A DNA stretch of 64,000 nt from Oligoflexales bacterium (GTDB taxonomy: Bacteria; Bdellovibrionota_B; Oligoflexia; Oligoflexales; RGVZ01), in contig CANLUT010000002.1 of NCBI GenBank assembly GCA_947494335.1, positions 710,364 through 774,363 of the forward strand, given 5' to 3'. The position numbers and the translations under genes were made by a program. Below the pieces are notes generated by a model. That model was given only the letters and a program-made list of their open reading frames with translations, searched no databases and was not told the DNA's origin. Below are positions 1-64,000 of this stretch, one piece after another. How positions within the stretch are numbered: position 1 is the stretch's first letter; every line of letters begins with the position of its first letter.

Positions 1-34
1 GTTTTTTGAGGGGTTTACGATTTACAAGTCGCCT

Positions 35-433
35 CTAGGCGACGTGTTGCCCGCCGACTTTAACATTATGAAGTCTACGACGAAGGTTAGAGAGGAGTCG
101 GAAATAATGATTAGAATCCCTTGTCCAGCTTAAAGCATAGGCAGAATGAATCTTCTCGTTGATCGCTACTAACCTCATATTCTCTTTTGTGGCAAGCAGG
201 CCATTCATTTTGGATTCAAATGTTTGCAGCTCAATCTTCCAAGGGGTGCTGGAAGGTGCTGCTTCCGCTTTATTTATGCTGGTTTCTCCGCTATCCTGAG
301 CCGCCTGAGGTGTGTCAGGGTTTTGCGGTAAGGGCGCCGTGACAACCGAGTCACTGGAAGCAGTTTCACTCAAGTGAGGCGTGTCCGAATTCTCGTTAGA
401 GTTTTGATCTACGGTTTTATTTTGCTCTTCCAT
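35..433 (-). CDS. hypothetical acidic-to-basic protein
   Basis: A 132-residue protein that I do not recognise. The first half is Ser/Thr/Glu/Pro-rich and low complexity, probably disordered. The second half (about residues 64-125) is more ordered looking and turns basic, with a run around LLSNLRRRLHNVKVGG. No signal peptide or membrane segment is visible. It is transcribed divergently from the helicase gene, with about 145 bp between the starts. The stop codon lies inside a perfect inverted repeat (positions 28-43, 7-bp arms, 2-bp centre). Function unknown; the length, single start and intergenic promoter space favour a real gene. Confidence 0.55.
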   Translation of the reverse strand: MEEQNKTVDQNSNENSDTPHLSETASSDSVVTAPLPQNPDTPQAAQDSGETSINKAEAAPSSTPWKIELQTFESKMNGLLATKENMRLVAINEKIHSAYALSWTRDSNHYFRLLSNLRRRLHNVKVGGQHVA

Positions 434-578
434 GTGAAAGACCTCACATCAATGTTTCGCGACACTCGTTGTATTGAGGTGGGATCGGCAAATTCTTGAA
501 ATCTATGAGTGTATCCGGCCTTAAAGCGCAAAATGGCGCACTGTATTCGACCGTGTGAATAATGAAAGAAATACAAAA

Positions 579-2228
579 ATGAATCTAGAAAATCATGAAT
601 TTAACTCTGATGCAGCTGATATCGAGGACGTCAATATACCCTCGCCTGCGATTACTGAAATAGCGTCGCCAGTGGCTACTTTTGATGAGGCAGGAGTCTC
701 AGAGGATGTTGCAACTGCTGTGCGAAAAATCGGCTGGACGGCTCCCACCCCTGTCCAAGGCATGTGCCTTCCCTTGACGACTAAAGGCAGGGACGTCGCT
801 GGCTTTGCGCAGACAGGAACTGGAAAAACCGGGGTATTCGTTATCACGGTAGCAGAAAGGTTGCATAAAGATTCCCCGCCAGAACGCAAGCGCCAAGACG
901 TTGCAGTTCCGGAAGTTGTGGTTTTAACGCCGACTCGTGAACTTACCATGCAGATTGACGATGACGCCAAGCGTGTATTGTCTTTGCTGAATATTAAGTC
1001 GGTACCAGTTTTTGGTGGTGTCGACGTTGAAAAACAAGCAGCTGCGTTCAAAGATGGTCCGCGCATGATTGTGGCAACGCCAGGACGCCTGAAAGACTTT
1101 TACCAAAGAAAGATGGTCGATCTCACTCAAGTCAAGATTTTCATCTGCGATGAAGCAGATCGAATGTTCGATATGGGATTTATCGATGATGTGGAGTTCT
1201 TTCTTGATAAGATCCCAGAGGAGTCCCAGAAGCTCCTGTTTTCAGCAACGACAAATGATAATGTCAAAGAACTCGCCTTTGAATACCTGAATCATCCTGC
1301 TTATATATCTGTGAATCCGGAGACAATTACTCCCGAAGCTATTGAGCAGCATGCGATTATTTGTGATTCATCTAACAAATTACGAGTCATGCTAGGGCTT
1401 CTTAAGGAACACAATCCCGTTTGTGCCATTATCTTTACGAACACAAAAATGACGGCTGAGTGGCTACACTATAAGCTGAGCGGGAATGGAATTGATGTGG
1501 ACTTGATCACGGGTGATCTGCCTCAGAAAAAACGCATTCAGCTGATTCAGCGAATTAAAGAAGGCAAGGTACGAGCACTCATTGCCACAGATGTTGCGAG
1601 TCGAGGTCTTCATATCAGCAAGGTCAGTCACGTCTATAATTTCGATGTCCCTGATGATCCAGCCAACTATGTGCATCGAATTGGTCGTACGGCTAGAGCT
1701 GGCGCCAAGGGAAGCTCATACACACTTGTTTGTGAAGACTATGGGGAAAATATTCGGGCGATCCAGGAGATGCTTGGGAGTCAAGTTCACCTCAAGGGGG
1801 AGTGGTTTGATCCCGCTTTTCTTGAGATCAAAGACATTGCAGGTAATCCCTATGCCGCCGGTGGTGCGCTTTATCGTGAACCTAAGGAGCGAGAGGGTCG
1901 CAAAGGCGCGTTTTCCCGGGATGAACGAGGTCCCAGGGGACGACGCGGTGAAAAGGACCATGATCACAAACCCGAGGAGCGATTGCACGGCAAGGCGAAG
2001 CACGGTGATAAAGACCGGTCACAGTTGCGCAAGGACGGTGATAAATTTCAACCAAAAGCTCGCACTCACGAGACTACGGCTCCTCATCGCAGAGGTGCTG
2101 CTACAGGAAGCAAAATTGGACACGCACCCGACAATAAACCCGTCGTATACCGCGCCGAGGGTACTCCGATCGGAGTCATTGGTTGGGTCGTGAAGATTTT
2201 TAAGGCCCTTTTTGGTTTGCGCCAATGA
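579..2228 (+). CDS. DEAD-box ATP-dependent RNA helicase (RhlB/RhlE-like)
   Basis: ATP-dependent RNA helicase that probably remodels RNA during decay or ribosome assembly. Visible motifs, numbered from the ATG: Q-motif GWTAPTPVQ (about 52-60), Walker A AQTGTGKT (77-84), PTREL, ATPGRL, DEAD (191-194), SAT (222-224), IATDVASRG and HRIGRTAR (366-373). The core is complete. A highly charged Arg/Lys/Glu/Asp tail of about 110 residues follows, and the last 18 residues (starting IGVIGWVVKIF) look like an amphipathic or membrane-touching helix, which is unusual. An in-frame GTG at 555 is an alternative start; neither start has a strong Shine-Dalgarno, and I prefer the ATG. The charged tail probably binds RNA. 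Helicase identity is secure; the RhlB versus RhlE assignment is not. Confidence 0.93.
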   Translation: MNLENHEFNSDAADIEDVNIPSPAITEIASPVATFDEAGVSEDVATAVRKIGWTAPTPVQGMCLPLTTKGRDVAGFAQTGTGKTGVFVITVAERLHKDSPPERKRQDVAVPEVVVLTPTRELTMQIDDDAKRVLSLLNIKSVPVFGGVDVEKQAAAFKDGPRMIVATPGRLKDFYQRKMVDLTQVKIFICDEADRMFDMGFIDDVEFFLDKIPEESQKLLFSATTNDNVKELAFEYLNHPAYISVNPETITPEAIEQHAIICDSSNKLRVMLGLLKEHNPVCAIIFTNTKMTAEWLHYKLSGNGIDVDLITGDLPQKKRIQLIQRIKEGKVRALIATDVASRGLHISKVSHVYNFDVPDDPANYVHRIGRTARAGAKGSSYTLVCEDYGENIRAIQEMLGSQVHLKGEWFDPAFLEIKDIAGNPYAAGGALYREPKEREGRKGAFSRDERGPRGRRGEKDHDHKPEERLHGKAKHGDKDRSQLRKDGDKFQPKARTHETTAPHRRGAATGSKIGHAPDNKPVVYRAEGTPIGVIGWVVKIFKALFGLRQ

Positions 2229-2233
2229 GCTGT

Positions 2234-2262
2234 TTGACAGCTGAGGGTGGCGAATATAGAAT
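2234..2262 (+). promoter_or_regulatory. sigma-70-type promoter with adjacent palindromes
   Basis: TTGACA at 2234-2239 and TAGAAT at 2257-2262 are separated by exactly 17 bp, giving a near-consensus housekeeping promoter for the 90-residue membrane protein at 2302. Immediately downstream are two inverted repeats: TTACCG-TTGC-CGGTAA (2264-2279), covering the expected start site, and CAACA-GT-TGTTG (2280-2291) just before the GAGGA ribosome binding site. Either could be an operator or a 5'-UTR hairpin. Confidence 0.65.
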
Positions 2263-2301
2263 TTTACCGTTGCCGGTAACAACAGTTGTTGAGGATAGCT
2301 C

Positions 2302-2574
2302 ATGTCGCAGGTTGTGGTCACAGATGATAGCTTGAAGCAACGTCGCTTGCGCTCTGGTGAGCAGGAGAGGCAAATTGACCGCGAGGGTCAATTCAAGAAG
2401 TGGTTGAAGTCGGATATCACTGGTTTCGATCCTATTGCCGCTCTTGTGGGGTTAGCCGTTCTTCCTGTAGTTGCTGTATGGTATCTCATCGGCTTTCTGA
2501 TAAAATTTTCTATCTACATCGGCATTGGGTTTAGCCGATTGCTGGGATCGCTGTTGAGTTCCTGGTCAAAGTAA
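2302..2574 (+). CDS. small hydrophobic membrane protein, unknown function
   Basis: A 90-residue protein with a charged cytosolic-looking N-terminus (about residues 1-40, rich in Arg/Glu/Gln/Lys) followed by one or two hydrophobic segments (about 44-66 and 66-85). The ATG is preceded by GAGGAT and by a near-consensus promoter with two palindromes in the leader. It lies 73 bp behind the helicase stop but has its own promoter. No family recognised; probably an inner-membrane protein. Confidence 0.6.
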   Translation: MSQVVVTDDSLKQRRLRSGEQERQIDREGQFKKWLKSDITGFDPIAALVGLAVLPVVAVWYLIGFLIKFSIYIGIGFSRLLGSLLSSWSK

Positions 2575-2709
2575 GTTTTTAGGCGATTTTTCCTGCCTCC
2601 TGCGCAAAGTGAATTTTGCTACTGGGGGCTTTTCTCTATACACCAACGCAAGTTTCGATAATGACGAACGGATTTTTGCCTCACATACAGCGGCACGTGT
2701 ATTGCTTTG

Positions 2710-2748
2710 CCTCCCTCTGTGCACTTGTGATTTTTTTGCACGAGGAGG
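2710..2748 (+). promoter_or_regulatory. hairpin that occludes a Shine-Dalgarno (possible RNA thermometer/translation switch)
   Basis: CCTCC (2710-2714), TC (2716-2717) and GTGCA (2719-2723) can pair with TGCAC (2737-2741), GA (2742-2743) and GGAGG (2744-2748). That is a 12-bp stem with two single-base bulges and a 13-nt loop. The 3' arm is the strong ribosome binding site GAGGAGGT of the ATG at 2756. TTTT follows at 2749-2752, so an attenuator or terminator reading is an alternative. The pairing is seen directly; a regulatory role is inferred. Confidence 0.45.
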
Positions 2749-2755
2749 TTTTAAG

Positions 2756-3193
2756 ATGGCAACAACAGTCATTCAGACGAGTGTCGCTGGAGTGCTAGAT
2801 AGACCAAGGCTCTCGCTCGTTCAAAGCTACTTTGTTCGGCGTTCCCATCCTGCTTCATTATTTGTTGAAGCTGCGGGTGCTTCATGGATTATCTATTTTT
2901 TCTGGAATCATTTGTGGGTTGAGTCGTTGTTGGTTCTGCTTTTTTCGAGAGTTATTGCTAATTTTATTGCATTTCGTGCTAACCCTGAAGTCCTAGCGCA
3001 GTCCAGCGTGGGTCGCATTGCACTGCTACATGCACAGCCAATTAACATGTTGATTCAGCTCGTAGGTCTAGTTGGTTTTTTTTATGGATTGTGGACGCAT
3101 GAGGTGAAAGTCATCCTCATGGGCATATCCATTGTTATGCTGGGCCATCTTGTGGGATGGCACCGCGTGGATCGACATTTTGAGCTGAGCTAA
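2756..3193 (+). CDS. multi-spanning membrane protein, unknown function
   Basis: A 145-residue protein starting MATTVIQTS. The start is set by an excellent GAGGAGGT at 2742-2749; the open frame extends further upstream to 2609, but that part has no ribosome binding site. Hydrophobic segments lie around residues 38-58, 95-112 and 115-135, and the C-terminus is His/Arg-rich (GWHRVDRH). It is convergent with the YtfJ-like gene, with only 2 bp between the stops. The preceding 181 bp hold no other gene. No family recognised; the hairpin masking its ribosome binding site suggests translational control. Confidence 0.6.
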   Translation: MATTVIQTSVAGVLDRPRLSLVQSYFVRRSHPASLFVEAAGASWIIYFFWNHLWVESLLVLLFSRVIANFIAFRANPEVLAQSSVGRIALLHAQPINMLIQLVGLVGFFYGLWTHEVKVILMGISIVMLGHLVGWHRVDRHFELS

Positions 3194-3195
3194 TC

Positions 3196-3729
3196 TTACA
3201 GGTTTGCGCGGATCAATTTCATGAGCTCAGAGATTTCCTCTGGATTCATTTTGCCTTTTCTTGCAAAAAGCATCTTCCCACTCTTGTCAAAAATGACAAT
3301 ATTGACTGAGTCATCCTGAAGGTCCCAAGCCTTGACCATCGTTTTGCGCATATCGCGTACGTAGGTTGTGCGCGGAAATTTTTCCTGCTTTTGTTTCAGC
3401 ATGCTGTTGATCATGCTATTCGGGTACCAAGCAGCGGCCATATTGATAATGGCAATACTGTTGTGCTTTTCAAAGGGGAACTTCTCTTGCTCGTATGCTT
3501 GCTCAAGAGGCTCGTTTAACTTTTTTTCTTCCGGATCAATGTAGAAAACGCTGATGACTTTACCCAATTTAGCAATTTCTTCGGAAGACCACGGTTCGCC
3601 TGATACGCGACCGCCAAGGTCGCCCTCAAGTTTGACTTCTGGAGCGGACTGACCGACCGTAAGGGGTAGTGCCATGGCAAGATTTCCGCAGAGAAAAACT
3701 AGGATCGCAAGAAAATAACGCGCATTCAT
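3196..3729 (-). CDS. YtfJ-family periplasmic thioredoxin-fold protein
   Basis: A 177-residue exported protein with a signal peptide of about 20 residues (hydrophobic core FLAILVFLCG, ending AMA-LP). The body resembles the YtfJ family: an N-terminal strand with the VGQSAPEV pattern, a GKVISVFYID strand, a WDLQDDSVNIVIFDKSGK segment near residue 135 and a C-terminal PEEISELMKLI helix. YtfJ proteins have a thioredoxin/redoxin-like fold without a CxxC, and none is visible here. Enteric YtfJ is often labelled a transcriptional regulator, but its true role is unclear. A promoter on the other strand (3752-3780) drives the divergent neighbour. Confidence 0.7.
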   Translation of the reverse strand: MNARYFLAILVFLCGNLAMALPLTVGQSAPEVKLEGDLGGRVSGEPWSSEEIAKLGKVISVFYIDPEEKKLNEPLEQAYEQEKFPFEKHNSIAIINMAAAWYPNSMINSMLKQKQEKFPRTTYVRDMRKTMVKAWDLQDDSVNIVIFDKSGKMLFARKGKMNPEEISELMKLIRANL

Positions 3730-3751
3730 GGGGTTAGCCTCGCAAAAGGAT

Positions 3752-3780
3752 TTGTACTTGTTAGGAGTCTAACGTATATC
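3752..3780 (+). promoter_or_regulatory. promoter with operator-like palindrome in the spacer
   Basis: TTGTAC (3752-3757) and TATATC (3775-3780) are 17 bp apart. The spacer contains the inverted repeat GTTAG-GAGT-CTAAC (3760-3773), placed where a repressor would block polymerase. It drives the small membrane protein at 3812 and sits between that gene and the divergent YtfJ-like gene. Confidence 0.5.
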
Positions 3781-3811
3781 GAGATCCTCGACAAAGATTT
3801 TGAGGTTTTAT

Positions 3812-4072
3812 ATGTCTGATATCCTTACGTCGCGCTTGAAAAATTTCGGAAAAAAAATCGCAGCTGTTGCATTCATTGTTTTGATCTTGATAGGGAACCT
3901 TTGGCTGATCTACAGATTTACTGGAGGCACATTTCCTCAATGGTCGGTCATGGTGTTTGGTGGAGCTGTCGTCGCTGCATTTGCAGGGGGATTATTGATG
4001 ATACCTGCTGCCATTTGGCCTGCTGAAATCAAAGATGAAACTGACGATATTTCGGATAATGACAAAATTTGA
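3812..4072 (+). CDS. small membrane protein, two transmembrane segments
   Basis: An 86-residue protein. ATG 3812 is preferred because TGAGG (3801-3805) sits 6 nt upstream; an in-frame TTG at 3800 would overlap that site. Two hydrophobic helices are evident (about 16-38 and 47-69), followed by an acidic tail (EIKDETDDISDNDK). No family recognised. The gene has its own promoter with an operator-like palindrome and is divergent from the YtfJ-like gene. Confidence 0.55.
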   Translation: MSDILTSRLKNFGKKIAAVAFIVLILIGNLWLIYRFTGGTFPQWSVMVFGGAVVAAFAGGLLMIPAAIWPAEIKDETDDISDNDKI

Positions 4073-4168
4073 AAGCTAATGGCGTTTTTCTGCCCACCGA
4101 TAAACTCTGTGAGGTCGGGTAGAATTTTATTAGGGATTCAATGTGGTCCTTAAAAAGGAAGTATAGAT

Positions 4169-5431
4169 TTGAAAAAATCAAAAGGTGACAAAGAAAAAGC
4201 CATGGCACCATCAATCAAAGCTGCGACAGCTTTGAGCGATTTCTCACGAGGCTCCCTCGACTCTTCTCAGTTGGCTGCACAGCAGCGTGCCGCCATTCAA
4301 GCGGCAGCTTCAGGCTCTTCGGTAGGTCGACGGGCAGGTGACCCCGGCCTTCAGTTGATTCCTGCGCGTCGTGTTCATCACGCATTGGAAAAGGCGCGGG
4401 GAAAAAGTTTGTTAATTTGCATCAAAGGCTATCCAGACCCTGATAACATCGCAGCATCTCTTTGCTTGCAGTGGCTAGCTAGGCACCATGACATCAGAAC
4501 TAAAATTCTTCATTTTGAAGAAATTTCTCATTATGAGAACCGTGCTCTCGTTAAGAAATTAGATATCGAAATTGAGCAATATGATCCGTCAATGGACCTT
4601 TCTAGTTGGGATTATTTTGCGGTGAATGACTCGCAAAACTGTGAACTACCGATAAAGCTACCGGCAGAGTGTCGATTGCTCGTGTTTGTCGATCATCATA
4701 AAAGCTTAGGAACTGTTTCAGGCGAGTTCGTGGATATTCGAGAGGATAGTGGCTCAACGTCCGCAGTTTACGCAGAGTATTTGATCGATGGACCAACAAA
4801 GTTTGATGGTTCGTCCAACGAGCAGACTAAAATTGCTACTGCTATGATGCACGGTATCAGAAGTGATACTGATAATTTTGCAAATGCCACTCCGATGGAT
4901 TATCGCGCCAGTGAGTTTCTGGCGAAGCATATGGACAAGGATTTACTGAACCTCATTTCGAGACAGTCGATTCCGGCAAAAACAATGGATCTCACGCAGA
5001 TCGCATTACAGCGTAAGGACATTAAGGGTACCTTCATGTTCGCTGGCGTTGGCTACGTTCGAGAGGAAGATCGCGATGGTATTGGCCAATGTGCGGACTA
5101 TCTGCTTCATCGCGAGGGGATCGACACCGTTATTGTTTACGGCGTTGTAGGCAATGAATGGATTGATGGCTCACTGCGAACACGCTCACATACACTTGAT
5201 CCAGATCGATGGATCAAAGATGTATTTGGGCAAGATAAAAATGGACAGTTTTACGGAGGTGGGCGCAAAGACAAGGGTGGTTTTCAGATCCCACTCGGTG
5301 TCTTTGCCAATGTCTCTGACAAAGAGTTACTGTGGATTTTGATCAAGAAGACTATTGACGAACTCTTCTATGACAAAATTGGAGTTGACGGTAAGCCTAG
5401 TCACGACGAAATTCAGTCAGGTAAAGTCTGA
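4169..5431 (+). CDS. DHH/DHHA1-family phosphoesterase
   Basis: A 420-residue member of the DHH superfamily, which hydrolyses phosphodiester or phosphoanhydride bonds in nanoRNA, cyclic dinucleotides or pyrophosphate. Visible: a PDPDN motif (about 89-93), replacing the usual N/D-HDADA-like first metal motif; the signature VDHH at about 174-177; and a C-terminal DHHA1 domain with the Gly-rich GGGRKDKGGF. The first 60 residues are an Ala/Ser-rich extension. The start is a TTG with AGGAAG 8 nt upstream; an ATG at 4202 is the alternative. The substrate cannot be read from sequence. It stands alone, not in the rbfA-truB region where NrnA-type genes often lie. It is convergent with the cupredoxin gene. 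Confidence 0.85.
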   Translation: MKKSKGDKEKAMAPSIKAATALSDFSRGSLDSSQLAAQQRAAIQAAASGSSVGRRAGDPGLQLIPARRVHHALEKARGKSLLICIKGYPDPDNIAASLCLQWLARHHDIRTKILHFEEISHYENRALVKKLDIEIEQYDPSMDLSSWDYFAVNDSQNCELPIKLPAECRLLVFVDHHKSLGTVSGEFVDIREDSGSTSAVYAEYLIDGPTKFDGSSNEQTKIATAMMHGIRSDTDNFANATPMDYRASEFLAKHMDKDLLNLISRQSIPAKTMDLTQIALQRKDIKGTFMFAGVGYVREEDRDGIGQCADYLLHREGIDTVIVYGVVGNEWIDGSLRTRSHTLDPDRWIKDVFGQDKNGQFYGGGRKDKGGFQIPLGVFANVSDKELLWILIKKTIDELFYDKIGVDGKPSHDEIQSGKV

Positions 5432-5436
5432 TTCCA

Positions 5437-5835
5437 TCAGTCAACGTTGATGTGACCACCAACGTGCGCCGGATGTAGCTGACAACTAAATTTTATTTTC
5501 TCCTTCTTGCTCGGAGTGAAGGATACCACCTGAGTGGCTTTGCCTCCGACGACAATGTTTTCAGCAAGTCCAGGCAAATTAAAACCATGGGGCTCTGGAA
5601 GAGTATTCACAAGCTCAAGTTCAACTTTTTGTCCTGCCTTAACGTTGATTTCAGAGGGGAGCCAGGTTTTTTTACCGTCAACCAGCTTGTTGGTAACAGT
5701 TACTTTTTGAACTTCCGCCCTATCGGTCTGACTGCTCGCAGCCGCTGGTTTTGCTGTTTTAGTATCTGCCAACGCACTGCCTGATAAAAACGCACACGCT
5801 GCGATTGTGAAGACCAATTTGCTTAATTTTTTCAT
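5437..5835 (-). CDS. exported cupredoxin-like copper protein
   Basis: A 132-residue periplasmic protein with a clear signal peptide cleaved after ALA (about residue 23). The mature part is a single cupredoxin domain. Likely type-1 copper ligands are His83 (EPHGF), Cys118 (FSCQL), and His121 or His124 (HPAH). The Cys-x2-His-x2-His spacing followed by Gly-rich VGGH is typical of short plastocyanin/EfeO-type cupredoxins, but no Met ligand is evident. It lies 65 bp downstream of cutA on the same strand, and both families concern divalent metals, so a shared metal-related role is a reasonable guess. Confidence 0.8.
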   Translation of the reverse strand: MKKLSKLVFTIAACAFLSGSALADTKTAKPAAASSQTDRAEVQKVTVTNKLVDGKKTWLPSEINVKAGQKVELELVNTLPEPHGFNLPGLAENIVVGGKATQVVSFTPSKKEKIKFSCQLHPAHVGGHINVD

Positions 5836-5900
5836 CTGATCAGATCCTTTGTTTGTAAGGTTTCGGAAATTTTAGCCAAAAAACTCATCAGTCCCAAGTT

Positions 5901-6224
5901 TTATTTGGCTTCCGTCTCTTGCAAAATCCATTTTATGTAAGCATCGGATCCGCCCTCGACGGCAATATTTAAAATGCAGGGTGTTTCATAAGAGTGCAGC
6001 TCTTTAATTCGTCTTGTAACACTGGCCGTCAGTGAATGACGGGTTTTGATGATCAAAACACTCTCTTCCGATGACTCAATCTTGTTATTCCAGCGATAAA
6101 GACTGTGCATGCCAGGCAAGATGTTAACGCAGGCGGCTAGGCTGGATTCAATGACTGCTCGTCCAATCGCCCTAGCCTCTTGTGTGTCCTTGCATGTTAC
6201 GTAGAGCAGTTTAATATCGTCCAT
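5901..6224 (-). CDS. cutA: CutA1 divalent-cation tolerance protein
   Basis: A 107-residue protein of normal CutA1 length. It shows the family pattern: a ferredoxin-like strand LLYVTCKD, the ALA/LAACVNILPG segment (about 31-39), YRWNNKIE with a conserved Trp, EESVLIIKT, and the C-terminal Y-x-TP-x-I-L pattern (YETPCILNI) ending WILQ. CutA1 forms stable cytosolic trimers and was linked genetically to copper tolerance; its biochemical role is still unclear. It is divergent from the threonylcarbamoyl-AMP synthase family gene and upstream of the cupredoxin gene. Confidence 0.93.
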   Translation of the reverse strand: MDDIKLLYVTCKDTQEARAIGRAVIESSLAACVNILPGMHSLYRWNNKIESSEESVLIIKTRHSLTASVTRRIKELHSYETPCILNIAVEGGSDAYIKWILQETEAK

Positions 6225-6290
6225 GAATTGGTTTCTTCCTTTCGGGGATTTTGCCGAATATACTAGTCATGTTGGTATTCGGAGACTTAT

Positions 6291-6932
6291 TTGGCAAGTC
6301 ATCTTTACACATGGATAAACCCAGTTCGCGAGTCTCATATCGAGCAGATTTGCGCGGTACTCAGAGATGATGGAGTTGTAGCTCTTGGGCTTGACGTGGC
6401 GTGGGCGTTTGTGTGTGATGCTGCCAGCAGTAAGGCTTTGGACAGAATTCATCGGTTAAAGCCAGAGCATCCTAAAAGTCGTCCTTTTAGTTTAATTTGC
6501 AGCTCCATTTCCATGGCGTCGCGTGTCTGTGCGATTGATGATAGTGCTTACCGTTGGCTGAAGAAATCGCTTCCGGGACCATACACCGTGATTCTTGACC
6601 GTCACGCAAGTCTGCCTCGGCAAATCCATGACAAGCGACGCGAGGTGGGACTTAGAATCCCAGATGATCCCCTGGTGTGGGCTATCGTTGAGAGGCTGGG
6701 TCACCCATTAGCCGCCTCAACCATCCCGGTGGCACAGGGTGAATTCGGAAATGGTCATCCCGGGTTTGGGACCGAGGTTATGGACTCATGGGGGCATGCC
6801 ATCGATTTGGTGGTCGATCTCGGGGATGAAAGTCCTAGGCAAGAGACTACAATCATTGACTTAAAAGGTGGTGTTCCGGAGCTCGTTCGTCTTGGTGCCG
6901 GAGACCCTAGTTCATTTGGGATTTCTTCTTAG
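6291..6932 (+). CDS. Sua5/YciO/YrdC-family protein (threonylcarbamoyl-AMP synthase family)
   Basis: A 213-residue single-domain protein of the YrdC fold. The family makes threonylcarbamoyl-AMP for the tRNA t6A modification. Recognisable: GVVALGLDVAW (the usual G-x-TD-T-x-Y-G segment is altered here to LDVAWAF), IHRLKPEHPKSRPFSLIC (KxR-P.. nucleotide-binding pattern), LPGPYTVILD, VGLRIPDD and PLAASTIP. The altered first motif resembles YciO more than TsaC, so catalysis of t6A is not assured. The start is a TTG with GGAGA just upstream. It is followed after 70 bp by the RuBisCO-like gene. Confidence 0.8.
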   Translation: MASHLYTWINPVRESHIEQICAVLRDDGVVALGLDVAWAFVCDAASSKALDRIHRLKPEHPKSRPFSLICSSISMASRVCAIDDSAYRWLKKSLPGPYTVILDRHASLPRQIHDKRREVGLRIPDDPLVWAIVERLGHPLAASTIPVAQGEFGNGHPGFGTEVMDSWGHAIDLVVDLGDESPRQETTIIDLKGGVPELVRLGAGDPSSFGISS

Positions 6933-7002
6933 GTCAGCTCAGGGGTTGACCTTCCCCAAGTCTCGTCATATCAGAGGGTTTCATTGCATTGAGGGACTCC
7001 TG

Positions 7003-8157
7003 ATGGTCGACAGTATTCTATTTCCAGCAAAGAACGAGCTCGAACCGCTCAGTCATCGCGTCGGCGGTTTGGTTAAGGCTTGTTACTCATTCCCGGCTGA
7101 GGATGAGGCCGCTGCACGCAAGATGTCCATTCAAATAGCCACCGGTCAAACAATCGGCTTTTTGCCAGATGACTTGCCGATATATGAGCTTCACGTTGGC
7201 CGGGTTGTAAACATTGAAATGTTGGGTGATCGTGGTCGTGCGACTATCGTGTTTCCAGCGCAGCTATTTGGAAACGATATTTCCGGAATGCTGACCGTAT
7301 TATTTGGCAAAATCTCTTTTGCTCCTGGTCTTAGATTAGAATCAGTGGAGGCTGACAGCAACTTCTTGAGGTTACTCAAGGGCCCGAGGCACGGGCTGTC
7401 TGGTATTCGCACCATCGTTGGGAAACAGCATTCAAAAAAGCCACTCTTAATGGCCATCTTAAAACCTGGTCTGGGTCCATCTGACGACAAGATTGCTGAG
7501 CAGTTCGGGAAATTGGTTCAAGCAGGCACAGACTTGGTCAAAGACGATGAAACTCGCATCGATCTGACGTTGGATCAAGCCTTGGTGCGACTCGAAAAAG
7601 TACTATCTTCCGGCAAGGGCAAAGGTATCTACGTCACCCACTTGTCCGGTCCTGCCTTTGAATTGAAGCAGCGCGCTCTTAAGCTACAGTCAGCTGGTGC
7701 ACAGGCTTTTTTATTTTGCCCGTACACCTATGGATTATCGATACTGCAGGCATTGTGCTCGGATCCGGAAATTAAGGTGCCGTTATTTGCCCATCCAGCT
7801 TTTACTGGCATCATGAGTCATGGGTCTAGTGCAGTTAGCCCGTCGGTTTTGCTCGGAACATTGATGCGTTGGAGTGGTTGTGACGCTGTCTTGTTTCCAA
7901 GTCCTTATGGTTCAATTTCTCTACCCAAATCTGAAGCTATTCAGGTCCATGAGAGTCTCGTTCGTCCCGAGGGCCAATTGAAAGTCGTTGCATCGGTACC
8001 GTCGGCTGGCATTATGCCTGAATTCGTTTCGCGTATTCGCGAGGATTTTGGCGGCGATGTTGTTGTGAATGCGGGAACTGGGATGGCGCGCACAGGTTCT
8101 GGTGTTGAGGAGGGCGCACAAGCCTTCCAACGCGAAATAGATATTCATTTCTCTTAG
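7003..8157 (+). CDS. mtnW: RuBisCO-like protein, MtnW type (2,3-diketo-5-methylthiopentyl-1-P enolase)
   Basis: A 384-residue form-IV RuBisCO. The start is fixed by GAGGGA at 6991-6996; the open frame reaches upstream to 6868 without a ribosome binding site. The metal-binding triad segment is complete: LVKDDE with Lys180 (carbamylatable), Asp182 and Glu183. The loop equivalent to RuBisCO K175/K177 reads ILKPGLG, so the first Lys is kept (Lys154) and the second is Gly, as expected for non-carboxylating members. Other shared patterns are AHPAFTG (His264), LFPSPYGS, VPSAGI and NAGTGM for phosphate binding. The family enolises diketo-methylthiopentyl-phosphate in methionine salvage. The next gene is MtnB-like, which strongly supports this role. 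An MtnX phosphatase is not in the window. Confidence 0.85.
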   Translation: MVDSILFPAKNELEPLSHRVGGLVKACYSFPAEDEAAARKMSIQIATGQTIGFLPDDLPIYELHVGRVVNIEMLGDRGRATIVFPAQLFGNDISGMLTVLFGKISFAPGLRLESVEADSNFLRLLKGPRHGLSGIRTIVGKQHSKKPLLMAILKPGLGPSDDKIAEQFGKLVQAGTDLVKDDETRIDLTLDQALVRLEKVLSSGKGKGIYVTHLSGPAFELKQRALKLQSAGAQAFLFCPYTYGLSILQALCSDPEIKVPLFAHPAFTGIMSHGSSAVSPSVLLGTLMRWSGCDAVLFPSPYGSISLPKSEAIQVHESLVRPEGQLKVVASVPSAGIMPEFVSRIREDFGGDVVVNAGTGMARTGSGVEEGAQAFQREIDIHFS

Positions 8158-8168
8158 GAATTTAAAAG

Positions 8169-8792
8169 ATGTCAGCTGGCGTTAATCCATTTCCTGTCCC
8201 GTCACCACTTGAAAAGGTCCTGCTGAAGGAGTTGGTCAGTGTTGCTGCGCGCTGCTATGAGCGTGGATGGTCCTGGGGTACAGCTGGTAACTTCAGCATT
8301 CGCGGTAAAGGCTCACTTATCTGGCAAAGCGCAACTGGTCTGTGCAAGGGAGAGCTGAATCCTGATTTGTTTATAGCTGTGGACTTGGCGGTAGAAAAAG
8401 CTGTTGAACCATGGACTCAGAAACCATCAGCTGAGATGCCGGTTCACGCAGGGATATACAAGTCTGTTCCAGAAGCGCGCTGTGTGGTGCACACTCACCC
8501 TCCGCAGGCCGTTAGAGCCAGTCGAGGTAAGCAGTCATTGATCTTTAAAGATGAGGAGATGGCGAAAGCCCTTGGTCTTCGCAGTCACACAGATACGCTA
8601 TCCATCCCAATTCTTCCAAACGGCACTCCAGAGCAGATGCTGAATTATTCCGCAAAAGTTAAGGATGGTCTTGGCGCAGTTGCTAAGGTTCTTATTTTGG
8701 AGGGTCACGGTGTTTGGGCTTGGGGGAAAACACCCTTGGAAGCTCTCGCTTATTTGGAGGCTCTTGAGTTCCTATGCACTCCGAAACCGTAA
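8169..8792 (+). CDS. mtnB: methylthioribulose-1-phosphate dehydratase-like class II aldolase
   Basis: A 207-residue class II aldolase/adducin-fold protein. MtnB dehydrates methylthioribulose-1-phosphate one step before the MtnW reaction. Visible: GWSWGTAGNFSIR (substrate phosphate loop, about 33-45), SATGLCKGEL, KPSAEM with Glu89, VVHTHPP with His108 and His110 as zinc ligands, and a third His in LEGHGVW (about 180). It lies 11 bp behind mtnW and overlaps lipB by 19 bp, so the three are probably one transcript. A fuculose-phosphate-type aldolase is the alternative reading; the mtnW neighbour argues for MtnB. Confidence 0.85.
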   Translation: MSAGVNPFPVPSPLEKVLLKELVSVAARCYERGWSWGTAGNFSIRGKGSLIWQSATGLCKGELNPDLFIAVDLAVEKAVEPWTQKPSAEMPVHAGIYKSVPEARCVVHTHPPQAVRASRGKQSLIFKDEEMAKALGLRSHTDTLSIPILPNGTPEQMLNYSAKVKDGLGAVAKVLILEGHGVWAWGKTPLEALAYLEALEFLCTPKP

Positions 8793-9466
8793 ATCCGATA
8801 ATGAACGCGTTTAACGTGGTTGACCTTGGGGTCATGCGTTACGGCGATGCGCTTATTCATCAGGAGCGAGCTCATGCAGATGTGATGAGTCAGCCGTCTC
8901 GTCATGTCATCTTTTGCGTCGAGCATGAGCCCGTTTTAACAATGGGAAAAAACTCTGACGCCTCAAATCTGCTGTTTCCTCGTGATTTTTATATCCGACA
9001 AGGTGTCGAAATTTTCGATACAGAACGTGGCGGACAGGTTACAGCGCATATGCCGGGACAGATGGTGATCTATCCAATATTAAATATGGCTGAGCTTAAG
9101 CTTTCGATTCGAGACTATGTCAATATTTTAGAGGAGTCGGTCATCCAAACTCTGGCGCATTTTGGGCTCCGCGCTCATCGTGATCAAGAGCATCCCGGCG
9201 TGTGGATTGAACACGAAAAAATATGTGCCCTTGGCGTTCGAGTGCGGTCTCGTGTGTCGATGCACGGTCTGGCTTTGAATGTTAGTAATGATCTTTCTCT
9301 CTTTGGTAAGATTATACCCTGCGGCATCAAATTCCGTGGTGTTACCAGTATCGAGAGACAACTTGGATCCAAAGTGGATATGTCAGTGGTTAAAGGCCAA
9401 TTAATTGACCACATCACATCGCGCCTAGTCCGCGCCGATATCTCCACTGTCCGTCGATTTAATTAA
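8774..9466 (+). CDS. lipB: lipoyl(octanoyl) transferase
   Basis: A 230-residue octanoyltransferase that moves octanoyl from acyl-ACP to lipoyl domains through a Cys thioester. Family signatures: RGGQVTAHMPGQMVIYP (standard form RGGxxTYHGPGQ, here with Ala and Met variants), the lysine-containing EKICALGVRVRSRVSMHGLALNV, and the active-site Cys in IPCGI. The ATG at 8774 lies inside the end of mtnB with GGAGG 12 nt upstream; an ATG at 8801 is possible but has no ribosome binding site. The 3' end overlaps the convergent response-regulator gene by 42 bp. LipA is not in the window. Confidence 0.95.
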   Translation: MHSETVNPIMNAFNVVDLGVMRYGDALIHQERAHADVMSQPSRHVIFCVEHEPVLTMGKNSDASNLLFPRDFYIRQGVEIFDTERGGQVTAHMPGQMVIYPILNMAELKLSIRDYVNILEESVIQTLAHFGLRAHRDQEHPGVWIEHEKICALGVRVRSRVSMHGLALNVSNDLSLFGKIIPCGIKFRGVTSIERQLGSKVDMSVVKGQLIDHITSRLVRADISTVRRFN

Positions 9467-10882
9467 TAGGTGAAGCTCTTTACGAGAGATAAGATTCAGA
9501 TTTACAATTTGTTCAATCTTTGACGCCATCGTGGACTTCGGAATTCCTGCGGCTTTGGCTACAGCCCGCATCGACATGGTGCCGTTTTTTTGAAATTCAG
9601 CGCGTATGATTTCAATAAGAAGGCGCGCAGAGAGCGCGTCAAAGCTTGGTCGCTGCTCTTCGCTCCACCTGACTGTGATAGTTTGGTTGTCAGCAGGCTT
9701 GTCGTCAGTTGGCTTGCATCTGTCTGACATTCGTTGCCAAATGTTTGAAGGTATGGAGCTTGGGGTCAAGATCCCGTCAGACGAGTGTTCAGTCATCGCT
9801 CTTAAACAATTTCTTAGCTCGCGAACATTGCCGTTCACCCAATCATAGGACTTTAAGGCTTCCAGAACGAGTGGCGCGAGAGAATACGGCCCACCTCTCA
9901 TACTACCGCAAAAAAATTGTACCAACTCGGTAATTTCTTCTTTACGGGCGCGCAGCGGCGGCAATTGGATCTGCGTTTCACAAAGTCTCTGCCAAAGGTC
10001 TTTCCGAAATTTTCCCTTCTCAACAAGAATGCTGAGTGCCTCATTTGTAGCTGAAATAACTCTAAACGACAGTTTCAGTTCTTGATTCGCTCCGACTCTT
10101 CTAATCGTCTGATTTTCAATGGCACGCAGAAGTCCCGCCTGTGCTTCGAGCGTCAGCGTCGCGACCTCATCGAGGAAAATCCAACCACCATTGGCAGATT
10201 CGAGGAGTCCTTTTTTGTCTGAATTGGCCCCGGTAAAGGCGCCCTTGGTATGACCAAAAAGTTCACTTTGAATCAATGTGGGCGGAATGGTCGCACAGTT
10301 GACTTTTATAAAGGGAGTGTCTTTTGGGCTGTGAAATTGAAATAATTCAACGACGACCTCTTTGCCTGTGCCGCTTTCTCCCTCGATGTAGATGCAGTTG
10401 ATCGCCGACTGAATTAGCTGCGGTATACGTTTTTCGATGGATTTCATGGTGGATCCAGCGATATCTCCGCTTATTTTTGACTTCGTTAACTTTATTTTCC
10501 GTAGATTTATGGCGAACTCAATACGCCTTAACGTACTGGCGCTGTCCCAATCTTTGGTAATAAAGTCGTCGGCGCCAGAGGCAAGACTCTCTCTTACAAA
10601 ATTCAAATTTTTCGAAGCCGAACACATGAGTATCGCTGACTCCGGACAGAGATTGCGACAGATTTTCGCGATCTCGATACCGTTTTTGTCGCCTTCTGAC
10701 AAGCTCACATCAAGTACAAAAACATCGATATTATTATCATTCTTCAGCTTGGCAAACATGGACTCAGAGTTTTGAAATTGAATCAAATGAATGTCCAACG
10801 TCGAATTTTCTTTTGAGAGGATCTTGGAAAATCGCTCAAGCGTCAGGAGGTCGTCATCTAAATGCACGATATTAATTCTCAT
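9425..10882 (-). CDS. sigma-54-dependent response regulator (receiver-AAA+-HTH)
   Basis: A 485-residue NtrC-type activator. Receiver domain: acidic pair Asp9/Asp10, phosphoacceptor Asp58 (VLDVS), Ser88 and Lys110. AAA+ domain: Walker A GESGTGKE (168-175), GAFTGA loop that contacts sigma-54 (214-219), and Walker B WIFLDE (234-239). The C-terminal about 45 residues form a Fis-like helix-turn-helix (AVAKAAGIPKSTMASKI). It should activate sigma-54 promoters upon phosphorylation. It is coupled by ATGA overlap to a 96-residue protein with an H-box-like motif. No full histidine kinase is next to it. Its 3' end overlaps lipB, and the targets are unknown. Confidence 0.93.
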   Translation of the reverse strand: MRINIVHLDDDLLTLERFSKILSKENSTLDIHLIQFQNSESMFAKLKNDNNIDVFVLDVSLSEGDKNGIEIAKICRNLCPESAILMCSASKNLNFVRESLASGADDFITKDWDSASTLRRIEFAINLRKIKLTKSKISGDIAGSTMKSIEKRIPQLIQSAINCIYIEGESGTGKEVVVELFQFHSPKDTPFIKVNCATIPPTLIQSELFGHTKGAFTGANSDKKGLLESANGGWIFLDEVATLTLEAQAGLLRAIENQTIRRVGANQELKLSFRVISATNEALSILVEKGKFRKDLWQRLCETQIQLPPLRARKEEITELVQFFCGSMRGGPYSLAPLVLEALKSYDWVNGNVRELRNCLRAMTEHSSDGILTPSSIPSNIWQRMSDRCKPTDDKPADNQTITVRWSEEQRPSFDALSARLLIEIIRAEFQKNGTMSMRAVAKAAGIPKSTMASKIEQIVNLNLISRKELHLLIKSTDSGDIGAD

Positions 10883-11169
10883 GACGATTCTCGCTGGTTG
10901 TGATGTTGCATGAGAGCTTCTATGAACTTTTCTGCAATTAGTTTGAGAGTCAACTCGTGCTTTTGCAGTTGAGCAATTTTTCTAGTCGTATCTTGGCTTT
11001 TAGGACCGGTGTTTTCCTCGGATAAGGATTCAATCATCATGGCGTAAGAGAGAAGCGCAGCCTTAATGTCATGTGTCACTTGCGATTTTAGATCCTCGTT
11101 AATGGAGCGTGAAATTTTAATTCTAAGTTCAATCGACTCCAGTGTGATCAGTGTGCTTACTTTTGACAT
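10879..11169 (-). CDS. small H-box (DHp-like) protein, possible phosphotransfer partner
   Basis: A 96-residue, mostly helical protein with no membrane segment. Residues 30-46 (VTHDIKAALLSYAMM) resemble the HisKA H-box (S/THDL/I-K-xPL), with His33 in the phosphoacceptor position. No ATP-binding N/G boxes follow; the protein ends after a second predicted helix (about 65-92). This is the layout of a dimerisation/phosphotransfer helical hairpin without a kinase domain. The stop overlaps the response-regulator start (ATGA), which suggests equal synthesis and physical partnership. The resemblance is short, so the assignment is tentative. Confidence 0.5.
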   Translation of the reverse strand: MSKVSTLITLESIELRIKISRSINEDLKSQVTHDIKAALLSYAMMIESLSEENTGPKSQDTTRKIAQLQKHELTLKLIAEKFIEALMQHHNQRESS

Positions 11170-11364
11170 AGTTCTCGTAGTCCTAATTTATCTGCGCTGT
11201 GGAACCTTATCGGCGCAAGGCCCCTGAACTTGAGGGGAGTTAATGTCCTGTAATGGCCTGTAATTAATGCGAATAGCGATAAAACGTTGTTTTTAAGTTG
11301 AGCAGTGGTTAGTATCCAGCGGCCACCGCAAGATCGGAATTTTCGTTGTCTTTTGAGGCTTAGG

Positions 11365-11688
11365 ATGTCCCAGTCAAACTCCACAAATCAGACCCCTGCT
11401 GCAGCGGCCTCACCTCAGCCAGAGTTCGAAGTTCTGATGGTTCCCTCAGCTTTGCAGGGGCTTCGACCGTGCTGTCGCGATACCGTTCGCAGCCACGTCA
11501 CTCATAATCCGATGATGGTTTGTCCAGATTGCAAGATCATGATCAAGTGTTTTTCGGACGAGAAATCCTTCAATAATTATCTGACTTTTTGTAGAACCAG
11601 AGGGCGCCGCGTGAAAACGGTCGTTGAATCTGGCTTTTTTTTCGCAATGTATAACACGTACCCTATGTCGATTGGGTCCGGCGGCTAA
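11365..11688 (+). CDS. hypothetical cysteine-rich (putative zinc-binding) protein
   Basis: A 107-residue protein starting MSQSNSTNQ, with GAGG/TTAGG just upstream of the ATG; an upstream in-frame start at 11305 lacks support. Cysteines occur as C36-C37, C53-x2-C56 (VCPDCK) and C62, which looks like a small zinc ribbon. The C-terminal half is basic then aromatic (FFFAMYNTYP). No family recognised. It is divergent from the H-box gene and convergent with the CtpA-type protease gene, 9 bp from its stop. Confidence 0.55.
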   Translation: MSQSNSTNQTPAAAASPQPEFEVLMVPSALQGLRPCCRDTVRSHVTHNPMMVCPDCKIMIKCFSDEKSFNNYLTFCRTRGRRVKTVVESGFFFAMYNTYPMSIGSGG

Positions 11689-11697
11689 TCTATAAAT

Positions 11698-13023
11698 TTA
11701 TTGACGGTCATGCATGTTCCTTCTTTGGAACATGGCATAGCTTTTCAGGTAAGTGAATCCCGTCGTGAGCTGGACGTCTTTCTGCATTGTTTCGGGCCAG
11801 TTCTTAATTGCTTTAGTGATGCCTTGATTTGTAGCCAGATCGCTAAGGTCAGCACTTTCAATGTGCCCTTTCAAGTCAGATTCTTTCTTCGCTTCGCCAG
11901 ACTCGCGCTCAACCGAGTTTTTATCTGAAACTATAATATCAGGTCGAATACCTCTGGCCTGAATACTGCGATCTTTGGGCGTGTAGTATCGAGCGACGGT
12001 TAGCTTAAGGCCACTGCCATCTGGTAGTGAAAGAAGTGTCTGCACACTACCCTTGCCAAATGAGGTTGTTCCAACAAGAAGAGCGCGTTCGTGATCTTGA
12101 AGGGCTCCCGCCACAATTTCCGAAGCTGAAGCGGATCCTCCGTTGATAAGGACGACAACTGGGAAGGTCGCAAGTGTACCTCTCTTGCGTGCGAACTCAC
12201 GCTCAACCTTATCCTTGTCACGACCGACGGTGCTCACTATGATCCCACTTTCGATGAATATGTCAGCTACGGCAACCGCCTGATCCAACAATCCACCTGG
12301 ATTATCTCGCAGGTCAAGGATCATGCCTTTAATTTGTGAAGGATTATTCTTCTGAATCATCGCCTCGAGTTCATCAGCGGTCTTCTCTTGGAAGCTCGAT
12401 ATTCTCGCATAGAGCGTCGTATCTTCTAGCATCATCCCGCGAACTGATTTCACTTTGACGATTTCTCTCACTAATTTGAATTTTAAAGGCTCGTTTATTC
12501 CTTTACGAATTATAGTTAGTTTCATGACGCTGCCCGGGCTTCCGCGCATGCGATCAACGGCATCGTTGGTCTTTATTTTTCCGACTGCTTGATCGTCAAT
12601 TTCAATAATTTCGTCGCCGGCCTTAACCCCAGCGCGGTGCGCCGGTGTGTCTTCTATTGGACTGACAACTATAATTTTACCCCGCTCCTGGCTTACGATA
12701 ATGCCGACGCCGCCAAATTTTCCTTGGGTTTCTGTGGTGATTTGCTCAAACGCTTTGGCCGGCATAAGCATCGTGTGTGGGTCCAAGTGGTCAACGATAC
12801 CCTTCAGCGCGTGCTGGACCATGTCGTTTTCTTTAACTTTATCAGGATCCACATACATGGTTTCCAGGTAGAAGAGTCCACGCGCTAAGGTCTCCAGATT
12901 TTTGTAGCGCGCCGTCGTTTGGTCTGCGTCTGCAGCAGGATCTTTCTTTGGAGACGCGAGTGCCAGATTTTGGAGGACTGATGAGCAAACTAGGGCAGAA
13001 AGCAGCAATGGGCGAAGGAGCAT
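11698..13023 (-). CDS. S41-family C-terminal processing peptidase (CtpA/Prc type)
   Basis: Periplasmic or secreted serine protease that trims C-termini of envelope proteins. An N-terminal signal sequence (cleavage near ALA-SP) is followed by an S41 helper segment, a PDZ domain (about residues 105-185, GGVGI ... AGVKAGDEI) and the S41 catalytic domain. Numbering from an alternative TTG at 13032, the catalytic Ser is about 302 in GSASASEI and Lys about 327 in SFGKGSVQ, the usual 25-residue spacing. The ATG at 13023 fits the AAAGG site; the TTG would abut it. It lies directly behind the PilF-like TPR lipoprotein gene. About 441 residues is normal for CtpA. Confidence 0.93.
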   Translation of the reverse strand: MLLRPLLLSALVCSSVLQNLALASPKKDPAADADQTTARYKNLETLARGLFYLETMYVDPDKVKENDMVQHALKGIVDHLDPHTMLMPAKAFEQITTETQGKFGGVGIIVSQERGKIIVVSPIEDTPAHRAGVKAGDEIIEIDDQAVGKIKTNDAVDRMRGSPGSVMKLTIIRKGINEPLKFKLVREIVKVKSVRGMMLEDTTLYARISSFQEKTADELEAMIQKNNPSQIKGMILDLRDNPGGLLDQAVAVADIFIESGIIVSTVGRDKDKVEREFARKRGTLATFPVVVLINGGSASASEIVAGALQDHERALLVGTTSFGKGSVQTLLSLPDGSGLKLTVARYYTPKDRSIQARGIRPDIIVSDKNSVERESGEAKKESDLKGHIESADLSDLATNQGITKAIKNWPETMQKDVQLTTGFTYLKSYAMFQRRNMHDRQ

Positions 13024-13033
13024 GAGACTCAAA

Positions 13034-13867
13034 TTACCTTTCAGTGGTTTTTAGGACTTGATTTGCGTGATTGGTTGCCGTTTTTGTCAATTCGTTATTG
13101 AGTGATTGCTCCAAGTCCGCAGCCATTTTTGACTCCGCCGGATTCAGTCCCTCGAGTCGACGATAATCTTTAACTAGTCCCAACGCAGTTCTTAGGTCGC
13201 CCCGTTCTTTGTAATATTTAGAGAGATGCGCAGTCGCCTCAAAACAACCCGGACAGGCTGATCGGGCCATGTCCCAGTGGTCCTTTGCCTCATTAAATTT
13301 TTTCTTTTCTTCCATCATGGCGGCAAGTCTTGCACGACTTAGATAGAAAGTAGGATTTTCCACGAGAGCTTGTCTGTATGCTTTTTCAGCAGCCACAAGT
13401 TTGCTTTTGCGTTCTGCTAGTAGTCCGAGGTTGTGATAGAGGCGCTCTTTGTGACGGTAGGGAGGTTTCTCGTTGAGTGAGAGCCCTTTGACGATTATTT
13501 TTTGCGCAGATTCAAGCTGGTTGTTCTCCATATACGCGGAAGAAAGATTCAGAGCATGTTCTGCTTTTGCGTCAAGTTTCCAAGCCTTCTCGAGGTTCTC
13601 CACCGCTTTCTTCGGGTTTTTCAGTGCTAATTGAGCTAGGCCCATCAGAGTTAGGGCCGACGTATTTTTAGGTTCTCGCTCGATAACGGCGCGCAGTTCA
13701 TACATAGCTTTGTCTGGCCGACCGCTCTCCAAAAAGGCCGCTGCAACCGATAAATCTGTTTCGGAGTCCGGCTTGAGGGTCTTGTCCTGACTGTTTTTCA
13801 CAGTTTGACACCCAGCGGTCGCCAGTATTAGACTGAATGCGAGGGTAAAAGTCCTAACTTTTGTCAT
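13034..13867 (-). CDS. TPR lipoprotein, PilF/PilW-like
   Basis: A 277-residue lipoprotein with a signal peptide ending in the lipobox ATAGC (Cys20). At least five tetratricopeptide-like repeats follow: FLESGRPDKAMYELRAVIEREP, the GLAQLALKNPKKAVENLEKAW unit, and later units containing AYRQALVENP and YKERGDLRTALGL. The pattern resembles PilF/PilW, the outer-membrane pilotin for the type IV pilus secretin, but generic TPR lipoproteins look alike and no pilus genes adjoin it. It probably forms an operon with the downstream CtpA-type protease, 10 bp away. Confidence 0.75.
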   Translation of the reverse strand: MTKVRTFTLAFSLILATAGCQTVKNSQDKTLKPDSETDLSVAAAFLESGRPDKAMYELRAVIEREPKNTSALTLMGLAQLALKNPKKAVENLEKAWKLDAKAEHALNLSSAYMENNQLESAQKIIVKGLSLNEKPPYRHKERLYHNLGLLAERKSKLVAAEKAYRQALVENPTFYLSRARLAAMMEEKKKFNEAKDHWDMARSACPGCFEATAHLSKYYKERGDLRTALGLVKDYRRLEGLNPAESKMAADLEQSLNNELTKTATNHANQVLKTTER

Positions 13868-13960
13868 TGGTCATGGTCCTTTTTGTGAACTGGCTGTGTT
13901 CAATCGTCAAGTGTATCACAATCGGCACACGATGAGATCTTAAACTGGGAGTAGAAATTA

Positions 13961-15112
13961 ATGACGAACGTCTCCCCCAACGAGGGCTTGGCTGCGGTAC
14001 CATCGAACCAGGAGTCGGCTAGACTCAGGCTTGCAGAGTGGTTGCGTCAGGCTCGTGAACGCTCTGGAATTTCAATAGATGCTGTCTCCCAAGAGACAAG
14101 AATTAGTAAAAACTATATTTTAAGCTTAGAATCCGGAAACTTAGATGGTCTTCCAGGTAAGGTTTTCGGTCGGGGATTCATCAAGAACATTACTCGACTA
14201 CTTCGAACCGATACCGTTGAGGGTCTGCGGCTCTATGATGCTTGCTGGGACAGTCTCGTCATAACTCCTACGTCCGAGAATTCTGCCGCCGAAGAAAAGC
14301 CGGCTGAGATTGTGGCTTCTACGCTGAAAGCAGCCGTCCCGAAGGCGCGCCGTGTAGAGCCTGAATCATCACCGGCAGCGTTTGTGCAGAAGATGCCATC
14401 GAAGCGGAGAGCAATCGATTCAAAAATTTCTCTAGAGATGCCGGCGTGGATTGTGCACACAATTGTCAGCCCCCAGATTCGACTATGGGTGCTGACAGGG
14501 ATTGCGACCGTCTTTGTGGGCTTAGTTTTTGGTCGATGGGCGGCCGGCACATTGCATAAAAACAGGCTTGTTGCGAAGTCGCAAGAAGTGTCAATGGTCA
14601 CAGCCAAAACTCAGATTGATGAGCGTTCGAACGTTGATGCGCCGCTTTCAGAGACAGAAAAATATGCTGGAAAACCTGCTGCTCCGTTGATTGCCAACAA
14701 GGAGCAGTCTGTTTCGGCCATGGCTAACCCACCCACTACGAACTCCGATTCGGCGCCTGCAACGGCTGAAAACCGTGGGATAGCAGCGGCGCCTCACGCT
14801 TTGGATACTGAAGACAATCCTCTTTTGATTCCATCGACGTCAGCCGCAGCATTTGAGCAGGTCATTGAGTTGAAAGTATCTGGCGATGTCGATGTAAAAA
14901 TCACGATGGATGGTAAAAAGCTTGAGCAAAGTAAGTTTGCTCCTAACTCATATCGATTTACATTTAATGATCGAGCTGATCTTCACCTCGGTGATGCTAG
15001 CTTGGTTGATGTCATTTACAACGGAAAGTCATTGGGATCCCTCGGCAGTAAGGGGCGCCGCAGACGCATTGTTCTTCAGGCAAAAGCTTCCCTGGATGAC
15101 TTTCCCCAGTAA
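13961..15112 (+). CDS. rodZ: RodZ-like cytoskeletal membrane protein
   Basis: A 383-residue bitopic protein. Order: N-terminal helix-turn-helix (about 25-95, LRQARERSGISIDAVSQETRISKNYI pattern), an Ala/Pro/Glu linker, one membrane helix at about residues 170-192, an Ala/Thr/Ser-rich periplasmic linker, and a C-terminal DUF4115-type beta domain (about 300-378, VIELKVSGDVDVKITMDGK). RodZ links MreB filaments to the cell-wall elongation machinery. It is divergent from the PilF-like gene with 93 bp between. A GC-rich hairpin follows its stop. Confidence 0.85.
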   Translation: MTNVSPNEGLAAVPSNQESARLRLAEWLRQARERSGISIDAVSQETRISKNYILSLESGNLDGLPGKVFGRGFIKNITRLLRTDTVEGLRLYDACWDSLVITPTSENSAAEEKPAEIVASTLKAAVPKARRVEPESSPAAFVQKMPSKRRAIDSKISLEMPAWIVHTIVSPQIRLWVLTGIATVFVGLVFGRWAAGTLHKNRLVAKSQEVSMVTAKTQIDERSNVDAPLSETEKYAGKPAAPLIANKEQSVSAMANPPTTNSDSAPATAENRGIAAAPHALDTEDNPLLIPSTSAAAFEQVIELKVSGDVDVKITMDGKKLEQSKFAPNSYRFTFNDRADLHLGDASLVDVIYNGKSLGSLGSKGRRRRIVLQAKASLDDFPQ

Positions 15113-15140
15113 TTTCGGGCATTTGATCTGTGCAGAAGAT

Positions 15141-15176
15141 GCCTCCCTAGCCCACCGGCCAGGGGGGCTAAAGTTT
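15141..15176 (+). terminator. weak Rho-independent terminator candidate after rodZ
   Basis: GCCTCCCT (15141-15148) pairs with AGGGGGGC (15161-15168) with one U-G pair, leaving a 12-nt loop. The following tail is only AAGTTTT, so termination may be partial. It lies 28 bp after the rodZ stop. Confidence 0.4.
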
Positions 15177-15180
15177 TAAA

Positions 15181-15416
15181 GAACACCGCCGAAGATTGAA
15201 AGGTAAGTCGTGAGACTTGCGCAGATATCCAGATGGGATGGGTCAAGCGCCGCGAGCGTCGGGACCCTTACGGAGATGGAGGAAGTTGAACACGGAGTTC
15301 ACTTCAAGAGTGTGGGCCTAGGATGGGCCGGATTGCCAGGAGGGCAGTTTATAGTCTTCTCACCTATCGGATCTCTCGTCTATCCAATCACCCGCGAAAT
15401 GCGGGTGATTTTTTTT
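15181..15416 (+). ncRNA. candidate structured RNA upstream of panC
   Basis: This is the gene-free 387-bp stretch between rodZ and panC. It contains a series of local hairpins: GGGTC (15240-15244)/GACCC (15263-15267), with GCGC/GCGT pairs inside; GAAG-TGAAC (15282-15291, one bulge)/GTTCA-CTTC (15297-15305); GGCC (15315-15318)/GGCC (15326-15329); TGCC (15334-15337)/GGCA (15343-15346). The series ends in a perfect terminator at 15386-15416. A 74-codon open frame from GTG 15210 runs through the terminator and is probably not used. It could be a free-standing small RNA or an attenuator/riboswitch leader of panC. I match it to no known RNA family; tmRNA, RNase P and SRP RNA signatures are absent. 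Confidence 0.35.
15386..15416 (+). terminator. strong Rho-independent terminator
   Basis: AATCACCCGC (15386-15395) pairs perfectly with GCGGGTGATT (15401-15410) across a GAAAT loop and is followed by six Ts. It lies 84 bp before the panC start, so it ends either rodZ read-through or an independent small RNA, or acts as an attenuator. Confidence 0.88.
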
Positions 15417-15499
15417 GTCTATTCTATTGAATAATCAAGGAAATTTGCCATCATAGCTAGAGTGCTCAGAAGCAATCAAGCGTTCCAAGGGGGATTTGG

Positions 15500-16351
15500 G
15501 TGGCAGTTGATACAGTCCTGACTATTGCTGAGATCAGATCGGTCGTAGCCAAATGGCGACAAGCCGGTGAAAAAGTCGCTTTTGTTCCTACGATGGGTGC
15601 CTTGCATGATGGCCATCTGTCACTCGTATTGCAGGCCAGGGCTGAGGGCGCACGGGTGGTTGTCAGTATATTCGTGAACCCGCTGCAGTTCGGACCAAGT
15701 GAAGATTTTGCGCGTTATCCACGTACATTGAAGGACGATGTTGAAAAGTTGCAGACGGTGGGCGCAGACGTTGTTTTTGCTCCTGCAGCAGCGGAAATTT
15801 ATCCGGTGGCATTTCAAACGTCCGTCATCAACAAAAAGATGTCAGAAGGACTGTGTGGTAAATTTAGACCTGGTCATTTTGAGGGGGTTTTGACGGTCGT
15901 TCTGAAGCTACTGAACATCGTAGCCCCAGACATGGCTTTGTTTGGAAAAAAAGACTATCAGCAGTGGCGTCTGATTGAGCGGATGGCCAAGGACTTGGAG
16001 ATTCCAATTGAAATTCTTGGTTGCGACACCATCCGAGAAAAAGATGGGCTCGCCATGAGTAGTCGAAATCGCTACATGAGTGCTGAAGAACGCGAAGAGT
16101 CTGCGCTCATATACAAAGGTTTGAGTTCAGCAAAAGCCGCATGGGAGCGTGGCGAGAGATCTTTGGATAAATTAACAGCTCTGTTTAAGGATTCAATATC
16201 CCAGTGTCCACGGATGAAAATTCAGTACGCCGAAATTGTGGATCGTTTCAGCTTAGAGCCCGCAGGCGCAACGGTTGCTGAGAAGAGTTTGGTCATGATT
16301 ATTGCGGTTTTATTTGGTGATGTTCGCTTGATTGATAATCTAGAGTTTTGA
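15500..16351 (+). CDS. panC: pantoate--beta-alanine ligase
   Basis: A 283-residue cytosolic enzyme that joins pantoate and beta-alanine using ATP, the last step of pantothenate (coenzyme A precursor) synthesis. Signatures: FVPTMGALHDGHLSLV (about 27-42, HIGH-like nucleotide motif), FVNPLQFGPSEDFARYP, CGKFRPGHFEGVLTVV, LFGKKDYQQW and MSSRNRYM (KMSKS-equivalent). The length is typical. The GTG start has AAGGGGGAT upstream. It heads a + strand run with plsB 12 bp downstream. A strong terminator and a candidate structured RNA precede it. Confidence 0.96.
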   Translation: MAVDTVLTIAEIRSVVAKWRQAGEKVAFVPTMGALHDGHLSLVLQARAEGARVVVSIFVNPLQFGPSEDFARYPRTLKDDVEKLQTVGADVVFAPAAAEIYPVAFQTSVINKKMSEGLCGKFRPGHFEGVLTVVLKLLNIVAPDMALFGKKDYQQWRLIERMAKDLEIPIEILGCDTIREKDGLAMSSRNRYMSAEEREESALIYKGLSSAKAAWERGERSLDKLTALFKDSISQCPRMKIQYAEIVDRFSLEPAGATVAEKSLVMIIAVLFGDVRLIDNLEF

Positions 16352-16363
16352 GGTTAGAGGCGG

Positions 16364-18829
16364 ATGTCAACTGGTCAGTCTAGGCTTACATGGTTCGGAT
16401 GGCTCAGGTCCTTCCTTGAAGGTTGGGTGCGAGCCAAGCTTGTGCCTGAGGACAATATTTTAGGCGAGCTCAAAATCGATCCCGACCGACCAATTTGTTA
16501 CGTCCTCAAATCCAATACTATTTTTGATTTTCTGGTGCTGGATATTTTTTGCGAAAAAAAAGGACTACCACGTCCGCTCGCAAGCGTTGATGACTTAAGG
16601 GAAGGAAAGGGAGCTGCCAGCATTTATCTGAGTCACGTGGGAATTCTTCGCACGTACGGGGCCTATAGGAATGAACCGCCATCACCTTTTTTTAAGCTAT
16701 TAAGACGGGCTCAAATCGAGGACGCTTTCGACGTCCAGATGGTGCCGGTTAGTATATTCTGGGGGCGTGCGGCTAATCGCAGTGAGCCGAGTGTATTTAA
16801 ACTATTTTTTCCTGATGATGATCGGGCCGGTTTTATTCAGAAACTGCTGATAGTTTTGGCTCAGGGTAAATCTGTGGCTGTTAATTTTGCGAAGCCTATT
16901 TTACTGCGCGAGCAAATCTCGTCCTCAATGGGCGTTGAACAAACCGCTCGTAAACTCACGAGGGTTGTGCGCGTGCATTTTCAGACCCTGAGAACTGCGG
17001 TTCTTGGTCCGGGTTTGATTAGTCGCAATCGAATCATAGAGACTTTGATTCGAGGCAAGGCGTTGCGATCTGCAGTTGAAGATGAGTGTCGAAAAAAGAA
17101 TATTCCGCGAGTAAAAGCGGAGAGACTTGCTAAGGAGTATATTTCCGAAATTGCTGCTGAAGTATCTCCTGAGGTCATCAGCGGCGCCTCCGTCCTTCTA
17201 AAGCGACTTTGGAACAAGATTTATAATGGCGTGCAGATTCAGCGAATTGATCGTGTCCGCAGTTTACCCGCGAATGCTGAAGTGGTTTATGTACCCTGTC
17301 ACCGGTCGCACATGGACTATCTTCTGATCAATTATGTTTTGTACGATCAGCATATTTTAACGCCTCATGTTGCAGCTGGTATCAATCTAAACTTCTGGCC
17401 GGTAGGAAGCTTTTTGCGCCGATTGGGGGCTTTTTATATTCGCCGGACGTTTAACAACAATCGGCTTTATTCAGTTTCATTTAGTGAGTACGTGGCTTTT
17501 CTCCTGCAAAAGGGTTTTCCTCTTCAATTTTTTCTTGAGGGCGGCCGAAGTCGAACAGGTAAGTTGCTCCAACCGAAAACCGGGATGGTCGCCATGGTTG
17601 TCAGTAGTTTTTTGCGTAATCATGACCGGCCAATTTATTTTGTTCCAGTATATTTTTACTATGATCGTGTTGTTGAAGTACGAACCTATCGTAAAGAGTT
17701 GGCAGGAACAAAGAAGAAGGCCGAGAGTGTTGGGCAGCTGGCAAAGGGTGTTAAATCATTATGGTCATCCTATGGCGATGTTTTCATTTCGTTTGCCGAA
17801 CCACTTGAATTGGGCGCTTATTTGGAGCGCATGCAGCCCGGCTGGAGTGAGCAGAGGTACGATGTTGATTCGAAACCGTCGTGGCTAACTCCTGTAGTTC
17901 AAAGTTTGGCACAAGATATCATGGTTCGGATTAATGAGTCGGCTGTGGTCGGATCCGTAGCCATTGTTTCACTTATACTTCTTGCGACAAGGCAGCGCGC
18001 TCTTCCCGAAGAGGAGTTGATGAATCACATCGACACATTCAGAAATATTTTTAAGATCATGCCTTACGCTACTGATACCCTGATGCCGGAAGCGCCAGCT
18101 AAGACGATCGTTCAACATGCGGTTGACTACGGAAAGCTTGTACGCTTTAGCGGACCTGGTGGCGATGTCATTCATGCTGTCGAGCCTCAGGCTAGTTATA
18201 TTATGTACTATCGAAATAACATCGTGCATCTGTTTGCAATGCCCTCAGTCGTCGCGTATTTTTTGCAGCACAATGACTCCATCAATGAGTCTGTAGTCAT
18301 CAATGGGGTTAAAATGTTTTACCCCATTCTCGAAAAAGAATTTTTCCTTAGATGGGATCAATCCGATATCGAGCAGGTTGTAAAGGGCTATATCAACGCC
18401 ATGGTTGACCTGAAGTTATTGAACCGGGTCAATGATACGTACCTGCGAAGGCCGGAAATGACATCCCCGGAATTTAATATTTTACGCACGTTAGGTTTGG
18501 TTCTGGGCGCCTCTCTAGAGAGGTTTGCGCTTGCAGCGCAGCTTTTATGTCAGTATGGATCAGAGTCTTTTGGTGTTGAAGACTTTCAAAACCAATGCGT
18601 ACAGATGGCTCAGCGCGTTAGTCTTCTGACAGGATCTTCTGATTTGGAGCTTCCGAGTGGTCAGGTTTTCGGCGCGATATTGGAGCAGCTTGGTGAGCAT
18701 GGCATGATTGAACGTGTGAATGACAAGTCTTGGAGACTCACTGATAAGTTTTCTGAAAGTTACGAAGTGTCGTCAGCGTTGCTGAGTCTCGATATTCGTC
18801 AAAATTTATCTAGAGTGAAAGGTATTTGA
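16364..18829 (+). CDS. plsB: glycerol-3-phosphate 1-O-acyltransferase PlsB
   Basis: An 821-residue membrane-associated acyltransferase for the first step of phospholipid synthesis, using acyl-ACP or acyl-CoA. The catalytic HX4D motif is HRSHMD (His313 ... Asp318). FFLEGGRSRTGK (block III, glycerol-phosphate binding) and a downstream PVYFYYDRVVE block IV are also present. The length matches enteric PlsB (about 807). It follows panC by 12 bp and abuts rsgA (1 bp). The presence of the large PlsB rather than PlsY alone is a proteobacterial-style trait. Confidence 0.94.
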   Translation: MSTGQSRLTWFGWLRSFLEGWVRAKLVPEDNILGELKIDPDRPICYVLKSNTIFDFLVLDIFCEKKGLPRPLASVDDLREGKGAASIYLSHVGILRTYGAYRNEPPSPFFKLLRRAQIEDAFDVQMVPVSIFWGRAANRSEPSVFKLFFPDDDRAGFIQKLLIVLAQGKSVAVNFAKPILLREQISSSMGVEQTARKLTRVVRVHFQTLRTAVLGPGLISRNRIIETLIRGKALRSAVEDECRKKNIPRVKAERLAKEYISEIAAEVSPEVISGASVLLKRLWNKIYNGVQIQRIDRVRSLPANAEVVYVPCHRSHMDYLLINYVLYDQHILTPHVAAGINLNFWPVGSFLRRLGAFYIRRTFNNNRLYSVSFSEYVAFLLQKGFPLQFFLEGGRSRTGKLLQPKTGMVAMVVSSFLRNHDRPIYFVPVYFYYDRVVEVRTYRKELAGTKKKAESVGQLAKGVKSLWSSYGDVFISFAEPLELGAYLERMQPGWSEQRYDVDSKPSWLTPVVQSLAQDIMVRINESAVVGSVAIVSLILLATRQRALPEEELMNHIDTFRNIFKIMPYATDTLMPEAPAKTIVQHAVDYGKLVRFSGPGGDVIHAVEPQASYIMYYRNNIVHLFAMPSVVAYFLQHNDSINESVVINGVKMFYPILEKEFFLRWDQSDIEQVVKGYINAMVDLKLLNRVNDTYLRRPEMTSPEFNILRTLGLVLGASLERFALAAQLLCQYGSESFGVEDFQNQCVQMAQRVSLLTGSSDLELPSGQVFGAILEQLGEHGMIERVNDKSWRLTDKFSESYEVSSALLSLDIRQNLSRVKGI

Positions 18830-18830
18830 T

Positions 18831-20048
18831 TTGCGTCGCAAAGGCGGAAATTGGCGAAAATTTGAGGATGACGACGAGGCTTTTGATCGCGTGTCCAAAA
18901 TGAAGCCTCGCGAGAAAAAAACTTCAAAAGCAGCGCAGTTGGAAGAAGAGTTCGAAGTTCAGGAATCCAAATGGCCTGAAAAATTTGCTGACGGTTTTGC
19001 TGCACGCGTGGTCGAGGTGCATAAGCGTTATGCCTTTGTATCCCCAGAGCCAGAAGAAGGTCAGATCAAAACGAGAGATGTATGGCTAGCGACCATTGCT
19101 CGTAAGTTCCTGCAAGCCAAACGAGAACAGAGAAATTTTATTGTTGTCGGTGATAGAGTTTATTGTACGCGGACAACTGAGGATCACGCCGGTCTCGTTA
19201 CCGATTTGCCCCAATGTGTCATTCAGCTCCTGTCCCCAAGAAAAAATATCATTAAGCGGGTCGATCCCCATCGGCGTGGGATGGATCACGTTTTGGCGAG
19301 TAATGTCGACCAGCTATTGATTGTCGCCAGTTATGTCGGGCCGACTGTGAAATGGGGGCTAATTGATAGGTATTTGGTCTTGGCTGAATTACAAGGCATT
19401 CGCCCGATCATCGTGTTGAACAAAAGAGATTTATTGCAGGACGAGAAAGACGATTTTCGCGCGAGCTGCGACGAAAATGTTAATAATTACAGAAGTTTGG
19501 GATACCAGGTCTTCAGTGTTCAGGCGAACGCGGCCTCTGCTCGGAAAAATATCGACATTCAGGAACTTAAAATGCTGCTTAAGGGCCGGGTGTCCATGCT
19601 TTCAGGGCATTCCGGTGTTGGTAAAAGCTCGTTGGTGAATCTGTTCGAGCCAGAGTTGGTACAAGCTGTGGAAAAAAACGAGGATATTTTCTATAAAGGT
19701 CGACATACAACGTCCTATGCCAGCTTTATCAAGCTTGGGACGGGTGGGTATGTGATTGACACTCCGGGTATCCGAAGCTTCGTTCTGCAGGAGCTTTCTC
19801 ATCGTGAGCTTGCGTTTGGTTTTGTGGAGATGCGGGATTTTACATCTCGCTGCAAGTTTCAGGGGTGTCGTCATTTAGATGAACCAGGTTGCGCTGTGCG
19901 TCAAGCCGTTGAAGACGGCTCTATTTCATCGAGACGTTATCATTCTTATCGGGGAATTTTGCAGGGTACAACCGGGCGTGAAGGGCGCATAAGAGATTTG
20001 GACGTGGATCTGGGTTTGGACTTGGACTTGGAAGAACAAGACACATAA
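18831..20048 (+). CDS. rsgA: ribosome small subunit-dependent GTPase A
   Basis: A 405-residue circularly permuted GTPase that checks late 30S maturation. Order: a charged N-terminal extension of about 55 residues, an OB-fold (about 60-130), then the permuted G motifs G4 NKRD, G1 GHSGVGKS (about 259-266) and G3 DTPGIRSF, and a C-terminal zinc-finger domain (CKFQGCRHLDEPGCAV with three Cys and one His). The tail ends in an Asp/Leu-rich low-complexity run. The start is a TTG 1 bp behind the plsB stop; no better in-frame start is nearby. Confidence 0.94.
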   Translation: MRRKGGNWRKFEDDDEAFDRVSKMKPREKKTSKAAQLEEEFEVQESKWPEKFADGFAARVVEVHKRYAFVSPEPEEGQIKTRDVWLATIARKFLQAKREQRNFIVVGDRVYCTRTTEDHAGLVTDLPQCVIQLLSPRKNIIKRVDPHRRGMDHVLASNVDQLLIVASYVGPTVKWGLIDRYLVLAELQGIRPIIVLNKRDLLQDEKDDFRASCDENVNNYRSLGYQVFSVQANAASARKNIDIQELKMLLKGRVSMLSGHSGVGKSSLVNLFEPELVQAVEKNEDIFYKGRHTTSYASFIKLGTGGYVIDTPGIRSFVLQELSHRELAFGFVEMRDFTSRCKFQGCRHLDEPGCAVRQAVEDGSISSRRYHSYRGILQGTTGREGRIRDLDVDLGLDLDLEEQDT

Positions 20049-20058
20049 GGAATGAGTC

Positions 20059-21219
20059 ATGGCATATGATTATAGCGAATCTGAAGAACTGAAAATGCTG
20101 CGCGATTCTGTTAGTCATTTTGCAAGAACAGAGATTGCGCCGCTTGCCAAAGAACTTGATGAAAAAGAGCAGTTCAGTATTTCGTTGACCCAGAAGATGG
20201 GTGAACTCGGCCTATTTGGAACCGTTGTTCCACAAAAATATGGTGGGCAGGGCATGGACTATTTGTCCTATATCGCCGTTGTCGAGGAGCTCGCTAAGGT
20301 AGACGGAAGCCAAGCTGCAACAATTGCAGCCCACAATAGTCTCGGAGCTGCTCCCATTTACTATTACGGTAATGAGGAACAAAAAAAGAAATTTCTCCCG
20401 GATCTTTGTACCGGCAAGGGGCTATGGGGTTTTGGACTTACAGAGCCGGAGGCTGGTAGTGATGCCCAAGCCAGCCGCACTACGGCGGTTTGGAATGAGA
20501 CGAAAAAGTGCTGGGTGATTAATGGTAGTAAGATTTGGATTACAAATAGTGCGAGCGAACTGACAAAAGGTATCACCGTGCAGGCCGTGACGGGACGTCG
20601 TTCCGATGGTCGAGCTGAGCTAAGCTGCTTTCTAGTTGACGCTAATGCGAAAGGTCTTACGCGCCGAGCCATGAAAGATAAAATGATGTGGCGCGCGAGT
20701 AATACGGGAGAGCTCTATTTCGATAATGTTGAGGTGCCAGAGTCTCTTGTCTTGGGTCAGATTGGTCAGGGCTTCAAGATCATGATGGAGACGCTGGACA
20801 ACGGTCGACTCTCTATTGCTGCCATGGGACTTGGGCTAGCAAAAGGGGCTCTCGAAATGACTGTGAAGTACGCTAATGAGCGAAAAACATTTGGTCAGTC
20901 CATCTCCAAGCACCAAGCGGTAGCATTCAAGTTGGCAGAAATGGCGATGCGAGTGGAAGCTGCAGAGGGGCTTCTATACAAAGCCTGTTGGCAAAAGCAA
21001 ACAGATCGGCCATTTGGCAAGGTGGCTGCGATGGCTAAGCTTTATTGCTCGGAGGTTGCCGAGTATTGTGCCCGTGAAGGGCAGCAGACATTCGGAGGCT
21101 ACGGGCTCATGAAAGAATACCCCATTGAGCGTCACTACCGGGACGCTGCTTTACTTAGAATTGGTGAAGGAACGAGCGAAATTCAGCGATTGGTTATCAG
21201 TCGGCACATTGGTTGTTAA
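20059..21219 (+). CDS. acyl-CoA dehydrogenase
   Basis: A 386-residue FAD flavoenzyme of the short/medium/branched-chain acyl-CoA dehydrogenase family (alpha,beta-oxidation of acyl-CoA, electrons to ETF). Visible: FGLTEPEAGSDA (FAD/substrate loop near 136), the WITNSA strand, the DNGRLSIAAMGLGLAKGALE helix, FGQSISKHQ, QTFGGYGLMKEYPIERHYRDA, and the catalytic base Glu370 in GEGTSEIQ. RBS AAGGAATGAG. It is 10 bp after rsgA and 1 bp before the next gene's ATG. Chain-length preference cannot be read from sequence. Confidence 0.93.
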   Translation: MAYDYSESEELKMLRDSVSHFARTEIAPLAKELDEKEQFSISLTQKMGELGLFGTVVPQKYGGQGMDYLSYIAVVEELAKVDGSQAATIAAHNSLGAAPIYYYGNEEQKKKFLPDLCTGKGLWGFGLTEPEAGSDAQASRTTAVWNETKKCWVINGSKIWITNSASELTKGITVQAVTGRRSDGRAELSCFLVDANAKGLTRRAMKDKMMWRASNTGELYFDNVEVPESLVLGQIGQGFKIMMETLDNGRLSIAAMGLGLAKGALEMTVKYANERKTFGQSISKHQAVAFKLAEMAMRVEAAEGLLYKACWQKQTDRPFGKVAAMAKLYCSEVAEYCAREGQQTFGGYGLMKEYPIERHYRDAALLRIGEGTSEIQRLVISRHIGC

Positions 21220-21220
21220 A

Positions 21221-22189
21221 ATGTCGATGTTTTCACGCCACGTTCTCATAACGAGCCTGGTGCTCCTGTCGTCGTGTTTTACGGTCGACGGTCCACCCGG
21301 TTTTAGTGAGCGTGTATTGACCCTGGCATCTGTTGACCTGTTTAGCCAACAGGAAACTCCCCGAACGGGGAAATCCTGGAGTGGAGATTGGCAGTTTCGT
21401 CGCGATCGTCTTGAGTTAATTGATGCGACTCTCAGGGATCAGCGGCCTGATATTTTGATCATGCAAAACGCGATGCGAAGGGCGGGAAGCGTTTCTGAAT
21501 CAGATGAGATGATTTTGAAATCTGGGGCCCTTAATCGATACGATTGGCGGGATGTGAAGCTTGAGTCAATGAATGAATCAGGTGAAGAAAGATTGCTGGC
21601 GGTCGCAGTTTCGAAGCCTCTGAGGCACATGAATATTCCAGAGGGTGTTAAGAACTACAGCCAATTTGGTGTCGATGGCCATATGGTTTTTTACCCGATC
21701 GAAGCTGAGGGCGGTACGATTCTTGTGGTGGATGTATTGATGCCCTCAAGAATTGACCAGTCTGGTCTATGGTACTCGTTGCTTGAGGAAAAAATCAGGG
21801 CTGCTGCCAAGGATGTGAATAGTTGTATTGAGCGTGTCGTTTTAGCTGGGTATTTACCGTTTGAGCAGGAGTCCCGCCGTTTCAAAGATTTTTTATCTGG
21901 TCTTGGAATTAAGGATACAGGCACTGGATTTTGTCAGAGCGCAGAACGATGTCAAACTGCAAGTCCAGAAAATGGTATTTTCTTAATGACCCGAGGGGAC
22001 GAAAGTCCATCGCAAATGGATAGAATTATGACTCACAGACATGCACTAGTTTTGAGTGCTGGTGCAAATTTCAATCGCGTCATGGACACATCCGAATATA
22101 AAGAATCCTACGGTTTGTCGCGAGTGTGGCCGTCTCAGCGCTATGGATGGATTGCTCGCGTCCGTCTTCCGCTGTGTCCTTCGCGCTAA
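21221..22189 (+). CDS. lipoprotein with degenerate endonuclease/exonuclease/phosphatase-like fold
   Basis: A 322-residue lipoprotein (lipobox LLSSC, Cys17). The strand pattern resembles the EEP superfamily: DILIMQNAMR where active enzymes have LQE, VVLAGYLPF where they have GDFN, and MDRIMTHRH where they have a LDY-IF/SDH region. The usual catalytic Glu, Asp, Asn and His-Asp pair appear to be replaced, so it may be inactive or use another chemistry. The ATG follows the acyl-CoA dehydrogenase stop by 1 bp. It is convergent with the barrel gene. The fold assignment is moderate. Confidence 0.55.
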   Translation: MSMFSRHVLITSLVLLSSCFTVDGPPGFSERVLTLASVDLFSQQETPRTGKSWSGDWQFRRDRLELIDATLRDQRPDILIMQNAMRRAGSVSESDEMILKSGALNRYDWRDVKLESMNESGEERLLAVAVSKPLRHMNIPEGVKNYSQFGVDGHMVFYPIEAEGGTILVVDVLMPSRIDQSGLWYSLLEEKIRAAAKDVNSCIERVVLAGYLPFEQESRRFKDFLSGLGIKDTGTGFCQSAERCQTASPENGIFLMTRGDESPSQMDRIMTHRHALVLSAGANFNRVMDTSEYKESYGLSRVWPSQRYGWIARVRLPLCPSR

Positions 22190-22193
22190 ACAC

Positions 22194-22856
22194 TTACTGA
22201 ATTGTGAAAAGAGCTGACGCTGAAATCTCCACGCCCTGCTTGCGGCTTGTCGATAGAGAACGCCAGCGATTGACTCCAAAAATCATTGCGGTATTTTTTG
22301 ACGATTTCCAGATAGCGGCCATGCTAATTGCCGCTCCATTATCAATTGCCCGAGTTTGATCTCTTTCATAGGGGAGCATAATTCTTCGGACCGGAACAAA
22401 ATACTGGAGTCTAGCTCCTGCAGCAAAATACCACGGATGATAGAGTCTGACCAATCTCAACGTCTCTTGCGACAGTGCGAAATTAGGTGAGCTTTTTAAT
22501 TGCAGATCATGTAGCTGTTTGAATGATCCTGATATCGCAAGTGTCCAGTTATCCTTGTAGAAAAATCGATATTCAGCGCCCCATGAGAGGCCTCCACTCG
22601 TATACTCGCTCTGCCCATAGCTATACGGGTGATTTTGATTTAACAAGATTCCAAAATAAGACGACGGAAATAATATTGGTGTGCTCTCGCTCATTTGTTC
22701 AGAGCTGATCTCAGCACACAATCCCGTGGTCTCAAGCAGGAGTCCTGTGAGACAATAAAGCACTGCGATCAAGACGGGAGTTTTAATCCTGAATTGAAAG
22801 TTACAAGAGGTGATTTTGGACGCTCTCATGGTCATATTACTTAGTTTATCGGCCAT
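22194..22856 (-). CDS. predicted small outer-membrane barrel protein
   Basis: A 220-residue exported protein with a signal sequence (hydrophobic LIAVLYCLTGLLLETTGLCA, cleavage near CAEI). The mature part has alternating aromatic/polar strands (SGGLSWGAEYRFFYKDNWTLAISGSF is cut here into SGGLSWGAEYRFF and NWTLAISGSF), Tyr/Trp girdle residues and a C-terminal SASALFTIQ strand, as in 8-stranded OmpA-like barrels. The start may be the first ATG or one at residue 8 or 10. Its 5' end overlaps the start of the divergent O-antigen-ligase-like gene. No family recognised. Confidence 0.55.
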   Translation of the reverse strand: MADKLSNMTMRASKITSCNFQFRIKTPVLIAVLYCLTGLLLETTGLCAEISSEQMSESTPILFPSSYFGILLNQNHPYSYGQSEYTSGGLSWGAEYRFFYKDNWTLAISGSFKQLHDLQLKSSPNFALSQETLRLVRLYHPWYFAAGARLQYFVPVRRIMLPYERDQTRAIDNGAAISMAAIWKSSKNTAMIFGVNRWRSLSTSRKQGVEISASALFTIQ

Positions 22857-24105
22857 CGCGCTGTTTGTGCCAGTCTTTTCTGGTTATGTCCTCGGTTTAG
22901 TCATGATTTTAATCGCAATAGTGACTTGGAGGTCTGGTCAATTCAACAAACAGAACTCACAGTTTATGAGATTCTTCGAGGCGTTGCTACCGGTGTCACG
23001 GAGTGCTGTAATTTTCTGGTTGAGTCTGGTTCTGGCTTCGATCGGAGCAGCGCTGATCTCTGATAGCTTTGATCTGCGAGAGGCGCGGCGTAGTCTTGGT
23101 AATTTTTTTGTGAAGTATATTCTCCTTTGGTTTGCATATCTTTCCTTTTGGTGGCGCTTGGGTGGATCAGATCGACACTGGTCCGTGTTTTCATTTGCGT
23201 ATGCAATCGTATCTTTCATCAACGCGTCTTACTGTCTAATGCAACGCCAACTAGGCATCGATTGGGCGCATGGTTTTGGAGCAATGCTAGGAGAAAATCG
23301 ACTTGCATATGGTGTGTACCGAGTGAGTGGCTTTATGGGGCATCCCTTGAGTCTTGCATACTGCCAGATCCTGGCTTTGATTGGTGCTGTACACTTTATT
23401 CAGCGATCAACCTCCAACTGGGTAAAATTTTCATGGTCGATTTCCGCTATATGTTCTTTTTTCGTGTTGTTCATCTCTGGTTCAAGGGGACCTCAGGTTA
23501 TCGCGCTCGCAGGTGTTCTACTTATGATTCCGGTGGATTTGTGGCGGAAACGTGGCGTACTCATTTCACTGTCTATGTTGATTTTCCTGATCCTGGGCAT
23601 AAGTTTTGGGGTTTTTGAGCGATTTTTTGAGCTTTTTAAATCTGGTTTTGGAGGCGACATGAGGCTTGCTCACTGGACAGTCCACTGGCGAGTTTTCGTG
23701 GATCATGTCTGGTTTGGTCTTGGCTCAGGCACTCCGAAGTCGGCAATTTCAACCTATTATTCTGCGATACAAGCGAATGATAACATTAAGTTAGCCCACA
23801 ATGCCTTCTTGCAGTGCGCAGCTGATTTTGGGCTTTTGGGGTTGTCGGGATTAATTATCTGGCTGACCGCCTGGATCAGGGTCGCAACGCGGATGTCAGG
23901 CGCAAAGAGAGTGCTCATTGTTTTGTTTGTTTTGTCCGCTTTAGGTGGCCTCACACAAAACAATTTACAGGAAAGTGCTTATGTTTTGGGTTTGACGACT
24001 TGGACGATGATAATTACGTCAATTGAGGTTGGGACTCGTGAACGCTCCATCCGTACAGTCGAAAATCAAAATCACCTCGCAAGAGAAGATCTCGCGACTA
24101 ATTAA
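22810..24105 (+). CDS. O-antigen ligase/polymerase-like membrane protein
   Basis: A 431-residue polytopic protein with about 10-12 membrane helices and a large periplasmic loop. Hallmarks of the WaaL/Wzy PF04932-type family are the SGSRGP motif (about 216) and the loop LAHNAFLQCAADFGLLGLSG with the conserved H-N after GLGSG. The family joins or polymerises lipid-linked glycans at the periplasmic face. The start is uncertain (GTG 22810 or ATG 22828). Its 3' end overlaps the following PilZ gene. No other glycan genes adjoin it, so whether it acts on LPS, pilin or another acceptor is open. Confidence 0.82.
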   Translation: MILDALMVILLSLSAIALFVPVFSGYVLGLVMILIAIVTWRSGQFNKQNSQFMRFFEALLPVSRSAVIFWLSLVLASIGAALISDSFDLREARRSLGNFFVKYILLWFAYLSFWWRLGGSDRHWSVFSFAYAIVSFINASYCLMQRQLGIDWAHGFGAMLGENRLAYGVYRVSGFMGHPLSLAYCQILALIGAVHFIQRSTSNWVKFSWSISAICSFFVLFISGSRGPQVIALAGVLLMIPVDLWRKRGVLISLSMLIFLILGISFGVFERFFELFKSGFGGDMRLAHWTVHWRVFVDHVWFGLGSGTPKSAISTYYSAIQANDNIKLAHNAFLQCAADFGLLGLSGLIIWLTAWIRVATRMSGAKRVLIVLFVLSALGGLTQNNLQESAYVLGLTTWTMIITSIEVGTRERSIRTVENQNHLAREDLATN

Positions 24106-24832
24106 CATTGTTTCGCAGTCTGGTTTACCCCTGATCATCCGTTCCGTTGATGCTCCAGGAGTTGCTCTTAGGGCGAGAGCGTTGGCAACACCAGACGGAG
24201 ACAAATTCTCTGGATTTAAAGTTGGTAACATTAGTGATCGAGGAATGAGTCACCTGATGCAGTTCGGTACTCGTCCATTTATGATTGAATTCATTTTGAA
24301 ATCAGAAAAGGTCCAATTTCAATCCAATTTGGAAATTATCAACCGTCAATTTTGTATTTTTTCGCTACCAAACTTTATCGAGAGTTTGGAACGACGACGA
24401 AATGCCCGCTATCCGGTGGGTGATAGTCTAAAAGCGTTCCTATCATTTAAAAGATTAGAGACAGACCCGCTTGATCTTGCAAGTCAGCCTGCTTTTGACT
24501 CTGCTTGGGCGATGGCGTCGATGGTTCCTGTCTCTGATATCAGCTTAGGCGGCTTAGGCTTGCAGTTTAGATTTCCAGTTCTTAAAAAAATTATTGATTC
24601 CGCAAAGCCTATTGAGTCGACCTCGTTGTGGTTGCCCATGATGGCAAGTAGTGATGTTGACGTTTCGATTCGTTGGAGTCGTCCCGTTTCGGAATCAGTG
24701 CGAGATGAAGACGGAGTGTCGCGCGTAGTCAAGAGCGTGAGACTAGGTATCCAGTTTCTGAATCCTTCGGAGTTGCAGTTACATAATATTCAAATCTTTA
24801 TTCAGCGCTTAAGTCAGGCAGACGCTATTTAA
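24038..24832 (+). CDS. PilZ-domain protein
   Basis: About 264 residues. The N-terminal part (about 10-110) is a YcgR-N-like beta domain, and the C-terminal part is a PilZ domain with the c-di-GMP motifs ERRRNARYP (RxxxR, about 121-129) and SDISLGG (D/NxSxxG, about 170). It should bind cyclic di-GMP and relay it to a motility or envelope target. GTG 24038 is preferred over TTG 24023 because GAGG lies 9 nt upstream. It overlaps the ligase-like gene by 68 bp. The context suggests c-di-GMP control of an envelope process. Confidence 0.8.
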   Translation: MNAPSVQSKIKITSQEKISRLINIVSQSGLPLIIRSVDAPGVALRARALATPDGDKFSGFKVGNISDRGMSHLMQFGTRPFMIEFILKSEKVQFQSNLEIINRQFCIFSLPNFIESLERRRNARYPVGDSLKAFLSFKRLETDPLDLASQPAFDSAWAMASMVPVSDISLGGLGLQFRFPVLKKIIDSAKPIESTSLWLPMMASSDVDVSIRWSRPVSESVRDEDGVSRVVKSVRLGIQFLNPSELQLHNIQIFIQRLSQADAI

Positions 24833-24845
24833 CAAGGGGGACGAT

Positions 24846-25712
24846 ATGAATTGCTTCTATGTCGTTTTGATCATGCTCGTAACAGGTTCGATTTACAGCT
24901 GTTCTGGTGAGTCGCCAAAAGCGTTAGAAGAGCCTGTGGCAAAAAATTCTGAGGCATCAGTTGCTGTCTCCGCTGATGTGCCGATGGAAGCCCAGAAGGC
25001 GAAGGATGCACTAAAGGTCAACGATGAAGTCTTCTTGCAGCAGGCGCGTCTTATGAGTCGTATGAGTGAAATTGAGGATGAATTAAAACGTCAACGTGAA
25101 AAAATCAGACTTCTTGAGCAAGGACTTTTAACCGGTATTGCTCCCGATGGTTTGAAAAAAAGTAGTCACGATAATGGTCAGAAATTGAAAACGGAAAAAT
25201 CAGCTCAACTTGACGATGTGGAAGAGCAGCTCTTGTCTTCACCTGTGATCGATGAGGTGAAGCTAAAGGGGGCCGAGTCACATTCGGCGGACTCTAAAAC
25301 TGGTGACTCTAGTTCGGACGTGAATCGCTCGCTGCTCAATGACAAATTCAGATTGGTACAGGATCTTTACCAAGCTAGTCGGTTTGGCGTCGCGATTTCA
25401 GAGCTTGCTACGATCACCCGCCAATTTGGTGAGAATGCAGGGGAAGGAAAGATACGAGTCTGGCTTGGCAAGTCCTACGCCAGACTGCGCGAGTTTTCTA
25501 CGGCTCGTGTGGAGCTAGAGGCATATTTGAAAGGATGGCCTTCGGGGTCAGACGTAGCAGAAGTTCGTCTTGAACTTGCAAAGGTCTATGTCAGTCTCGG
25601 ACTTAAAGAGAGGGCGAGAGGTGAACTTCGTCAAGTCATGAAAGATTTCCCGGGACAGGAGTCGTCTGATATTGCCTCGGCAGAATTTAGCAAAATGCAG
25701 GGTGGTCTTTGA
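24846..25712 (+). CDS. coiled-coil/TPR lipoprotein (CpoB/YbgF-like)
   Basis: A 288-residue lipoprotein. The lipobox is SIYSC (Cys19). A coiled-coil stretch (about 60-98, MSRMSEIEDELKRQREKIRL) is followed by a low-complexity linker and TPR-like helices (about 165-285). The order coiled coil then TPR is that of CpoB/YbgF, which links peptidoglycan synthesis and outer-membrane constriction; tol-pal genes are not next to it, so this stays a resemblance. The ATG follows AAGGGGGA. It is coupled to the LysM gene by a 1-bp stop/start overlap (TGATG). Confidence 0.7.
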   Translation: MNCFYVVLIMLVTGSIYSCSGESPKALEEPVAKNSEASVAVSADVPMEAQKAKDALKVNDEVFLQQARLMSRMSEIEDELKRQREKIRLLEQGLLTGIAPDGLKKSSHDNGQKLKTEKSAQLDDVEEQLLSSPVIDEVKLKGAESHSADSKTGDSSSDVNRSLLNDKFRLVQDLYQASRFGVAISELATITRQFGENAGEGKIRVWLGKSYARLREFSTARVELEAYLKGWPSGSDVAEVRLELAKVYVSLGLKERARGELRQVMKDFPGQESSDIASAEFSKMQGGL

Positions 25713-27307
25713 TGAGGACTCATAAAATTAGAAGTCTTTGTATCCTGGTGGCAGCTATGTACTGGTGTCAAGTAGCATCAGCTCAAGAAGATGATTTTTC
25801 ACTGGGCGATGAGTCTTTAAATGGAAACTCACCTAGCGCACCGATCAACAATCTTGGAGATTCATCTGATCTGTTTGGTGATGTACCGGTTGAGACGCCG
25901 CCTGAGAATAATAAAACTACGGGGATCCCGGTAAGCGGCGGGCAGTCTGCAGATCCTTCAGGAATAAATCAACCAGCAGTATCGCCACCTCCATCCGGGT
26001 TGGGTCTCCAATCGCCATCGACGCAGCCGAGTTCGGGAAGTAGTGAGTTGTCTCCAGTATCAACTGGACTTACCGATCCTCTTGCAACACCCACAGCAAA
26101 TGAGCAGAATGCGCCACTTCTTGGAGACGGAAGCCTCGCTCCGGTCAAATTGGAGCAGGCGGTGACCCCAAATGATTTTGGTGGTGTTCCTCCGCTTCCC
26201 GGCACTCGCCGTGAGATGGCCCCAGGTGAAGCGCCAGAGTTTTACAGCGTCGAAGAGGGTGACACTATGTTTGACGTTTGTAGTCAATTGATCGACGACG
26301 GCAACTATTGGCCGAAGCTATGGTCTTTGAATCCTGACGTTAGAAACCCGCACTTCATATATCCAGGCGCAAAATTGGCTTTTTATTCTGGTGATCAGGA
26401 GAATCCTCCGTATCTTGAAGTTGTAACCGAAGATGAAGTGATTCCAGTCGAAAAGGGGCCAGTCAAGGAAGTCGAACTCGTCAGTGAGGTCGTTGCCGAG
26501 GTTGGCAAACCAGGGGCAAGCGAAGAGGCTGTAACGGCTCTTGTCTATGACGCACCGGTACCCGTTGTTGGTCCAAGTGAAATTGGATCTGAGAGTGACT
26601 CTCTAGATGGTTTTATTTTTGCAGGGAGAACCTACTCTTCAAAAACCATTCATTACTCGATCCCAGCTTTCTACTTTGAAGAGGAACGCTCGGCACTTGG
26701 AAGAATTGTCAGCGGTGTTTCTGGCGAGAACATGCGTGGTGATACCGATAAAATTGTGGTCGAGCCCGAGGAAAATCTTGGTATCGGAACGTATACCGTA
26801 TTGCGACCACGTGGTCCGGTGTATAGCCGTGCGACAGGGAATAAAATTGGATATCGCTATGATTTTTCGGGAAACGTCAAGATCACCAAGCAAAGCCGAA
26901 GTGGCCTATTTGAGGCTGATGTTTTTGGGGCACGTGGTGGCGTGGCTTACGGTGATATTGTGGTTGAGTTTCTAGCGACAAAGAGATCTCTACCAGAACA
27001 AATGGTTGTTGGTCAGATTAATACTGCAAATTCAAGTGTGATTGGATTTGAAGAAGCTTACAAACAAGTAGGAGCAATGGGGGACTTTGTGTTCCTTGAA
27101 AAGGAAGGTTTGTCCGTTGGTGCCAGTTATGCAATTTATCGTAAGGACAACTCCAGAGACATTCGACACATTCGTAATAAGGATTTATCAGGCGACGGAT
27201 TTGGGGTCGCAGTGGTGAAAGTCCTGGAAATAAATGGACAAGGCGCCTTAGGCTACATTGTGAGTAGTAACTCGGAAACGCGAGTCGGCGACACATTAGC
27301 GCCGTAA
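25712..27307 (+). CDS. LysM-domain exported protein
   Basis: A 531-residue secreted or periplasmic protein. A signal peptide (about 1-25, ending ASA-QE) is followed by a Pro/Ser/Gly-rich disordered segment to about residue 175. A LysM module (about 178-228: EFYSVEEGDTMFDVCSQL ... NPHFIYPGAKLAF) would bind peptidoglycan. The C-terminal 250 residues form a beta-rich region. Proteins of this layout often precede dprA in deltaproteobacterial-type genomes, as here. The start ATG overlaps the stop of the preceding lipoprotein gene. Confidence 0.82.
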   Translation: MRTHKIRSLCILVAAMYWCQVASAQEDDFSLGDESLNGNSPSAPINNLGDSSDLFGDVPVETPPENNKTTGIPVSGGQSADPSGINQPAVSPPPSGLGLQSPSTQPSSGSSELSPVSTGLTDPLATPTANEQNAPLLGDGSLAPVKLEQAVTPNDFGGVPPLPGTRREMAPGEAPEFYSVEEGDTMFDVCSQLIDDGNYWPKLWSLNPDVRNPHFIYPGAKLAFYSGDQENPPYLEVVTEDEVIPVEKGPVKEVELVSEVVAEVGKPGASEEAVTALVYDAPVPVVGPSEIGSESDSLDGFIFAGRTYSSKTIHYSIPAFYFEEERSALGRIVSGVSGENMRGDTDKIVVEPEENLGIGTYTVLRPRGPVYSRATGNKIGYRYDFSGNVKITKQSRSGLFEADVFGARGGVAYGDIVVEFLATKRSLPEQMVVGQINTANSSVIGFEEAYKQVGAMGDFVFLEKEGLSVGASYAIYRKDNSRDIRHIRNKDLSGDGFGVAVVKVLEINGQGALGYIVSSNSETRVGDTLAP

Positions 27308-27375
27308 GAATTTAAATTTCGTGAGTGCTTAATTGTGCGAGTCTTCCTTCGAATAAATTTCGCAGGAGGTCTCCC

Positions 27376-28434
27376 ATGTTTTCTCAGCTTTTAGTTGCCA
27401 TCACACACGTTATAACCCAAGTAACCGGCAAGTGGCTTGAGGTTCCAAAATTTTTAGATTCTGAACTTGAAATTGAACGCATTAAGACGATTGTATGTAA
27501 ATCTCAAGTAGACGGGCTATCCTCTCTGACGGTCGATGATTGGCTATTTTTACTTGAGGGAGAGCTTTCAAAAGAGCGTCCTAGACTTCCCTGGTTAAGA
27601 GGATTTGTCAGTGCTGGACAGCTTGATTTGCGCGCCGTTGCACAGGTCGCGTCCCGCCATTTTTGTGCGGTGCGAGAATATGGTGCCTCGGTCATTTTTA
27701 TTGATTCAGATGGATATCCAGAGCGTCTCCGCCAAATTGCACGTCCCCCACTTATGCTGACTGTTTTAGGTGATTCGCGGATCTTAACCCTCCGTCACAT
27801 TGCTGTCATTGGATCCCGTAAAGCTAGTTACGATTCTCTGCGAATGTCAGTTGACGTCGGTCGATCTCTCGCGTCAATCGACATCGGGGTTGTAAGTGGA
27901 GGAGCTATCGGTTGTGATATCGCCGTACATGAGGGAATGCTGACAAGTGATCAAGCTCAAGTTAGGGCGATTGTCGTGTTGGCTGGAGGTTTATGTAGTT
28001 TTTTTCCACGATGTAACTCCGGTGCCTTTACTAATATATTGGAACGGGGCGGTGCCATCATATCTGAGCGGTTGTGGTATCAAGGTGTACGACCGAAAGA
28101 CTTCCCAGCTAGAAATCGTATCGTCAGTGGAATGAGCGATGCCGTAGCAGTGATGGCCGCAGCAAAACGCTCAGGTTCCTTGATCACAGCCCATGAGGCA
28201 CTTGAGCAGGGGCGTGACGTTTACGTTTACCTCCCCATGGATCATCAGTGGGATGTCCGCTATGATGGATCGATGAATTTAATAGCAGATGGAGCGATTT
28301 GGTTTTCTGAACCCACTGAATTAATTGAACAGTTATATAGTGGTGCTGAATTATTTTGCAGGGATTGGCCACTGATAAGCGATGCTTGCCAAGTTCGACC
28401 GACACTTGGTACCTTTGAAAGAGAGCAACTTTAA
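27376..28434 (+). CDS. dprA: DNA-processing protein DprA
   Basis: A 352-residue DprA/Smf protein, which binds incoming single-stranded DNA during transformation and loads RecA. The Rossmann-like core is clear: AVIGSRKAS, VVSGGAIGCDIAVHEG, VLAGG, ISERL ... PKDFPARNRIVSGMSDAVAVM, RSGSLITAHEALEQGRDVYV. The usual G-ID-AAH is GCDIAVH and the usual PG after VYV is PM, both mild departures. The start is ATG 27376 with AGGAGG upstream; the frame continues to 27325 without support. It is followed by a Smg-like gene, the same order as in enterics (smf-smg). Confidence 0.92.
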   Translation: MFSQLLVAITHVITQVTGKWLEVPKFLDSELEIERIKTIVCKSQVDGLSSLTVDDWLFLLEGELSKERPRLPWLRGFVSAGQLDLRAVAQVASRHFCAVREYGASVIFIDSDGYPERLRQIARPPLMLTVLGDSRILTLRHIAVIGSRKASYDSLRMSVDVGRSLASIDIGVVSGGAIGCDIAVHEGMLTSDQAQVRAIVVLAGGLCSFFPRCNSGAFTNILERGGAIISERLWYQGVRPKDFPARNRIVSGMSDAVAVMAAAKRSGSLITAHEALEQGRDVYVYLPMDHQWDVRYDGSMNLIADGAIWFSEPTELIEQLYSGAELFCRDWPLISDACQVRPTLGTFEREQL

Positions 28435-28464
28435 TTAAATTATTATCAGACGTCAGGGGATGCC

Positions 28465-28959
28465 ATGAACGCTTCGAACGCATTTGAAAAAATTCGCCCC
28501 GTTGTCGAAGCCATGGCAGATTTAATGTGTTGCCACGGGTTCTCACCCGAGGAAGAAGGACTCATTCGTAGTCACCTTTTGGCTCGCGGATTTGAACTAG
28601 ACCTAATTCGTCAGGCCGAAGATTGGTGTGAAAAGTCGCAGTCTTCAGGTTCCGTAGTTGATCTTTTGAGCATGTTTGTTCCTAGTGCCACAGGCACCAG
28701 AGTTTCTAACCCTCTTGAGCGAATAGCAGTTTCTGACCATATGCTCTCAGCGGTAGAACAGTGCCGTGACCGTGGAATTATCTCGGTGGACATGGCCGAA
28801 AGACTGTTGGAAGGTTCTCGAGCATTGGATACCAGAGATTGGGACGATGATGATGTGCTAGCATTTTTTGTCGATGCCTGCGCTCAAAATATATCTCCAG
28901 AGGCTCAAACTAAGCTAGAACGTGCCTTAACCGGCAACTTCAAAGATTACTACTGCTAA
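28465..28959 (+). CDS. Smg/DUF494-like protein
   Basis: A 164-residue helical cytosolic protein. It shares with Smg (DUF494) the pattern of an N-terminal helix pair ending in an LLARGFELDLIRQAEDW segment and a late ERLLEGSRALDTRDWDDDDVLAFF segment that mirrors the ALDxxEFELDDLKW part of Smg. The location directly after dprA repeats the smf-smg order of gammaproteobacteria. The function of Smg is unknown. Identification rests on weak similarity plus position. Confidence 0.6.
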   Translation: MNASNAFEKIRPVVEAMADLMCCHGFSPEEEGLIRSHLLARGFELDLIRQAEDWCEKSQSSGSVVDLLSMFVPSATGTRVSNPLERIAVSDHMLSAVEQCRDRGIISVDMAERLLEGSRALDTRDWDDDDVLAFFVDACAQNISPEAQTKLERALTGNFKDYYC

Positions 28960-29030
28960 ATCTCGCTCGTTAGGCTGCACAATCAAGTCTCCATACTGTC
29001 TGATCAAGTAAATCAGGGAGCGCGTGGGAT

Positions 29031-29942
29031 ATGTTTAAACTGATAAACCAACAAAAGTCCTCGGGAGCCTCTTTCGGGGGTCAGGAGCATGGTCGACTAG
29101 ATGTTTACCTGATGGAGCTTCAATCCTATTTATTGGATGAATCGCTGTCGGAGATTTATCTTCATAGCTGCCCTCAGGGGAGACTGGAAAGCGACGGCGT
29201 TTCTATTGGGGCAATCAATATTTTTTGGCCAGTCGATAAGGTTGCGGATCTGATTGCTGAGCTATCTTGGGAGTGTCGGGTTCGGATTGACCCGTATCGG
29301 CCTTATGGTGGCGGTGTCATTCCCGCTCAGACTTGGCGATGGCATGCTGTTATTGCGCCCATGGCCTCTGATGGGCCGATGGTCATCTTTCGTCGGCAGA
29401 GATTTGAGACACTAAACCTTGATGCATTTCAATTTGATCAGGTGACGCCTTCCGAGCTCAATGACGCGATAAATCGTCAGATATCGTTAGTTATTTTTGG
29501 CGCAACTGGATCTGGCAAAACAAGCTTTTTAACATCAATGCTCAAGTCCTATTTTCCAGAGGTTCGTATCGGAATCGCAGAGTCCGTGGAAGAAATACCT
29601 CTTTTATCAAAATATTGGTTTCGCATTTTGGAGATATCCCCCGACTCGTCAGGTCGAGGAGGGGTGCCAATGTCGAAAGTACTCTCTGAAATGATGAGGT
29701 TATCGCCAAAGCTTTTAGTGGTTGGCGAATTGCGAGGAGACGAGTGCAGGGCTTTTGCTGACATAGCCAGAACCGGTCACGGTGGCGTGATAACAACGCT
29801 TCATGCCGGCAACTTTGATGATGCACGCAATAGGCTTGTAACTCTGGCTGGTATGAATTTGACGTACTTTCCCAAGCTTTGCGGGGTGCATATTCAAAAA
29901 CTACCACAAGGTTTCACGGTGCGTTCACAAATGCTCAATTAG
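29031..29942 (+). CDS. CpaF/VirB11-type secretion ATPase, orphan
   Basis: A 303-residue type II/IV secretion ATPase. Motifs: Walker A GATGSGKTS (about 158-166), Asp-box-like segment AESVEEIP, Walker B LLVVGELRGDE and His-box ARTGHGGVITTLHAG. It is shorter than CpaF/TadA (about 400-480) and has only a compact N-terminal domain. No pilin, secretin or inner-membrane platform gene is nearby, so it may serve a distant Tad/T4 system. RBS GGGAG before the ATG. The 3' end overlaps convergent ruvB by 8 bp. Confidence 0.85.
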   Translation: MFKLINQQKSSGASFGGQEHGRLDVYLMELQSYLLDESLSEIYLHSCPQGRLESDGVSIGAINIFWPVDKVADLIAELSWECRVRIDPYRPYGGGVIPAQTWRWHAVIAPMASDGPMVIFRRQRFETLNLDAFQFDQVTPSELNDAINRQISLVIFGATGSGKTSFLTSMLKSYFPEVRIGIAESVEEIPLLSKYWFRILEISPDSSGRGGVPMSKVLSEMMRLSPKLLVVGELRGDECRAFADIARTGHGGVITTLHAGNFDDARNRLVTLAGMNLTYFPKLCGVHIQKLPQGFTVRSQMLN

Positions 29943-30963
29943 TTGAGCGAAGATAAGCAATAGCGCTATTTGTCAGAACGCGGCCTCTTGGTGTGCGTGC
30001 GATGTAGCCTCGATAAACCAAATATGGCTCATAAACATCCTCCAAGGTGTCCCGATCTTCATTCAAAGTCACTGCAAGCGTGTCAATACCAACGGGTCCG
30101 CCCTCATACTGCTCCTGCATGATTTGAAGAATTCGTCGATCCACCCTGTCCAGGCCCGCGGAGTCAATCCCTTGCCGGGTTAAAGCCAAATCAGCGACTT
30201 TTCTATCAATCTCGACGAGTCCTTCCATGTCTGCAAAATCGGCTACGCGACGCAATAAACGATTTGCAAGTCGGGGAGTCCCGCGACTGCGTGTGGCGAT
30301 CTCATGGGAAGCCTCATCAGAAAGTTGGAAGCCGAGAATTTTCGCTGACCGGAACAGAATTTGTTTAAGGGCGTTTGCGTCATAAAATTCTAAACGCTCC
30401 TGAATCCCAAATCGTCCAAGTAATGGTCTCGATAGCAATGAAAGCCTCGTCGTTGCGCCAACAAGTGTAAATGGCGCGACGTCCATCCGTACGCTGCGTG
30501 CCGAGGCTCCTTGGCCAATGATGATGTCGATAGCAAAGTCTTCCATCGCGCTATATAGAACTTCCTCCACCTTGATGGAGAGTCTATGAATTTCGTCAAT
30601 AAACACGAGGGTACCTGGTTCGATTCCAGTCAGTATTCCAGCGAGGTCTCCAGGTTTATCGATCGCTGGTCCACTCGTGGCGATAAACGGAACACAGAGC
30701 TCATTGGCAATGATATTGGCAAGGGTGGTTTTCCCAAGGCCTGGCGCTCCATGTAAAATCACGTGATCCAAAGGTCGCTCACGTTTACGAGAAGCACCGA
30801 CGTACACTTCGAGATTTTTTTTGACGTCTTCTTGTCCTGGATAATCTTTAAACGAGCCTGGGCGAATGGACGGCTGTTTTTCTTGTAATTGCTGATCTTC
30901 AATCAACTCTTGTGCGATTGAAAGACGTTCTATTTTCACATTTTTTGAGTTGCTGGAATCCAT
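29935..30963 (-). CDS. ruvB: Holliday junction helicase motor RuvB
   Basis: A 342-residue AAA+ motor that drives branch migration with RuvA. Visible: the start of the conserved core RPGSFKDYPGQEDVK (about 37), Walker A GAPGLGKT (about 70-77), Walker B FIDEIH, sensor-1 GATTR, the arginine-finger region LLGRFGIQ, and a C-terminal winged helix ending in GRVLT. The length is typical. It is 10 bp downstream of ruvA in one operon. Confidence 0.97.
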   Translation of the reverse strand: MDSSNSKNVKIERLSIAQELIEDQQLQEKQPSIRPGSFKDYPGQEDVKKNLEVYVGASRKRERPLDHVILHGAPGLGKTTLANIIANELCVPFIATSGPAIDKPGDLAGILTGIEPGTLVFIDEIHRLSIKVEEVLYSAMEDFAIDIIIGQGASARSVRMDVAPFTLVGATTRLSLLSRPLLGRFGIQERLEFYDANALKQILFRSAKILGFQLSDEASHEIATRSRGTPRLANRLLRRVADFADMEGLVEIDRKVADLALTRQGIDSAGLDRVDRRILQIMQEQYEGGPVGIDTLAVTLNEDRDTLEDVYEPYLVYRGYIARTPRGRVLTNSAIAYLRSTN

Positions 30964-30973
30964 TTAACAGTCC

Positions 30974-31660
30974 TTAGGAAATGCTTGCGCGAAGAGATCT
31001 AAGCGCACTTTTCAGTAAGCCCTGGAACTCAGGTTGAGTGTCTGCTTCGGGATTTCGCATTATCTCGTGGATGATTGGATTAATTTCTTTTTCTTTATAT
31101 CCAAGATTCTCAAGAGCACTGCGGACATCCCCAAGTAAAGCATCAAGTTTTTCTCCATCGTCCTCTAGTCCGTCAATCGAAGCCATGGATGCAGCTGACC
31201 TGCTTTTTTGATTTTTATTTGGAGAACTTGCACCGCCCATGGGGTTCACAAAACTTTGTTTTTCCATTTTGGGACGAAGTTCGAGGATTAGTTTCTCAGC
31301 TGTTCTACGCCCTATTCCCGGGACTGACTCCAGAAGGCCTACTTTGTTGTTGAGAACTGTTTGACGAAGTGATCTGGCGTCAAGGGTGGAAAGGATGGCC
31401 AATGCTATTTTCGGCCCAATTCCAGATACAGATCGCAACATGAGAAACGCCTGCTTGTCATCAAAGTTTAAGAACCCGAAAAGGCGCAGGCTATCCTCTC
31501 TGACATATGTATCTATCCAAAGTTGAACCGGTCCTCCTGGTGGGGGCATGTCACAGATTGCGCTCAGAGGCATCTCAACACCGTAGCCAACGCCGTTTAC
31601 GTCGACGATCACAGAATGCGGTAATCTGGAGAGAACTTTACCCGAGAGATACTCAATCAT
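30974..31660 (-). CDS. ruvA: Holliday junction-binding protein RuvA
   Basis: About 228 residues. An N-terminal OB fold (MIEYLSGKVLSRLPHSVIVD), central helix-hairpin-helix pair (SGIGPKIALAIL and PGIGRRTAEKLI) and a C-terminal domain III (EDVRSAL-like, LGYKEKEI) that contacts RuvB are all visible. A Ser/Lys/Asn-rich linker lengthens it beyond the usual about 200. The ATG at 31660 is supported by GGAG 8 nt upstream; the GTG at 31669 would sit on that site. It overlaps the end of the HAMP gene (ATGATTGA). Confidence 0.95.
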   Translation of the reverse strand: MIEYLSGKVLSRLPHSVIVDVNGVGYGVEMPLSAICDMPPPGGPVQLWIDTYVREDSLRLFGFLNFDDKQAFLMLRSVSGIGPKIALAILSTLDARSLRQTVLNNKVGLLESVPGIGRRTAEKLILELRPKMEKQSFVNPMGGASSPNKNQKSRSAASMASIDGLEDDGEKLDALLGDVRSALENLGYKEKEINPIIHEIMRNPEADTQPEFQGLLKSALRSLRASIS

Positions 31661-32219
31661 GATTTTCACTCCTGTCCTTCATCGGTCCAATGCGTTTGGT
31701 GATATCTGATTTAAGCGCAGCAACTTTAGCGCCTAGAGCCTCTTTTTCGGTGGCGTCCATCTCCAGGTTGGCAATGGCAGATGAAATCTGTTCAAGTTTT
31801 GTAAGGTCTTCCTGGCTTACCCGAATTAACTGTTCACTCATTTCATTAAGGTGTCTGCCAATCATTTGTAATTCATCGCTATCCCTTAAGCGGACTTGAG
31901 CACTCCACTGCCCTGCTCCAATTTGTCTTATGGTGCGAATCATTCCATACATTGGTCCAGCGATACGGTGGGTCAAAAATATTCCAAAAATTAGCTGTAC
32001 GATCATATTGATCACGACTGCTAAAATAACTCCGACAACGATTGGCCAGGGCAGAAAGTAAATAGATGTCAGTATTTTGAATTGAAAAAGTGGATAGATA
32101 ATCAATACGGCCATGATCATTGAGGCAATCATGCTGGCGGCAAGACCAGCACCAGCGATGCGGAATTGAAAATCTCGATTGATGAGAATGAGCTTCTTTT
32201 TTACTGGTCGAGTGATCAT
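31653..32219 (-). CDS. HAMP-domain membrane protein upstream of ruvAB
   Basis: About 188 residues from ATG 32219. Two membrane helices (about 15-45 and 55-85) are followed by a HAMP domain (HRIAGPMYGMIRTIRQIGAG ... DSDELQMIG) and a coiled coil (about 125-185). It ends there, with no kinase, cyclase or chemoreceptor output domain. It may be a signal-relay or scaffold subunit. An upstream TTG at 32267 extends the frame, but a strong promoter at 32226-32254 puts the predicted transcript start at the ATG itself. It overlaps ruvA, so it heads the ruvAB operon. Confidence 0.78.
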   Translation of the reverse strand: MITRPVKKKLILINRDFQFRIAGAGLAASMIASMIMAVLIIYPLFQFKILTSIYFLPWPIVVGVILAVVINMIVQLIFGIFLTHRIAGPMYGMIRTIRQIGAGQWSAQVRLRDSDELQMIGRHLNEMSEQLIRVSQEDLTKLEQISSAIANLEMDATEKEALGAKVAALKSDITKRIGPMKDRSENHD

Positions 32220-32225
32220 ATGCAA

Positions 32226-32254
32226 AGTATAGCCATTTGAGCCGATAGTCCCAA
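32226..32254 (-). promoter_or_regulatory. sigma-70 promoter predicting a leaderless mRNA
   Basis: On the minus strand TTGGGA (32254-32249) and TATACT (32231-32226) have a 17-bp spacer. Transcription would begin about 7 nt downstream, at or within a base or two of ATG 32219. No Shine-Dalgarno precedes that ATG. Confidence 0.6.
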
Positions 32255-32280
32255 GCGCAAAGGACAATCAGATTTGATCG

Positions 32281-32312
32281 AAAAAAAAGAGAGTCCCAAC
32301 TATGGGACTCTC
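32281..32312 (-). terminator. Rho-independent terminator of the rimP-metK operon
   Basis: A perfect 10-bp stem GAGAGTCCCA/TGGGACTCTC with a 4-nt loop is followed on the minus strand by eight Ts. It lies 28 bp after the metK stop. Confidence 0.95.
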
Positions 32313-32340
32313 ACTTGTTCTCTAGTAAAGAAGCTTTAAA

Positions 32341-33510
32341 TCACTTCAAAGCGGCCTTGATTGCCTCAACTTTATCCATTCGCTCCCACGGGAACTCATC
32401 ACGACCAAAATGACCATAGGCGGCGGTCGGACGATAGATTGGACGCAGCAGGTCAAAGGTTTCAACGATTCCGCGGGGTTTGCAGTTGAATACTTTACGA
32501 GCGGCTTCGGCTAACTGCGCTGGCGAATATTTGCTGGTCCCGTAGGCGTCAACAAAGATTGAAACTGGCTCAGCAACGCCAATGGCGTAAGCAAGCTGCA
32601 CCAGACATTTCTCAGCGATTCCAGCAGCGACCATGTTCTTGGCGATGTAGCGTGCCATGTAGGCCGCCGAGCGATCAACTTTGGTCGGGTCTTTACCAGA
32701 GAATGCGCCACCGCCGTGAGCTCCATGCCCACCGTAAGTGTCAACAATGATCTTTCTTCCGGTCAATCCACAATCTCCTTGAGGACCACCAATAACAAAT
32801 CGTCCCGTTGGGTTGATGTAATACTTAGTGTCTTTCAGAAGTTCAGCAGGGATAGTTTTTTTAATGCAGTTTTCGATCACGTACTCTTCAAGTTTTTTGT
32901 GAGGTACATCAGGACCGTGTTGCGTGGAGATAACAACGGTCTCAATACGAGATAGTTTTCCTGCCTTGTATTCTGCTGTTACTTGGCTTTTGGCATCAGG
33001 ACGAAGAAAGTTTACATCTTTTGCGCGGCGCAGTTGACTCAGTCGCTTCAAAAGCTGGTGGGAGTAGCTAATCGTTGCAGGCATGAACTCCTTGGTTTCA
33101 TTACAAGCAAAACCAAACATCATGCCTTGATCACCGGCACCTTGCTCTTTGTGCAGTCCTTCACCTTCCGTTACACCCATAGCGATATCGGGTGATTGCT
33201 CCTCAATGGCACAGACAACACCGCAGCTCTTTGCATCAAAGCCAAGGTCGCCGTCTGTGTAGCCAATGTCAGCAATTACTTCACGAGCAATCTTCGCATA
33301 GTCTACGCGAGCTTTTGTCGTGATTTCTCCAGCGATGACAACGAGTCCCGTCTTCACCAAGGTCTCACAGGCAACACGGCTATATTTGTCTTGAGCAAGC
33401 AGCGCATCAAGTACGCCGTCAGAAACTTGATCGGCAACTTTATCTGGATGACCTTCGCTGACGGATTCAGATGTGAACAAGTAATCGGAGTGATTCATGC
33501 TAGACGACAT
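32341..33510 (-). CDS. metK: S-adenosylmethionine synthetase
   Basis: A 389-residue cytosolic enzyme making SAM from methionine and ATP. Hallmarks: [17 protein letters not shown] at the N-terminus, [10 protein letters not shown] (about 120), [21 protein letters not shown], and the P-loop-like [16 protein letters not shown]. The start codon directly follows the truB stop, and its AGAGAGG site lies within the last truB codons, so translation is coupled. Placement at the end of a translation operon is uncommon. The product also feeds the methionine-salvage cycle to which mtnW/mtnB belong. Confidence 0.98.
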
Positions 33511-34458
33511 TTAAAGACCTCTCTTCATATGCAATTTCATACGACCATTCTCAATCGGGATGGCCTCGACAATTCCAATACACCGACCATTTGATGACTT
33601 GGCAAGGACTTCGTTCCTGCTGCTGGAGCCTGGTTCGGCCTTGAAACTAGCCGCATCAAGAACGACACATTGCCCATCGACGATCCGTTGGAGCGCCAAC
33701 ATATCACTGGATATCCAAGTCGGCAAACCAATAGATAACTGATCCATCGGGATCACCAAGGAATCCAAAGTCGCGTTGAGGTCGTTGATCTGTTCAAGGG
33801 TGACACAGGATTCTAACGAAAAACCAGCACTTATTGTGCGCGTAAGCCGAGTTACATGCCCTCCTGTATTTAGTGCTGTGGCCATGTCAGTCGCCAGCAC
33901 CCGAACGTAAGTTCCCTTGCTGCATTCGACGGTGAGACCAATTCTCGGCAAGTCGAAGTACTCAAGTTTCAGGTCATAAATAATGACATCGCGCTTTAGT
34001 TCTGACAGAGGCAAGTCCTCTGCGCTTTTTCCCGCCCTTGCATACTTGTAGAGCTCCTTACCTTGATACTTAACGGCCGAATACGCTGGAGGCGTTTGAC
34101 TCAGCGGCCCCTTAAATTTTTCAATAATTTTAGACATTTCTTGGAGGTTGACGTGTTGCCATGGGTGCTCTTTGAGCGTTGTTCCGGAAGCATCCATAGT
34201 GTCAGTTGAGCGTCCCAAGGTGACTTCAAAAGAGTAGGCCTTCGGTAAATCAAGTAAGTAGTCTTGAAGCTTGGTGCCACGTCCCACTAGTACCGCCAGG
34301 ACGCCATCAGCATCCGGGTCCAAGGTTCCGACGTGTCCAAGCTTGATTTTGCCAAAACGTTTGGTGATAACCCGGCTGACGTCTTTAGACGTGATCCCGG
34401 CAGGTTTACGTACCGGAATTAGTCCAGAAATATCATTTACATTTATTTGCGAGCTCAT
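33511..34458 (-). CDS. truB: tRNA pseudouridine(55) synthase
   Basis: A 315-residue enzyme that makes pseudouridine 55 in the T loop of tRNAs. Visible: IPVRKPAGITS (about 15), LGHVGTLDPDADGVL with the catalytic Asp (about 46), PPAYSAVKYQG, and KGTYVRVLATDMATALN. A C-terminal PUA-like part follows. It lies 21 bp behind rbfA in the classical nusA-infB-rbfA-truB order and abuts metK with no gap. Confidence 0.97.
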   Translation of the reverse strand: MSSQINVNDISGLIPVRKPAGITSKDVSRVITKRFGKIKLGHVGTLDPDADGVLAVLVGRGTKLQDYLLDLPKAYSFEVTLGRSTDTMDASGTTLKEHPWQHVNLQEMSKIIEKFKGPLSQTPPAYSAVKYQGKELYKYARAGKSAEDLPLSELKRDVIIYDLKLEYFDLPRIGLTVECSKGTYVRVLATDMATALNTGGHVTRLTRTISAGFSLESCVTLEQINDLNATLDSLVIPMDQLSIGLPTWISSDMLALQRIVDGQCVVLDAASFKAEPGSSSRNEVLAKSSNGRCIGIVEAIPIENGRMKLHMKRGL

Positions 34459-34479
34459 GAGGCGAACCGCCTAGGTCAG

Positions 34480-34833
34480 TCAGTTCTCGTTTTTCTCTTT
34501 GCGGATTAAATCCAGCATCGCATCAACCGAAGCGCCTCTTTCAACCGAGGTGTCAAAAAAGAATCGTAACTCTGGAACGCGCCGAACATCCAAAGCTTTG
34601 GCTAGCTTTGATCTAAAGACACCAGCAGCTCGATCCAGAGCCTTTCTCGTATCATCTTTGGTTGCTTCATCAAGCACCCTGAACTGGACGGAGGCAAGTT
34701 GGAGATCGGGGCTGAGCTTTACAGCGGTGATTGTGACAAACTGCAGGCGAGGGTCATTAAGCTGCCCGCCTGTCAGGCAAGAGGCAATAACGTCTCTGAT
34801 TTCGTCACCCATTCTTTCCTTGCGAAGACCCAT
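34480..34833 (-). CDS. rbfA: ribosome-binding factor A
   Basis: A 117-residue KH-like protein for 30S maturation. Visible: RKERMGDEIRDVIASCL at the N-terminus, DPRLQFVTITAVKLSPDLQLASVQF, and VPELRFFFDTSVERG near the C-terminus. AAGGATCGGG precedes the ATG. It lies between infB and truB, as usual. Confidence 0.95.
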   Translation of the reverse strand: MGLRKERMGDEIRDVIASCLTGGQLNDPRLQFVTITAVKLSPDLQLASVQFRVLDEATKDDTRKALDRAAGVFRSKLAKALDVRRVPELRFFFDTSVERGASVDAMLDLIRKEKNEN

Positions 34834-34859
34834 ACCCGATCCTTTACTTCACTTCACCC

Positions 34860-37619
34860 TTATAGAGTTGGAGCCGTTTCTTGAAGTTCGTACGCTTCAA
34901 TCACGTCGCCGACTCGAATGTCAGCATACCCATCGATGCCAATACCGCATTCATACCCTTGGGCAACTTCACGGACGTCATCTTTAAAGCGACGAAGTGA
35001 TGAAATTTTTCCATTGTAAATAACAACGCTGTCCCTAATGAGACGCAGCTTCGATTGACGAGTGATTTTACCATCCAGTACAGCTGATCCGGCGATCGTT
35101 CCAATTTTTGGTACGTTGATTGTCTGACGGACTTCAGCGTGACCCAGAATGTTCTCGGTAACAATGGGAGGAAGTTTACCTGCCATGATCGCTTTAACAG
35201 CGTCGACCAACTCGTAAATAATCGAGAAGTAGCGGATGACAACCCCATTTTTGTCCGCAATATCGTCAAGGCCACGAGCTGCTCGAACATTGAATCCAAC
35301 AAGTACGGCGCCGGTGGTCATTGCCAGAGTCAAATCACTTTCGGAAATCCCCCCCACTGCGCGGTGCACAATGCGGTTAGAAACTTTGTCACTGGACAAT
35401 TTAGAAACGGCCTCACACACGGCCTCAAGAGATCCTTGAACGTCTGCTTTAACAATGACCGCAAGCTCTGGGCGATCACTTGTTTGAACTTTCGCAAGGA
35501 GATCGGCAAGGCTAGCAGCGCTTGATTTGCCGACGTGTTTTTTACGTTCCTGCTCATCGCGAATACTTACAACTTCTCGTGCGGTGCGTTCGTCGGCTAC
35601 CATGTTGACGCGGTCTCCAGCGCCCGGAACCCCTCCTAAGCCGACAACTTCGACCGGCGTTGATGGACCTGCAGAAGTGATTTTTTCTCCGCGGTGATCG
35701 ATCATCGCCCTAACTCGGCCAAACTCTCTACCCGCAACCACGTACTGACCAACTTCAAGTGTACCAGTCTGAACCATAATCGTCGCAACCGGACCGCGAC
35801 CTTTATCAAGATGGGCTTCCACGACAGCGCCAGTTGCTGGGCCGCTGTGGTTAGCTTTAAGGTCCAAAACCTCGGATTGTAGAAGAATGGCGTCTAGTAG
35901 TTCATCGATACCAATCTTTTGAAGAGCAGATGTTTTTACGAATTGGTTGTCTCCGCCCCACTCCTCGGATTGGATTCCGTGTTCGGCTAGCTGACTGAAA
36001 AGTCGATCAAGGTTGGTAGACGGTTTGTCGATTTTATTGACGGCGACAATGATGGGCACACCAGCAGCCTTGGCGTGGTTGATCGCTTCGACTGTTTGCG
36101 GCATGACACCGTCGTCGGCAGCGACAACCAGAACAACGATGTCGGTTAAACTTGCGCCGCGAGAACGCATGGCCGAGAATGCCTCGTGGCCAGGCGTGTC
36201 GAGAAAGGCGATCTTCTTTTTGTTGTAGTCGACAGTATAGGCGCCAATGTGTTGGGTAATGCCACCAGCTTCACCAGCCGCAACTTTTGCCGATCGGATG
36301 GCATCCAATAGGGATGTTTTTCCGTGGTCAACGTGTCCCATGATTGTCACAATAGGCGGACGCTCTTCGGTGCCACCAACAGTGCCAGTTGAGATGACCT
36401 GCGATAGTACATCTTCGGCAGTCTTCTCTTTGTTTTTCAGCTCAAATCCGTACTCACTGGCAATCAAAGTAGCTGTGTCGACATCCAACTCTTGGTTCAT
36501 GGTAACCATCAGTCCCATGCCCATCAGTTTCTTGATAACATCTCCGCCTTTGACAGAAAGCTGTCGCCCGAGTTCTGCGACCGTAATGGAGCCTTCCATT
36601 TCCACGACCCTATATTGAGCACGCGGCGTCGTGATTTGAGTTTTTTTCAGATCTTTCCTGCGTTTGTGGTCTCGCCTGTTGCGCTGCGCTGCTGGCGTGA
36701 AGACGCGAGACTGAACCTCTTCTGGAGATTCTTCAACGGTCTCTTCTGACTCATCGAATTGGCTCAATAGCGTGCGCATGTTAAGGCTAGCGCGTTTTTG
36801 TTTAGTAAACTTCGCAGCAGTTTTCGCGGCCTGCTCTTCGTCTTCCTGGAAGGTCTCAGTACGTCCGCGATCGCGACGTCCGCCCCATTCATCCCCAGGT
36901 ATTGGTACATCTGGCACTGCGCTTGGAGCCCCACCAAAACCTTGGCCGCGGGCAGCAGTTTCCTGCTCTCCGCGTGATCTTGAAGACAGGAGGCCCATGC
37001 CGCTGACGCGAACGCCTCGGTTATCCTCTCTGCGAACCGTGCGATTTCCTTGAGCAGCTTCAGCAGCCTCTTGTTCTTTGCGCTTCTGCGCTTCAATCTC
37101 TTCAGGTGATGCCCGACGGACGATGGTTGCACCGCCACTCGATAAGGGTCTTGCAACACGCTTTGGAGCTTCTTCTGGAGCGGCGCGCTCAACAACAGTT
37201 TCAGTTTTTGCGGGAGCTGGCTTGGGTGGCTGAGGTGTCTCTACAACTGGCTCGCTTGGAGCTGGTGCCGCTATCGCTACCGGCGCCTTTGCCACAACTG
37301 GAGCGGGGGTCTCGGGTTTTTCTTCAACCGGAGGCGGCGTCACTGGAGCCTCAGCTTCCACCGGCTTCTCCGGCGCAGCTTCCGCTGCAGGCGCAGATGA
37401 AGCACGGCGGCGGATAACGACGGTCTTAGGCGCAGCCGAGGGCGCTTCAGCAGCAGCCGCTACACCTTTAACCGCATTCTTTAGCTTAACAGATTCCTCA
37501 TCACTCAAAGTGTTTTGGGCAGTCGTAATATCAATACCCAAGGCCTTCCCTTTGGATTGAAGAACTTTCCACTCAACACCAAGTTCTTTTGCAAGTTCAT
37601 GGACTCTCTTTTTTGACAT
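34860..37619 (-). CDS. infB: translation initiation factor IF-2
   Basis: A 919-residue GTPase that places initiator tRNA on the ribosome. An N-terminal IF2_N helix-rich segment ([20 protein letters not shown]) is followed by a long Ala/Pro/Glu/Val linker (about 60-300) and a second IF2_N-type segment. The G domain has GHVDHGKT (G1, about 428-435), DTPGHEAF (G3) and NKIDKP (G4). Domains II-IV run to the C-terminus. The linker is strongly Pro-Ala repeated. The usual small ylxR gene between nusA and infB is missing; only 102 bp separate them. Confidence 0.98.
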
Positions 37620-37721
37620 TCGTCATTTGTCCTTTTCAATTCGATTTCGATGGTCCCGGTTTTCGTTAGGATATTGCCCAACAATACTTGACTCGTTCTA
37701 GCTTGAACGCTGTCTTTAGAC

Positions 37722-39302
37722 TTAGCGCTGCAAGTAACGGTCGGCAGCAAGCTGTACAGTGCGCGCAACTCCTATCGATAACCCAGATTTGGATGCTACC
37801 TCTTCCGCGGCATCCGCGACGAGATCTCCAATGGTTCCGTATCCAGCATCCGCAAGTGCATGAGCCGTTGCTTCACCGACGCCGTCAAGCTCGAGGAACA
37901 GGCTAATTCGTTCATTTCGGGCGTTATCATAGCTTGAGCTAGTACGTTCAACTTCTTGGCGTGTTGGCTCTGCACTTGAATTCGCCATGAAGTCATCGTG
38001 ATCGCCCGTAGATTCTGAGGGTTTAGATCCCGCAGCATTGATTCCTTTAGCAAGCATTTCTTTTGCAGCCTCGACAACGGCGCTAGCATCCTGTTCATCC
38101 ATATTCAATAGACGAACAAAGGTTCTCGGACTCATTTCAGAAACTTCTTTTACAGTTTTGATGCCTTCATTCACGAGGATTTCCGCGCGCATCATGCCGA
38201 CACCTGTAATGGACGCAATAAGCTCTTTAGAGCCAACCAATTCTTGTGAGAGTCTTGCTTCGCTCTTAATATCGAGGCGCCAACCGGTAAGCTGCGCAGC
38301 CAGACGAACATTTTGCCCACGTTTACCAATAGCAAGAGACAGCTGATCGTCTGCGACGATGACTTCCATGCTGTGGTTGTCTTCATCGACAATGACTTTC
38401 GTAACTACGGCAGGGTGAAGGGCGTTGCAAACAAAACGCGCCGGGTCAGCATCCCAAGGAACAATGTCGATTTTTTCTCCGCCAAGTTCCTGGCGAACTG
38501 CCTCGACTCTGGCGCCCTTCATACCAACGCAAGCACCGACTGGGTCAACGGCACTGTCGCGCGAATGCACTGCGATTTTTGTCCTGAATCCAGGATCGCG
38601 GGCGGCACTTTCGATTGTGACGATACCATCGTAAACTTCTGTCACATTTTGCTCAAACAAGCGGATAACAAATCCTGAGTGAGCACGGCTCATGACCACT
38701 TGAGGGCCTCTTGATGAGCGCTTAACTTCAAGTACGTAGCCTTGGATACGGTCTTTAATTTTGTATTTTTCAGTCGGGATTTGTTCACGGTAAGGAATGA
38801 TGGCTTCCGTCCTACCCAAATCTACAACGATATCGCTACGCTCAAAACGGCGGACAGTTCCCGATAGAATTTCCCCGACGCGATCTTTGAATTCATCATA
38901 AACTTGGAGGCGTTCAGCATCGCGTACCTTCTGTACGATGATCTGCTTAGCAGACTGTGCAGCAATACGTCCAAATGCTGCTTTGTCCAGCTTTACCCCA
39001 ATGGAGTCACCAATTTGGGCTTCAGGATCAAGTTTTGCAGCCTCGCCTGTTGAAATTTCAACGTCAGTATCCTGAACGGCTTCAACGACAGTTCGGAACT
39101 GGAATAGTTCAATTTCATCCGTGTCGGCATTGTAGTGAGCTTCCAAGTCGGCGGTCGGACCGTGGCTTCGGCGCGCTGCATGAATAACTGCTTGCTCAAG
39201 CGCATCAATAATGACGGACTTATCGACGTTTTTCTCACGGCTTACCGCAGTGATCACCGCTTTGAGTGCGCCTTCGACTTCATTTTGTTCCATTGTACTC
39301 AT
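37722..39302 (-). CDS. nusA: transcription termination/antitermination factor NusA
   Basis: About 526 residues. The N-terminal RNA polymerase-binding domain (LEQAVIHAARR) is followed by S1 (GEILSGTVRRFERSDIVVDLG), KH1/KH2 (SRDSAVDPVGACVGMKGARV and AIGKRGQNVRLAAQLTGW), and an extended C-terminus with two helix-hairpin-helix-like repeats ending near VQLAADRYLQR. ATG 39302 has AAGGAAGG upstream; the frame extends ten codons further without support. It is part of the rimP-nusA-infB operon, coupling transcription elongation to ribosome production. Confidence 0.97.
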   Translation of the reverse strand: MSTMEQNEVEGALKAVITAVSREKNVDKSVIIDALEQAVIHAARRSHGPTADLEAHYNADTDEIELFQFRTVVEAVQDTDVEISTGEAAKLDPEAQIGDSIGVKLDKAAFGRIAAQSAKQIIVQKVRDAERLQVYDEFKDRVGEILSGTVRRFERSDIVVDLGRTEAIIPYREQIPTEKYKIKDRIQGYVLEVKRSSRGPQVVMSRAHSGFVIRLFEQNVTEVYDGIVTIESAARDPGFRTKIAVHSRDSAVDPVGACVGMKGARVEAVRQELGGEKIDIVPWDADPARFVCNALHPAVVTKVIVDEDNHSMEVIVADDQLSLAIGKRGQNVRLAAQLTGWRLDIKSEARLSQELVGSKELIASITGVGMMRAEILVNEGIKTVKEVSEMSPRTFVRLLNMDEQDASAVVEAAKEMLAKGINAAGSKPSESTGDHDDFMANSSAEPTRQEVERTSSSYDNARNERISLFLELDGVGEATAHALADAGYGTIGDLVADAAEEVASKSGLSIGVARTVQLAADRYLQR

Positions 39303-39344
39303 CTTCCAATCCTTCCTTTTTAAAAAAGTCACGGTTGTGAATCT

Positions 39345-39833
39345 TTACGCGAGTTGATCTTGGATCTTGTCCCAGTCAACGACCTTCGTTGCCTTTAAAA
39401 CCAGATGCCAAGGAAACGTCCATGCTCCCTCAGCAGTCTTCATCGATATTGTTTCACCATTGATTTCCACAATGGTTCCTACGCCCTTGCGACGGTTACT
39501 AAATTTTTCAGTGAGCTTCACATCAATCTGACAGCCTTCCGCCTGAGCGGCTCGAAAGTGTTCAAGCGTGCGGATGGGGCGTTCAATGCCAGGTGAGCTA
39601 ATTTCTAAGTTAAATTCCGTTGGGATCAATTCATCCAACTCAGGGCTTTCGATCAGTCGATGGGACACATTGGCGCACGTATCAAGGTCAACGCCCTTCT
39701 CATGATCAATATAGAGTCGGAGCGTTCGCGCTTGGGCTTCCCATTCAGCGTCAATGCAAATAAAACCGTCGACGGTCAGCAAGCCTGTGACCAAATCAGC
39801 GATTTCATGAAGTTTTGCGCGCTCTAAAAACAA
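39345..39833 (-). CDS. rimP: ribosome maturation factor RimP
   Basis: A 162-residue protein for early 30S assembly. Family marks: LRLYIDHEKGVDLDTCANVSHRL, the ELIPTEFNLEISSPGIERPI segment (about 90-110) and a C-terminal SH3-like barrel. First gene of the operon ending in metK. The TTG at 39833 has no visible ribosome binding site, so the true start may be internal or expression may depend on the structured leader upstream. Confidence 0.93.
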   Translation of the reverse strand: MFLERAKLHEIADLVTGLLTVDGFICIDAEWEAQARTLRLYIDHEKGVDLDTCANVSHRLIESPELDELIPTEFNLEISSPGIERPIRTLEHFRAAQAEGCQIDVKLTEKFSNRRKGVGTIVEINGETISMKTAEGAWTFPWHLVLKATKVVDWDKIQDQLA

Positions 39834-40100
39834 TTAAAATTCCGATCCTATGCCACTTTGTAAAATTAAAAAAACAGCACCCCACATCCGGCCCTTCATG
39901 ACACCAAAGCTGGTGACTAGAGGTGGAAGTGTCTGGAGCAGCAGATTTTGCGATTAAAAAAGACGCAGAAGATGCCAGCTGTTTAGGCCAGACGGTTCAG
40001 AAGTTTGCGGCCTGTGATGCCACGAACCCCGCCGGTCTCGATCGTTCGAGAGTTGGGGTTTTAGCACGCCAAAGCTCTAAAAAGCAATAGTTTCATTAGA
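39834..40100 (-). other. gene-free structured region, probable rimP operon leader
   Basis: This is the 385-bp divergent gap between rimP and the PilZ gene at 40219; no open frame is convincing. On the minus strand it can form several hairpins: AACCCC/GGGGTT enclosing CTCGA-loop-TCGAG (about 40022-40060); AGGCC/GGCCT (about 39982-40014); CACCA-loop-TGGTG (39902-39915). T7 follows within about 40 nt of the last hairpin (39868-39876). A transcribed, structured 5' leader or attenuator of the nusA operon is plausible. I do not match it to a named RNA family. Confidence 0.35.
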
Positions 40101-40144
40101 TTAAATTTATGAAATTCCTGCCGGCTCAGCTGGCTGCCTGGGGT

Positions 40145-40153
40145 TGCTAGAAT
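40145..40153 (+). promoter_or_regulatory. extended -10 promoter element
   Basis: TGCTAGAAT is an extended -10 (TGn plus TAGAAT at 40148-40153) with no recognisable -35. It is placed about 60 bp before the PilZ gene start at 40219. Confidence 0.4.
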
Positions 40154-40218
40154 ATAGGTGTAACGCTAACCCTTATTTTTCCGGTGTTCTTACCGGGACC
40201 TAACTTAAAGGTTAATAT

Positions 40219-40986
40219 ATGGGAATTTTTGACTTTTTGTTCTCCAAAACCTCGTCGCAGAGCACAGCATCAAAACATGGAGATGTGTATGCGCATCAGC
40301 GCTACCATGCTCGCTACGTGATCAATAACAGAGATCTTTGTGTCATGGAGCACCCAAAGCACGGTCTATTCCGGGTGGTGGATCTCTCCCATCATGGATG
40401 CCTGATTGAGCCGATGAGTCAGTCCAGTTTGGAGTCGGTAAGCACCCCTTTCTTCATGAATTTGAGACTTTGCGGATCTTCCACAAGAGTGGAGGCAGCC
40501 GAATGTCAACGCCGGCGTCATGGGTGGGCTTTAGTCTTCAGGCACGCTCAAGAGGCGTCCATTGCCGACTTAGGTCGGTTGATTGAGCCTCTGCGGATAG
40601 GCTGCTCATCTGTGGTGTTGGATACGGACTTTGAACGAGACGGCATTTTTGCGAAACTTCGCCGCCGTTTCATTGGGGATGGACCGTTTGAGGTTGTCTT
40701 TGAGAAAAATGAGCATGATGAACCTTCATTTGTCATGGTCACCTTGCGACATGGTACTGGCGATGGCTGTGTGATTTGGAATAAGGGAACGGTTATGACC
40801 AAAAAATCTCCAGACACAGAGGGGGCCTTCATGCCTCGAACTGAGCATGTGGATGAAGAGTTGGTATGGGCCTGCGCATCCGCTTGCCTGGGTATGAAGT
40901 TTCTTGAGGGAGCAATTGCAGCAAAATTACTAACTGACTGGTTATCGGCGCAGTCTTCCGTTCTGCCTTTGGCGAAGTCCAGTTAA
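40219..40986 (+). CDS. PilZ-like domain protein
   Basis: A 255-residue cytosolic protein. Residues about 27-110 fit a PilZ fold: RYHARY (RxxxR pattern), then VVDLSHHGCLIEP (DxSxxG) about 25 residues later, and WALVFRH at the end of the barrel. The C-terminal 130 residues are not recognised and contain FERDGIFAKLRRRF and a helical end. It may bind c-di-GMP. It is a single-gene unit closed by a strong bidirectional terminator shared with the convergent protease gene. Confidence 0.65.
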   Translation: MGIFDFLFSKTSSQSTASKHGDVYAHQRYHARYVINNRDLCVMEHPKHGLFRVVDLSHHGCLIEPMSQSSLESVSTPFFMNLRLCGSSTRVEAAECQRRRHGWALVFRHAQEASIADLGRLIEPLRIGCSSVVLDTDFERDGIFAKLRRRFIGDGPFEVVFEKNEHDEPSFVMVTLRHGTGDGCVIWNKGTVMTKKSPDTEGAFMPRTEHVDEELVWACASACLGMKFLEGAIAAKLLTDWLSAQSSVLPLAKSS

Positions 40987-40997
40987 TGACGTAAAAA

Positions 40998-41028
40998 AAC
41001 CCCCAAGTCATGTGCTGACTTGGGGGTT
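40998..41028. terminator. bidirectional Rho-independent terminator
   Basis: AACCCCCAAGTCA (40998-41010) and TGACTTGGGGGTT (41016-41028) pair perfectly over a 5-nt loop. A T-run follows on the + side, and seven As precede it, giving Ts on the minus side. It serves both the PilZ gene and the convergent protease gene. Confidence 0.95.
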
Positions 41029-41040
41029 TTCTGTTTTCGG

Positions 41041-43056
41041 TTATTTCTTTGGAACGCAGGCATCGCCGCTTGCGCACAGGAGTTTATCTGCATCCGCATT
41101 TGCAGATACCTTATGCCACCAGATGACAAAGTCACGTATCGAATAGACTGGGGTGTAAGATTGCTCTTCACGTTTATTACGCGTAGCAACGATCAGTTCC
41201 CCAACTCTGCCTTCACTTGCAGCAAATGAATTGCCAGGCTTAAGAATTCGCACACCCTTACTGACCATTGGCTGAAAGCTATCGGGATTGAGTTTGAAGC
41301 CCCCAACCATTTCATTGTTATTGATCGCCTCGATATTATTGCGATCTACAACCAGTTTTGATCCACGAATGATGGCATGACCATTGATAATCGCATGGCC
41401 ATTGATGATTGCGTGGCCATTGATGATCGCATGACCGTTCATAAGCCAGTATGCACTTGCCTGAGGTGATCTATCTTTTGACTTCAATGTTTCATCTGCA
41501 AAGCCAAAGACTTCTTGGAACGCCCATTCGCCGTTAAGAGGTGCAAAACGCTTTGGGCTTCCGAATCGTCCGTAGGTGCACTCGTTTTGATTACGAATCA
41601 GACGCAACACGCGGTCAAATGGATTGAACGTCAGAGAGCATCCGCTAGATTGGGACAGCCACTCTGTGGAAACATCTCGCAAGTTGGTCAAGTCAATAGC
41701 AACCAGAGAGTTTGTATCATTTGGACGCTCCATTGCCAGCCCAACAACCTCGCCGCTTGAATTGACAACCGGTCCACCGGATAGTCCCGCTTCTGCGAGA
41801 TTAATACTTGTATCAATCGCTTGAAGTTTGAATTTGATAAGTGGCCCAAAGTTGGATGTATCATCCGTTGGCCAACCATCGGGAGGCAAGTAACCACGTC
41901 GATGAACGATGGAGCCCTTTCCTGATACTGGGTATCCGAACACGTCAAACGCGACGGAATATTCCATCTTTCTAGCGATGGTTAGCCCCATCAAATCGGA
42001 CTCATTTAAGACTCCCTGAGCTAGAATTTCTTGCTCACCATCATGAGTCAGTGCCAGGAGTGCCAAGTCACTTTCCATGTTGGTGACCAAAAGTCGCGCC
42101 GCTCGCGTTGCCAGTTTGCCCCCAACTAACAGGTCGTAGGTATCACCATCGTCGAAGGCTAACTCAGCTTCATCAAGCATGTGGTGAATCTGACCGCGTT
42201 GTGAAGTTCCATAGCTGATGGGAAACAAGTGAGCTGCGGTCAAAATAAACTTCGTTGTTGCTGGAAGTGCTTTAAGTTGGGCGGCGGCCTCCGCACCGAA
42301 TATCGGCATCACAAGGTCGGAGTTCGCAACAAAAAAGCCAGATCCCAGAGAGAAGTTTCCTTCTAATGTAATTTGTACTGTTGAGCGCATAACGAGATTT
42401 CTATGGACTGCAGCCAAGGCTGGAAAGCTTGCAGTTACGCTACCCGCTGCATCTAATCGCGAGGCATGAATAGCCAGCGGACTTGGAATGGAGTCAAACA
42501 GAGGCTTCGGATAATGCTGCGCTTTCATCTCAGGTAGGATCACCCAAAACACACCGTTCTGGTGTGCGAATTGTTGACCTGCGACAGCAACACTTACGCT
42601 TAGGCCAACAGTGCCGCTTGGAGTGTGCGGTGAAATTCGCAAGTCGAGAACGCAGCGATATCCAGCAGCTGATTTCTCAAGGTCACAAGTAGCGGCCGTG
42701 ACGGAGGCATAACGCCCCGACAGACTACCATCAGATTTTTGATCCACAGTATTTTCAGTCGTCTCTGGCCAAGAACCGTGAAGCGATGTTGTTAGCGAAT
42801 CACTAGTCACTGGTTGCGAGTAGTACTGTTCAATCCGGAGCGTGCGCCACTCAGCAGAGGGACGCAGAACCGCGGGAACTCCAGGCGGGTAGACAAAACG
42901 CTCGCTGGGGTTGTCTGTAACCTGCCACATGACCGAGCTGAGCAAGCTCTGTTTTGAGCTGCCGAGGGCGTGCTGAGCAAAAGATGAAAACGACGCCGCT
43001 GCTAGAATGATAGAAAGCAGCAGACCTTCCTTGGATGACATACGCATGAATCTCAT
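41041..43056 (-). CDS. secreted trypsin-like serine protease with NGHAII tandem repeat
   Basis: About 671 residues from ATG 43056 (AAGGAT upstream; a GTG at 43098 extends the frame). Signal peptide at about 9-30. The N-terminal about 180 residues are beta-rich and unrecognised, with two Cys. The S1/HtrA-like catalytic domain has His276 (TAAHLF), Asp330 (ESDLALL) and Ser426 (AGLSGGPVV); no PDZ domain follows. Residues 540-563 are four perfect NGHAII hexapeptides. The C-terminus has paired Cys (LLCASGDACVPKK). It is divergent from a TPR/winged-helix regulator, each with its own promoter. Substrate unknown. Confidence 0.8.
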   Translation of the reverse strand: MRFMRMSSKEGLLLSIILAAASFSSFAQHALGSSKQSLLSSVMWQVTDNPSERFVYPPGVPAVLRPSAEWRTLRIEQYYSQPVTSDSLTTSLHGSWPETTENTVDQKSDGSLSGRYASVTAATCDLEKSAAGYRCVLDLRISPHTPSGTVGLSVSVAVAGQQFAHQNGVFWVILPEMKAQHYPKPLFDSIPSPLAIHASRLDAAGSVTASFPALAAVHRNLVMRSTVQITLEGNFSLGSGFFVANSDLVMPIFGAEAAAQLKALPATTKFILTAAHLFPISYGTSQRGQIHHMLDEAELAFDDGDTYDLLVGGKLATRAARLLVTNMESDLALLALTHDGEQEILAQGVLNESDLMGLTIARKMEYSVAFDVFGYPVSGKGSIVHRRGYLPPDGWPTDDTSNFGPLIKFKLQAIDTSINLAEAGLSGGPVVNSSGEVVGLAMERPNDTNSLVAIDLTNLRDVSTEWLSQSSGCSLTFNPFDRVLRLIRNQNECTYGRFGSPKRFAPLNGEWAFQEVFGFADETLKSKDRSPQASAYWLMNGHAIINGHAIINGHAIINGHAIIRGSKLVVDRNNIEAINNNEMVGGFKLNPDSFQPMVSKGVRILKPGNSFAASEGRVGELIVATRNKREEQSYTPVYSIRDFVIWWHKVSANADADKLLCASGDACVPKK
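41368..41439 (-). repeat. four tandem 18-bp units encoding NGHAII
   Basis: Four head-to-tail 18-bp units lie at 41422-41439, 41404-41421, 41386-41403 and 41368-41385. Every difference between units is synonymous at third codon positions (for example AAC/AAT, GGT/GGC, GCG/GCA/GCC, ATC/ATT). The peptide is therefore identical while the DNA has drifted, which points to selection on the amino-acid sequence. Confidence 0.95.
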
Positions 43057-43133
43057 TCGGACAGATCCTTTATCCTTTTGATGATCTAGGCGAAACACTA
43101 AATAAACGTGAATTCCGATAATTTATGGCTATA

Positions 43134-43163
43134 TTTATAGCCCCTTTAAAATAAAAAGCGCAA
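43134..43163 (-). promoter_or_regulatory. promoter for the NGHAII protease gene
   Basis: On the minus strand TTGCGC (43163-43158), an 18-bp AT-rich spacer and TATAAA (43139-43134). It sits about 78 bp before the ATG at 43056. Confidence 0.5.
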
Positions 43164-43222
43164 CAAATTAAGCAGCGGGCAAATATGGAGGAAAATCCTT
43201 TCTTTTTTTTGATGAATTTTCG

Positions 43223-43251
43223 TTCACATCTCGGTTTTGTAGGTATATAAA
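43223..43251 (+). promoter_or_regulatory. promoter for the TPR/winged-helix regulator gene
   Basis: TTCACA (43223-43228), a 17-bp spacer and TATAAA (43246-43251); the start site is expected near 43258, about 30 nt before the ATG at 43288. Confidence 0.55.
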
Positions 43252-43287
43252 TTGTCGGAAATTCCCGAGTCTTGAAACGAGAGGACC

Positions 43288-45477
43288 ATGACTACCGAGC
43301 GCGTTGAACTAGCACTCAAACTTGCCAAAGACTGCCATACAAAAGTCCAATGGGATGAATTTCTTGCGAAATTTAGCGATCTGCTGTCCTCAGCTCCGAA
43401 CCCTAGACTCGTTACCGACGTATTTAAACGCCTAGAGGCAGACCCTCAATCACTACATTATAGTCCTCAGCTTTGGGGGGCTTTGCTGCAGGGGGCGATG
43501 GCCTGCTGGAACACGGAAACCGGCGCAGTCGTAGCAGAGTTTTCCAAGAAACTGACATCGCCCGTGGTCAGTATCCCGGCTGCCCAAGTTCTGCTTGAGG
43601 CCGGAAAGCCGGCCATTAGCCGCGAATTCGCTCAACGCGCTCTACGCCATGTTGGTTTGACTGATCTTGAGCGTATCCAGCTTGAACTGATTGTGGCCTC
43701 CAGCTTTGCTGAGGAGGGCAAAACTGATCATGCAGTGAGGGTTTTGAATAAGGTTGCCCCGATGGTTCGCAGTGCCGCGATGACTCAGCGCGAGCGTGCT
43801 GATTTCGTGGTGCGGTTAGGTCGACTTCATTATTTTATGGGCCGTTATCCGGCTGCTGCTGTTGCATTCGAAGAAGCATCTCCTCTCCTTTTGGAGCTTC
43901 AAGATTGGGAGGGTGCAGCACGCGCTCTATTCAATGCTGGTGCTTGTATTCAAAACAGTGGATGCGACAGTAACGAAGGTGCTGTCACAATGGTTGAGCG
44001 TTGTCGTAAATTGAGTGTTGAGCATAATCTTGCCGGTCCACTCTCTCACTGTGAGGCTTTTTACGGCGTTGAGGCATTTAATACCGGAAATTTCATGGCC
44101 GCTCGTGAGCATTTTCGCCGCGCTCTCACTGTTCTTCCTGCGAGTGACAAAACATTTAGACGACTGCATATCGTTTCGTTTCTAAGTCTCACCTACTTTG
44201 CTCTAGGTCGTTACAGTCTTGGAATTAAGTTTGGTCGTCAAACTCTTGAACTCGCTGCCGAAGATGCAAGCGAACGCTTTAAGACCAGATATCAATCGCT
44301 CGAGGCAGAGATTTTATGGGAAGAGGGTAAAATTCCTGAAAGTATGGACGTGCTGAAAGCCTCCGCTCATCAGCTATCTCTTCACGGTGTAAGAAATCTT
44401 GAGGAAATATCGACGTTGACTCGTTACCAGGTGCAGCTCGCTATATTGGGTGAGACAACAACCGAAAAATTCAAAATCGAAGAATCGTTAAAGCGCAATC
44501 AGTCGACCTGGCTTGAATACCTGTATTCATGTGCATTACAAAAATGTTCTCTGGATTATTTTGATGAAAGTATGGCACTGCTGACTGATTGCCTCGAAAA
44601 GGCAAAAGCGGCGGGGTCGTTGCAGTATCATGCGCTCATTCTTTTGGCCATGATCAGGCTTTATTTGCAAAAACATGACCTCAGAAAAGTACAGGAACTT
44701 TTGCCTTCGCTTGAAGCGGCTGTCAGTCGCTTGGGCGATACGCCGATCAGGGCTAAGCTTCAATTTGTTTATGCTGCTTTGGCCTATCAATCAGGCGATT
44801 TTGATCGAACGATAAAGTTACTGCATGCCGTGGAGAAAATGACAGCCGTTAGCTGGCCAGACCGATTTGCGGCCCACTCTTGTCTTGCAACGGTTCGTGG
44901 AGAGAGTCCGCGTTTTCAGTTTAGATGGCAAGAACAAATTGTATCCCGCTTCGTTCGTAGCTACTTCGCTCCAACAATTAAAATGCTAGATAATCGCTCC
45001 TTCGTCGTGTCCGATCATTACGTTATCTCTCTTGAAAAACACCCTGCCATGGCGGATCTTGTTCAGTACCTGTCAGAGCGTGGTTCAGACGGAGCCACTC
45101 TGGCTGAAATTCAAACGGATGTTTGGAAGGAGAGTACCAATGCTCAGGGGTGGCAGCAGAAGATCAGGAATGCAGTCATGCGAGTTCGGGACCACTTTCC
45201 TCAAACCATTGCCCCTATTCTTATTCATCATGACACGCTGAGATTTTTCGGCGAGGCTATCAGAGTTTTGAGAGATCACGATGATGGGATGGCAATTGAG
45301 CAAAGGGTTCACATGATGCTTCGCGAAGGGGCGCTTTCAAGTCAGCAGATTGCCGAAAAGATCGATGTATCCCTCGCGACTGCCAAGCGCCTTCTTAAGA
45401 AAATGTCTGACGATCAGTTGATTAAGGCGGAGAAGCATGGGCGTCATGTTATATACGCTAATTCAAGCTTGAACTGA
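43288..45477 (+). CDS. large TPR protein with C-terminal winged-helix domains (regulator)
   Basis: A 729-residue cytosolic protein. Residues about 90-520 are helical repeats of TPR type (for example the units around LGRLHYFMGRYPAAAVAFEEA and VYAALAYQSGDFDRTIKLLHAV). Residues about 575-655 resemble a winged-helix OmpR/SARP-like DNA-binding domain. The last about 60 residues (LREGALSSQQIAEKIDVSLATAKRLLKKM) are a second helix-turn-helix of ArsR/MarR style ending in a wing (GRHVIYA). It is probably a transcription factor whose TPR array senses a protein or peptide. Own promoter; GAGAGGA before the ATG. Divergence from the secreted protease suggests control of that gene. The family is not recognised precisely. 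Confidence 0.75.
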   Translation: MTTERVELALKLAKDCHTKVQWDEFLAKFSDLLSSAPNPRLVTDVFKRLEADPQSLHYSPQLWGALLQGAMACWNTETGAVVAEFSKKLTSPVVSIPAAQVLLEAGKPAISREFAQRALRHVGLTDLERIQLELIVASSFAEEGKTDHAVRVLNKVAPMVRSAAMTQRERADFVVRLGRLHYFMGRYPAAAVAFEEASPLLLELQDWEGAARALFNAGACIQNSGCDSNEGAVTMVERCRKLSVEHNLAGPLSHCEAFYGVEAFNTGNFMAAREHFRRALTVLPASDKTFRRLHIVSFLSLTYFALGRYSLGIKFGRQTLELAAEDASERFKTRYQSLEAEILWEEGKIPESMDVLKASAHQLSLHGVRNLEEISTLTRYQVQLAILGETTTEKFKIEESLKRNQSTWLEYLYSCALQKCSLDYFDESMALLTDCLEKAKAAGSLQYHALILLAMIRLYLQKHDLRKVQELLPSLEAAVSRLGDTPIRAKLQFVYAALAYQSGDFDRTIKLLHAVEKMTAVSWPDRFAAHSCLATVRGESPRFQFRWQEQIVSRFVRSYFAPTIKMLDNRSFVVSDHYVISLEKHPAMADLVQYLSERGSDGATLAEIQTDVWKESTNAQGWQQKIRNAVMRVRDHFPQTIAPILIHHDTLRFFGEAIRVLRDHDDGMAIEQRVHMMLREGALSSQQIAEKIDVSLATAKRLLKKMSDDQLIKAEKHGRHVIYANSSLN

Positions 45478-45514
45478 CGTTCAATAGCCTTAAAGCCTAA
45501 ATTAGAGAAATTAT

Positions 45515-45591
45515 GGGGTGGCTGATGGGACTTGAACCCACGTATGTCGGAATCACAATCCGATGCGTTTACCACTTCGCCACAGCCACCG
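45515..45591 (-). tRNA. tRNA-His (GTG)
   Basis: A cloverleaf on the minus strand with acceptor GTGGCTG/CAGCCAC. The extra G-1 opposite C73 is diagnostic for tRNA-His. Anticodon loop TTGTGAT gives GTG. T arm GTGGG-TTCAAGT-CCCAT is present, and CCA is encoded (45517-45515). It has its own promoter. Confidence 0.96.
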
Positions 45592-45610
45592 TAGCGCTGG
45601 AAGGCTGCTA

Positions 45611-45638
45611 AATCTACAGGTTTGCCAGCAGTAGTCAA
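45611..45638 (-). promoter_or_regulatory. promoter of tRNA-His
   Basis: TTGACT (45638-45633) and TAGATT (45616-45611) on the minus strand are separated by 16 bp, 20 bp before the tRNA 5' end. A small TCTTGG-CTG-CCAAGA inverted repeat (45645-45659) lies between it and the preceding gene's stop. Confidence 0.6.
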
Positions 45639-45673
45639 CAGGATTCTTGGCTGCCAAGATTAAGGGTAAGTCT

Positions 45674-48445
45674 CTATCTTGCCAAGAGTTTTCCATCTTC
45701 GATCCGGAATTCGAGATGCTTTTCGTCGCTCCAAAGAAGGCCGTTTGTCGATACCGCTAGCGTTAGTTTGAATTCCCCTCCGCTGGCAATGGCCTCTTCG
45801 GAGATGACATTGGCAATCACGCTTTGTGGCCCAGAAAGTTTAACAATGAAGTTGTTACGGTCGGCAATCGGTGTATTCAGTTCGTTTGTCACGGGTATCT
45901 CAACAACATCTTCGATTAACTTCAGCTTCGCCAGCTGGACGCGTCCGGCCTGCTCAAGTCTTACATAAACTCTGATATTTTGCGACGACGATAAGCGGGA
46001 TACCGAGGTTTTGGTTACCAGAACGGGCGTCAGTGAGGTGGCCTCGCGTAGCTTCGGAGACCTTGCTACTGGTTCTTTATAAAGTGAGATCTTTTTGACG
46101 CGAGGTTTGATGCCAAAAAACGTGAGATTGGCCGGATCGAACTTGCTCTCAACATCCTTAGTTGAATCGTAACGAGCAGGGGGCGGGAAAGGCTTTTCTC
46201 CGCGGAAACGGCGGCCATTAAGCTGAGCAAATTTTTTCCGCACGTCCTCTGGAGCGTTGCCCTTGGATTGAGTCTCAAGCTCCACCTGTCGTGGAACTTG
46301 TTTAAGATCAGACACCGCTAGCAAGGCCTCAACTCGCTCTAACGGATACTCGGTAGCAAAAAAACGTCGCAAGGCGATTTGTTTTTCCTCTGGTGTTGTG
46401 GATTTCTCAAAGTCTTTTAACGCAGCAACAGCGTCTTCAATTTCATTGACGGCATCAGCTGTATGCCAGCGCAAGTCAAGTAGCCTCAGGGGCATAAGGA
46501 GAAGACCGCTGCTACGGTATAGATTGCGGCGCCAAAGGGATCGTTCCCATGATAGACATGTTTCTTCATCTGTAATTTTGAATGAAGAGCAAAAGGCTAA
46601 CCAAAGTACTTGTCGCGGAAGTGATGCGACGGTTTGAATTTGTGCGTGGGTCAGACGCACACTTGCATAACCCTCGAAACGACCGAGATGTGTAGGAGTC
46701 ACGTGAAGAAGATGGTCTCGACTCATGTCAGTTTGAAAAACGGCCGCACGTCTACGCTCAGCAAGAAGATCGGGTTCACGCGTTGCAAATTGAGGTAAGC
46801 CCGTCATTTCAAGTTTTGTAAATCGTGACAAATCTGACAAATAGTCGGCTAGCTCTTCGGTCTCTACAAACTTATCTGTTATCGCAAGACTAAAGCCAAC
46901 ATCGACTGTGTTGTCTTCGGCAGTGAATTCAAACCTGCTTTTGAGTTCGTTGTTATCGGTTTCTTTTTCAACAACTTTACGAACTTTCAACTCAGCTTGG
47001 AGAGTTATGTTTTGCTCACTACGCCCGGTCAGCATGTTCCATCTGGCTACGTCGTGATCTTCTTTTGCCTCTAAGATATGAAAGCGACCCGTATTATCCG
47101 TGATCTCGATCTCTGCATCGGAATGCATTCTCTTTGTTTTTTTGTTGATAATGAACGCGCTATGTCCTGTACCAAATCCTCTGTCGAAACGTTTTTCATT
47201 CTTGTCATGGAAAAATTTAACGCCAGTGTCAAAACCATCTTCCTTTGCCCGTAATGCAGATATTTGTGCGGCCGCAAAATTCCCATGAACGGCCTCAATG
47301 AAGGCAGTCTTGGCTTCGTCATTGCGTAAATTAAAGGCGTAAACGCGTGAAAATATGTCGCTCACACCTTCTTCGTAGGCAAAATCAATTGGGAAGACGT
47401 GGGCGGGCATGCCGCGCCAGAGAGGGATGGTTTTGGATAGCAAATAATATGTTTTTCCAAGCTTACTCTCGAAACGGTGTCCGAGCCTGCTGGTGTCAGA
47501 GACCCCAACCCAAACCGTTGTAGCGTCTTTCTTCAGAATATTGACTCGATACTCTCCTGTCCTGAAAACGGTGTAGGGTAGCTTCATGTCCAATGCGGTC
47601 GGTCCGGTCATCATTTGGTCTTTTAGCCCATGAATACCATCTGCAATCTCTGCTCCGATGTTGATGCCGCCGCTGATGGCGTAACTTTTAATGGTTCCAA
47701 TATCCATAGATTCGACCGCAGGAATTGAAAGAGGGAAGTTGAATGGAGCTTCGAGCCTCTTTAAAGGATCGTATAATTCATTTGCATTAAAAGATGGTGG
47801 CAAAATGGCTTCAAGTAAAGGCAGAGCTCCAAACCAGTTGTTGATAGCTGTTCGCCACCACGGTAAGTTTTTGTTGTCAAGAACACGCATGGGATCGGTG
47901 CGCAGATAAATGTCATAGACATCTGTTGACTGATTGGCTCCCAGATTGATCGGAATCCCGTTGTATCTATAAAGCTCACGATTATACTCGGGACCTAAAC
48001 CAAAACGATCAACAATAACATAAGCTCCGCTTCGCGCTGAGAATACATCGCGAGTAAATCCTAGGGTCATATTTGCAGTGTCCGTTAAAGGCCACTTAAG
48101 TTTGTTATCCATCAGATTATAAAAGATGGACTCCATCAATGTTTCTATCGATTGGTTGATAGCATCAGCGCCGCTTGAAATTCCTGATGCGAATATTGGA
48201 TTTTTAAATAATCTCTCAATCGGTCGTCCTGAAGCCTGATCTGGATCATCAGGGGTTTCGTCGTCATACTCGATAACTGTGCTGGTAGTTTCTGTTGGCG
48301 CAGCCTGCTTTGCGGGGACAGTCTTTACCAGTGGGTTCTTGCTGGCTGCCTTGGGAGCTCCCTGGCTCTCGAATGTCCCAAAGACGGTGGTTGCCATCAG
48401 TGTAACTATGCCAATTAAAAATAGAGTTTTCTTAGCCGAGCTCAT
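45674..48445 (-). CDS. large exported protein of unknown function (923 residues)
   Basis: Starts with a typical signal sequence (hydrophobic LFLIGIVTLMATTVFG) followed by a Lys/Ala/Pro/Thr linker. About residues 80-300 look compact, with aromatic and Gly-rich segments (WWRTAINNWFGALPLL, YAISGGINIGAEIADG). About 300-560 are beta-rich and contain a RFDRGFGTGHSAFIINKKTK segment. The end (about 830-923) looks like one or two Ig/beta-sandwich strands. No catalytic motif or known family is recognised. The ATG overlaps the stop of the upstream barrel gene (ATGA), so the two are made together. It may be secreted, periplasmic or surface-held through the barrel. Confidence 0.65.
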   Translation of the reverse strand: MSSAKKTLFLIGIVTLMATTVFGTFESQGAPKAASKNPLVKTVPAKQAAPTETTSTVIEYDDETPDDPDQASGRPIERLFKNPIFASGISSGADAINQSIETLMESIFYNLMDNKLKWPLTDTANMTLGFTRDVFSARSGAYVIVDRFGLGPEYNRELYRYNGIPINLGANQSTDVYDIYLRTDPMRVLDNKNLPWWRTAINNWFGALPLLEAILPPSFNANELYDPLKRLEAPFNFPLSIPAVESMDIGTIKSYAISGGINIGAEIADGIHGLKDQMMTGPTALDMKLPYTVFRTGEYRVNILKKDATTVWVGVSDTSRLGHRFESKLGKTYYLLSKTIPLWRGMPAHVFPIDFAYEEGVSDIFSRVYAFNLRNDEAKTAFIEAVHGNFAAAQISALRAKEDGFDTGVKFFHDKNEKRFDRGFGTGHSAFIINKKTKRMHSDAEIEITDNTGRFHILEAKEDHDVARWNMLTGRSEQNITLQAELKVRKVVEKETDNNELKSRFEFTAEDNTVDVGFSLAITDKFVETEELADYLSDLSRFTKLEMTGLPQFATREPDLLAERRRAAVFQTDMSRDHLLHVTPTHLGRFEGYASVRLTHAQIQTVASLPRQVLWLAFCSSFKITDEETCLSWERSLWRRNLYRSSGLLLMPLRLLDLRWHTADAVNEIEDAVAALKDFEKSTTPEEKQIALRRFFATEYPLERVEALLAVSDLKQVPRQVELETQSKGNAPEDVRKKFAQLNGRRFRGEKPFPPPARYDSTKDVESKFDPANLTFFGIKPRVKKISLYKEPVARSPKLREATSLTPVLVTKTSVSRLSSSQNIRVYVRLEQAGRVQLAKLKLIEDVVEIPVTNELNTPIADRNNFIVKLSGPQSVIANVISEEAIASGGEFKLTLAVSTNGLLWSDEKHLEFRIEDGKLLAR

Positions 48446-49458
48446 AACTCGACCCCGCTACTGGCTGCTACGTACCAATGACTGCGCTTTGGAATATCTT
48501 CGTGCTTGGCAAAACCAACTTCAAATTCGAGTTTTAAAAGCTCCGCTGGACGATAAATGACGCCAACACCGCCAACCCGAATCTGCCTGAAGAAGTCGTC
48601 ATACTGGAATCTAATTTGGTTTTTATCCTGCTCGCGACTTAGGTGTGATATCCGAATATTCTGCTTGAATTCGTCTGGATCGTAAGGAAAGCGAGAAAAA
48701 GTTCTTGTCACCTCGATAGAGGTCTGTTCCCCTCGCCCGTTTATATTAATGAGTCCAATCGAAACGGCGCGATTTAGAAGACCGTCGCTATATCCTCCGA
48801 CAACGATGCGCGTTCCTTCAAGGGCCGCGACATCATACATGAGTCGACCAGATGCAAAGAGCCTCTGCTTGTCTGAGAGGCGGTTATCAGGCAGACGTCC
48901 GTAGGTGGCATTGATCGTCCAATCAAGTTGGTTATCGTATACATAACTGACGTAATCAACCTTTGGCGCTTCAAACAGATCTAAACCCCAAGCGTAAAAA
49001 ATTTCTTTGCGTAGCTGATGATCAATTCTGAACAGAGGTTTCCCGCGTCCAAAACTAAGTCTGTGCCTTGAAAGCGCGTTGTTTCCCAATTGAATGTGCC
49101 AACTGTCGCGCTTGGTGTCTTTGAGGGTGGTATTTTGGGTGTCCCGATCGATGTAGATTCGCGAGTGACCACGCAGGTGTGCGGAAAGCCATGGCGTCAA
49201 AAAAAGGGTTAGGTTTCCATCTGCATTATAAAGTCTATCCGGTTGGCGCTGATCGGCCCGTTTTGACTTGTGAACAAACCAAGCTTCAGCGGATCCATTG
49301 GCGCAGAGATTCAGAAGGCCTGGAGATGACAACGCTGGGTCCGCAGAACTTTTACAATCACCACGATGCAACCACTGCCCGTTGGCAATTTCAGTGCTGA
49401 GCAGACCGAGCAGAAGGGTCAAAAATATGCGCAATTGGCGTTTTAGTCTCACGTCCAA
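48442..49458 (-). CDS. predicted outer-membrane beta-barrel protein
   Basis: A 338-residue exported protein; signal peptide about 1-27, ending ANG-QW. The mature protein has repeated amphipathic strands with aromatic belts (NLTLFLTPWLSAHLRG, DWTINATYGRLPD, LKLEFEVGFAKHE), two early Cys (GDCKSSADP, NLCANG), and ends in a strand terminating VEL. The pattern suits a 12-16-strand porin-like barrel. The start is TTG 49458 or GTG 49452. It is translationally coupled to the 923-residue gene downstream. No family recognised. Confidence 0.65.
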   Translation of the reverse strand: MDVRLKRQLRIFLTLLLGLLSTEIANGQWLHRGDCKSSADPALSSPGLLNLCANGSAEAWFVHKSKRADQRQPDRLYNADGNLTLFLTPWLSAHLRGHSRIYIDRDTQNTTLKDTKRDSWHIQLGNNALSRHRLSFGRGKPLFRIDHQLRKEIFYAWGLDLFEAPKVDYVSYVYDNQLDWTINATYGRLPDNRLSDKQRLFASGRLMYDVAALEGTRIVVGGYSDGLLNRAVSIGLININGRGEQTSIEVTRTFSRFPYDPDEFKQNIRISHLSREQDKNQIRFQYDDFFRQIRVGGVGVIYRPAELLKLEFEVGFAKHEDIPKRSHWYVAASSGVEL

Positions 49459-49524
49459 CCCAAGTAATTACAGAAAATGATGATACTGTTGTACCAAATG
49501 CTGTAATTTTCGTCAGGATAATTT

Positions 49525-50514
49525 TTATTTGACTGGACGAGCCAGGCACTCAATCAGTGCTTTAAAGGACTCAGTTGAAACATCGCTCTTTAGCAGCTTG
49601 GTTTTGATGAAGTCCAATGCTTCAAAGCGTGTGCGCTTGTTTTGGTAGCTGCGCGACGAGGTCAGGGCGTCATAGATATCGGCGAGGGCGGCAATCTGCA
49701 CCTCTTGCAAGAGGGAATCTTCGGTCAGGGCATCCGGATAACCGCTTCCATTGAGTCGTTCATGATGGTGGAGCACAATTTCCCGACTTACATGGTTTAG
49801 AACAGTATTTTCAATTTTCTTTAAGCCCTCGATGGGATGACTTTTCATCTTCTCCCATTCGTGTTGCAGTAATGGTCCTGATTTATTGATGATGGTAATT
49901 GGTACAGCTGACTTACCAACGTCATGAAAAATGGCGCCCAAGGCAATGTTACGGAGATCGTCTCTTCGGCTAAGTCCCATTTGCGCGGCGATAGCCGTCG
50001 CGTAAGCGGAGACACGGACGCTGTGGAGATAAGTATACATGTCATGATTCGCCAATCCCGTTATTGAAGAGATACACCCGCGATCTTCTTCAATACAGTC
50101 AACGATACTGTCGGCAAGTTCCTCGGCCTTTCTAGAGACGGATTCTGTGATCTCCCCCTCGTAAAGATATCGAGTGAATGCTGCTCCAATATCTTGAATG
50201 GATTGAAGCCGTTCATGGGGGGCGAGTTGCTTAGAAACCGTCGGAAGCTGTGACATCTTTTCGTAGAGAATGGCTATCTCATGGTCTTCGCTTTTCATCC
50301 AAAAAAACAAATGACCCTGGTTGATTAGGCTTTCAAGTTCTGCCTTACTCCACTTATAACCTTTGCCGCTGTAAAGGATTAGATGAGACTTCACGTCTAA
50401 AAAAAGGTCGAAATCGGTAACGGAGTTATCAATCAGCCGCTCGATTGAAAAACGGGTGAATTGCGTTGAGTTAACAAAAGATGGGATTGACACGCTGCTG
50501 ACAGACTGGCTCAT
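49525..50514 (-). CDS. HD-GYP domain cyclic-di-GMP phosphodiesterase
   Basis: A 329-residue protein. The N-terminal about 130 residues are an unrecognised sensor-like region. The C-terminal HD-GYP domain shows an early His in YLHSVRVSAYA, FHDVGKSAVP (HD motif, about 198), SHPIEGLKK, LHHHERLNGSGYPD (GYP motif, about 249) and ALADIYDALTS. The metal ligands appear intact, so c-di-GMP hydrolysis is likely. GAGGGAC precedes the ATG. Together with three PilZ proteins in the window it points to active c-di-GMP signalling. Confidence 0.92.
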   Translation of the reverse strand: MSQSVSSVSIPSFVNSTQFTRFSIERLIDNSVTDFDLFLDVKSHLILYSGKGYKWSKAELESLINQGHLFFWMKSEDHEIAILYEKMSQLPTVSKQLAPHERLQSIQDIGAAFTRYLYEGEITESVSRKAEELADSIVDCIEEDRGCISSITGLANHDMYTYLHSVRVSAYATAIAAQMGLSRRDDLRNIALGAIFHDVGKSAVPITIINKSGPLLQHEWEKMKSHPIEGLKKIENTVLNHVSREIVLHHHERLNGSGYPDALTEDSLLQEVQIAALADIYDALTSSRSYQNKRTRFEALDFIKTKLLKSDVSTESFKALIECLARPVK

Positions 50515-50602
50515 TTTTTGTAGTCCCTCTCAAGGGTTACATCGACAGTCGGCAGAATTGAATTGAGTAATTTTATATAACAGACTGAAATCAATAGACT
50601 TT

Positions 50603-50938
50603 CTAAAGAGACCCATCACCATCAAGGTCATCTGGGGAGTAAGTGTCTTGAAACGAGATATCAACCTCGCAGTCGCGCTCCCCCGTGGACCGGGCCTGAC
50701 ATGATAATCGCACGTCCCCATCGGTCGACAGATTCATTCGCTTCAGGAGCGCAGATTCATTTGGCTGCATTGGGCTAAAAGCATTTTGGTCAGAGACCTT
50801 CACCGCGCAAGTTCCACATCGTGCAGAAGCGCAACCAAACCTGATTGCAACTTGATGCTTCCTTGCAGTCACAAGAATCTTTGTATCCTTGGCCGCGTCC
50901 GCGGAGATATTCGAGGGTTTAAATTTAATTTGTGCCAT
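50603..50938 (-). CDS. 2Fe-2S ferredoxin
   Basis: A 111-residue plant-type ferredoxin. Cluster ligands are GCASARCGTC (Cys-x5-Cys-x2-Cys, about 35-44) and a fourth Cys in RLSCQ (about 80). The C-terminal tail is acidic. The start overlaps the dapD stop (TAATG), so it is co-translated with dapD. It may supply electrons to an enzyme encoded elsewhere; nothing in the dap run needs a ferredoxin. Confidence 0.9.
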   Translation of the reverse strand: MAQIKFKPSNISADAAKDTKILVTARKHQVAIRFGCASARCGTCAVKVSDQNAFSPMQPNESALLKRMNLSTDGDVRLSCQARSTGERDCEVDISFQDTYSPDDLDGDGSL

Positions 50939-51777
50939 TACACCGAAACCGCAAATTCTCTGAGTGCCGAGTTCAAAGATGTTTTCAAGTCTGTAGAGGG
51001 CTTGCGTTCACCGATAATGTAAGCGCACTGCGTATGAATCTTACCGCCTCCCTGAGGAGCATCCTTTTCCAAAGTGCCAGGGACCACGACACAGCGTTCT
51101 GGTACATGGCCCTTGATGATACTTCTGTCTTTTCCGCGTAAATCGACAATCGGTGTTGATGATGTCAATGTAACGTTAGCGGCGAGAACCGCTTCTTTTC
51201 CGATGTGGACACCTTCCACGACGATGGCTCGTGATCCTAAAAATGCTCCGTCTTCAATAATCACTGGCGCGGCTTGTGCTGGTTCCAAGACGCCGCCAAT
51301 CCCAACGCCTCCTGAAAGGTGAACGTCAGCTCCGACCTGCGCGCAGCTACCAACGGTGGCCCATGTGTCAACCATGGTGCGAGCTCCGACATAGGCCCCA
51401 ATATTCACATAGGACGGCATCATGACGACGCCAGGTTCCATGAATGTGCCAATGCGAGCCACTGCGGGGGGAACAACGCGAATGTTTAGATCCTTAAAAT
51501 TTCGTTTAAGCGGGATCTTATCTCGGAACACAAACGGCCCAACTTCCATCTCCTTCATGTCGGTGATTCTAAAATACATCAAAATGGCCTGTTTCACCCA
51601 TGAGTTGACCACCCATGTCCCATCGATTTTGTTTGCGACACGAACTCGTCCTGTATCGAGAGCGTTGATGACGTCGATTACGGATTTTTGCTGGTCGTGC
51701 GCAGCGTTGCTATCTCCGGCATCGAGCTTTCTTTGAATCGCTTCAATATCTGATTTTAATTGTTCCAACTGGCTCAA
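50938..51777 (-). CDS. dapD: tetrahydrodipicolinate N-succinyltransferase
   Basis: A 279-residue left-handed beta-helix acyltransferase in lysine/diaminopimelate synthesis, cytosolic. It has an N-terminal helical domain (about 1-60), hexapeptide-repeat coils (VNIGAYVGARTMVDTWATVG, QVGADVHLSGGVGIGG), the catalytic region EDGAFLGSRAIVVEGV, and a C-terminal segment VVVPGTLEK. It lies 29 bp after the aminotransferase gene and is coupled to the ferredoxin gene. Confidence 0.96.
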   Translation of the reverse strand: MSQLEQLKSDIEAIQRKLDAGDSNAAHDQQKSVIDVINALDTGRVRVANKIDGTWVVNSWVKQAILMYFRITDMKEMEVGPFVFRDKIPLKRNFKDLNIRVVPPAVARIGTFMEPGVVMMPSYVNIGAYVGARTMVDTWATVGSCAQVGADVHLSGGVGIGGVLEPAQAAPVIIEDGAFLGSRAIVVEGVHIGKEAVLAANVTLTSSTPIVDLRGKDRSIIKGHVPERCVVVPGTLEKDAPQGGGKIHTQCAYIIGERKPSTDLKTSLNSALREFAVSV

Positions 51778-51806
51778 TGTGTGCCTCCACAGTAATTAGT
51801 GTCAAT

Positions 51807-53009
51807 TTAAGAGTGTTTGGCTACGAATTTAGAAAGAATTTCCATGGCCTCAATCGTGGCTTGGTCATCGGGGACCATGGCTAATCTAAAATAACCTTTC
51901 ATTCCCTCGCTCAACCAGGTGCTTGGGCTTGTGATAATGCCCTGCTCTGCAAGAGCTAAAATAAATTTCACATCATCACCAGAAAATGACTTTGGAATTC
52001 TGCACCAAAGATAGAAAGCAGCCTCGGGCATAGCGTCAAGGAGTCCCAGTTTCTGCAGATAAGGAGCAGCTAAATTGAGCCGGTGTGTGAATATTTTCCG
52101 GCGTTCTTCCACGTGCGTTTCATCTGACCAGGCGACCTGAGCGGCAGCTTGAATAAAGTCAGGAGATCCAACGCCGAAATTTGCCCTAGCTTGCAGAATG
52201 GCATTTATAATCCGAGAGTCGCCAGCAATCATCCCGCTGCGGTAGCCTGTAAGTCCGGAGCGTTTCGAAAGACTCATGAAGGTTAGCACTCGATCTGACG
52301 ATTGTTGAAGCGGTGTCAAAGGGCGACGATCTTTGCGGGGATCCTTGATGATATTGGTATCGAGACTGGTGTCATAGATGTCGACATAACAGTCATCAGA
52401 CAGCAAAATCGTATTGGTTTTGTGACACCAGTCGATAACTTGCTGCCAGTAGTCAAAGCTTGCTGTGGCACCAGTGGGATTGTGTGGGTGATTGATCCAT
52501 ATTGCGGCTGTGGACTTTTGAATTTCTGTTGGGAGATTCCAAGGCTCAAGCCTAAAGTTTGTCTCTTTTGTGACGCGCACAGGATATGGGATTCCACCAG
52601 CATAAAGAGCCGACGCGCGGTACACAGGGTATCCAGGATCAGGATAGACCAGATGCTTTTTACCTTCGCGACCAATGAGGCATAGTCCAATATTGAAAAT
52701 AGCTTCTTTGGTACCCTGAGCCGGAATAATCCCGATATCTGTGGATTTGTTGATGCCAAATCGACGGGTCAAATAGCCCCACTGAGCCTCGCGCAAACTC
52801 TCACTACCCTTGACGCTTGGGTACTGACTGATCTGTGGTACAGCATTCAGCATCGCATCTCGGATGGGTGCCCAAGTTGGTATTTTGGGATCTCCAGTTC
52901 CGAAATCAAAGATAGGCTTCCCCGCTTTGGAGAGATTAGCTTTGATCTTTGCGAGTTCCTCCATGGGATAGGGGCGCATCGCTGAGGTCGTGCTGTTTAC
53001 GAGTTCCAT
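51807..53009 (-). CDS. class I/II PLP aminotransferase (probable N-succinyl-diaminopimelate aminotransferase)
   Basis: A 400-residue fold-type I aminotransferase. Visible: FDFGTGDPKIPTW at the N-terminus, PDPGYPVYRASALYAGG, WINHPHNPTGA (Asn for PLP), LLSDDCYVDIYD (Asp for the pyridine N), SLSKRSGLTGYRSGMIAGD with the Schiff-base Lys, and a final RLAMV Arg. The next gene is dapD, so the DapC step is the best guess. A kynurenine aminotransferase role is conceivable because kynA is immediately upstream (16 bp). Confidence 0.85.
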   Translation of the reverse strand: MELVNSTTSAMRPYPMEELAKIKANLSKAGKPIFDFGTGDPKIPTWAPIRDAMLNAVPQISQYPSVKGSESLREAQWGYLTRRFGINKSTDIGIIPAQGTKEAIFNIGLCLIGREGKKHLVYPDPGYPVYRASALYAGGIPYPVRVTKETNFRLEPWNLPTEIQKSTAAIWINHPHNPTGATASFDYWQQVIDWCHKTNTILLSDDCYVDIYDTSLDTNIIKDPRKDRRPLTPLQQSSDRVLTFMSLSKRSGLTGYRSGMIAGDSRIINAILQARANFGVGSPDFIQAAAQVAWSDETHVEERRKIFTHRLNLAAPYLQKLGLLDAMPEAAFYLWCRIPKSFSGDDVKFILALAEQGIITSPSTWLSEGMKGYFRLAMVPDDQATIEAMEILSKFVAKHS

Positions 53010-53025
53010 GTCCGAGTCCTCTTAA

Positions 53026-53892
53026 TTATTTGCCGTAGGGTATTTCTGACCCCAAACGGCCACGTAAAGACCAAATTTCAGGGAAAAATCTCTTTTGAAG
53101 CGTGGATGCCAGGTATTTCACGCCACTGGATCCGCCCGTGCCTATGCGAGATCCGATCATTCTCTCGACCATTGCGACGTGGCGATAACGCCACAAAGTA
53201 AATTGTTGATCAAGGTCGCATAGGGCCTCAAGGAGAGTATAGGCTTCATAATGAGCCGCGTGATTCTGGTAAATTGTTGTGAATACATCTTCGATCTCTT
53301 GGCTGGGTTTCCACTCTTCAGTTACGTCTCTGGACAGGATTTCAGCCGGGATATTGTAGCCTTTGCGCGCAAGAAACCCGACAAGATGATCATAAAAGCA
53401 TGGTGCGGCTAATGCTTTTTCCATGGCGAGTTTTCCATCTGGCATTGTTTGAAAGAACTTCAAGTAGACGCGGTCTTTCAATCCCATCCTGAATTCAAGA
53501 ACACGGAACTGATGGCTCTGAAAGCCAGATGCTGGATTTAGACGCGAACGAAATAAATTAAAATCATTCGGTGTCATGGTCTCAAGAATGCTGACTTGTT
53601 GGGTCAGAATGTTCTGAATGGTTGTGATGCGTTTTAGAGTTTTTAATGCCGCAAAAGCGTTACCCTTTTGCAAATCATTCTCGGCAAGATTGAGTTCATG
53701 AAGGATTTGTTTAAACCAAAGCTCATAAGCTTGATGAATGATGATGAATAACATCTCATCATGCTCGACAGGGCTTGAGAGAGGTTTTTGAAGAGACAAA
53801 AGTTCGTTAACTTTTAAGTAAGACGAGTAGGAGACCATGCCGCTTTGCGGAGTAATCATCCCCTCTTCCAGGTAACTTGACATCAACTGCAC
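53026..53892 (-). CDS. kynA: tryptophan 2,3-dioxygenase
   Basis: A 288-residue heme enzyme opening the indole ring of tryptophan to N-formylkynurenine. Family marks: SYSSYLKVNELLSLQKPLS, EMLFIIIHQAYELWFKQ, FRLRFR-like segment (NLFRSRLNPASGFQSHQFR), a YRHVAMVERMIG helix with the probable axial heme His, and the GTGGSSGVKYL substrate loop near the C-terminus. Length is typical. It heads a tight run with an aminotransferase and dapD. Formamidase and kynureninase genes are not in the window. Confidence 0.95.
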   Translation of the reverse strand: MQLMSSYLEEGMITPQSGMVSYSSYLKVNELLSLQKPLSSPVEHDEMLFIIIHQAYELWFKQILHELNLAENDLQKGNAFAALKTLKRITTIQNILTQQVSILETMTPNDFNLFRSRLNPASGFQSHQFRVLEFRMGLKDRVYLKFFQTMPDGKLAMEKALAAPCFYDHLVGFLARKGYNIPAEILSRDVTEEWKPSQEIEDVFTTIYQNHAAHYEAYTLLEALCDLDQQFTLWRYRHVAMVERMIGSRIGTGGSSGVKYLASTLQKRFFPEIWSLRGRLGSEIPYGK

Positions 53893-53992
53893 TCCGGATG
53901 TGAATGTAGTGCCCTAAAACCTTGTATGAAGGCAAAGTCTAGCATCATTTTTAGGGGACAGGTAGAGGATTAATGGCTTAAAAATATGCGTT

Positions 53993-55429
53993 TTAGCGTG
54001 TAAGTACGACTAGCCATTCCAGTTTATCTGTTTGAGCAAACATGTCGAAAGACTCGACCTGGCGGACCTTGTAGCCTGAAGCCGTCAAGGTTTTCAGATC
54101 TCTTGCGAGTGTTTCCACTTCGCAAGAGACATAAATAAACTTGTTACATGATTGAGACCTTAAGACATGAACCATGTGACCTCTAGCGCCTTCGTGAAGT
54201 CCGCGTCTTGAAGGGTTCACGACGATAACCTTGGGGTTTTTTGCCCAGTCAGGCACCAATGTTTCACTCTCTTCGACCCGGGCGGCGATAAAGTTTGCAG
54301 TTTCAGAAAGGTTGTTTCTTTTGGCATTGCGCGTCGCATCGACGGTTGCTGCTTCCACTTCTTCAATACCGAGTGTTCGATAACCAGACCGAGCAAGCAA
54401 CAAGGCCATCTGGCCCGTTCCTGTGTATAAATCCCATGCGGCCTCATCACGGCGTCCACGACCTGCGTGAATCTCTACGCGTCGGTAAAGGTTGTTAGCC
54501 TGCCATGGATTTACCTGAAAAAAGGCAAGCGGACTAATTTCAATGTCTAAGTCGCAGATACGCTCGCGTAATGCAGCTGAGCCTGCCAAAAGTGATGTTT
54601 CACTACCAAAAATCGCATTTCCGGGAGCGCTATTGATGTTCATGTGGGCGCTATTTATTTTGTGCCCCATTCTGCGTAAACGATTCACTAACTTAACCAG
54701 CTCATTTTTTTGCGGTCTGGCCATCACAAAAGTAAGCATAAGTTCACCGGTCAGGTGGGCAGCACGTGCCGCGACGTAGCGTAAGTCGCCATCGCCAGTG
54801 GATTCGTTCCATGGCGTCAAAGTTGTATTTTCAATTTCTGGGTGAATGCTTCGCAGTAAATTCGTTAATGGCCTGGTGTGGACAGGGCAGTCTCGCAAGT
54901 CGACGCCTACTTTGTGAGTGCCTGGCTCAAATAATCCGATGGCAAACTTCTGTGTGAGCCCGTCGCGAGCAGCAGCGAGTTTCTGCGCTTCACTCGCCGG
55001 TCTAACGGCAAGCTTGAAGTAAGATCTGTATCCGAGCGGCGTGGGGCTTGGAAGAGGGTCTAAGATCTGCGCGTTATCTACAACTCCTGCCTGGCGAAGG
55101 ACGTTAATACCCGCTTCAAATTTCGCACGCAGTGATTCACCGTAGTTTGTATTCACATAAAGACATGATCCGCACTGGGATTTGATTGCGCAATGATTTG
55201 CAGACTCAGTTGCAGCATCAATGACGTGTCCTCGATGAAGCTTGCCCGCAAATCCTGCTTTGCGCATGATTTTCGAGCTTGGCACGATGGCGGGCTTACT
55301 AGCGGGGCTGTTTTTTGAGTTTTTATGGTTTCTGTCTGGACGTGGTTTACTCATAGGTTGACCGCCACCTTGGTTGGTGGTCTTGGGGCGTTGTGAAGAC
55401 GGACGACGTGTGTGCGTGCGCTGATTCAT
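53993..55429 (-). CDS. RlmD/TrmA-family rRNA/tRNA (uracil-5-)-methyltransferase
   Basis: A 478-residue SAM-dependent m5U methyltransferase. A basic, Arg/Lys/Ser-rich N-terminal tail of about 60 residues is followed by 4Fe-4S cluster cysteines in CAIKSQCGSC plus a later DLRDCPVHT. A substrate domain then leads to FFQVNPWQANNLY, the SAM-binding DLYTGTGQMALLLA, VVNPSRRGLHEG and the catalytic Cys in YVSCEVETLARDL. The iron-sulfur cysteines favour RlmD (23S rRNA m5U1939) or RlmC over TrmA. The N-terminal tail replaces the usual TRAM domain. It stands alone. Confidence 0.88.
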   Translation of the reverse strand: MNQRTHTRRPSSQRPKTTNQGGGQPMSKPRPDRNHKNSKNSPASKPAIVPSSKIMRKAGFAGKLHRGHVIDAATESANHCAIKSQCGSCLYVNTNYGESLRAKFEAGINVLRQAGVVDNAQILDPLPSPTPLGYRSYFKLAVRPASEAQKLAAARDGLTQKFAIGLFEPGTHKVGVDLRDCPVHTRPLTNLLRSIHPEIENTTLTPWNESTGDGDLRYVAARAAHLTGELMLTFVMARPQKNELVKLVNRLRRMGHKINSAHMNINSAPGNAIFGSETSLLAGSAALRERICDLDIEISPLAFFQVNPWQANNLYRRVEIHAGRGRRDEAAWDLYTGTGQMALLLARSGYRTLGIEEVEAATVDATRNAKRNNLSETANFIAARVEESETLVPDWAKNPKVIVVNPSRRGLHEGARGHMVHVLRSQSCNKFIYVSCEVETLARDLKTLTASGYKVRQVESFDMFAQTDKLEWLVVLTR

Positions 55430-55462
55430 GCGTTGGCCTACCTATGTGCAATGTCAAAGAAG

Positions 55463-56608
55463 TCAGTAAACCCAGTCAGTCGGGTCCTCTGGCAGAGGGC
55501 TTGTAGCACTTTTAAGGTTGCGACGGAAGACTTTTACGCCAAGTTTTTGCGTATACTTGCTCCAGGTCTTCCATTCCTCCCCCAAGGTGCGAACAAGATA
55601 AGGACTATTTGCACTCTTCGATCCCTTGGCGAACACATAGCCACCCAGCAGGTAAGTGGCTGCGTGGCGCAGAGTTTTGTAGTCGATTCCAGGCTTGGCA
55701 GCGTCTTTTGCTTCAAAGAACACAATCATATCGCCATATTGAAGTTCGCTCTTCCGAGGATCGATTTCATAGAAGGACAGATTGAGAATGCGCCAAAGCT
55801 CATCATAGTTAAGCATATCCTGATGATAGCCAGCCTCTCGGCGAACATTTACCAGACTGCTTGAAGCGAGTCGCGAACTCTGAAAACCAAGGGCTGCATG
55901 GAAGCAATTAGGTCCCCTGTAAATTGTGTGGGAGGCGATGCGCTTGCGCGCAAAGTTGGGGAGAAGGTCCTTGTCCATGCTGAGGGCTAGTCCTTCGTCA
56001 ATCTTGGCTTCGATACGACGGAGGTCTTGATTAGATAAAAATGGTGAAACTTGACTCAAAAACTTGGCGCGATCTTTGCGGTTTTGCCGCATCGTCCAAG
56101 AGTTAACGGTGACGTCATGATGAATTTTGCTGAATAGTTGATCTACAGCTTCGGGTTCGAGTAGATCAAAAGCCTCTTTTGACACAGAGACAAGCCGTAA
56201 CTTTGTTCCAGGGATTTCTTCGCCCTGGTCAAAGTTGTTTTTCAGATAATTTGCAATCGCTAGCTTGTGATTTGGTTTTGCAACGCGAGATGCCAGATCC
56301 ATGAGTTTGTCTTCTTGCAGGTCCACAGTAAATTGCAGTGGTTCAATGCGTGAATCTGAGGATGACTTGCGAAGTCGGAGATCAATTTGGCGCTCAGGAA
56401 TTTTAAGCACGTGATCTTTGACGGATAATGGAGGATTAAGTGAAGAATGAAATTCACTTAAATCATAGCTAAATTTAGGACGTTGAGTCTTTTCCGGTTT
56501 AACGGCAGCGTCTGCCGCAGTCGTGGAAAGCACAGCAATTGACAGCAAGCCAAATAGAGGCATCCGTCCCTTGAGATTTAGTTGTTTAACCGTGATGCTA
56601 CGCATCAT
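55463..56608 (-). CDS. exported protein with NlpC/P60-like Cys-His pattern
   Basis: A 381-residue secreted or periplasmic protein; signal peptide about 15-35 ending ADA-AV. The N-terminal 220 residues are helical and unrecognised. Residues about 235-355 suggest a papain-like NlpC/P60 fold: GPNCFHAAL with a candidate nucleophile Cys, LQYGDMIVFFE (GD-V-F signature), LRHAATYLLGGYVFAKG with a candidate His, followed by SPYLVRTL. It could be a cell-wall peptide hydrolase. The pattern is convincing but short, and no close family is recognised. 34 bp downstream of it the RlmD-type gene begins on the same strand. Confidence 0.6.
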   Translation of the reverse strand: MMRSITVKQLNLKGRMPLFGLLSIAVLSTTAADAAVKPEKTQRPKFSYDLSEFHSSLNPPLSVKDHVLKIPERQIDLRLRKSSSDSRIEPLQFTVDLQEDKLMDLASRVAKPNHKLAIANYLKNNFDQGEEIPGTKLRLVSVSKEAFDLLEPEAVDQLFSKIHHDVTVNSWTMRQNRKDRAKFLSQVSPFLSNQDLRRIEAKIDEGLALSMDKDLLPNFARKRIASHTIYRGPNCFHAALGFQSSRLASSSLVNVRREAGYHQDMLNYDELWRILNLSFYEIDPRKSELQYGDMIVFFEAKDAAKPGIDYKTLRHAATYLLGGYVFAKGSKSANSPYLVRTLGEEWKTWSKYTQKLGVKVFRRNLKSATSPLPEDPTDWVY

Positions 56609-56729
56609 TCTCCTGCCATTTTAACGTTGTACGATGTTTGAATCGGCTGAATTTTATGAAACTTTAGGATGGCACGGCTTCTAAGTGCGGTGGGTAAAAG
56701 TTGCCGATTCCTGGATGCCCTATGGTGGC

Positions 56730-56738
56730 TGCTATAAT
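56730..56738 (+). promoter_or_regulatory. extended -10 promoter element
   Basis: TGCTATAAT is a perfect extended -10 (TATAAT at 56733-56738). It lies about 70 bp before the receiver-PilZ gene. No good -35 is seen, which is normal for extended -10 promoters. Confidence 0.55.
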
Positions 56739-56809
56739 TAGTCTAGTACCCGTTTGTCTTTCCTTGGGGACGTCTAACAAGGTGCAAAAAACCAGAGGAG
56801 AACCGTTTC

Positions 56810-57781
56810 ATGGCGATTTCTGTACATATAATTGACTCATCAAAGCCTAGCCTTGTTATGACCAGCGAGGTCTTTAAAGATAAAATTCCGGGATCTACGG
56901 TGAGTTTCTCTCTCACTGCTAAAGACGGAGTGGCTTACCTTATGGCAAAGGAAGGCAAAGGTTTGCCTGATGCTTTGGTTGTTGATTTCAACCTGCCCGA
57001 TGCTGATGGTGTCACTCTTATCAAGGAGCTGAGAAAGTTCTACCGTGGTCCGATTTTTATGACAGCCCATCCAGACAAAATCGTGGATCAAGCTGTTCAA
57101 GAAGAATTGTTTCACTACCATGATGCATGTTGTTGGATTCCGAAGCCTGTTCGTTTTGAGGTTTTGGAGAAGCGTATCGAGCAGTTTGTGGTTAATCGCC
57201 ACCGTCTCGGTAAACGCTTTGATGTTGATTTTATGGCGCACCTTGTTGGAAAGGGTGAAGGCAGAGGAAAACGCGCACCGAAATTCACTGGTCGAGCTCT
57301 GAATATCAGTATGGGTGGTCTTTGTGTGGCCTTCAATCAACCCGCTAAATTGAAACGCGACGAAGAGTTTGTGGTGACGATGGGTGTTCCATCTGGTGTT
57401 ATTGAAGGATCCTCACCAATATCTGTACTTAAGCCCCTATTGGCTGAGCAAAAAGCTGCTGTTGCGGCTGAAGCGAAGGCGCTTAAAGTGGCAGCCAAAA
57501 GTATTGCGTCAAAAGTGCCAGCAAAAGGAAAGATGACTCCAGCGGCAAAGGCTAAGCTCGAGGCTCAACAACGCAAAGAAGCGGAACTTGCCGCTGAGAA
57601 ACTTGCCGCCAGCGTCCAGTTATCTCAGTCGTTGAGCAATCAGAAAATAGAAGAGTATAAGATCAGGGCTACTGTTGCATGGACAGCGGACGCCGGTAAG
57701 AAAATTGGTCTGCAATTTGCGAAAGTTCCGGACGCGCAGCGCCGTCAAATTGAGAGCTTCCTGAAAGGTCTGTGTGCATGA
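56810..57781 (+). CDS. response-regulator receiver plus split PilZ domain
   Basis: A 323-residue protein. An N-terminal receiver domain (about 1-125) has Asp in VVDFNLP (about 59), Thr in FMTAHP and Lys in IPKPVRF. A PilZ domain follows: RHRLGKRFDVDF (RxxxR-like, about 130) and ALNISMGGLCV (NxSxxG, about 163). It is then interrupted by about 85 residues rich in Ala, Lys, Glu and Gln (about 205-280), and resumes with IRATVAWTADAGKKIGLQFAKV. It should link phosphorylation to c-di-GMP binding. It is coupled by ATGA to cheV and has a perfect extended -10 upstream. Confidence 0.85.
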   Translation: MAISVHIIDSSKPSLVMTSEVFKDKIPGSTVSFSLTAKDGVAYLMAKEGKGLPDALVVDFNLPDADGVTLIKELRKFYRGPIFMTAHPDKIVDQAVQEELFHYHDACCWIPKPVRFEVLEKRIEQFVVNRHRLGKRFDVDFMAHLVGKGEGRGKRAPKFTGRALNISMGGLCVAFNQPAKLKRDEEFVVTMGVPSGVIEGSSPISVLKPLLAEQKAAVAAEAKALKVAAKSIASKVPAKGKMTPAAKAKLEAQQRKEAELAAEKLAASVQLSQSLSNQKIEEYKIRATVAWTADAGKKIGLQFAKVPDAQRRQIESFLKGLCA

Positions 57782-58770
57782 CCCATGGGTCTCAGCAACT
57801 TGAGAACGCCAAGGAAAGCATTTTTGAACTGATCGAATTTAGATTGGATCGAAATGTTAATGGCCAAGTTATATCTGGTCGTTACGGAATCAATGTCGCA
57901 AAGGTGCGCGAAGTCGTTCGGATGCCGAAGATTAATCCGCTGACAAGTCGTATTGACGGTTTGGCGGGTGTTTTCGAACTACGAGGTGTGCCAATACCGG
58001 TCGTCCATTTGGCGAAATTTTTTGGCGATGAGCAGGCAAGTATATCAGAACATCAAAAAGTACTAGTGGCAGAGTTTGGTGTTAAGCGAGCTGGTTTTGT
58101 CGTTGACTCAGCTCACAGAATTCGACGAGTGAGATGGTCTGACGTTCTTCCGCCTGCTGCGGACGGTGGAAACTACATCTCCTCCATGACATTGGTGGAA
58201 AATAACGAATTTTTGTTCATCTTGGACTTTGAAACCATGATTTCGGATTTGGAGTCCATGTCAAACAAGCGCACGCGACGCTCCGAGAGTCTCAATTTTC
58301 AGGCGGATTCAACAGTCACATCTAAGTCAGCAGATTCTCAAGCGCCGAATCGGTCCGGCGCACCACTTATTCTGCTAGTTGATGACTCGCCTATCATTCT
58401 TAAAAACACTATGATCAGTCTGCAACGCCACGGCTACAATGTGGTGACTGCAAATAATGGGCAAGAAGCGTATGATGCTCTGAAAGTTTACGCTGTGAAT
58501 AAAAATATCATGAATAATTTGGCTGCCATTGTGACGGATCTTGAGATGCCGAAAATGGACGGTTTTACATTAATAAAGAATATTCGTGAGATTGATGCGC
58601 TTGCGAATTTGCCGGTCATAATCCATTCGTCATTGTCGGGACAGTCATCAAAGACGACCGGCTCGTCGATGGGTGCAAACAGGTATGTAGTCAAAAATGA
58701 CATCAAAAACCTCATTAATGTCCTAGACGAAACTCTCGGGTGGAAATCCAATGTCAGCATCGGTGCGTGA
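57778..58770 (+). CDS. cheV: CheV chemotaxis coupling protein (CheW-receiver)
   Basis: A 330-residue cytosolic adaptor between chemoreceptors and CheA. The CheW-like domain (about 12-160: GRYGINVAKVREVVRMP, LRGVPIPVVHLAKFF, GFVVDSAHRIRRVRW) is joined by a linker to a receiver domain (about 200-325) with the acidic pair VDDSP, phosphoacceptor Asp in VTDLEMPKMDG, Ser in IHSSLSG and Lys in VVKNDI. ATG 57778 overlaps the preceding stop. No cheA, cheY or receptor genes are in the window. Its end overlaps the CPBP gene by 20 bp. Confidence 0.92.
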   Translation: MTHGSQQLENAKESIFELIEFRLDRNVNGQVISGRYGINVAKVREVVRMPKINPLTSRIDGLAGVFELRGVPIPVVHLAKFFGDEQASISEHQKVLVAEFGVKRAGFVVDSAHRIRRVRWSDVLPPAADGGNYISSMTLVENNEFLFILDFETMISDLESMSNKRTRRSESLNFQADSTVTSKSADSQAPNRSGAPLILLVDDSPIILKNTMISLQRHGYNVVTANNGQEAYDALKVYAVNKNIMNNLAAIVTDLEMPKMDGFTLIKNIREIDALANLPVIIHSSLSGQSSKTTGSSMGANRYVVKNDIKNLINVLDETLGWKSNVSIGA

Positions 58771-59452
58771 TATGTTAGACGCGCAGGCGGGTCTTTCAAC
58801 TCTCTTTGTGTCAGTCTTGTTGGCTCTGGCCTTTGCGGTGGGGCTAGGCGAGTTCTATTCATACATGGTCCAAGGATTACATGTTAAACCTTGGCAGGCT
58901 GGTTTACTGGCGCACATCGCCATCGGTATTTTGGTGTATCTGATTCGAAAGCCAGCTCGCGTGGGATTTCTTTTGCGCGGAACCCCTTTGGTAGCATGGC
59001 TTCCTGGGCCACTTATTTTGTTAGGCGCTTATGTATTATCGCTATGGGGTCGACAGCCAATGCAGGCTCCAGCCTACTCCCTGACCGGTTCATCAGAGGC
59101 AATTTATATCCTGGCGTCGTTAACACTGATCCCGTTAGCAGAGGAAATGGTGTTTCGAATGGGGCTCACGCCGTTTCTTTCGAGATTTGCCGGTGATCGT
59201 TGGGGGCCATGGTATTCGGCTATGGTTTTTAGTGTTGCCCATACGCATCCGACATGGGACAGAGTTCTTGGTCTTAAAATTGGACTTCCAATTGGCCCTT
59301 TTATTTTGGCCATCTGTTGTGACATCATAGTGAGACGTTGGCGGAGAGTTTGGCCGGCGGCGTTGTTTCATTCTTGTTGTAACGCAACGGTTTACGTGTT
59401 TGCTTGGTTGAATCCATCTTGGGTGTCGAAACTTAACGGTTTGTATATGTAA
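58751..59452 (+). CDS. CPBP-family intramembrane metalloprotease-like protein
   Basis: A 233-residue polytopic protein with about six membrane helices. CPBP (Rce1/Abi) motifs are intact: AEEMVFRMG (EExxxR, about 130), FSVAHTH (FxxxH, about 155) and LFHSCCNAT (HxxxN, about 212). The family cleaves prenylated or other membrane-bound substrates or modifies bacteriocin and signalling peptides. The start is inside the cheV 3' end. Substrate unknown; co-expression with CheV is suggested only by overlap. Confidence 0.85.
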   Translation: MSASVRDMLDAQAGLSTLFVSVLLALAFAVGLGEFYSYMVQGLHVKPWQAGLLAHIAIGILVYLIRKPARVGFLLRGTPLVAWLPGPLILLGAYVLSLWGRQPMQAPAYSLTGSSEAIYILASLTLIPLAEEMVFRMGLTPFLSRFAGDRWGPWYSAMVFSVAHTHPTWDRVLGLKIGLPIGPFILAICCDIIVRRWRRVWPAALFHSCCNATVYVFAWLNPSWVSKLNGLYM

Positions 59453-59473
59453 GAGAGATTGTTACACGGAAAT

Positions 59474-59704
59474 ATGAGTGCACTGACTGATAAAGAACTA
59501 GCTGAAGAACGAGCCAAGCAGATGGCCAAGGTCGTTTGTATTTGTAAGGGTATCAATCTCGGTCGTGTTCTTGCTGGGATTGAGGGCTGTAAAACCGTTC
59601 AGGACGTCAACAAGAAGGTCGGCACTGGTACTGGTGGTTGTCAGGGACAGCGTTGTGGTCCGCGAATCAAAGCACTACTCGATAAAATCAATGCTTCAAA
59701 ATAA
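59474..59704 (+). CDS. BFD-like [2Fe-2S]-binding protein
   Basis: A 76-residue protein. Cys ligands follow the BFD pattern: VCIC (Cys-x-Cys) and, 32 residues on, GGCQGQRCGP (Cys-x4-Cys). The BFD domain occurs in bacterioferritin-associated ferredoxin and as a module in nitrite reductases and opine dehydrogenases. ATG 59474 is chosen; a TTG at 59459 is possible. It overlaps the convergent gmhB by 17 bp. Confidence 0.85.
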   Translation: MSALTDKELAEERAKQMAKVVCICKGINLGRVLAGIEGCKTVQDVNKKVGTGTGGCQGQRCGPRIKALLDKINASK

Positions 59705-60251
59705 TTTCGGCGGCTTCTTTTAGAGTGGGTACGAGCGCAAAAGCCCGTTTGCTTTGTGTGTATTGTTTGCCGCCGTGAGTCACTTGAATGCCTTTCATAT
59801 TGGCATTTACAGCACAGTCGACATCAGAGTCTTTATCGCCGACGAGCCAGCTCGTTTCCAAGTCTAGATTGAGTTGAGCTGAGGCATCAGTCAAAAGCTT
59901 AATGCCTGGCTTGCGGCAATCACATTCAATAGCAAATGGCTCAACGCTTCCCTTCGGGTGATGGGGGCAAATCATAATCGCATCGAATGAAAATCCTGGG
60001 ATGTGAGACCGTATTTCTTGAATCAGTTTAGCGTTGAAGGCATGTACGTGTTCTAACGTGAACATGCCACGTGCAATTCCGGATTGGTTCGTGATGACCA
60101 CAAGCTTAAACCCTGCGGCAGCCAAAAGTTTTAGCCCGTCAATCATTCCAGGGACCAGCTTGAGATCTGATGGTTTATAGGTATAGCCAAGATCGACGTT
60201 CAAAACGCCGTCACGATCCAGAAACACGGCTCTACTTGAATTTTTGCTCAT
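59688..60251 (-). CDS. gmhB: D-glycero-D-manno-heptose 1,7-bisphosphate 7-phosphatase
   Basis: About 187 residues from ATG 60251 (starting MSKNSS). HAD-fold phosphatase with FLDRDGVLNVD (nucleophile and acid Asp), VITNQSGIARG, the zinc-binding CPHHP ... CDCRKPG insert typical of GmhB, and VGDKDSDVDCA. It makes heptose-1-phosphate for LPS inner core (ADP-heptose pathway). The start at 60251 puts it 5 bp behind the 92-residue gene, and an upstream frame to 60281 would overlap that gene. It is the only heptose gene in the window. Confidence 0.93.
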   Translation of the reverse strand: MSKNSSRAVFLDRDGVLNVDLGYTYKPSDLKLVPGMIDGLKLLAAAGFKLVVITNQSGIARGMFTLEHVHAFNAKLIQEIRSHIPGFSFDAIMICPHHPKGSVEPFAIECDCRKPGIKLLTDASAQLNLDLETSWLVGDKDSDVDCAVNANMKGIQVTHGGKQYTQSKRAFALVPTLKEAAEIILKH

Positions 60252-60256
60252 CGCAG

Positions 60257-60535
60257 TTACTGAACTTGTTGGTAGACCCAAGTACGGTCTTTCTCAGCCG
60301 TGCAGTGGGGTGCAAGAAGTTTAAGAAGTTTGGTTTGGGCGTCTTTGATCATCTGGGGGCCTTCGCCAGCGCTCGTCAGAATCTCAACCTCTTTCAAAAT
60401 TTCCTGAGCTTGCCAAAAAACTTCGATCGGTGCTTTGACCTCGATGGGCCCCGGGGCGTCTCCTTCACGCGGGAGCTCAAACTTCGTTGAGCTCAACGTG
60501 ATCTGTTTGCCGATAATTAGGTATTTTTTGATCAC
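60257..60535 (-). CDS. hypothetical 92-residue protein
   Basis: A small soluble protein starting with GTG (GGATC upstream). It begins with a beta stretch (KYLIIGKQITLSSTKFELP), followed by a Pro/Gly/Glu-rich turn and a long helix (about 45-75). No signal peptide or known motif. It directly precedes gmhB (5 bp), so it is probably co-transcribed. A terminator-like hairpin separates it from the upstream H1-like gene. Confidence 0.5.
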   Translation of the reverse strand: MIKKYLIIGKQITLSSTKFELPREGDAPGPIEVKAPIEVFWQAQEILKEVEILTSAGEGPQMIKDAQTKLLKLLAPHCTAEKDRTWVYQQVQ

Positions 60536-60546
60536 AAAAAAGATCC

Positions 60547-60576
60547 AAAAAGCCCCTGTCAGGATGCAAGGAGCCC
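60547..60576 (-). terminator. probable Rho-independent terminator after the H1-like gene
   Basis: On the minus strand GGGCTCC pairs with GGGGCTT, including G-U pairs, across a 13-nt loop, followed by a run of five Ts. It lies 11 bp after the stop at 60587. Confidence 0.45.
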
Positions 60577-60586
60577 GTGCAAATAG

Positions 60587-61141
60587 TTATTTCTTGGAAG
60601 TCTTCTTGGCTGGAGCCTTTGCAGCAGATTTGGCAGCTGGCTTAGCGGCTGTCTTGGCTGCTGGTTTTGCAGCAGATTTCGGAGCAGCTTTTTTCTCGTC
60701 TGCCTTAGCAGGTTTTGCCGCAGCCTTAGTCTCAGTTTTTTTAGGTTCGGCCTTTTTAGGCGCAGCCTTTTTTGTCTCTTTTTCGTCCTTCTTGGGGGCT
60801 TTGGCTTCAACTTTTTCCTTGGGAGCGTCAGCAGTCTTTGCGGCAGGTTTTGCAACAGGGGCAGACTTCACTTCAGGTTTGTCTGAGCCCGGAGTCGATT
60901 CAATTGTTTGAACCGTCTTGTAGATGCGAGCCCATAGAGAGCCGTCTTTGCGAAGCCACGCTTCAAACAATTTGCGTGCTGGGCGATTGACTAGGGCTTC
61001 ATCCATGAAGTAGCGAGCGAACTCACCTGCTGACTTGAGGTTTTTCAACGCGGCGACATGGTCTGCAAGAATTAATAATTCACTACCGCGAGCACGAAGG
61101 ACCATGGCGTCTTGAATTGGATAGATTTCGACTGGAAGCAA
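60587..61141 (-). CDS. protein with histone H1-like Ala/Lys/Pro tail
   Basis: 184 residues. The N-terminal about 80 residues form a globular domain without a recognised family (MLPVEIYPIQDAMVLRARG, FARYFMDEALVNRPARKLFE). From about residue 90 to the end the sequence is nearly all Lys, Ala, Pro, Glu and Thr, with repeated AAKPAAK and SAAKPAAKTAAKPAAK units ending KKTSKK, like eukaryotic H1 and bacterial H1-like proteins. The tail would bind nucleic acid or polyanions. The TTG start has an excellent GAGGTGA 5 nt upstream. It is a single-gene unit. Confidence 0.75.
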   Translation of the reverse strand: MLPVEIYPIQDAMVLRARGSELLILADHVAALKNLKSAGEFARYFMDEALVNRPARKLFEAWLRKDGSLWARIYKTVQTIESTPGSDKPEVKSAPVAKPAAKTADAPKEKVEAKAPKKDEKETKKAAPKKAEPKKTETKAAAKPAKADEKKAAPKSAAKPAAKTAAKPAAKSAAKAPAKKTSKK

Positions 61142-61269
61142 GCGTCACCTCATTGAGATCAAATCAGTAAGCAAAGTTAGTTTCTAATTGGCTGCTTACA
61201 AAGCTAGAGTGGCCTAAAAATAACCAGAAAATGGCAGAGACTGCAAGTCAAAGCTGCCGAAAAGCTGTG

Positions 61270-62043
61270 TCAAGAACTTGTTTTTGAGCGACATTGAGCC
61301 TCGTTGCCCATAAACATGCCCTCATTCTCAAGTTTGGCAACGGCGGCGTGCCGGGCGCGGAAGGTCGGGAATGGATAATTTTCGCGATTGGAATCAACCG
61401 GACTATATCCAATAGATACCTTCATGAAAAATCCTTTGAAGAGTTTTTCCATTTTCTCCCAAGATTCTCTCATGCTGGGATCAAACGTCACTCGCGAACA
61501 GTCGATGAGTAAACTCCACTTGCTATGCCACTGCATGAGGTTATTCGTTAATTTGCTTTTAATGGCATCTAGTTTTTCCTTGGTATCGATGACGACATCA
61601 TCAGAAAAGCTCATCTCAATCACGTGTTGAGCAAAGTGATTTTGAAACTGAATACTGCCTCGAAAGTCGACAGGAGCCTTGGGGTCACGCATGCCTCGAA
61701 CACCAGCTTCGCGTTGAGCGTCCTCAAAGGAGGCAACCATCTTAAAAGGAAGTTTGTCGTGACCCTTGGCGGGATCAAGCCCATAACCAACAATTGAGCG
61801 TAAAAATAGCCCTTCGAAAAACTTGAGCATTCTTTTCAGAGCGTCTTGCGCGTCAGGCGTGTCAACGTAGATCAGATTGGTGCAGTCAATAATCAGTTTA
61901 TAGGGAGAATGCCAAGACTTTAGCTCCTGCATCCAGGTTGAACGCCACGTTTGAATAGCCGCAGAGGAATCAAGGCGAAAGGTCTCTTCAAACGCCTGAA
62001 GCATAATTTTTTGTTGATAGTCGTGTTCAAACTTCAACTTCAT
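61270..62043 (-). CDS. internally duplicated STAS-like protein
   Basis: 257 residues made of two related halves (about 8-115 and 138-245). Paired segments are: LKSWHSPYKLIIDCTNLIYV with MQWHSKWSLLIDCSRVTF; LKRMLKFFEGLFLRSIVGYG with MEKLFKGFFMKVSIGY; LPFKMVASFEDAQRE with YPFPTFRARHAAVAK. The strand-helix-strand order and the LIID strand recall STAS/anti-sigma-antagonist domains, but the phosphorylatable Ser is not evident. No signal peptide. It follows the VKOR-DsbA gene by 17 bp on the same strand. Function unknown; a regulatory or scaffold role is an inference. Confidence 0.6.
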   Translation of the reverse strand: MKLKFEHDYQQKIMLQAFEETFRLDSSAAIQTWRSTWMQELKSWHSPYKLIIDCTNLIYVDTPDAQDALKRMLKFFEGLFLRSIVGYGLDPAKGHDKLPFKMVASFEDAQREAGVRGMRDPKAPVDFRGSIQFQNHFAQHVIEMSFSDDVVIDTKEKLDAIKSKLTNNLMQWHSKWSLLIDCSRVTFDPSMRESWEKMEKLFKGFFMKVSIGYSPVDSNRENYPFPTFRARHAAVAKLENEGMFMGNEAQCRSKTSS

Positions 62044-62060
62044 GACGGATCTCTCGGTCG

Positions 62061-63269
62061 TTACATGGACTCAATAGTGGCGCGCAGCGCTGAAGCCGTA
62101 CGCTCACCAAAGTATTTTCTGCCGTTGATAAAAATAGTCGGTGTTGAGTTAACTCCAATTTTGTCTGCAAGGCGGACATCGTCTTTGATCTTTTCGAGGA
62201 TATCCTTGCTCGCCAGGCATTCGTTGATTTCGCTATCACTCAGTCCTGTTTGTTTGCCCCACTCTTTCAATTTCTCTTTGGAAGCTCGGGACTGCTCGGA
62301 CATGGCTAACAAATGGTAGTCCCAAAATTTGCCTTTGCTTCCAGCGCAGCGCGCAATCTTGGCGATGTCACAGGAGTATGGATGCATGTCTTGCAGCATT
62401 CCCGGGTTGCATTGATTGGATAGAGGAAAGTTTTTAAACACGAGCAGTGCTCGCGATCCAAGTTGACGCATCAGATCTTCAAGCGCTGGTGCCGTCTGTC
62501 CGCAGGCAGGGCACATGTAGTCGGCGAATTCCACGATGACAATTTTGGCGTCATCAGAGCCCTTGCGGAAGTCCTCGCCAAAGCCACTATAAGCATTTTT
62601 GTTGATAGGAATGTCGACGGCTGTCGGTGACAGATTGGATAAAACTTTGGGTCCATCGACTTTGCCTGGGGTGTCTTGCAGCTCTGGAGGTAACTGCTTT
62701 GCTGGTTTAAGAAAGGTAAATCCAGCCACGGCTAAAGCCAAGACAACCGCAGCAGTCGACAGACCGCTAACGATGGACTTTGGATTGAAGGCTAGCTTGC
62801 CTTGGCTATCTTTCCAGATTTTCCAAGCCACGCCTGCCTGCGCCAACGTCAATGTGTAAATAATGACACAGACGATACACACTGTGCCCAGTACGCCCAG
62901 GCTAATGCCGGCAAGTGCTAAGGACGTCAAAACCCCAATAGCTGATAATAGAAACCAAGCTGGTTCATGGTCTTTTTTTGATTTGTGTTGCAGATACACT
63001 GTGGCGGCAAGAACGATCATGGCCAAGAAATATCCAAGTCCCCACACACCAAGTGGAATATCAAGGAACTCGCTATATTTACTCGACGCAACAGCGTCAC
63101 AATTTATGGCGCTATTGATATTACAACTTGCTTCCGTGTGCCCGTGAATCCGCAACTCAAGATGGTGTTTGATCGAGTAAATGGATGTGGCGATACCGGT
63201 TGCTGCAATTCCAAGGGCGACGAGCCAGCTTTTATTGCGCGGTGATGTCTCAGCAGTTGTGTTGGGCAT
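62061..63269 (-). CDS. vitamin K epoxide reductase-DsbA fusion
   Basis: 402 residues. Residues about 15-155 form a VKOR four/five-helix membrane domain with loop cysteines (ASCNINSAINCDAV), the Ser/Thr-x-S-K-Y region and the active CIVC motif. A linker and another membrane helix (about 170-188) follow, then a periplasmic DsbA-like thioredoxin domain with ADYMCPACGQT (CPAC) and a later cis-Pro (STPTIFINGRKYFG). VKOR oxidises the fused DsbA using quinone, replacing DsbB. Complete motifs suggest a working disulfide-forming system in one protein. Confidence 0.92.
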   Translation of the reverse strand: MPNTTAETSPRNKSWLVALGIAATGIATSIYSIKHHLELRIHGHTEASCNINSAINCDAVASSKYSEFLDIPLGVWGLGYFLAMIVLAATVYLQHKSKKDHEPAWFLLSAIGVLTSLALAGISLGVLGTVCIVCVIIYTLTLAQAGVAWKIWKDSQGKLAFNPKSIVSGLSTAAVVLALAVAGFTFLKPAKQLPPELQDTPGKVDGPKVLSNLSPTAVDIPINKNAYSGFGEDFRKGSDDAKIVIVEFADYMCPACGQTAPALEDLMRQLGSRALLVFKNFPLSNQCNPGMLQDMHPYSCDIAKIARCAGSKGKFWDYHLLAMSEQSRASKEKLKEWGKQTGLSDSEINECLASKDILEKIKDDVRLADKIGVNSTPTIFINGRKYFGERTASALRATIESM

Positions 63270-63416
63270 TCCCCTAGCCTCCCCGATGTTGAAAGCAGTG
63301 ATAACATTGTCAGGTTAATTCCAAACTGCGGAAATTGCTAGTAAATTGAGCATTCGTCTGGCTTTAATTTCGCCTCCGATGAAAGCTTCTACTGGATCCA
63401 TTGACCCAGTTTTGCG

Positions 63417-63445
63417 TTGACATTACAGGCCGAATTCCAGATAAA
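63417..63445 (+). promoter_or_regulatory. promoter of the tRNA-Ala/tRNA-Pro pair
   Basis: A consensus TTGACA (63417-63422), a 17-bp spacer and GATAAA (63440-63445), 34 bp before the tRNA-Ala 5' end. Confidence 0.6.
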
Positions 63446-63479
63446 CGCCTTCCACCCAATCGGGTTGTTTGGTGTCAAT

Positions 63480-63555
<76 letters not shown>

Positions 63556-63633
63556 GATCCTTCCCAAGTTCCATTTAATCTGACAGATTTACCTCAAGAT
63601 CGTTGAATATTTATCGCACGTCTCTTGAGCCAT

Positions 63634-63706
63634 CGGGCTGTAGCGCAGTTGGTAGCGCGCATCGTTCGGGACGATGAGGTCGTGGGTTCGACTCCCGCCA
63701 GCCCGA
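63634..63706 (+). tRNA. tRNA-Pro (CGG)
   Basis: A 73-nt cloverleaf: acceptor CGGGCTG/CAGCCCG with the C1-G72 pair usual for bacterial tRNA-Pro, anticodon stem CATCG/CGATG with loop TTCGGGA (anticodon CGG), T arm GTGGG-TTCGACT-CCCGC. CCA is not encoded (CTC follows A73). Its last 26 nt are repeated 191 bp downstream. Confidence 0.94.
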
Positions 63707-63809
63707 CTCGTTTCTTTTAAATTCATGCGGCGTCAAATGTCGGCGCTCCGACCTCGCCGTACCACATGTACTGTCTCGGTCGTCGCGCCTCGTTTTCCTT
63801 GCCTGAATT
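63681..63809 (+). repeat. direct repeat, copy 1 (tRNA-Pro 3' end plus flank)
   Basis: Begins inside the T arm of tRNA-Pro and runs at least 129 bp through the 3' flank. It is identical by eye to 63872-64000. The flank holds no gene; a CGGCG/CGCCG hairpin is visible near 63739-63757. Confidence 0.93.
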
Positions 63810-63871
63810 TAAAATAAACTTCGTCGGACGATTTTGTTCTCCTTAAAATTGGTAGGGCGGCACCAATTTGG

Positions 63872-64000
63872 CGTGGGTTCGACTCCCGCCAGCCCGACTC
63901 GTTTCTTTTAAATTCATGCGGCGTCAAATGTCGGCGCTCCGACCTCGCCGTACCACATGTACTGTCTCGGTCGTCGCGCCTCGTTTTCCTTGCCTGAATT
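63872..64000 (+). repeat. direct repeat, copy 2, with a 3' tRNA-Pro remnant
   Basis: Same sequence as 63681-63809, offset 191 bp, and cut by the window end. Its first 26 nt equal the tRNA-Pro T arm and acceptor 3' strand. Just upstream, TTGGTAGGGCGGCA (63849-63862) resembles the tRNA-Pro D-arm TTGGTAGCGCGCA, so a broken tRNA-Pro copy seems to precede it. No acceptor 5' strand or anticodon arm is present, so it is not a functional tRNA. Confidence 0.9.

Follow-up and report, generated by a model that had tools for sequence, protein, structure and literature searches.

An exported HtrA/DegS-like protease confined to the Oligoflexales is probably encoded at positions 41041–43056 of the window (the whole 64,000-nucleotide stretch of DNA that was analyzed), and its tandem NGHAII hexads probably form a turn-strand beta element with a structural or docking role. 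A purine-rich AAGGAT lies upstream of the ATG at 43056, and an alternative GTG start at 43098 would lengthen the protein from 671 to 685 residues. A search of the organism's own genome found the gene to be single copy. The locus contains the following features.

41041–43056, minus strand: secreted HtrA-like serine protease gene, 671 amino acids from ATG 43056 (open frame; Pfam Trypsin_2 in 15 of 15 homologs; family alignment).
42955–43056, minus strand: probable Sec signal peptide, residues 1 to about 34, hydrophobic LLLSIILAAASFSSFA (sequence inspection; unstructured in the model).
42532–42954, minus strand: N-terminal beta-rich domain, residues 35–175, with conserved Cys124 and Cys135 (AF2 pLDDT mostly 84–96; both Cys in all 14 members covering it).
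41671–42423, minus strand: protease domain, residues 212–462, with an HtrA/DegS-like fold (VIA-align Z 17–19 to AlgW, DegP, and DegS; invariant triad).
42229–42231, 42067–42069, and 41779–41781, minus strand: catalytic triad His276, Asp330, and Ser426, respectively (family alignment).
41044–41655, minus strand: C-terminal domain, residues 468–671, with invariant Cys473/Cys493 and the Cys661/Cys667 pair, without a Pfam family.
41368–41439, minus strand: array of four NGHAII hexads, residues 540–563 (translation; TRF; codon comparison).
40996–41030, no strand assigned: strong symmetric terminator hairpin with a 15-pair stem, separating the protease 3' end from the convergent ORF 40219–40986.
43288–45477, plus strand: divergent TPR and winged-helix putative regulator, 729 amino acids (Pfam TPR and HTH; synteny; co-occurrence).

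A full-length AlphaFold (AF2) model of the window protein (mean pLDDT 76.5, pTM 0.77) places the protease domain between the N-terminal beta domain and the C-terminal domain. Judged by inspection, the N terminus is probably a Sec signal peptide, and its hydrophobic character together with the conserved cysteines is consistent with export and disulfides. The catalytic triad and the GLSGGP around its Ser are invariant in 15 of 15 homologs, and the His-Asp-Ser order and GxSGGP motif are as in the chymotrypsin-fold proteases of clan PA. The Pfam Trypsin_2 profile matched all 15 members, with the window protein 0.3 bits below the cut-off. The predicted model has a two-barrel fold (VIA-align Z up to 19.4, rmsd 2.4 over 180 residues), and the protease domain aligns with AlgW, Rv0983, DegP, and DegS with Z 17–19 over about 180 residues. 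These data support the description in the earlier note of a secreted S1-type serine protease with an intact triad, the secretion being read from export-type features of the sequence.

The protein resembles HtrA, DegP, and DegS (MEROPS S1C) in the fold of its protease domain, the order of the triad, the SGGP motif, and export. Unlike those proteins, the window family adds an N-terminal beta domain and an unrelated, hexad-bearing C-terminal domain, and no PDZ domain was matched by Pfam profiles in any of 15 members. Identity to HtrA, DegP, and DegS is 16–25%, and the score lies far below the NCBIfam cut-offs (Do/HtrA model, 13.0 bits compared to 416). Because no PDZ domain was detected, the protein is classed outside the HtrA family, as one that combines an HtrA-like protease domain with a new C-terminal architecture. 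Its protease domain also has profile-level similarity to staphylococcal Spl-type and other Trypsin_2 proteases, but Spl chains are single-domain proteins of about 205 residues and the window protein is about three times longer. The C-terminal domain matched no Pfam family. Its Cys473 and Cys493 are kept in all members covering them, and Cys661 and Cys667 in 12 of 15. Foldseek found no usable match for this domain in the PDB, a result that says little because the model was built from 15 sequences and has a mean pLDDT of 72.

Of 43 Oligoflexales genomes, 18 contain the family by a profile built from 15 homologs; the profile detected it in 0 of 15 other genomes searched from the rest of the phylum. 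Matching public records are mostly MAGs of Oligoflexales, Oligoflexia, or Pseudobacteriovorax, some of them apparently lake-derived. A tandem DNA pattern for GHx[IV][IV]NGHx[IV][IV] was searched across 383 genomes and matched in Oligoflexales only, at contig positions that coincide with genes of the protease family; its reversed control had no match in the 383 genomes. The confinement of the pattern to these genes and the empty control place the array above chance. The same pattern, which degenerate arrays would escape, found no hexad array in any other protein of the 383 genomes. A mobile or phage origin was rejected on the lack of a plasmid match, the lack of a phage match for the C-terminal domain, and the absence of the array pattern from viral contigs. 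Among the matches listed, a literature search with the hexapeptide returned only place names such as Qinghai, and nothing was found that joined a left-handed beta-helix to a serine protease. The remark in the earlier note that the element is unfamiliar in any protease family agrees with these searches, since the hexad array was not found outside the family in the collections covered.

The array in the window protein reads MNGHAII-NGHAII-NGHAII-NGHAII-RGSKLVV. It consists of four perfect units at residues 540–563, and INGHAI is complete only three times because a Met precedes the first hexad. TRF reported a single tandem repeat in the window, at 41375–41444 with period 18 and 3.9 copies. Comparison of the units with one another, summed over pairs, gave 21 synonymous differences (24 sites) and 0 nonsynonymous differences (84 sites). 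These data confirm the starting observation of four NGHAII units near the C terminus whose codons vary at synonymous sites only.

Every homolog with a readable C-terminal domain carries the array. The hexad count is four in 13 of the 16 members, whereas G032 and G029 have five and G001 has six; in these counts, degenerate hexads were placed by visual inspection according to the six-residue spacing. A repeat absent or random in homologs had been named beforehand as the outcome that would speak against a conserved element; the repeat-number comparison instead returned an array wherever the domain was readable, mostly of four hexads. Perfect units read NGHAII in G032 and G029 of family f8 and in most members of the window's genus, NGHTVI in G010, NGHSII in G034, and NGHGII in G025 and G014. 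In G013 (locus L053) the units are NGQSII, with Gln for His in all three perfect units; this array is a ready-made natural test of the role of the His. S, A, and T are mixed at position 4 in G035, one residue is inserted in each of two units in G005 to give seven-residue units, and G018 and G024 keep one HGHxII with the other hexads degenerate. Over 64 hexads, Gly is found in 60, His in 51, I/V/L at position 5 in 60 and at position 6 in 57, and position 4 is small. Substitutions at residue 4 (A, T, S, G, or I) tend to affect all units of an array together. This residue is common to units 2 and 3 in 6 of 10 lineages compared to a shuffled mean of 2.2 (p 0.009), a p value that is only indicative because the ten lineages are not fully independent.

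The peptide is under purifying selection. In each of three pairings, the window with G002 and the window with G004 (both within the genus) and G000 with G029, the repeat had 11 synonymous and 0 nonsynonymous differences (56 sites for the latter in the G004 pairing), whereas the rest of the protein differed by 0.142, 0.374, and 0.406 nonsynonymous changes per site, respectively. Synonymous divergence in these pairings was 0.69 per site in the repeat compared to 0.78–0.83 in the rest, the higher value being that of the G004 pairing. Because the synonymous sites between units are near saturation, recent copying cannot explain the identical peptides of the window, and the absence of nonsynonymous differences against many synonymous ones, both between species and between units, shows that the uniform peptide is held by selection. 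The proposal that the hexad peptide is selected is borne out by these pairings. That the array is instead a neutral product of replication slippage, without a function of its own, is scarcely credible. Copy number does vary, with one extra unit each in G032 and G029 and two in G001, and residue 4 changes in concert; slippage would give both, and they indicate that units are occasionally recopied over longer times. The substitution pattern and the four-hexad frame retained in most members argue against a neutral array, and the former rules out slippage without selection.

The idea that the hexad His residues form a metal-binding ladder is not supported and is highly improbable. The His residues are spaced six residues apart, number up to six, and occur in 51 of 64 hexads, as a ladder would require. 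G013, however, has Gln in all three of its perfect units, G018 and G024 keep a single His, and other members have F, Y, K, R, or Q at this position. On geometric grounds, neither a three-sided helix nor a hairpin meander should bring four consecutive hexads onto one face. The metal ladder was rejected on the Gln variant of G013.

Models of moderate confidence suggest a beta structure for the array. The full-length model gives the first hexad a pLDDT below 50 and the others about 78, and strands in and after the array lie at residues 544–545, 548–552, 556–557, 560–561, and 567–571. The model of the six-hexad homolog (G001) has strands on the last three hexads only, with moderate confidence, and low confidence for the extra copies. 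In both models the last three hexads carry short strands and NG lies at the turns, and the low-confidence units indicate that part of the array could be flexible. The modeled strand positions, which come from the tool without strand pairing, fit a hairpin meander as well as a single left-handed coil.

That the element is a small left-handed beta-helix, built with three hexads to a coil and joined to the C-terminal domain, is unlikely, although several observations favor it. The rule [LIV]-x-x-x-[STAV]-x, which the earlier note applied to INGHAI, is in this relaxed form an exact fit to three of the four units in the window protein, the first being preceded by Met, and residue 4 is mostly A/S/T/V/G. 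Model strands are 18–19 residues apart (544–545/563 and 548–552/567–571), as one coil would give. The best match in a PDB sequence search with the array was YdcK (E 1.3e-5), followed by weak matches to LpxD and LpxA, and these known hexapeptide proteins share with the array a six-residue period and aliphatic and small residues. The family variants NGQSII and NGHGII matched no hexapeptide protein in the PDB, a scrambled-unit control had no match, and a reversed array also drew weak beta-solenoid matches; the YdcK match is therefore attributed to shared period and composition rather than homology. The PROSITE-type hexapeptide signature was found in 0 of 15 members, and for this reason the protein is not filed as a hexapeptide-repeat protein. 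Most members have only about 1.3 coils, modeled at low AlphaFold confidence, compared to the many coils of YdcK, LpxA, and LpxD, and the window family differs further in having Asn at i+1 and in not being an acyltransferase. Position 5, whose side chain faces outward in a helix of this kind, is I/V/L in almost every hexad, two units of G005 carry a one-residue insertion, and Foldseek gave the C-terminal domain no match.

The favored reading is the turn-strand beta element. The N-terminal beta domain and the disulfide-type C-terminal domain would flank the protease, the latter standing at the position of the PDZ domain in HtrA. About four hexads of the form [N]-G-[H/Q]-[small]-[I/V]-[I/V] would supply Asn-Gly turns between short Ile-rich strands, and the putative strand edges may take the part of a PDZ domain in docking substrates or in oligomer contacts. 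A stronger version is quite doubtful: the array would be a new minimal turn-strand beta module that plays the PDZ role. Its strand edges would bind a substrate or partner and thereby govern the active site, and occasional recopying together with strong selection on the peptide would keep its hexads alike.

The divergent TPR/winged-helix protein may regulate the protease. Its gene adjoins the protease gene in 13 of the 14 family loci examined (L021–L034); in the remaining locus, L033, which lies at a contig edge, no more than the 3' part of the protease gene is present. The order regulator, protease, rimP-nusA is constant from 76% to 28% protein identity. The regulator is also present without the protease in G016, G023, G027, G028, G038, and weakly G030, so the link is not obligatory in these five or six genomes of the order. 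G016, G023, and G027 lack the protease gene but retain rimP, nusA, and, at the position of 40219–40986, a small ORF of similar size. An intergenic alignment of five genus members, examined for a shared operator of the divergent regulator, had only scattered conserved positions. Genomes of genus g9 (L084, L085, and L086) are missing the protease gene and retain the regulator and the rimP-nusA neighbors. ORF 40219–40986 (plus strand, 255 amino acids) has no Pfam match, and several relatives keep it in its place between the protease gene and rimP. ORF 45674–48445 (minus strand, 923 amino acids), beside the regulator, has no Pfam or NCBIfam match.

The array is a clear natural case of a perfect peptide repeat kept by selection while its DNA units are near saturation at synonymous sites. 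The family defines an unannotated protease architecture in the poorly studied order Oligoflexales (class Oligoflexia). Its C-terminal domain is without an annotated relative here, and a structure would probably show a short hexad array built into a globular domain.
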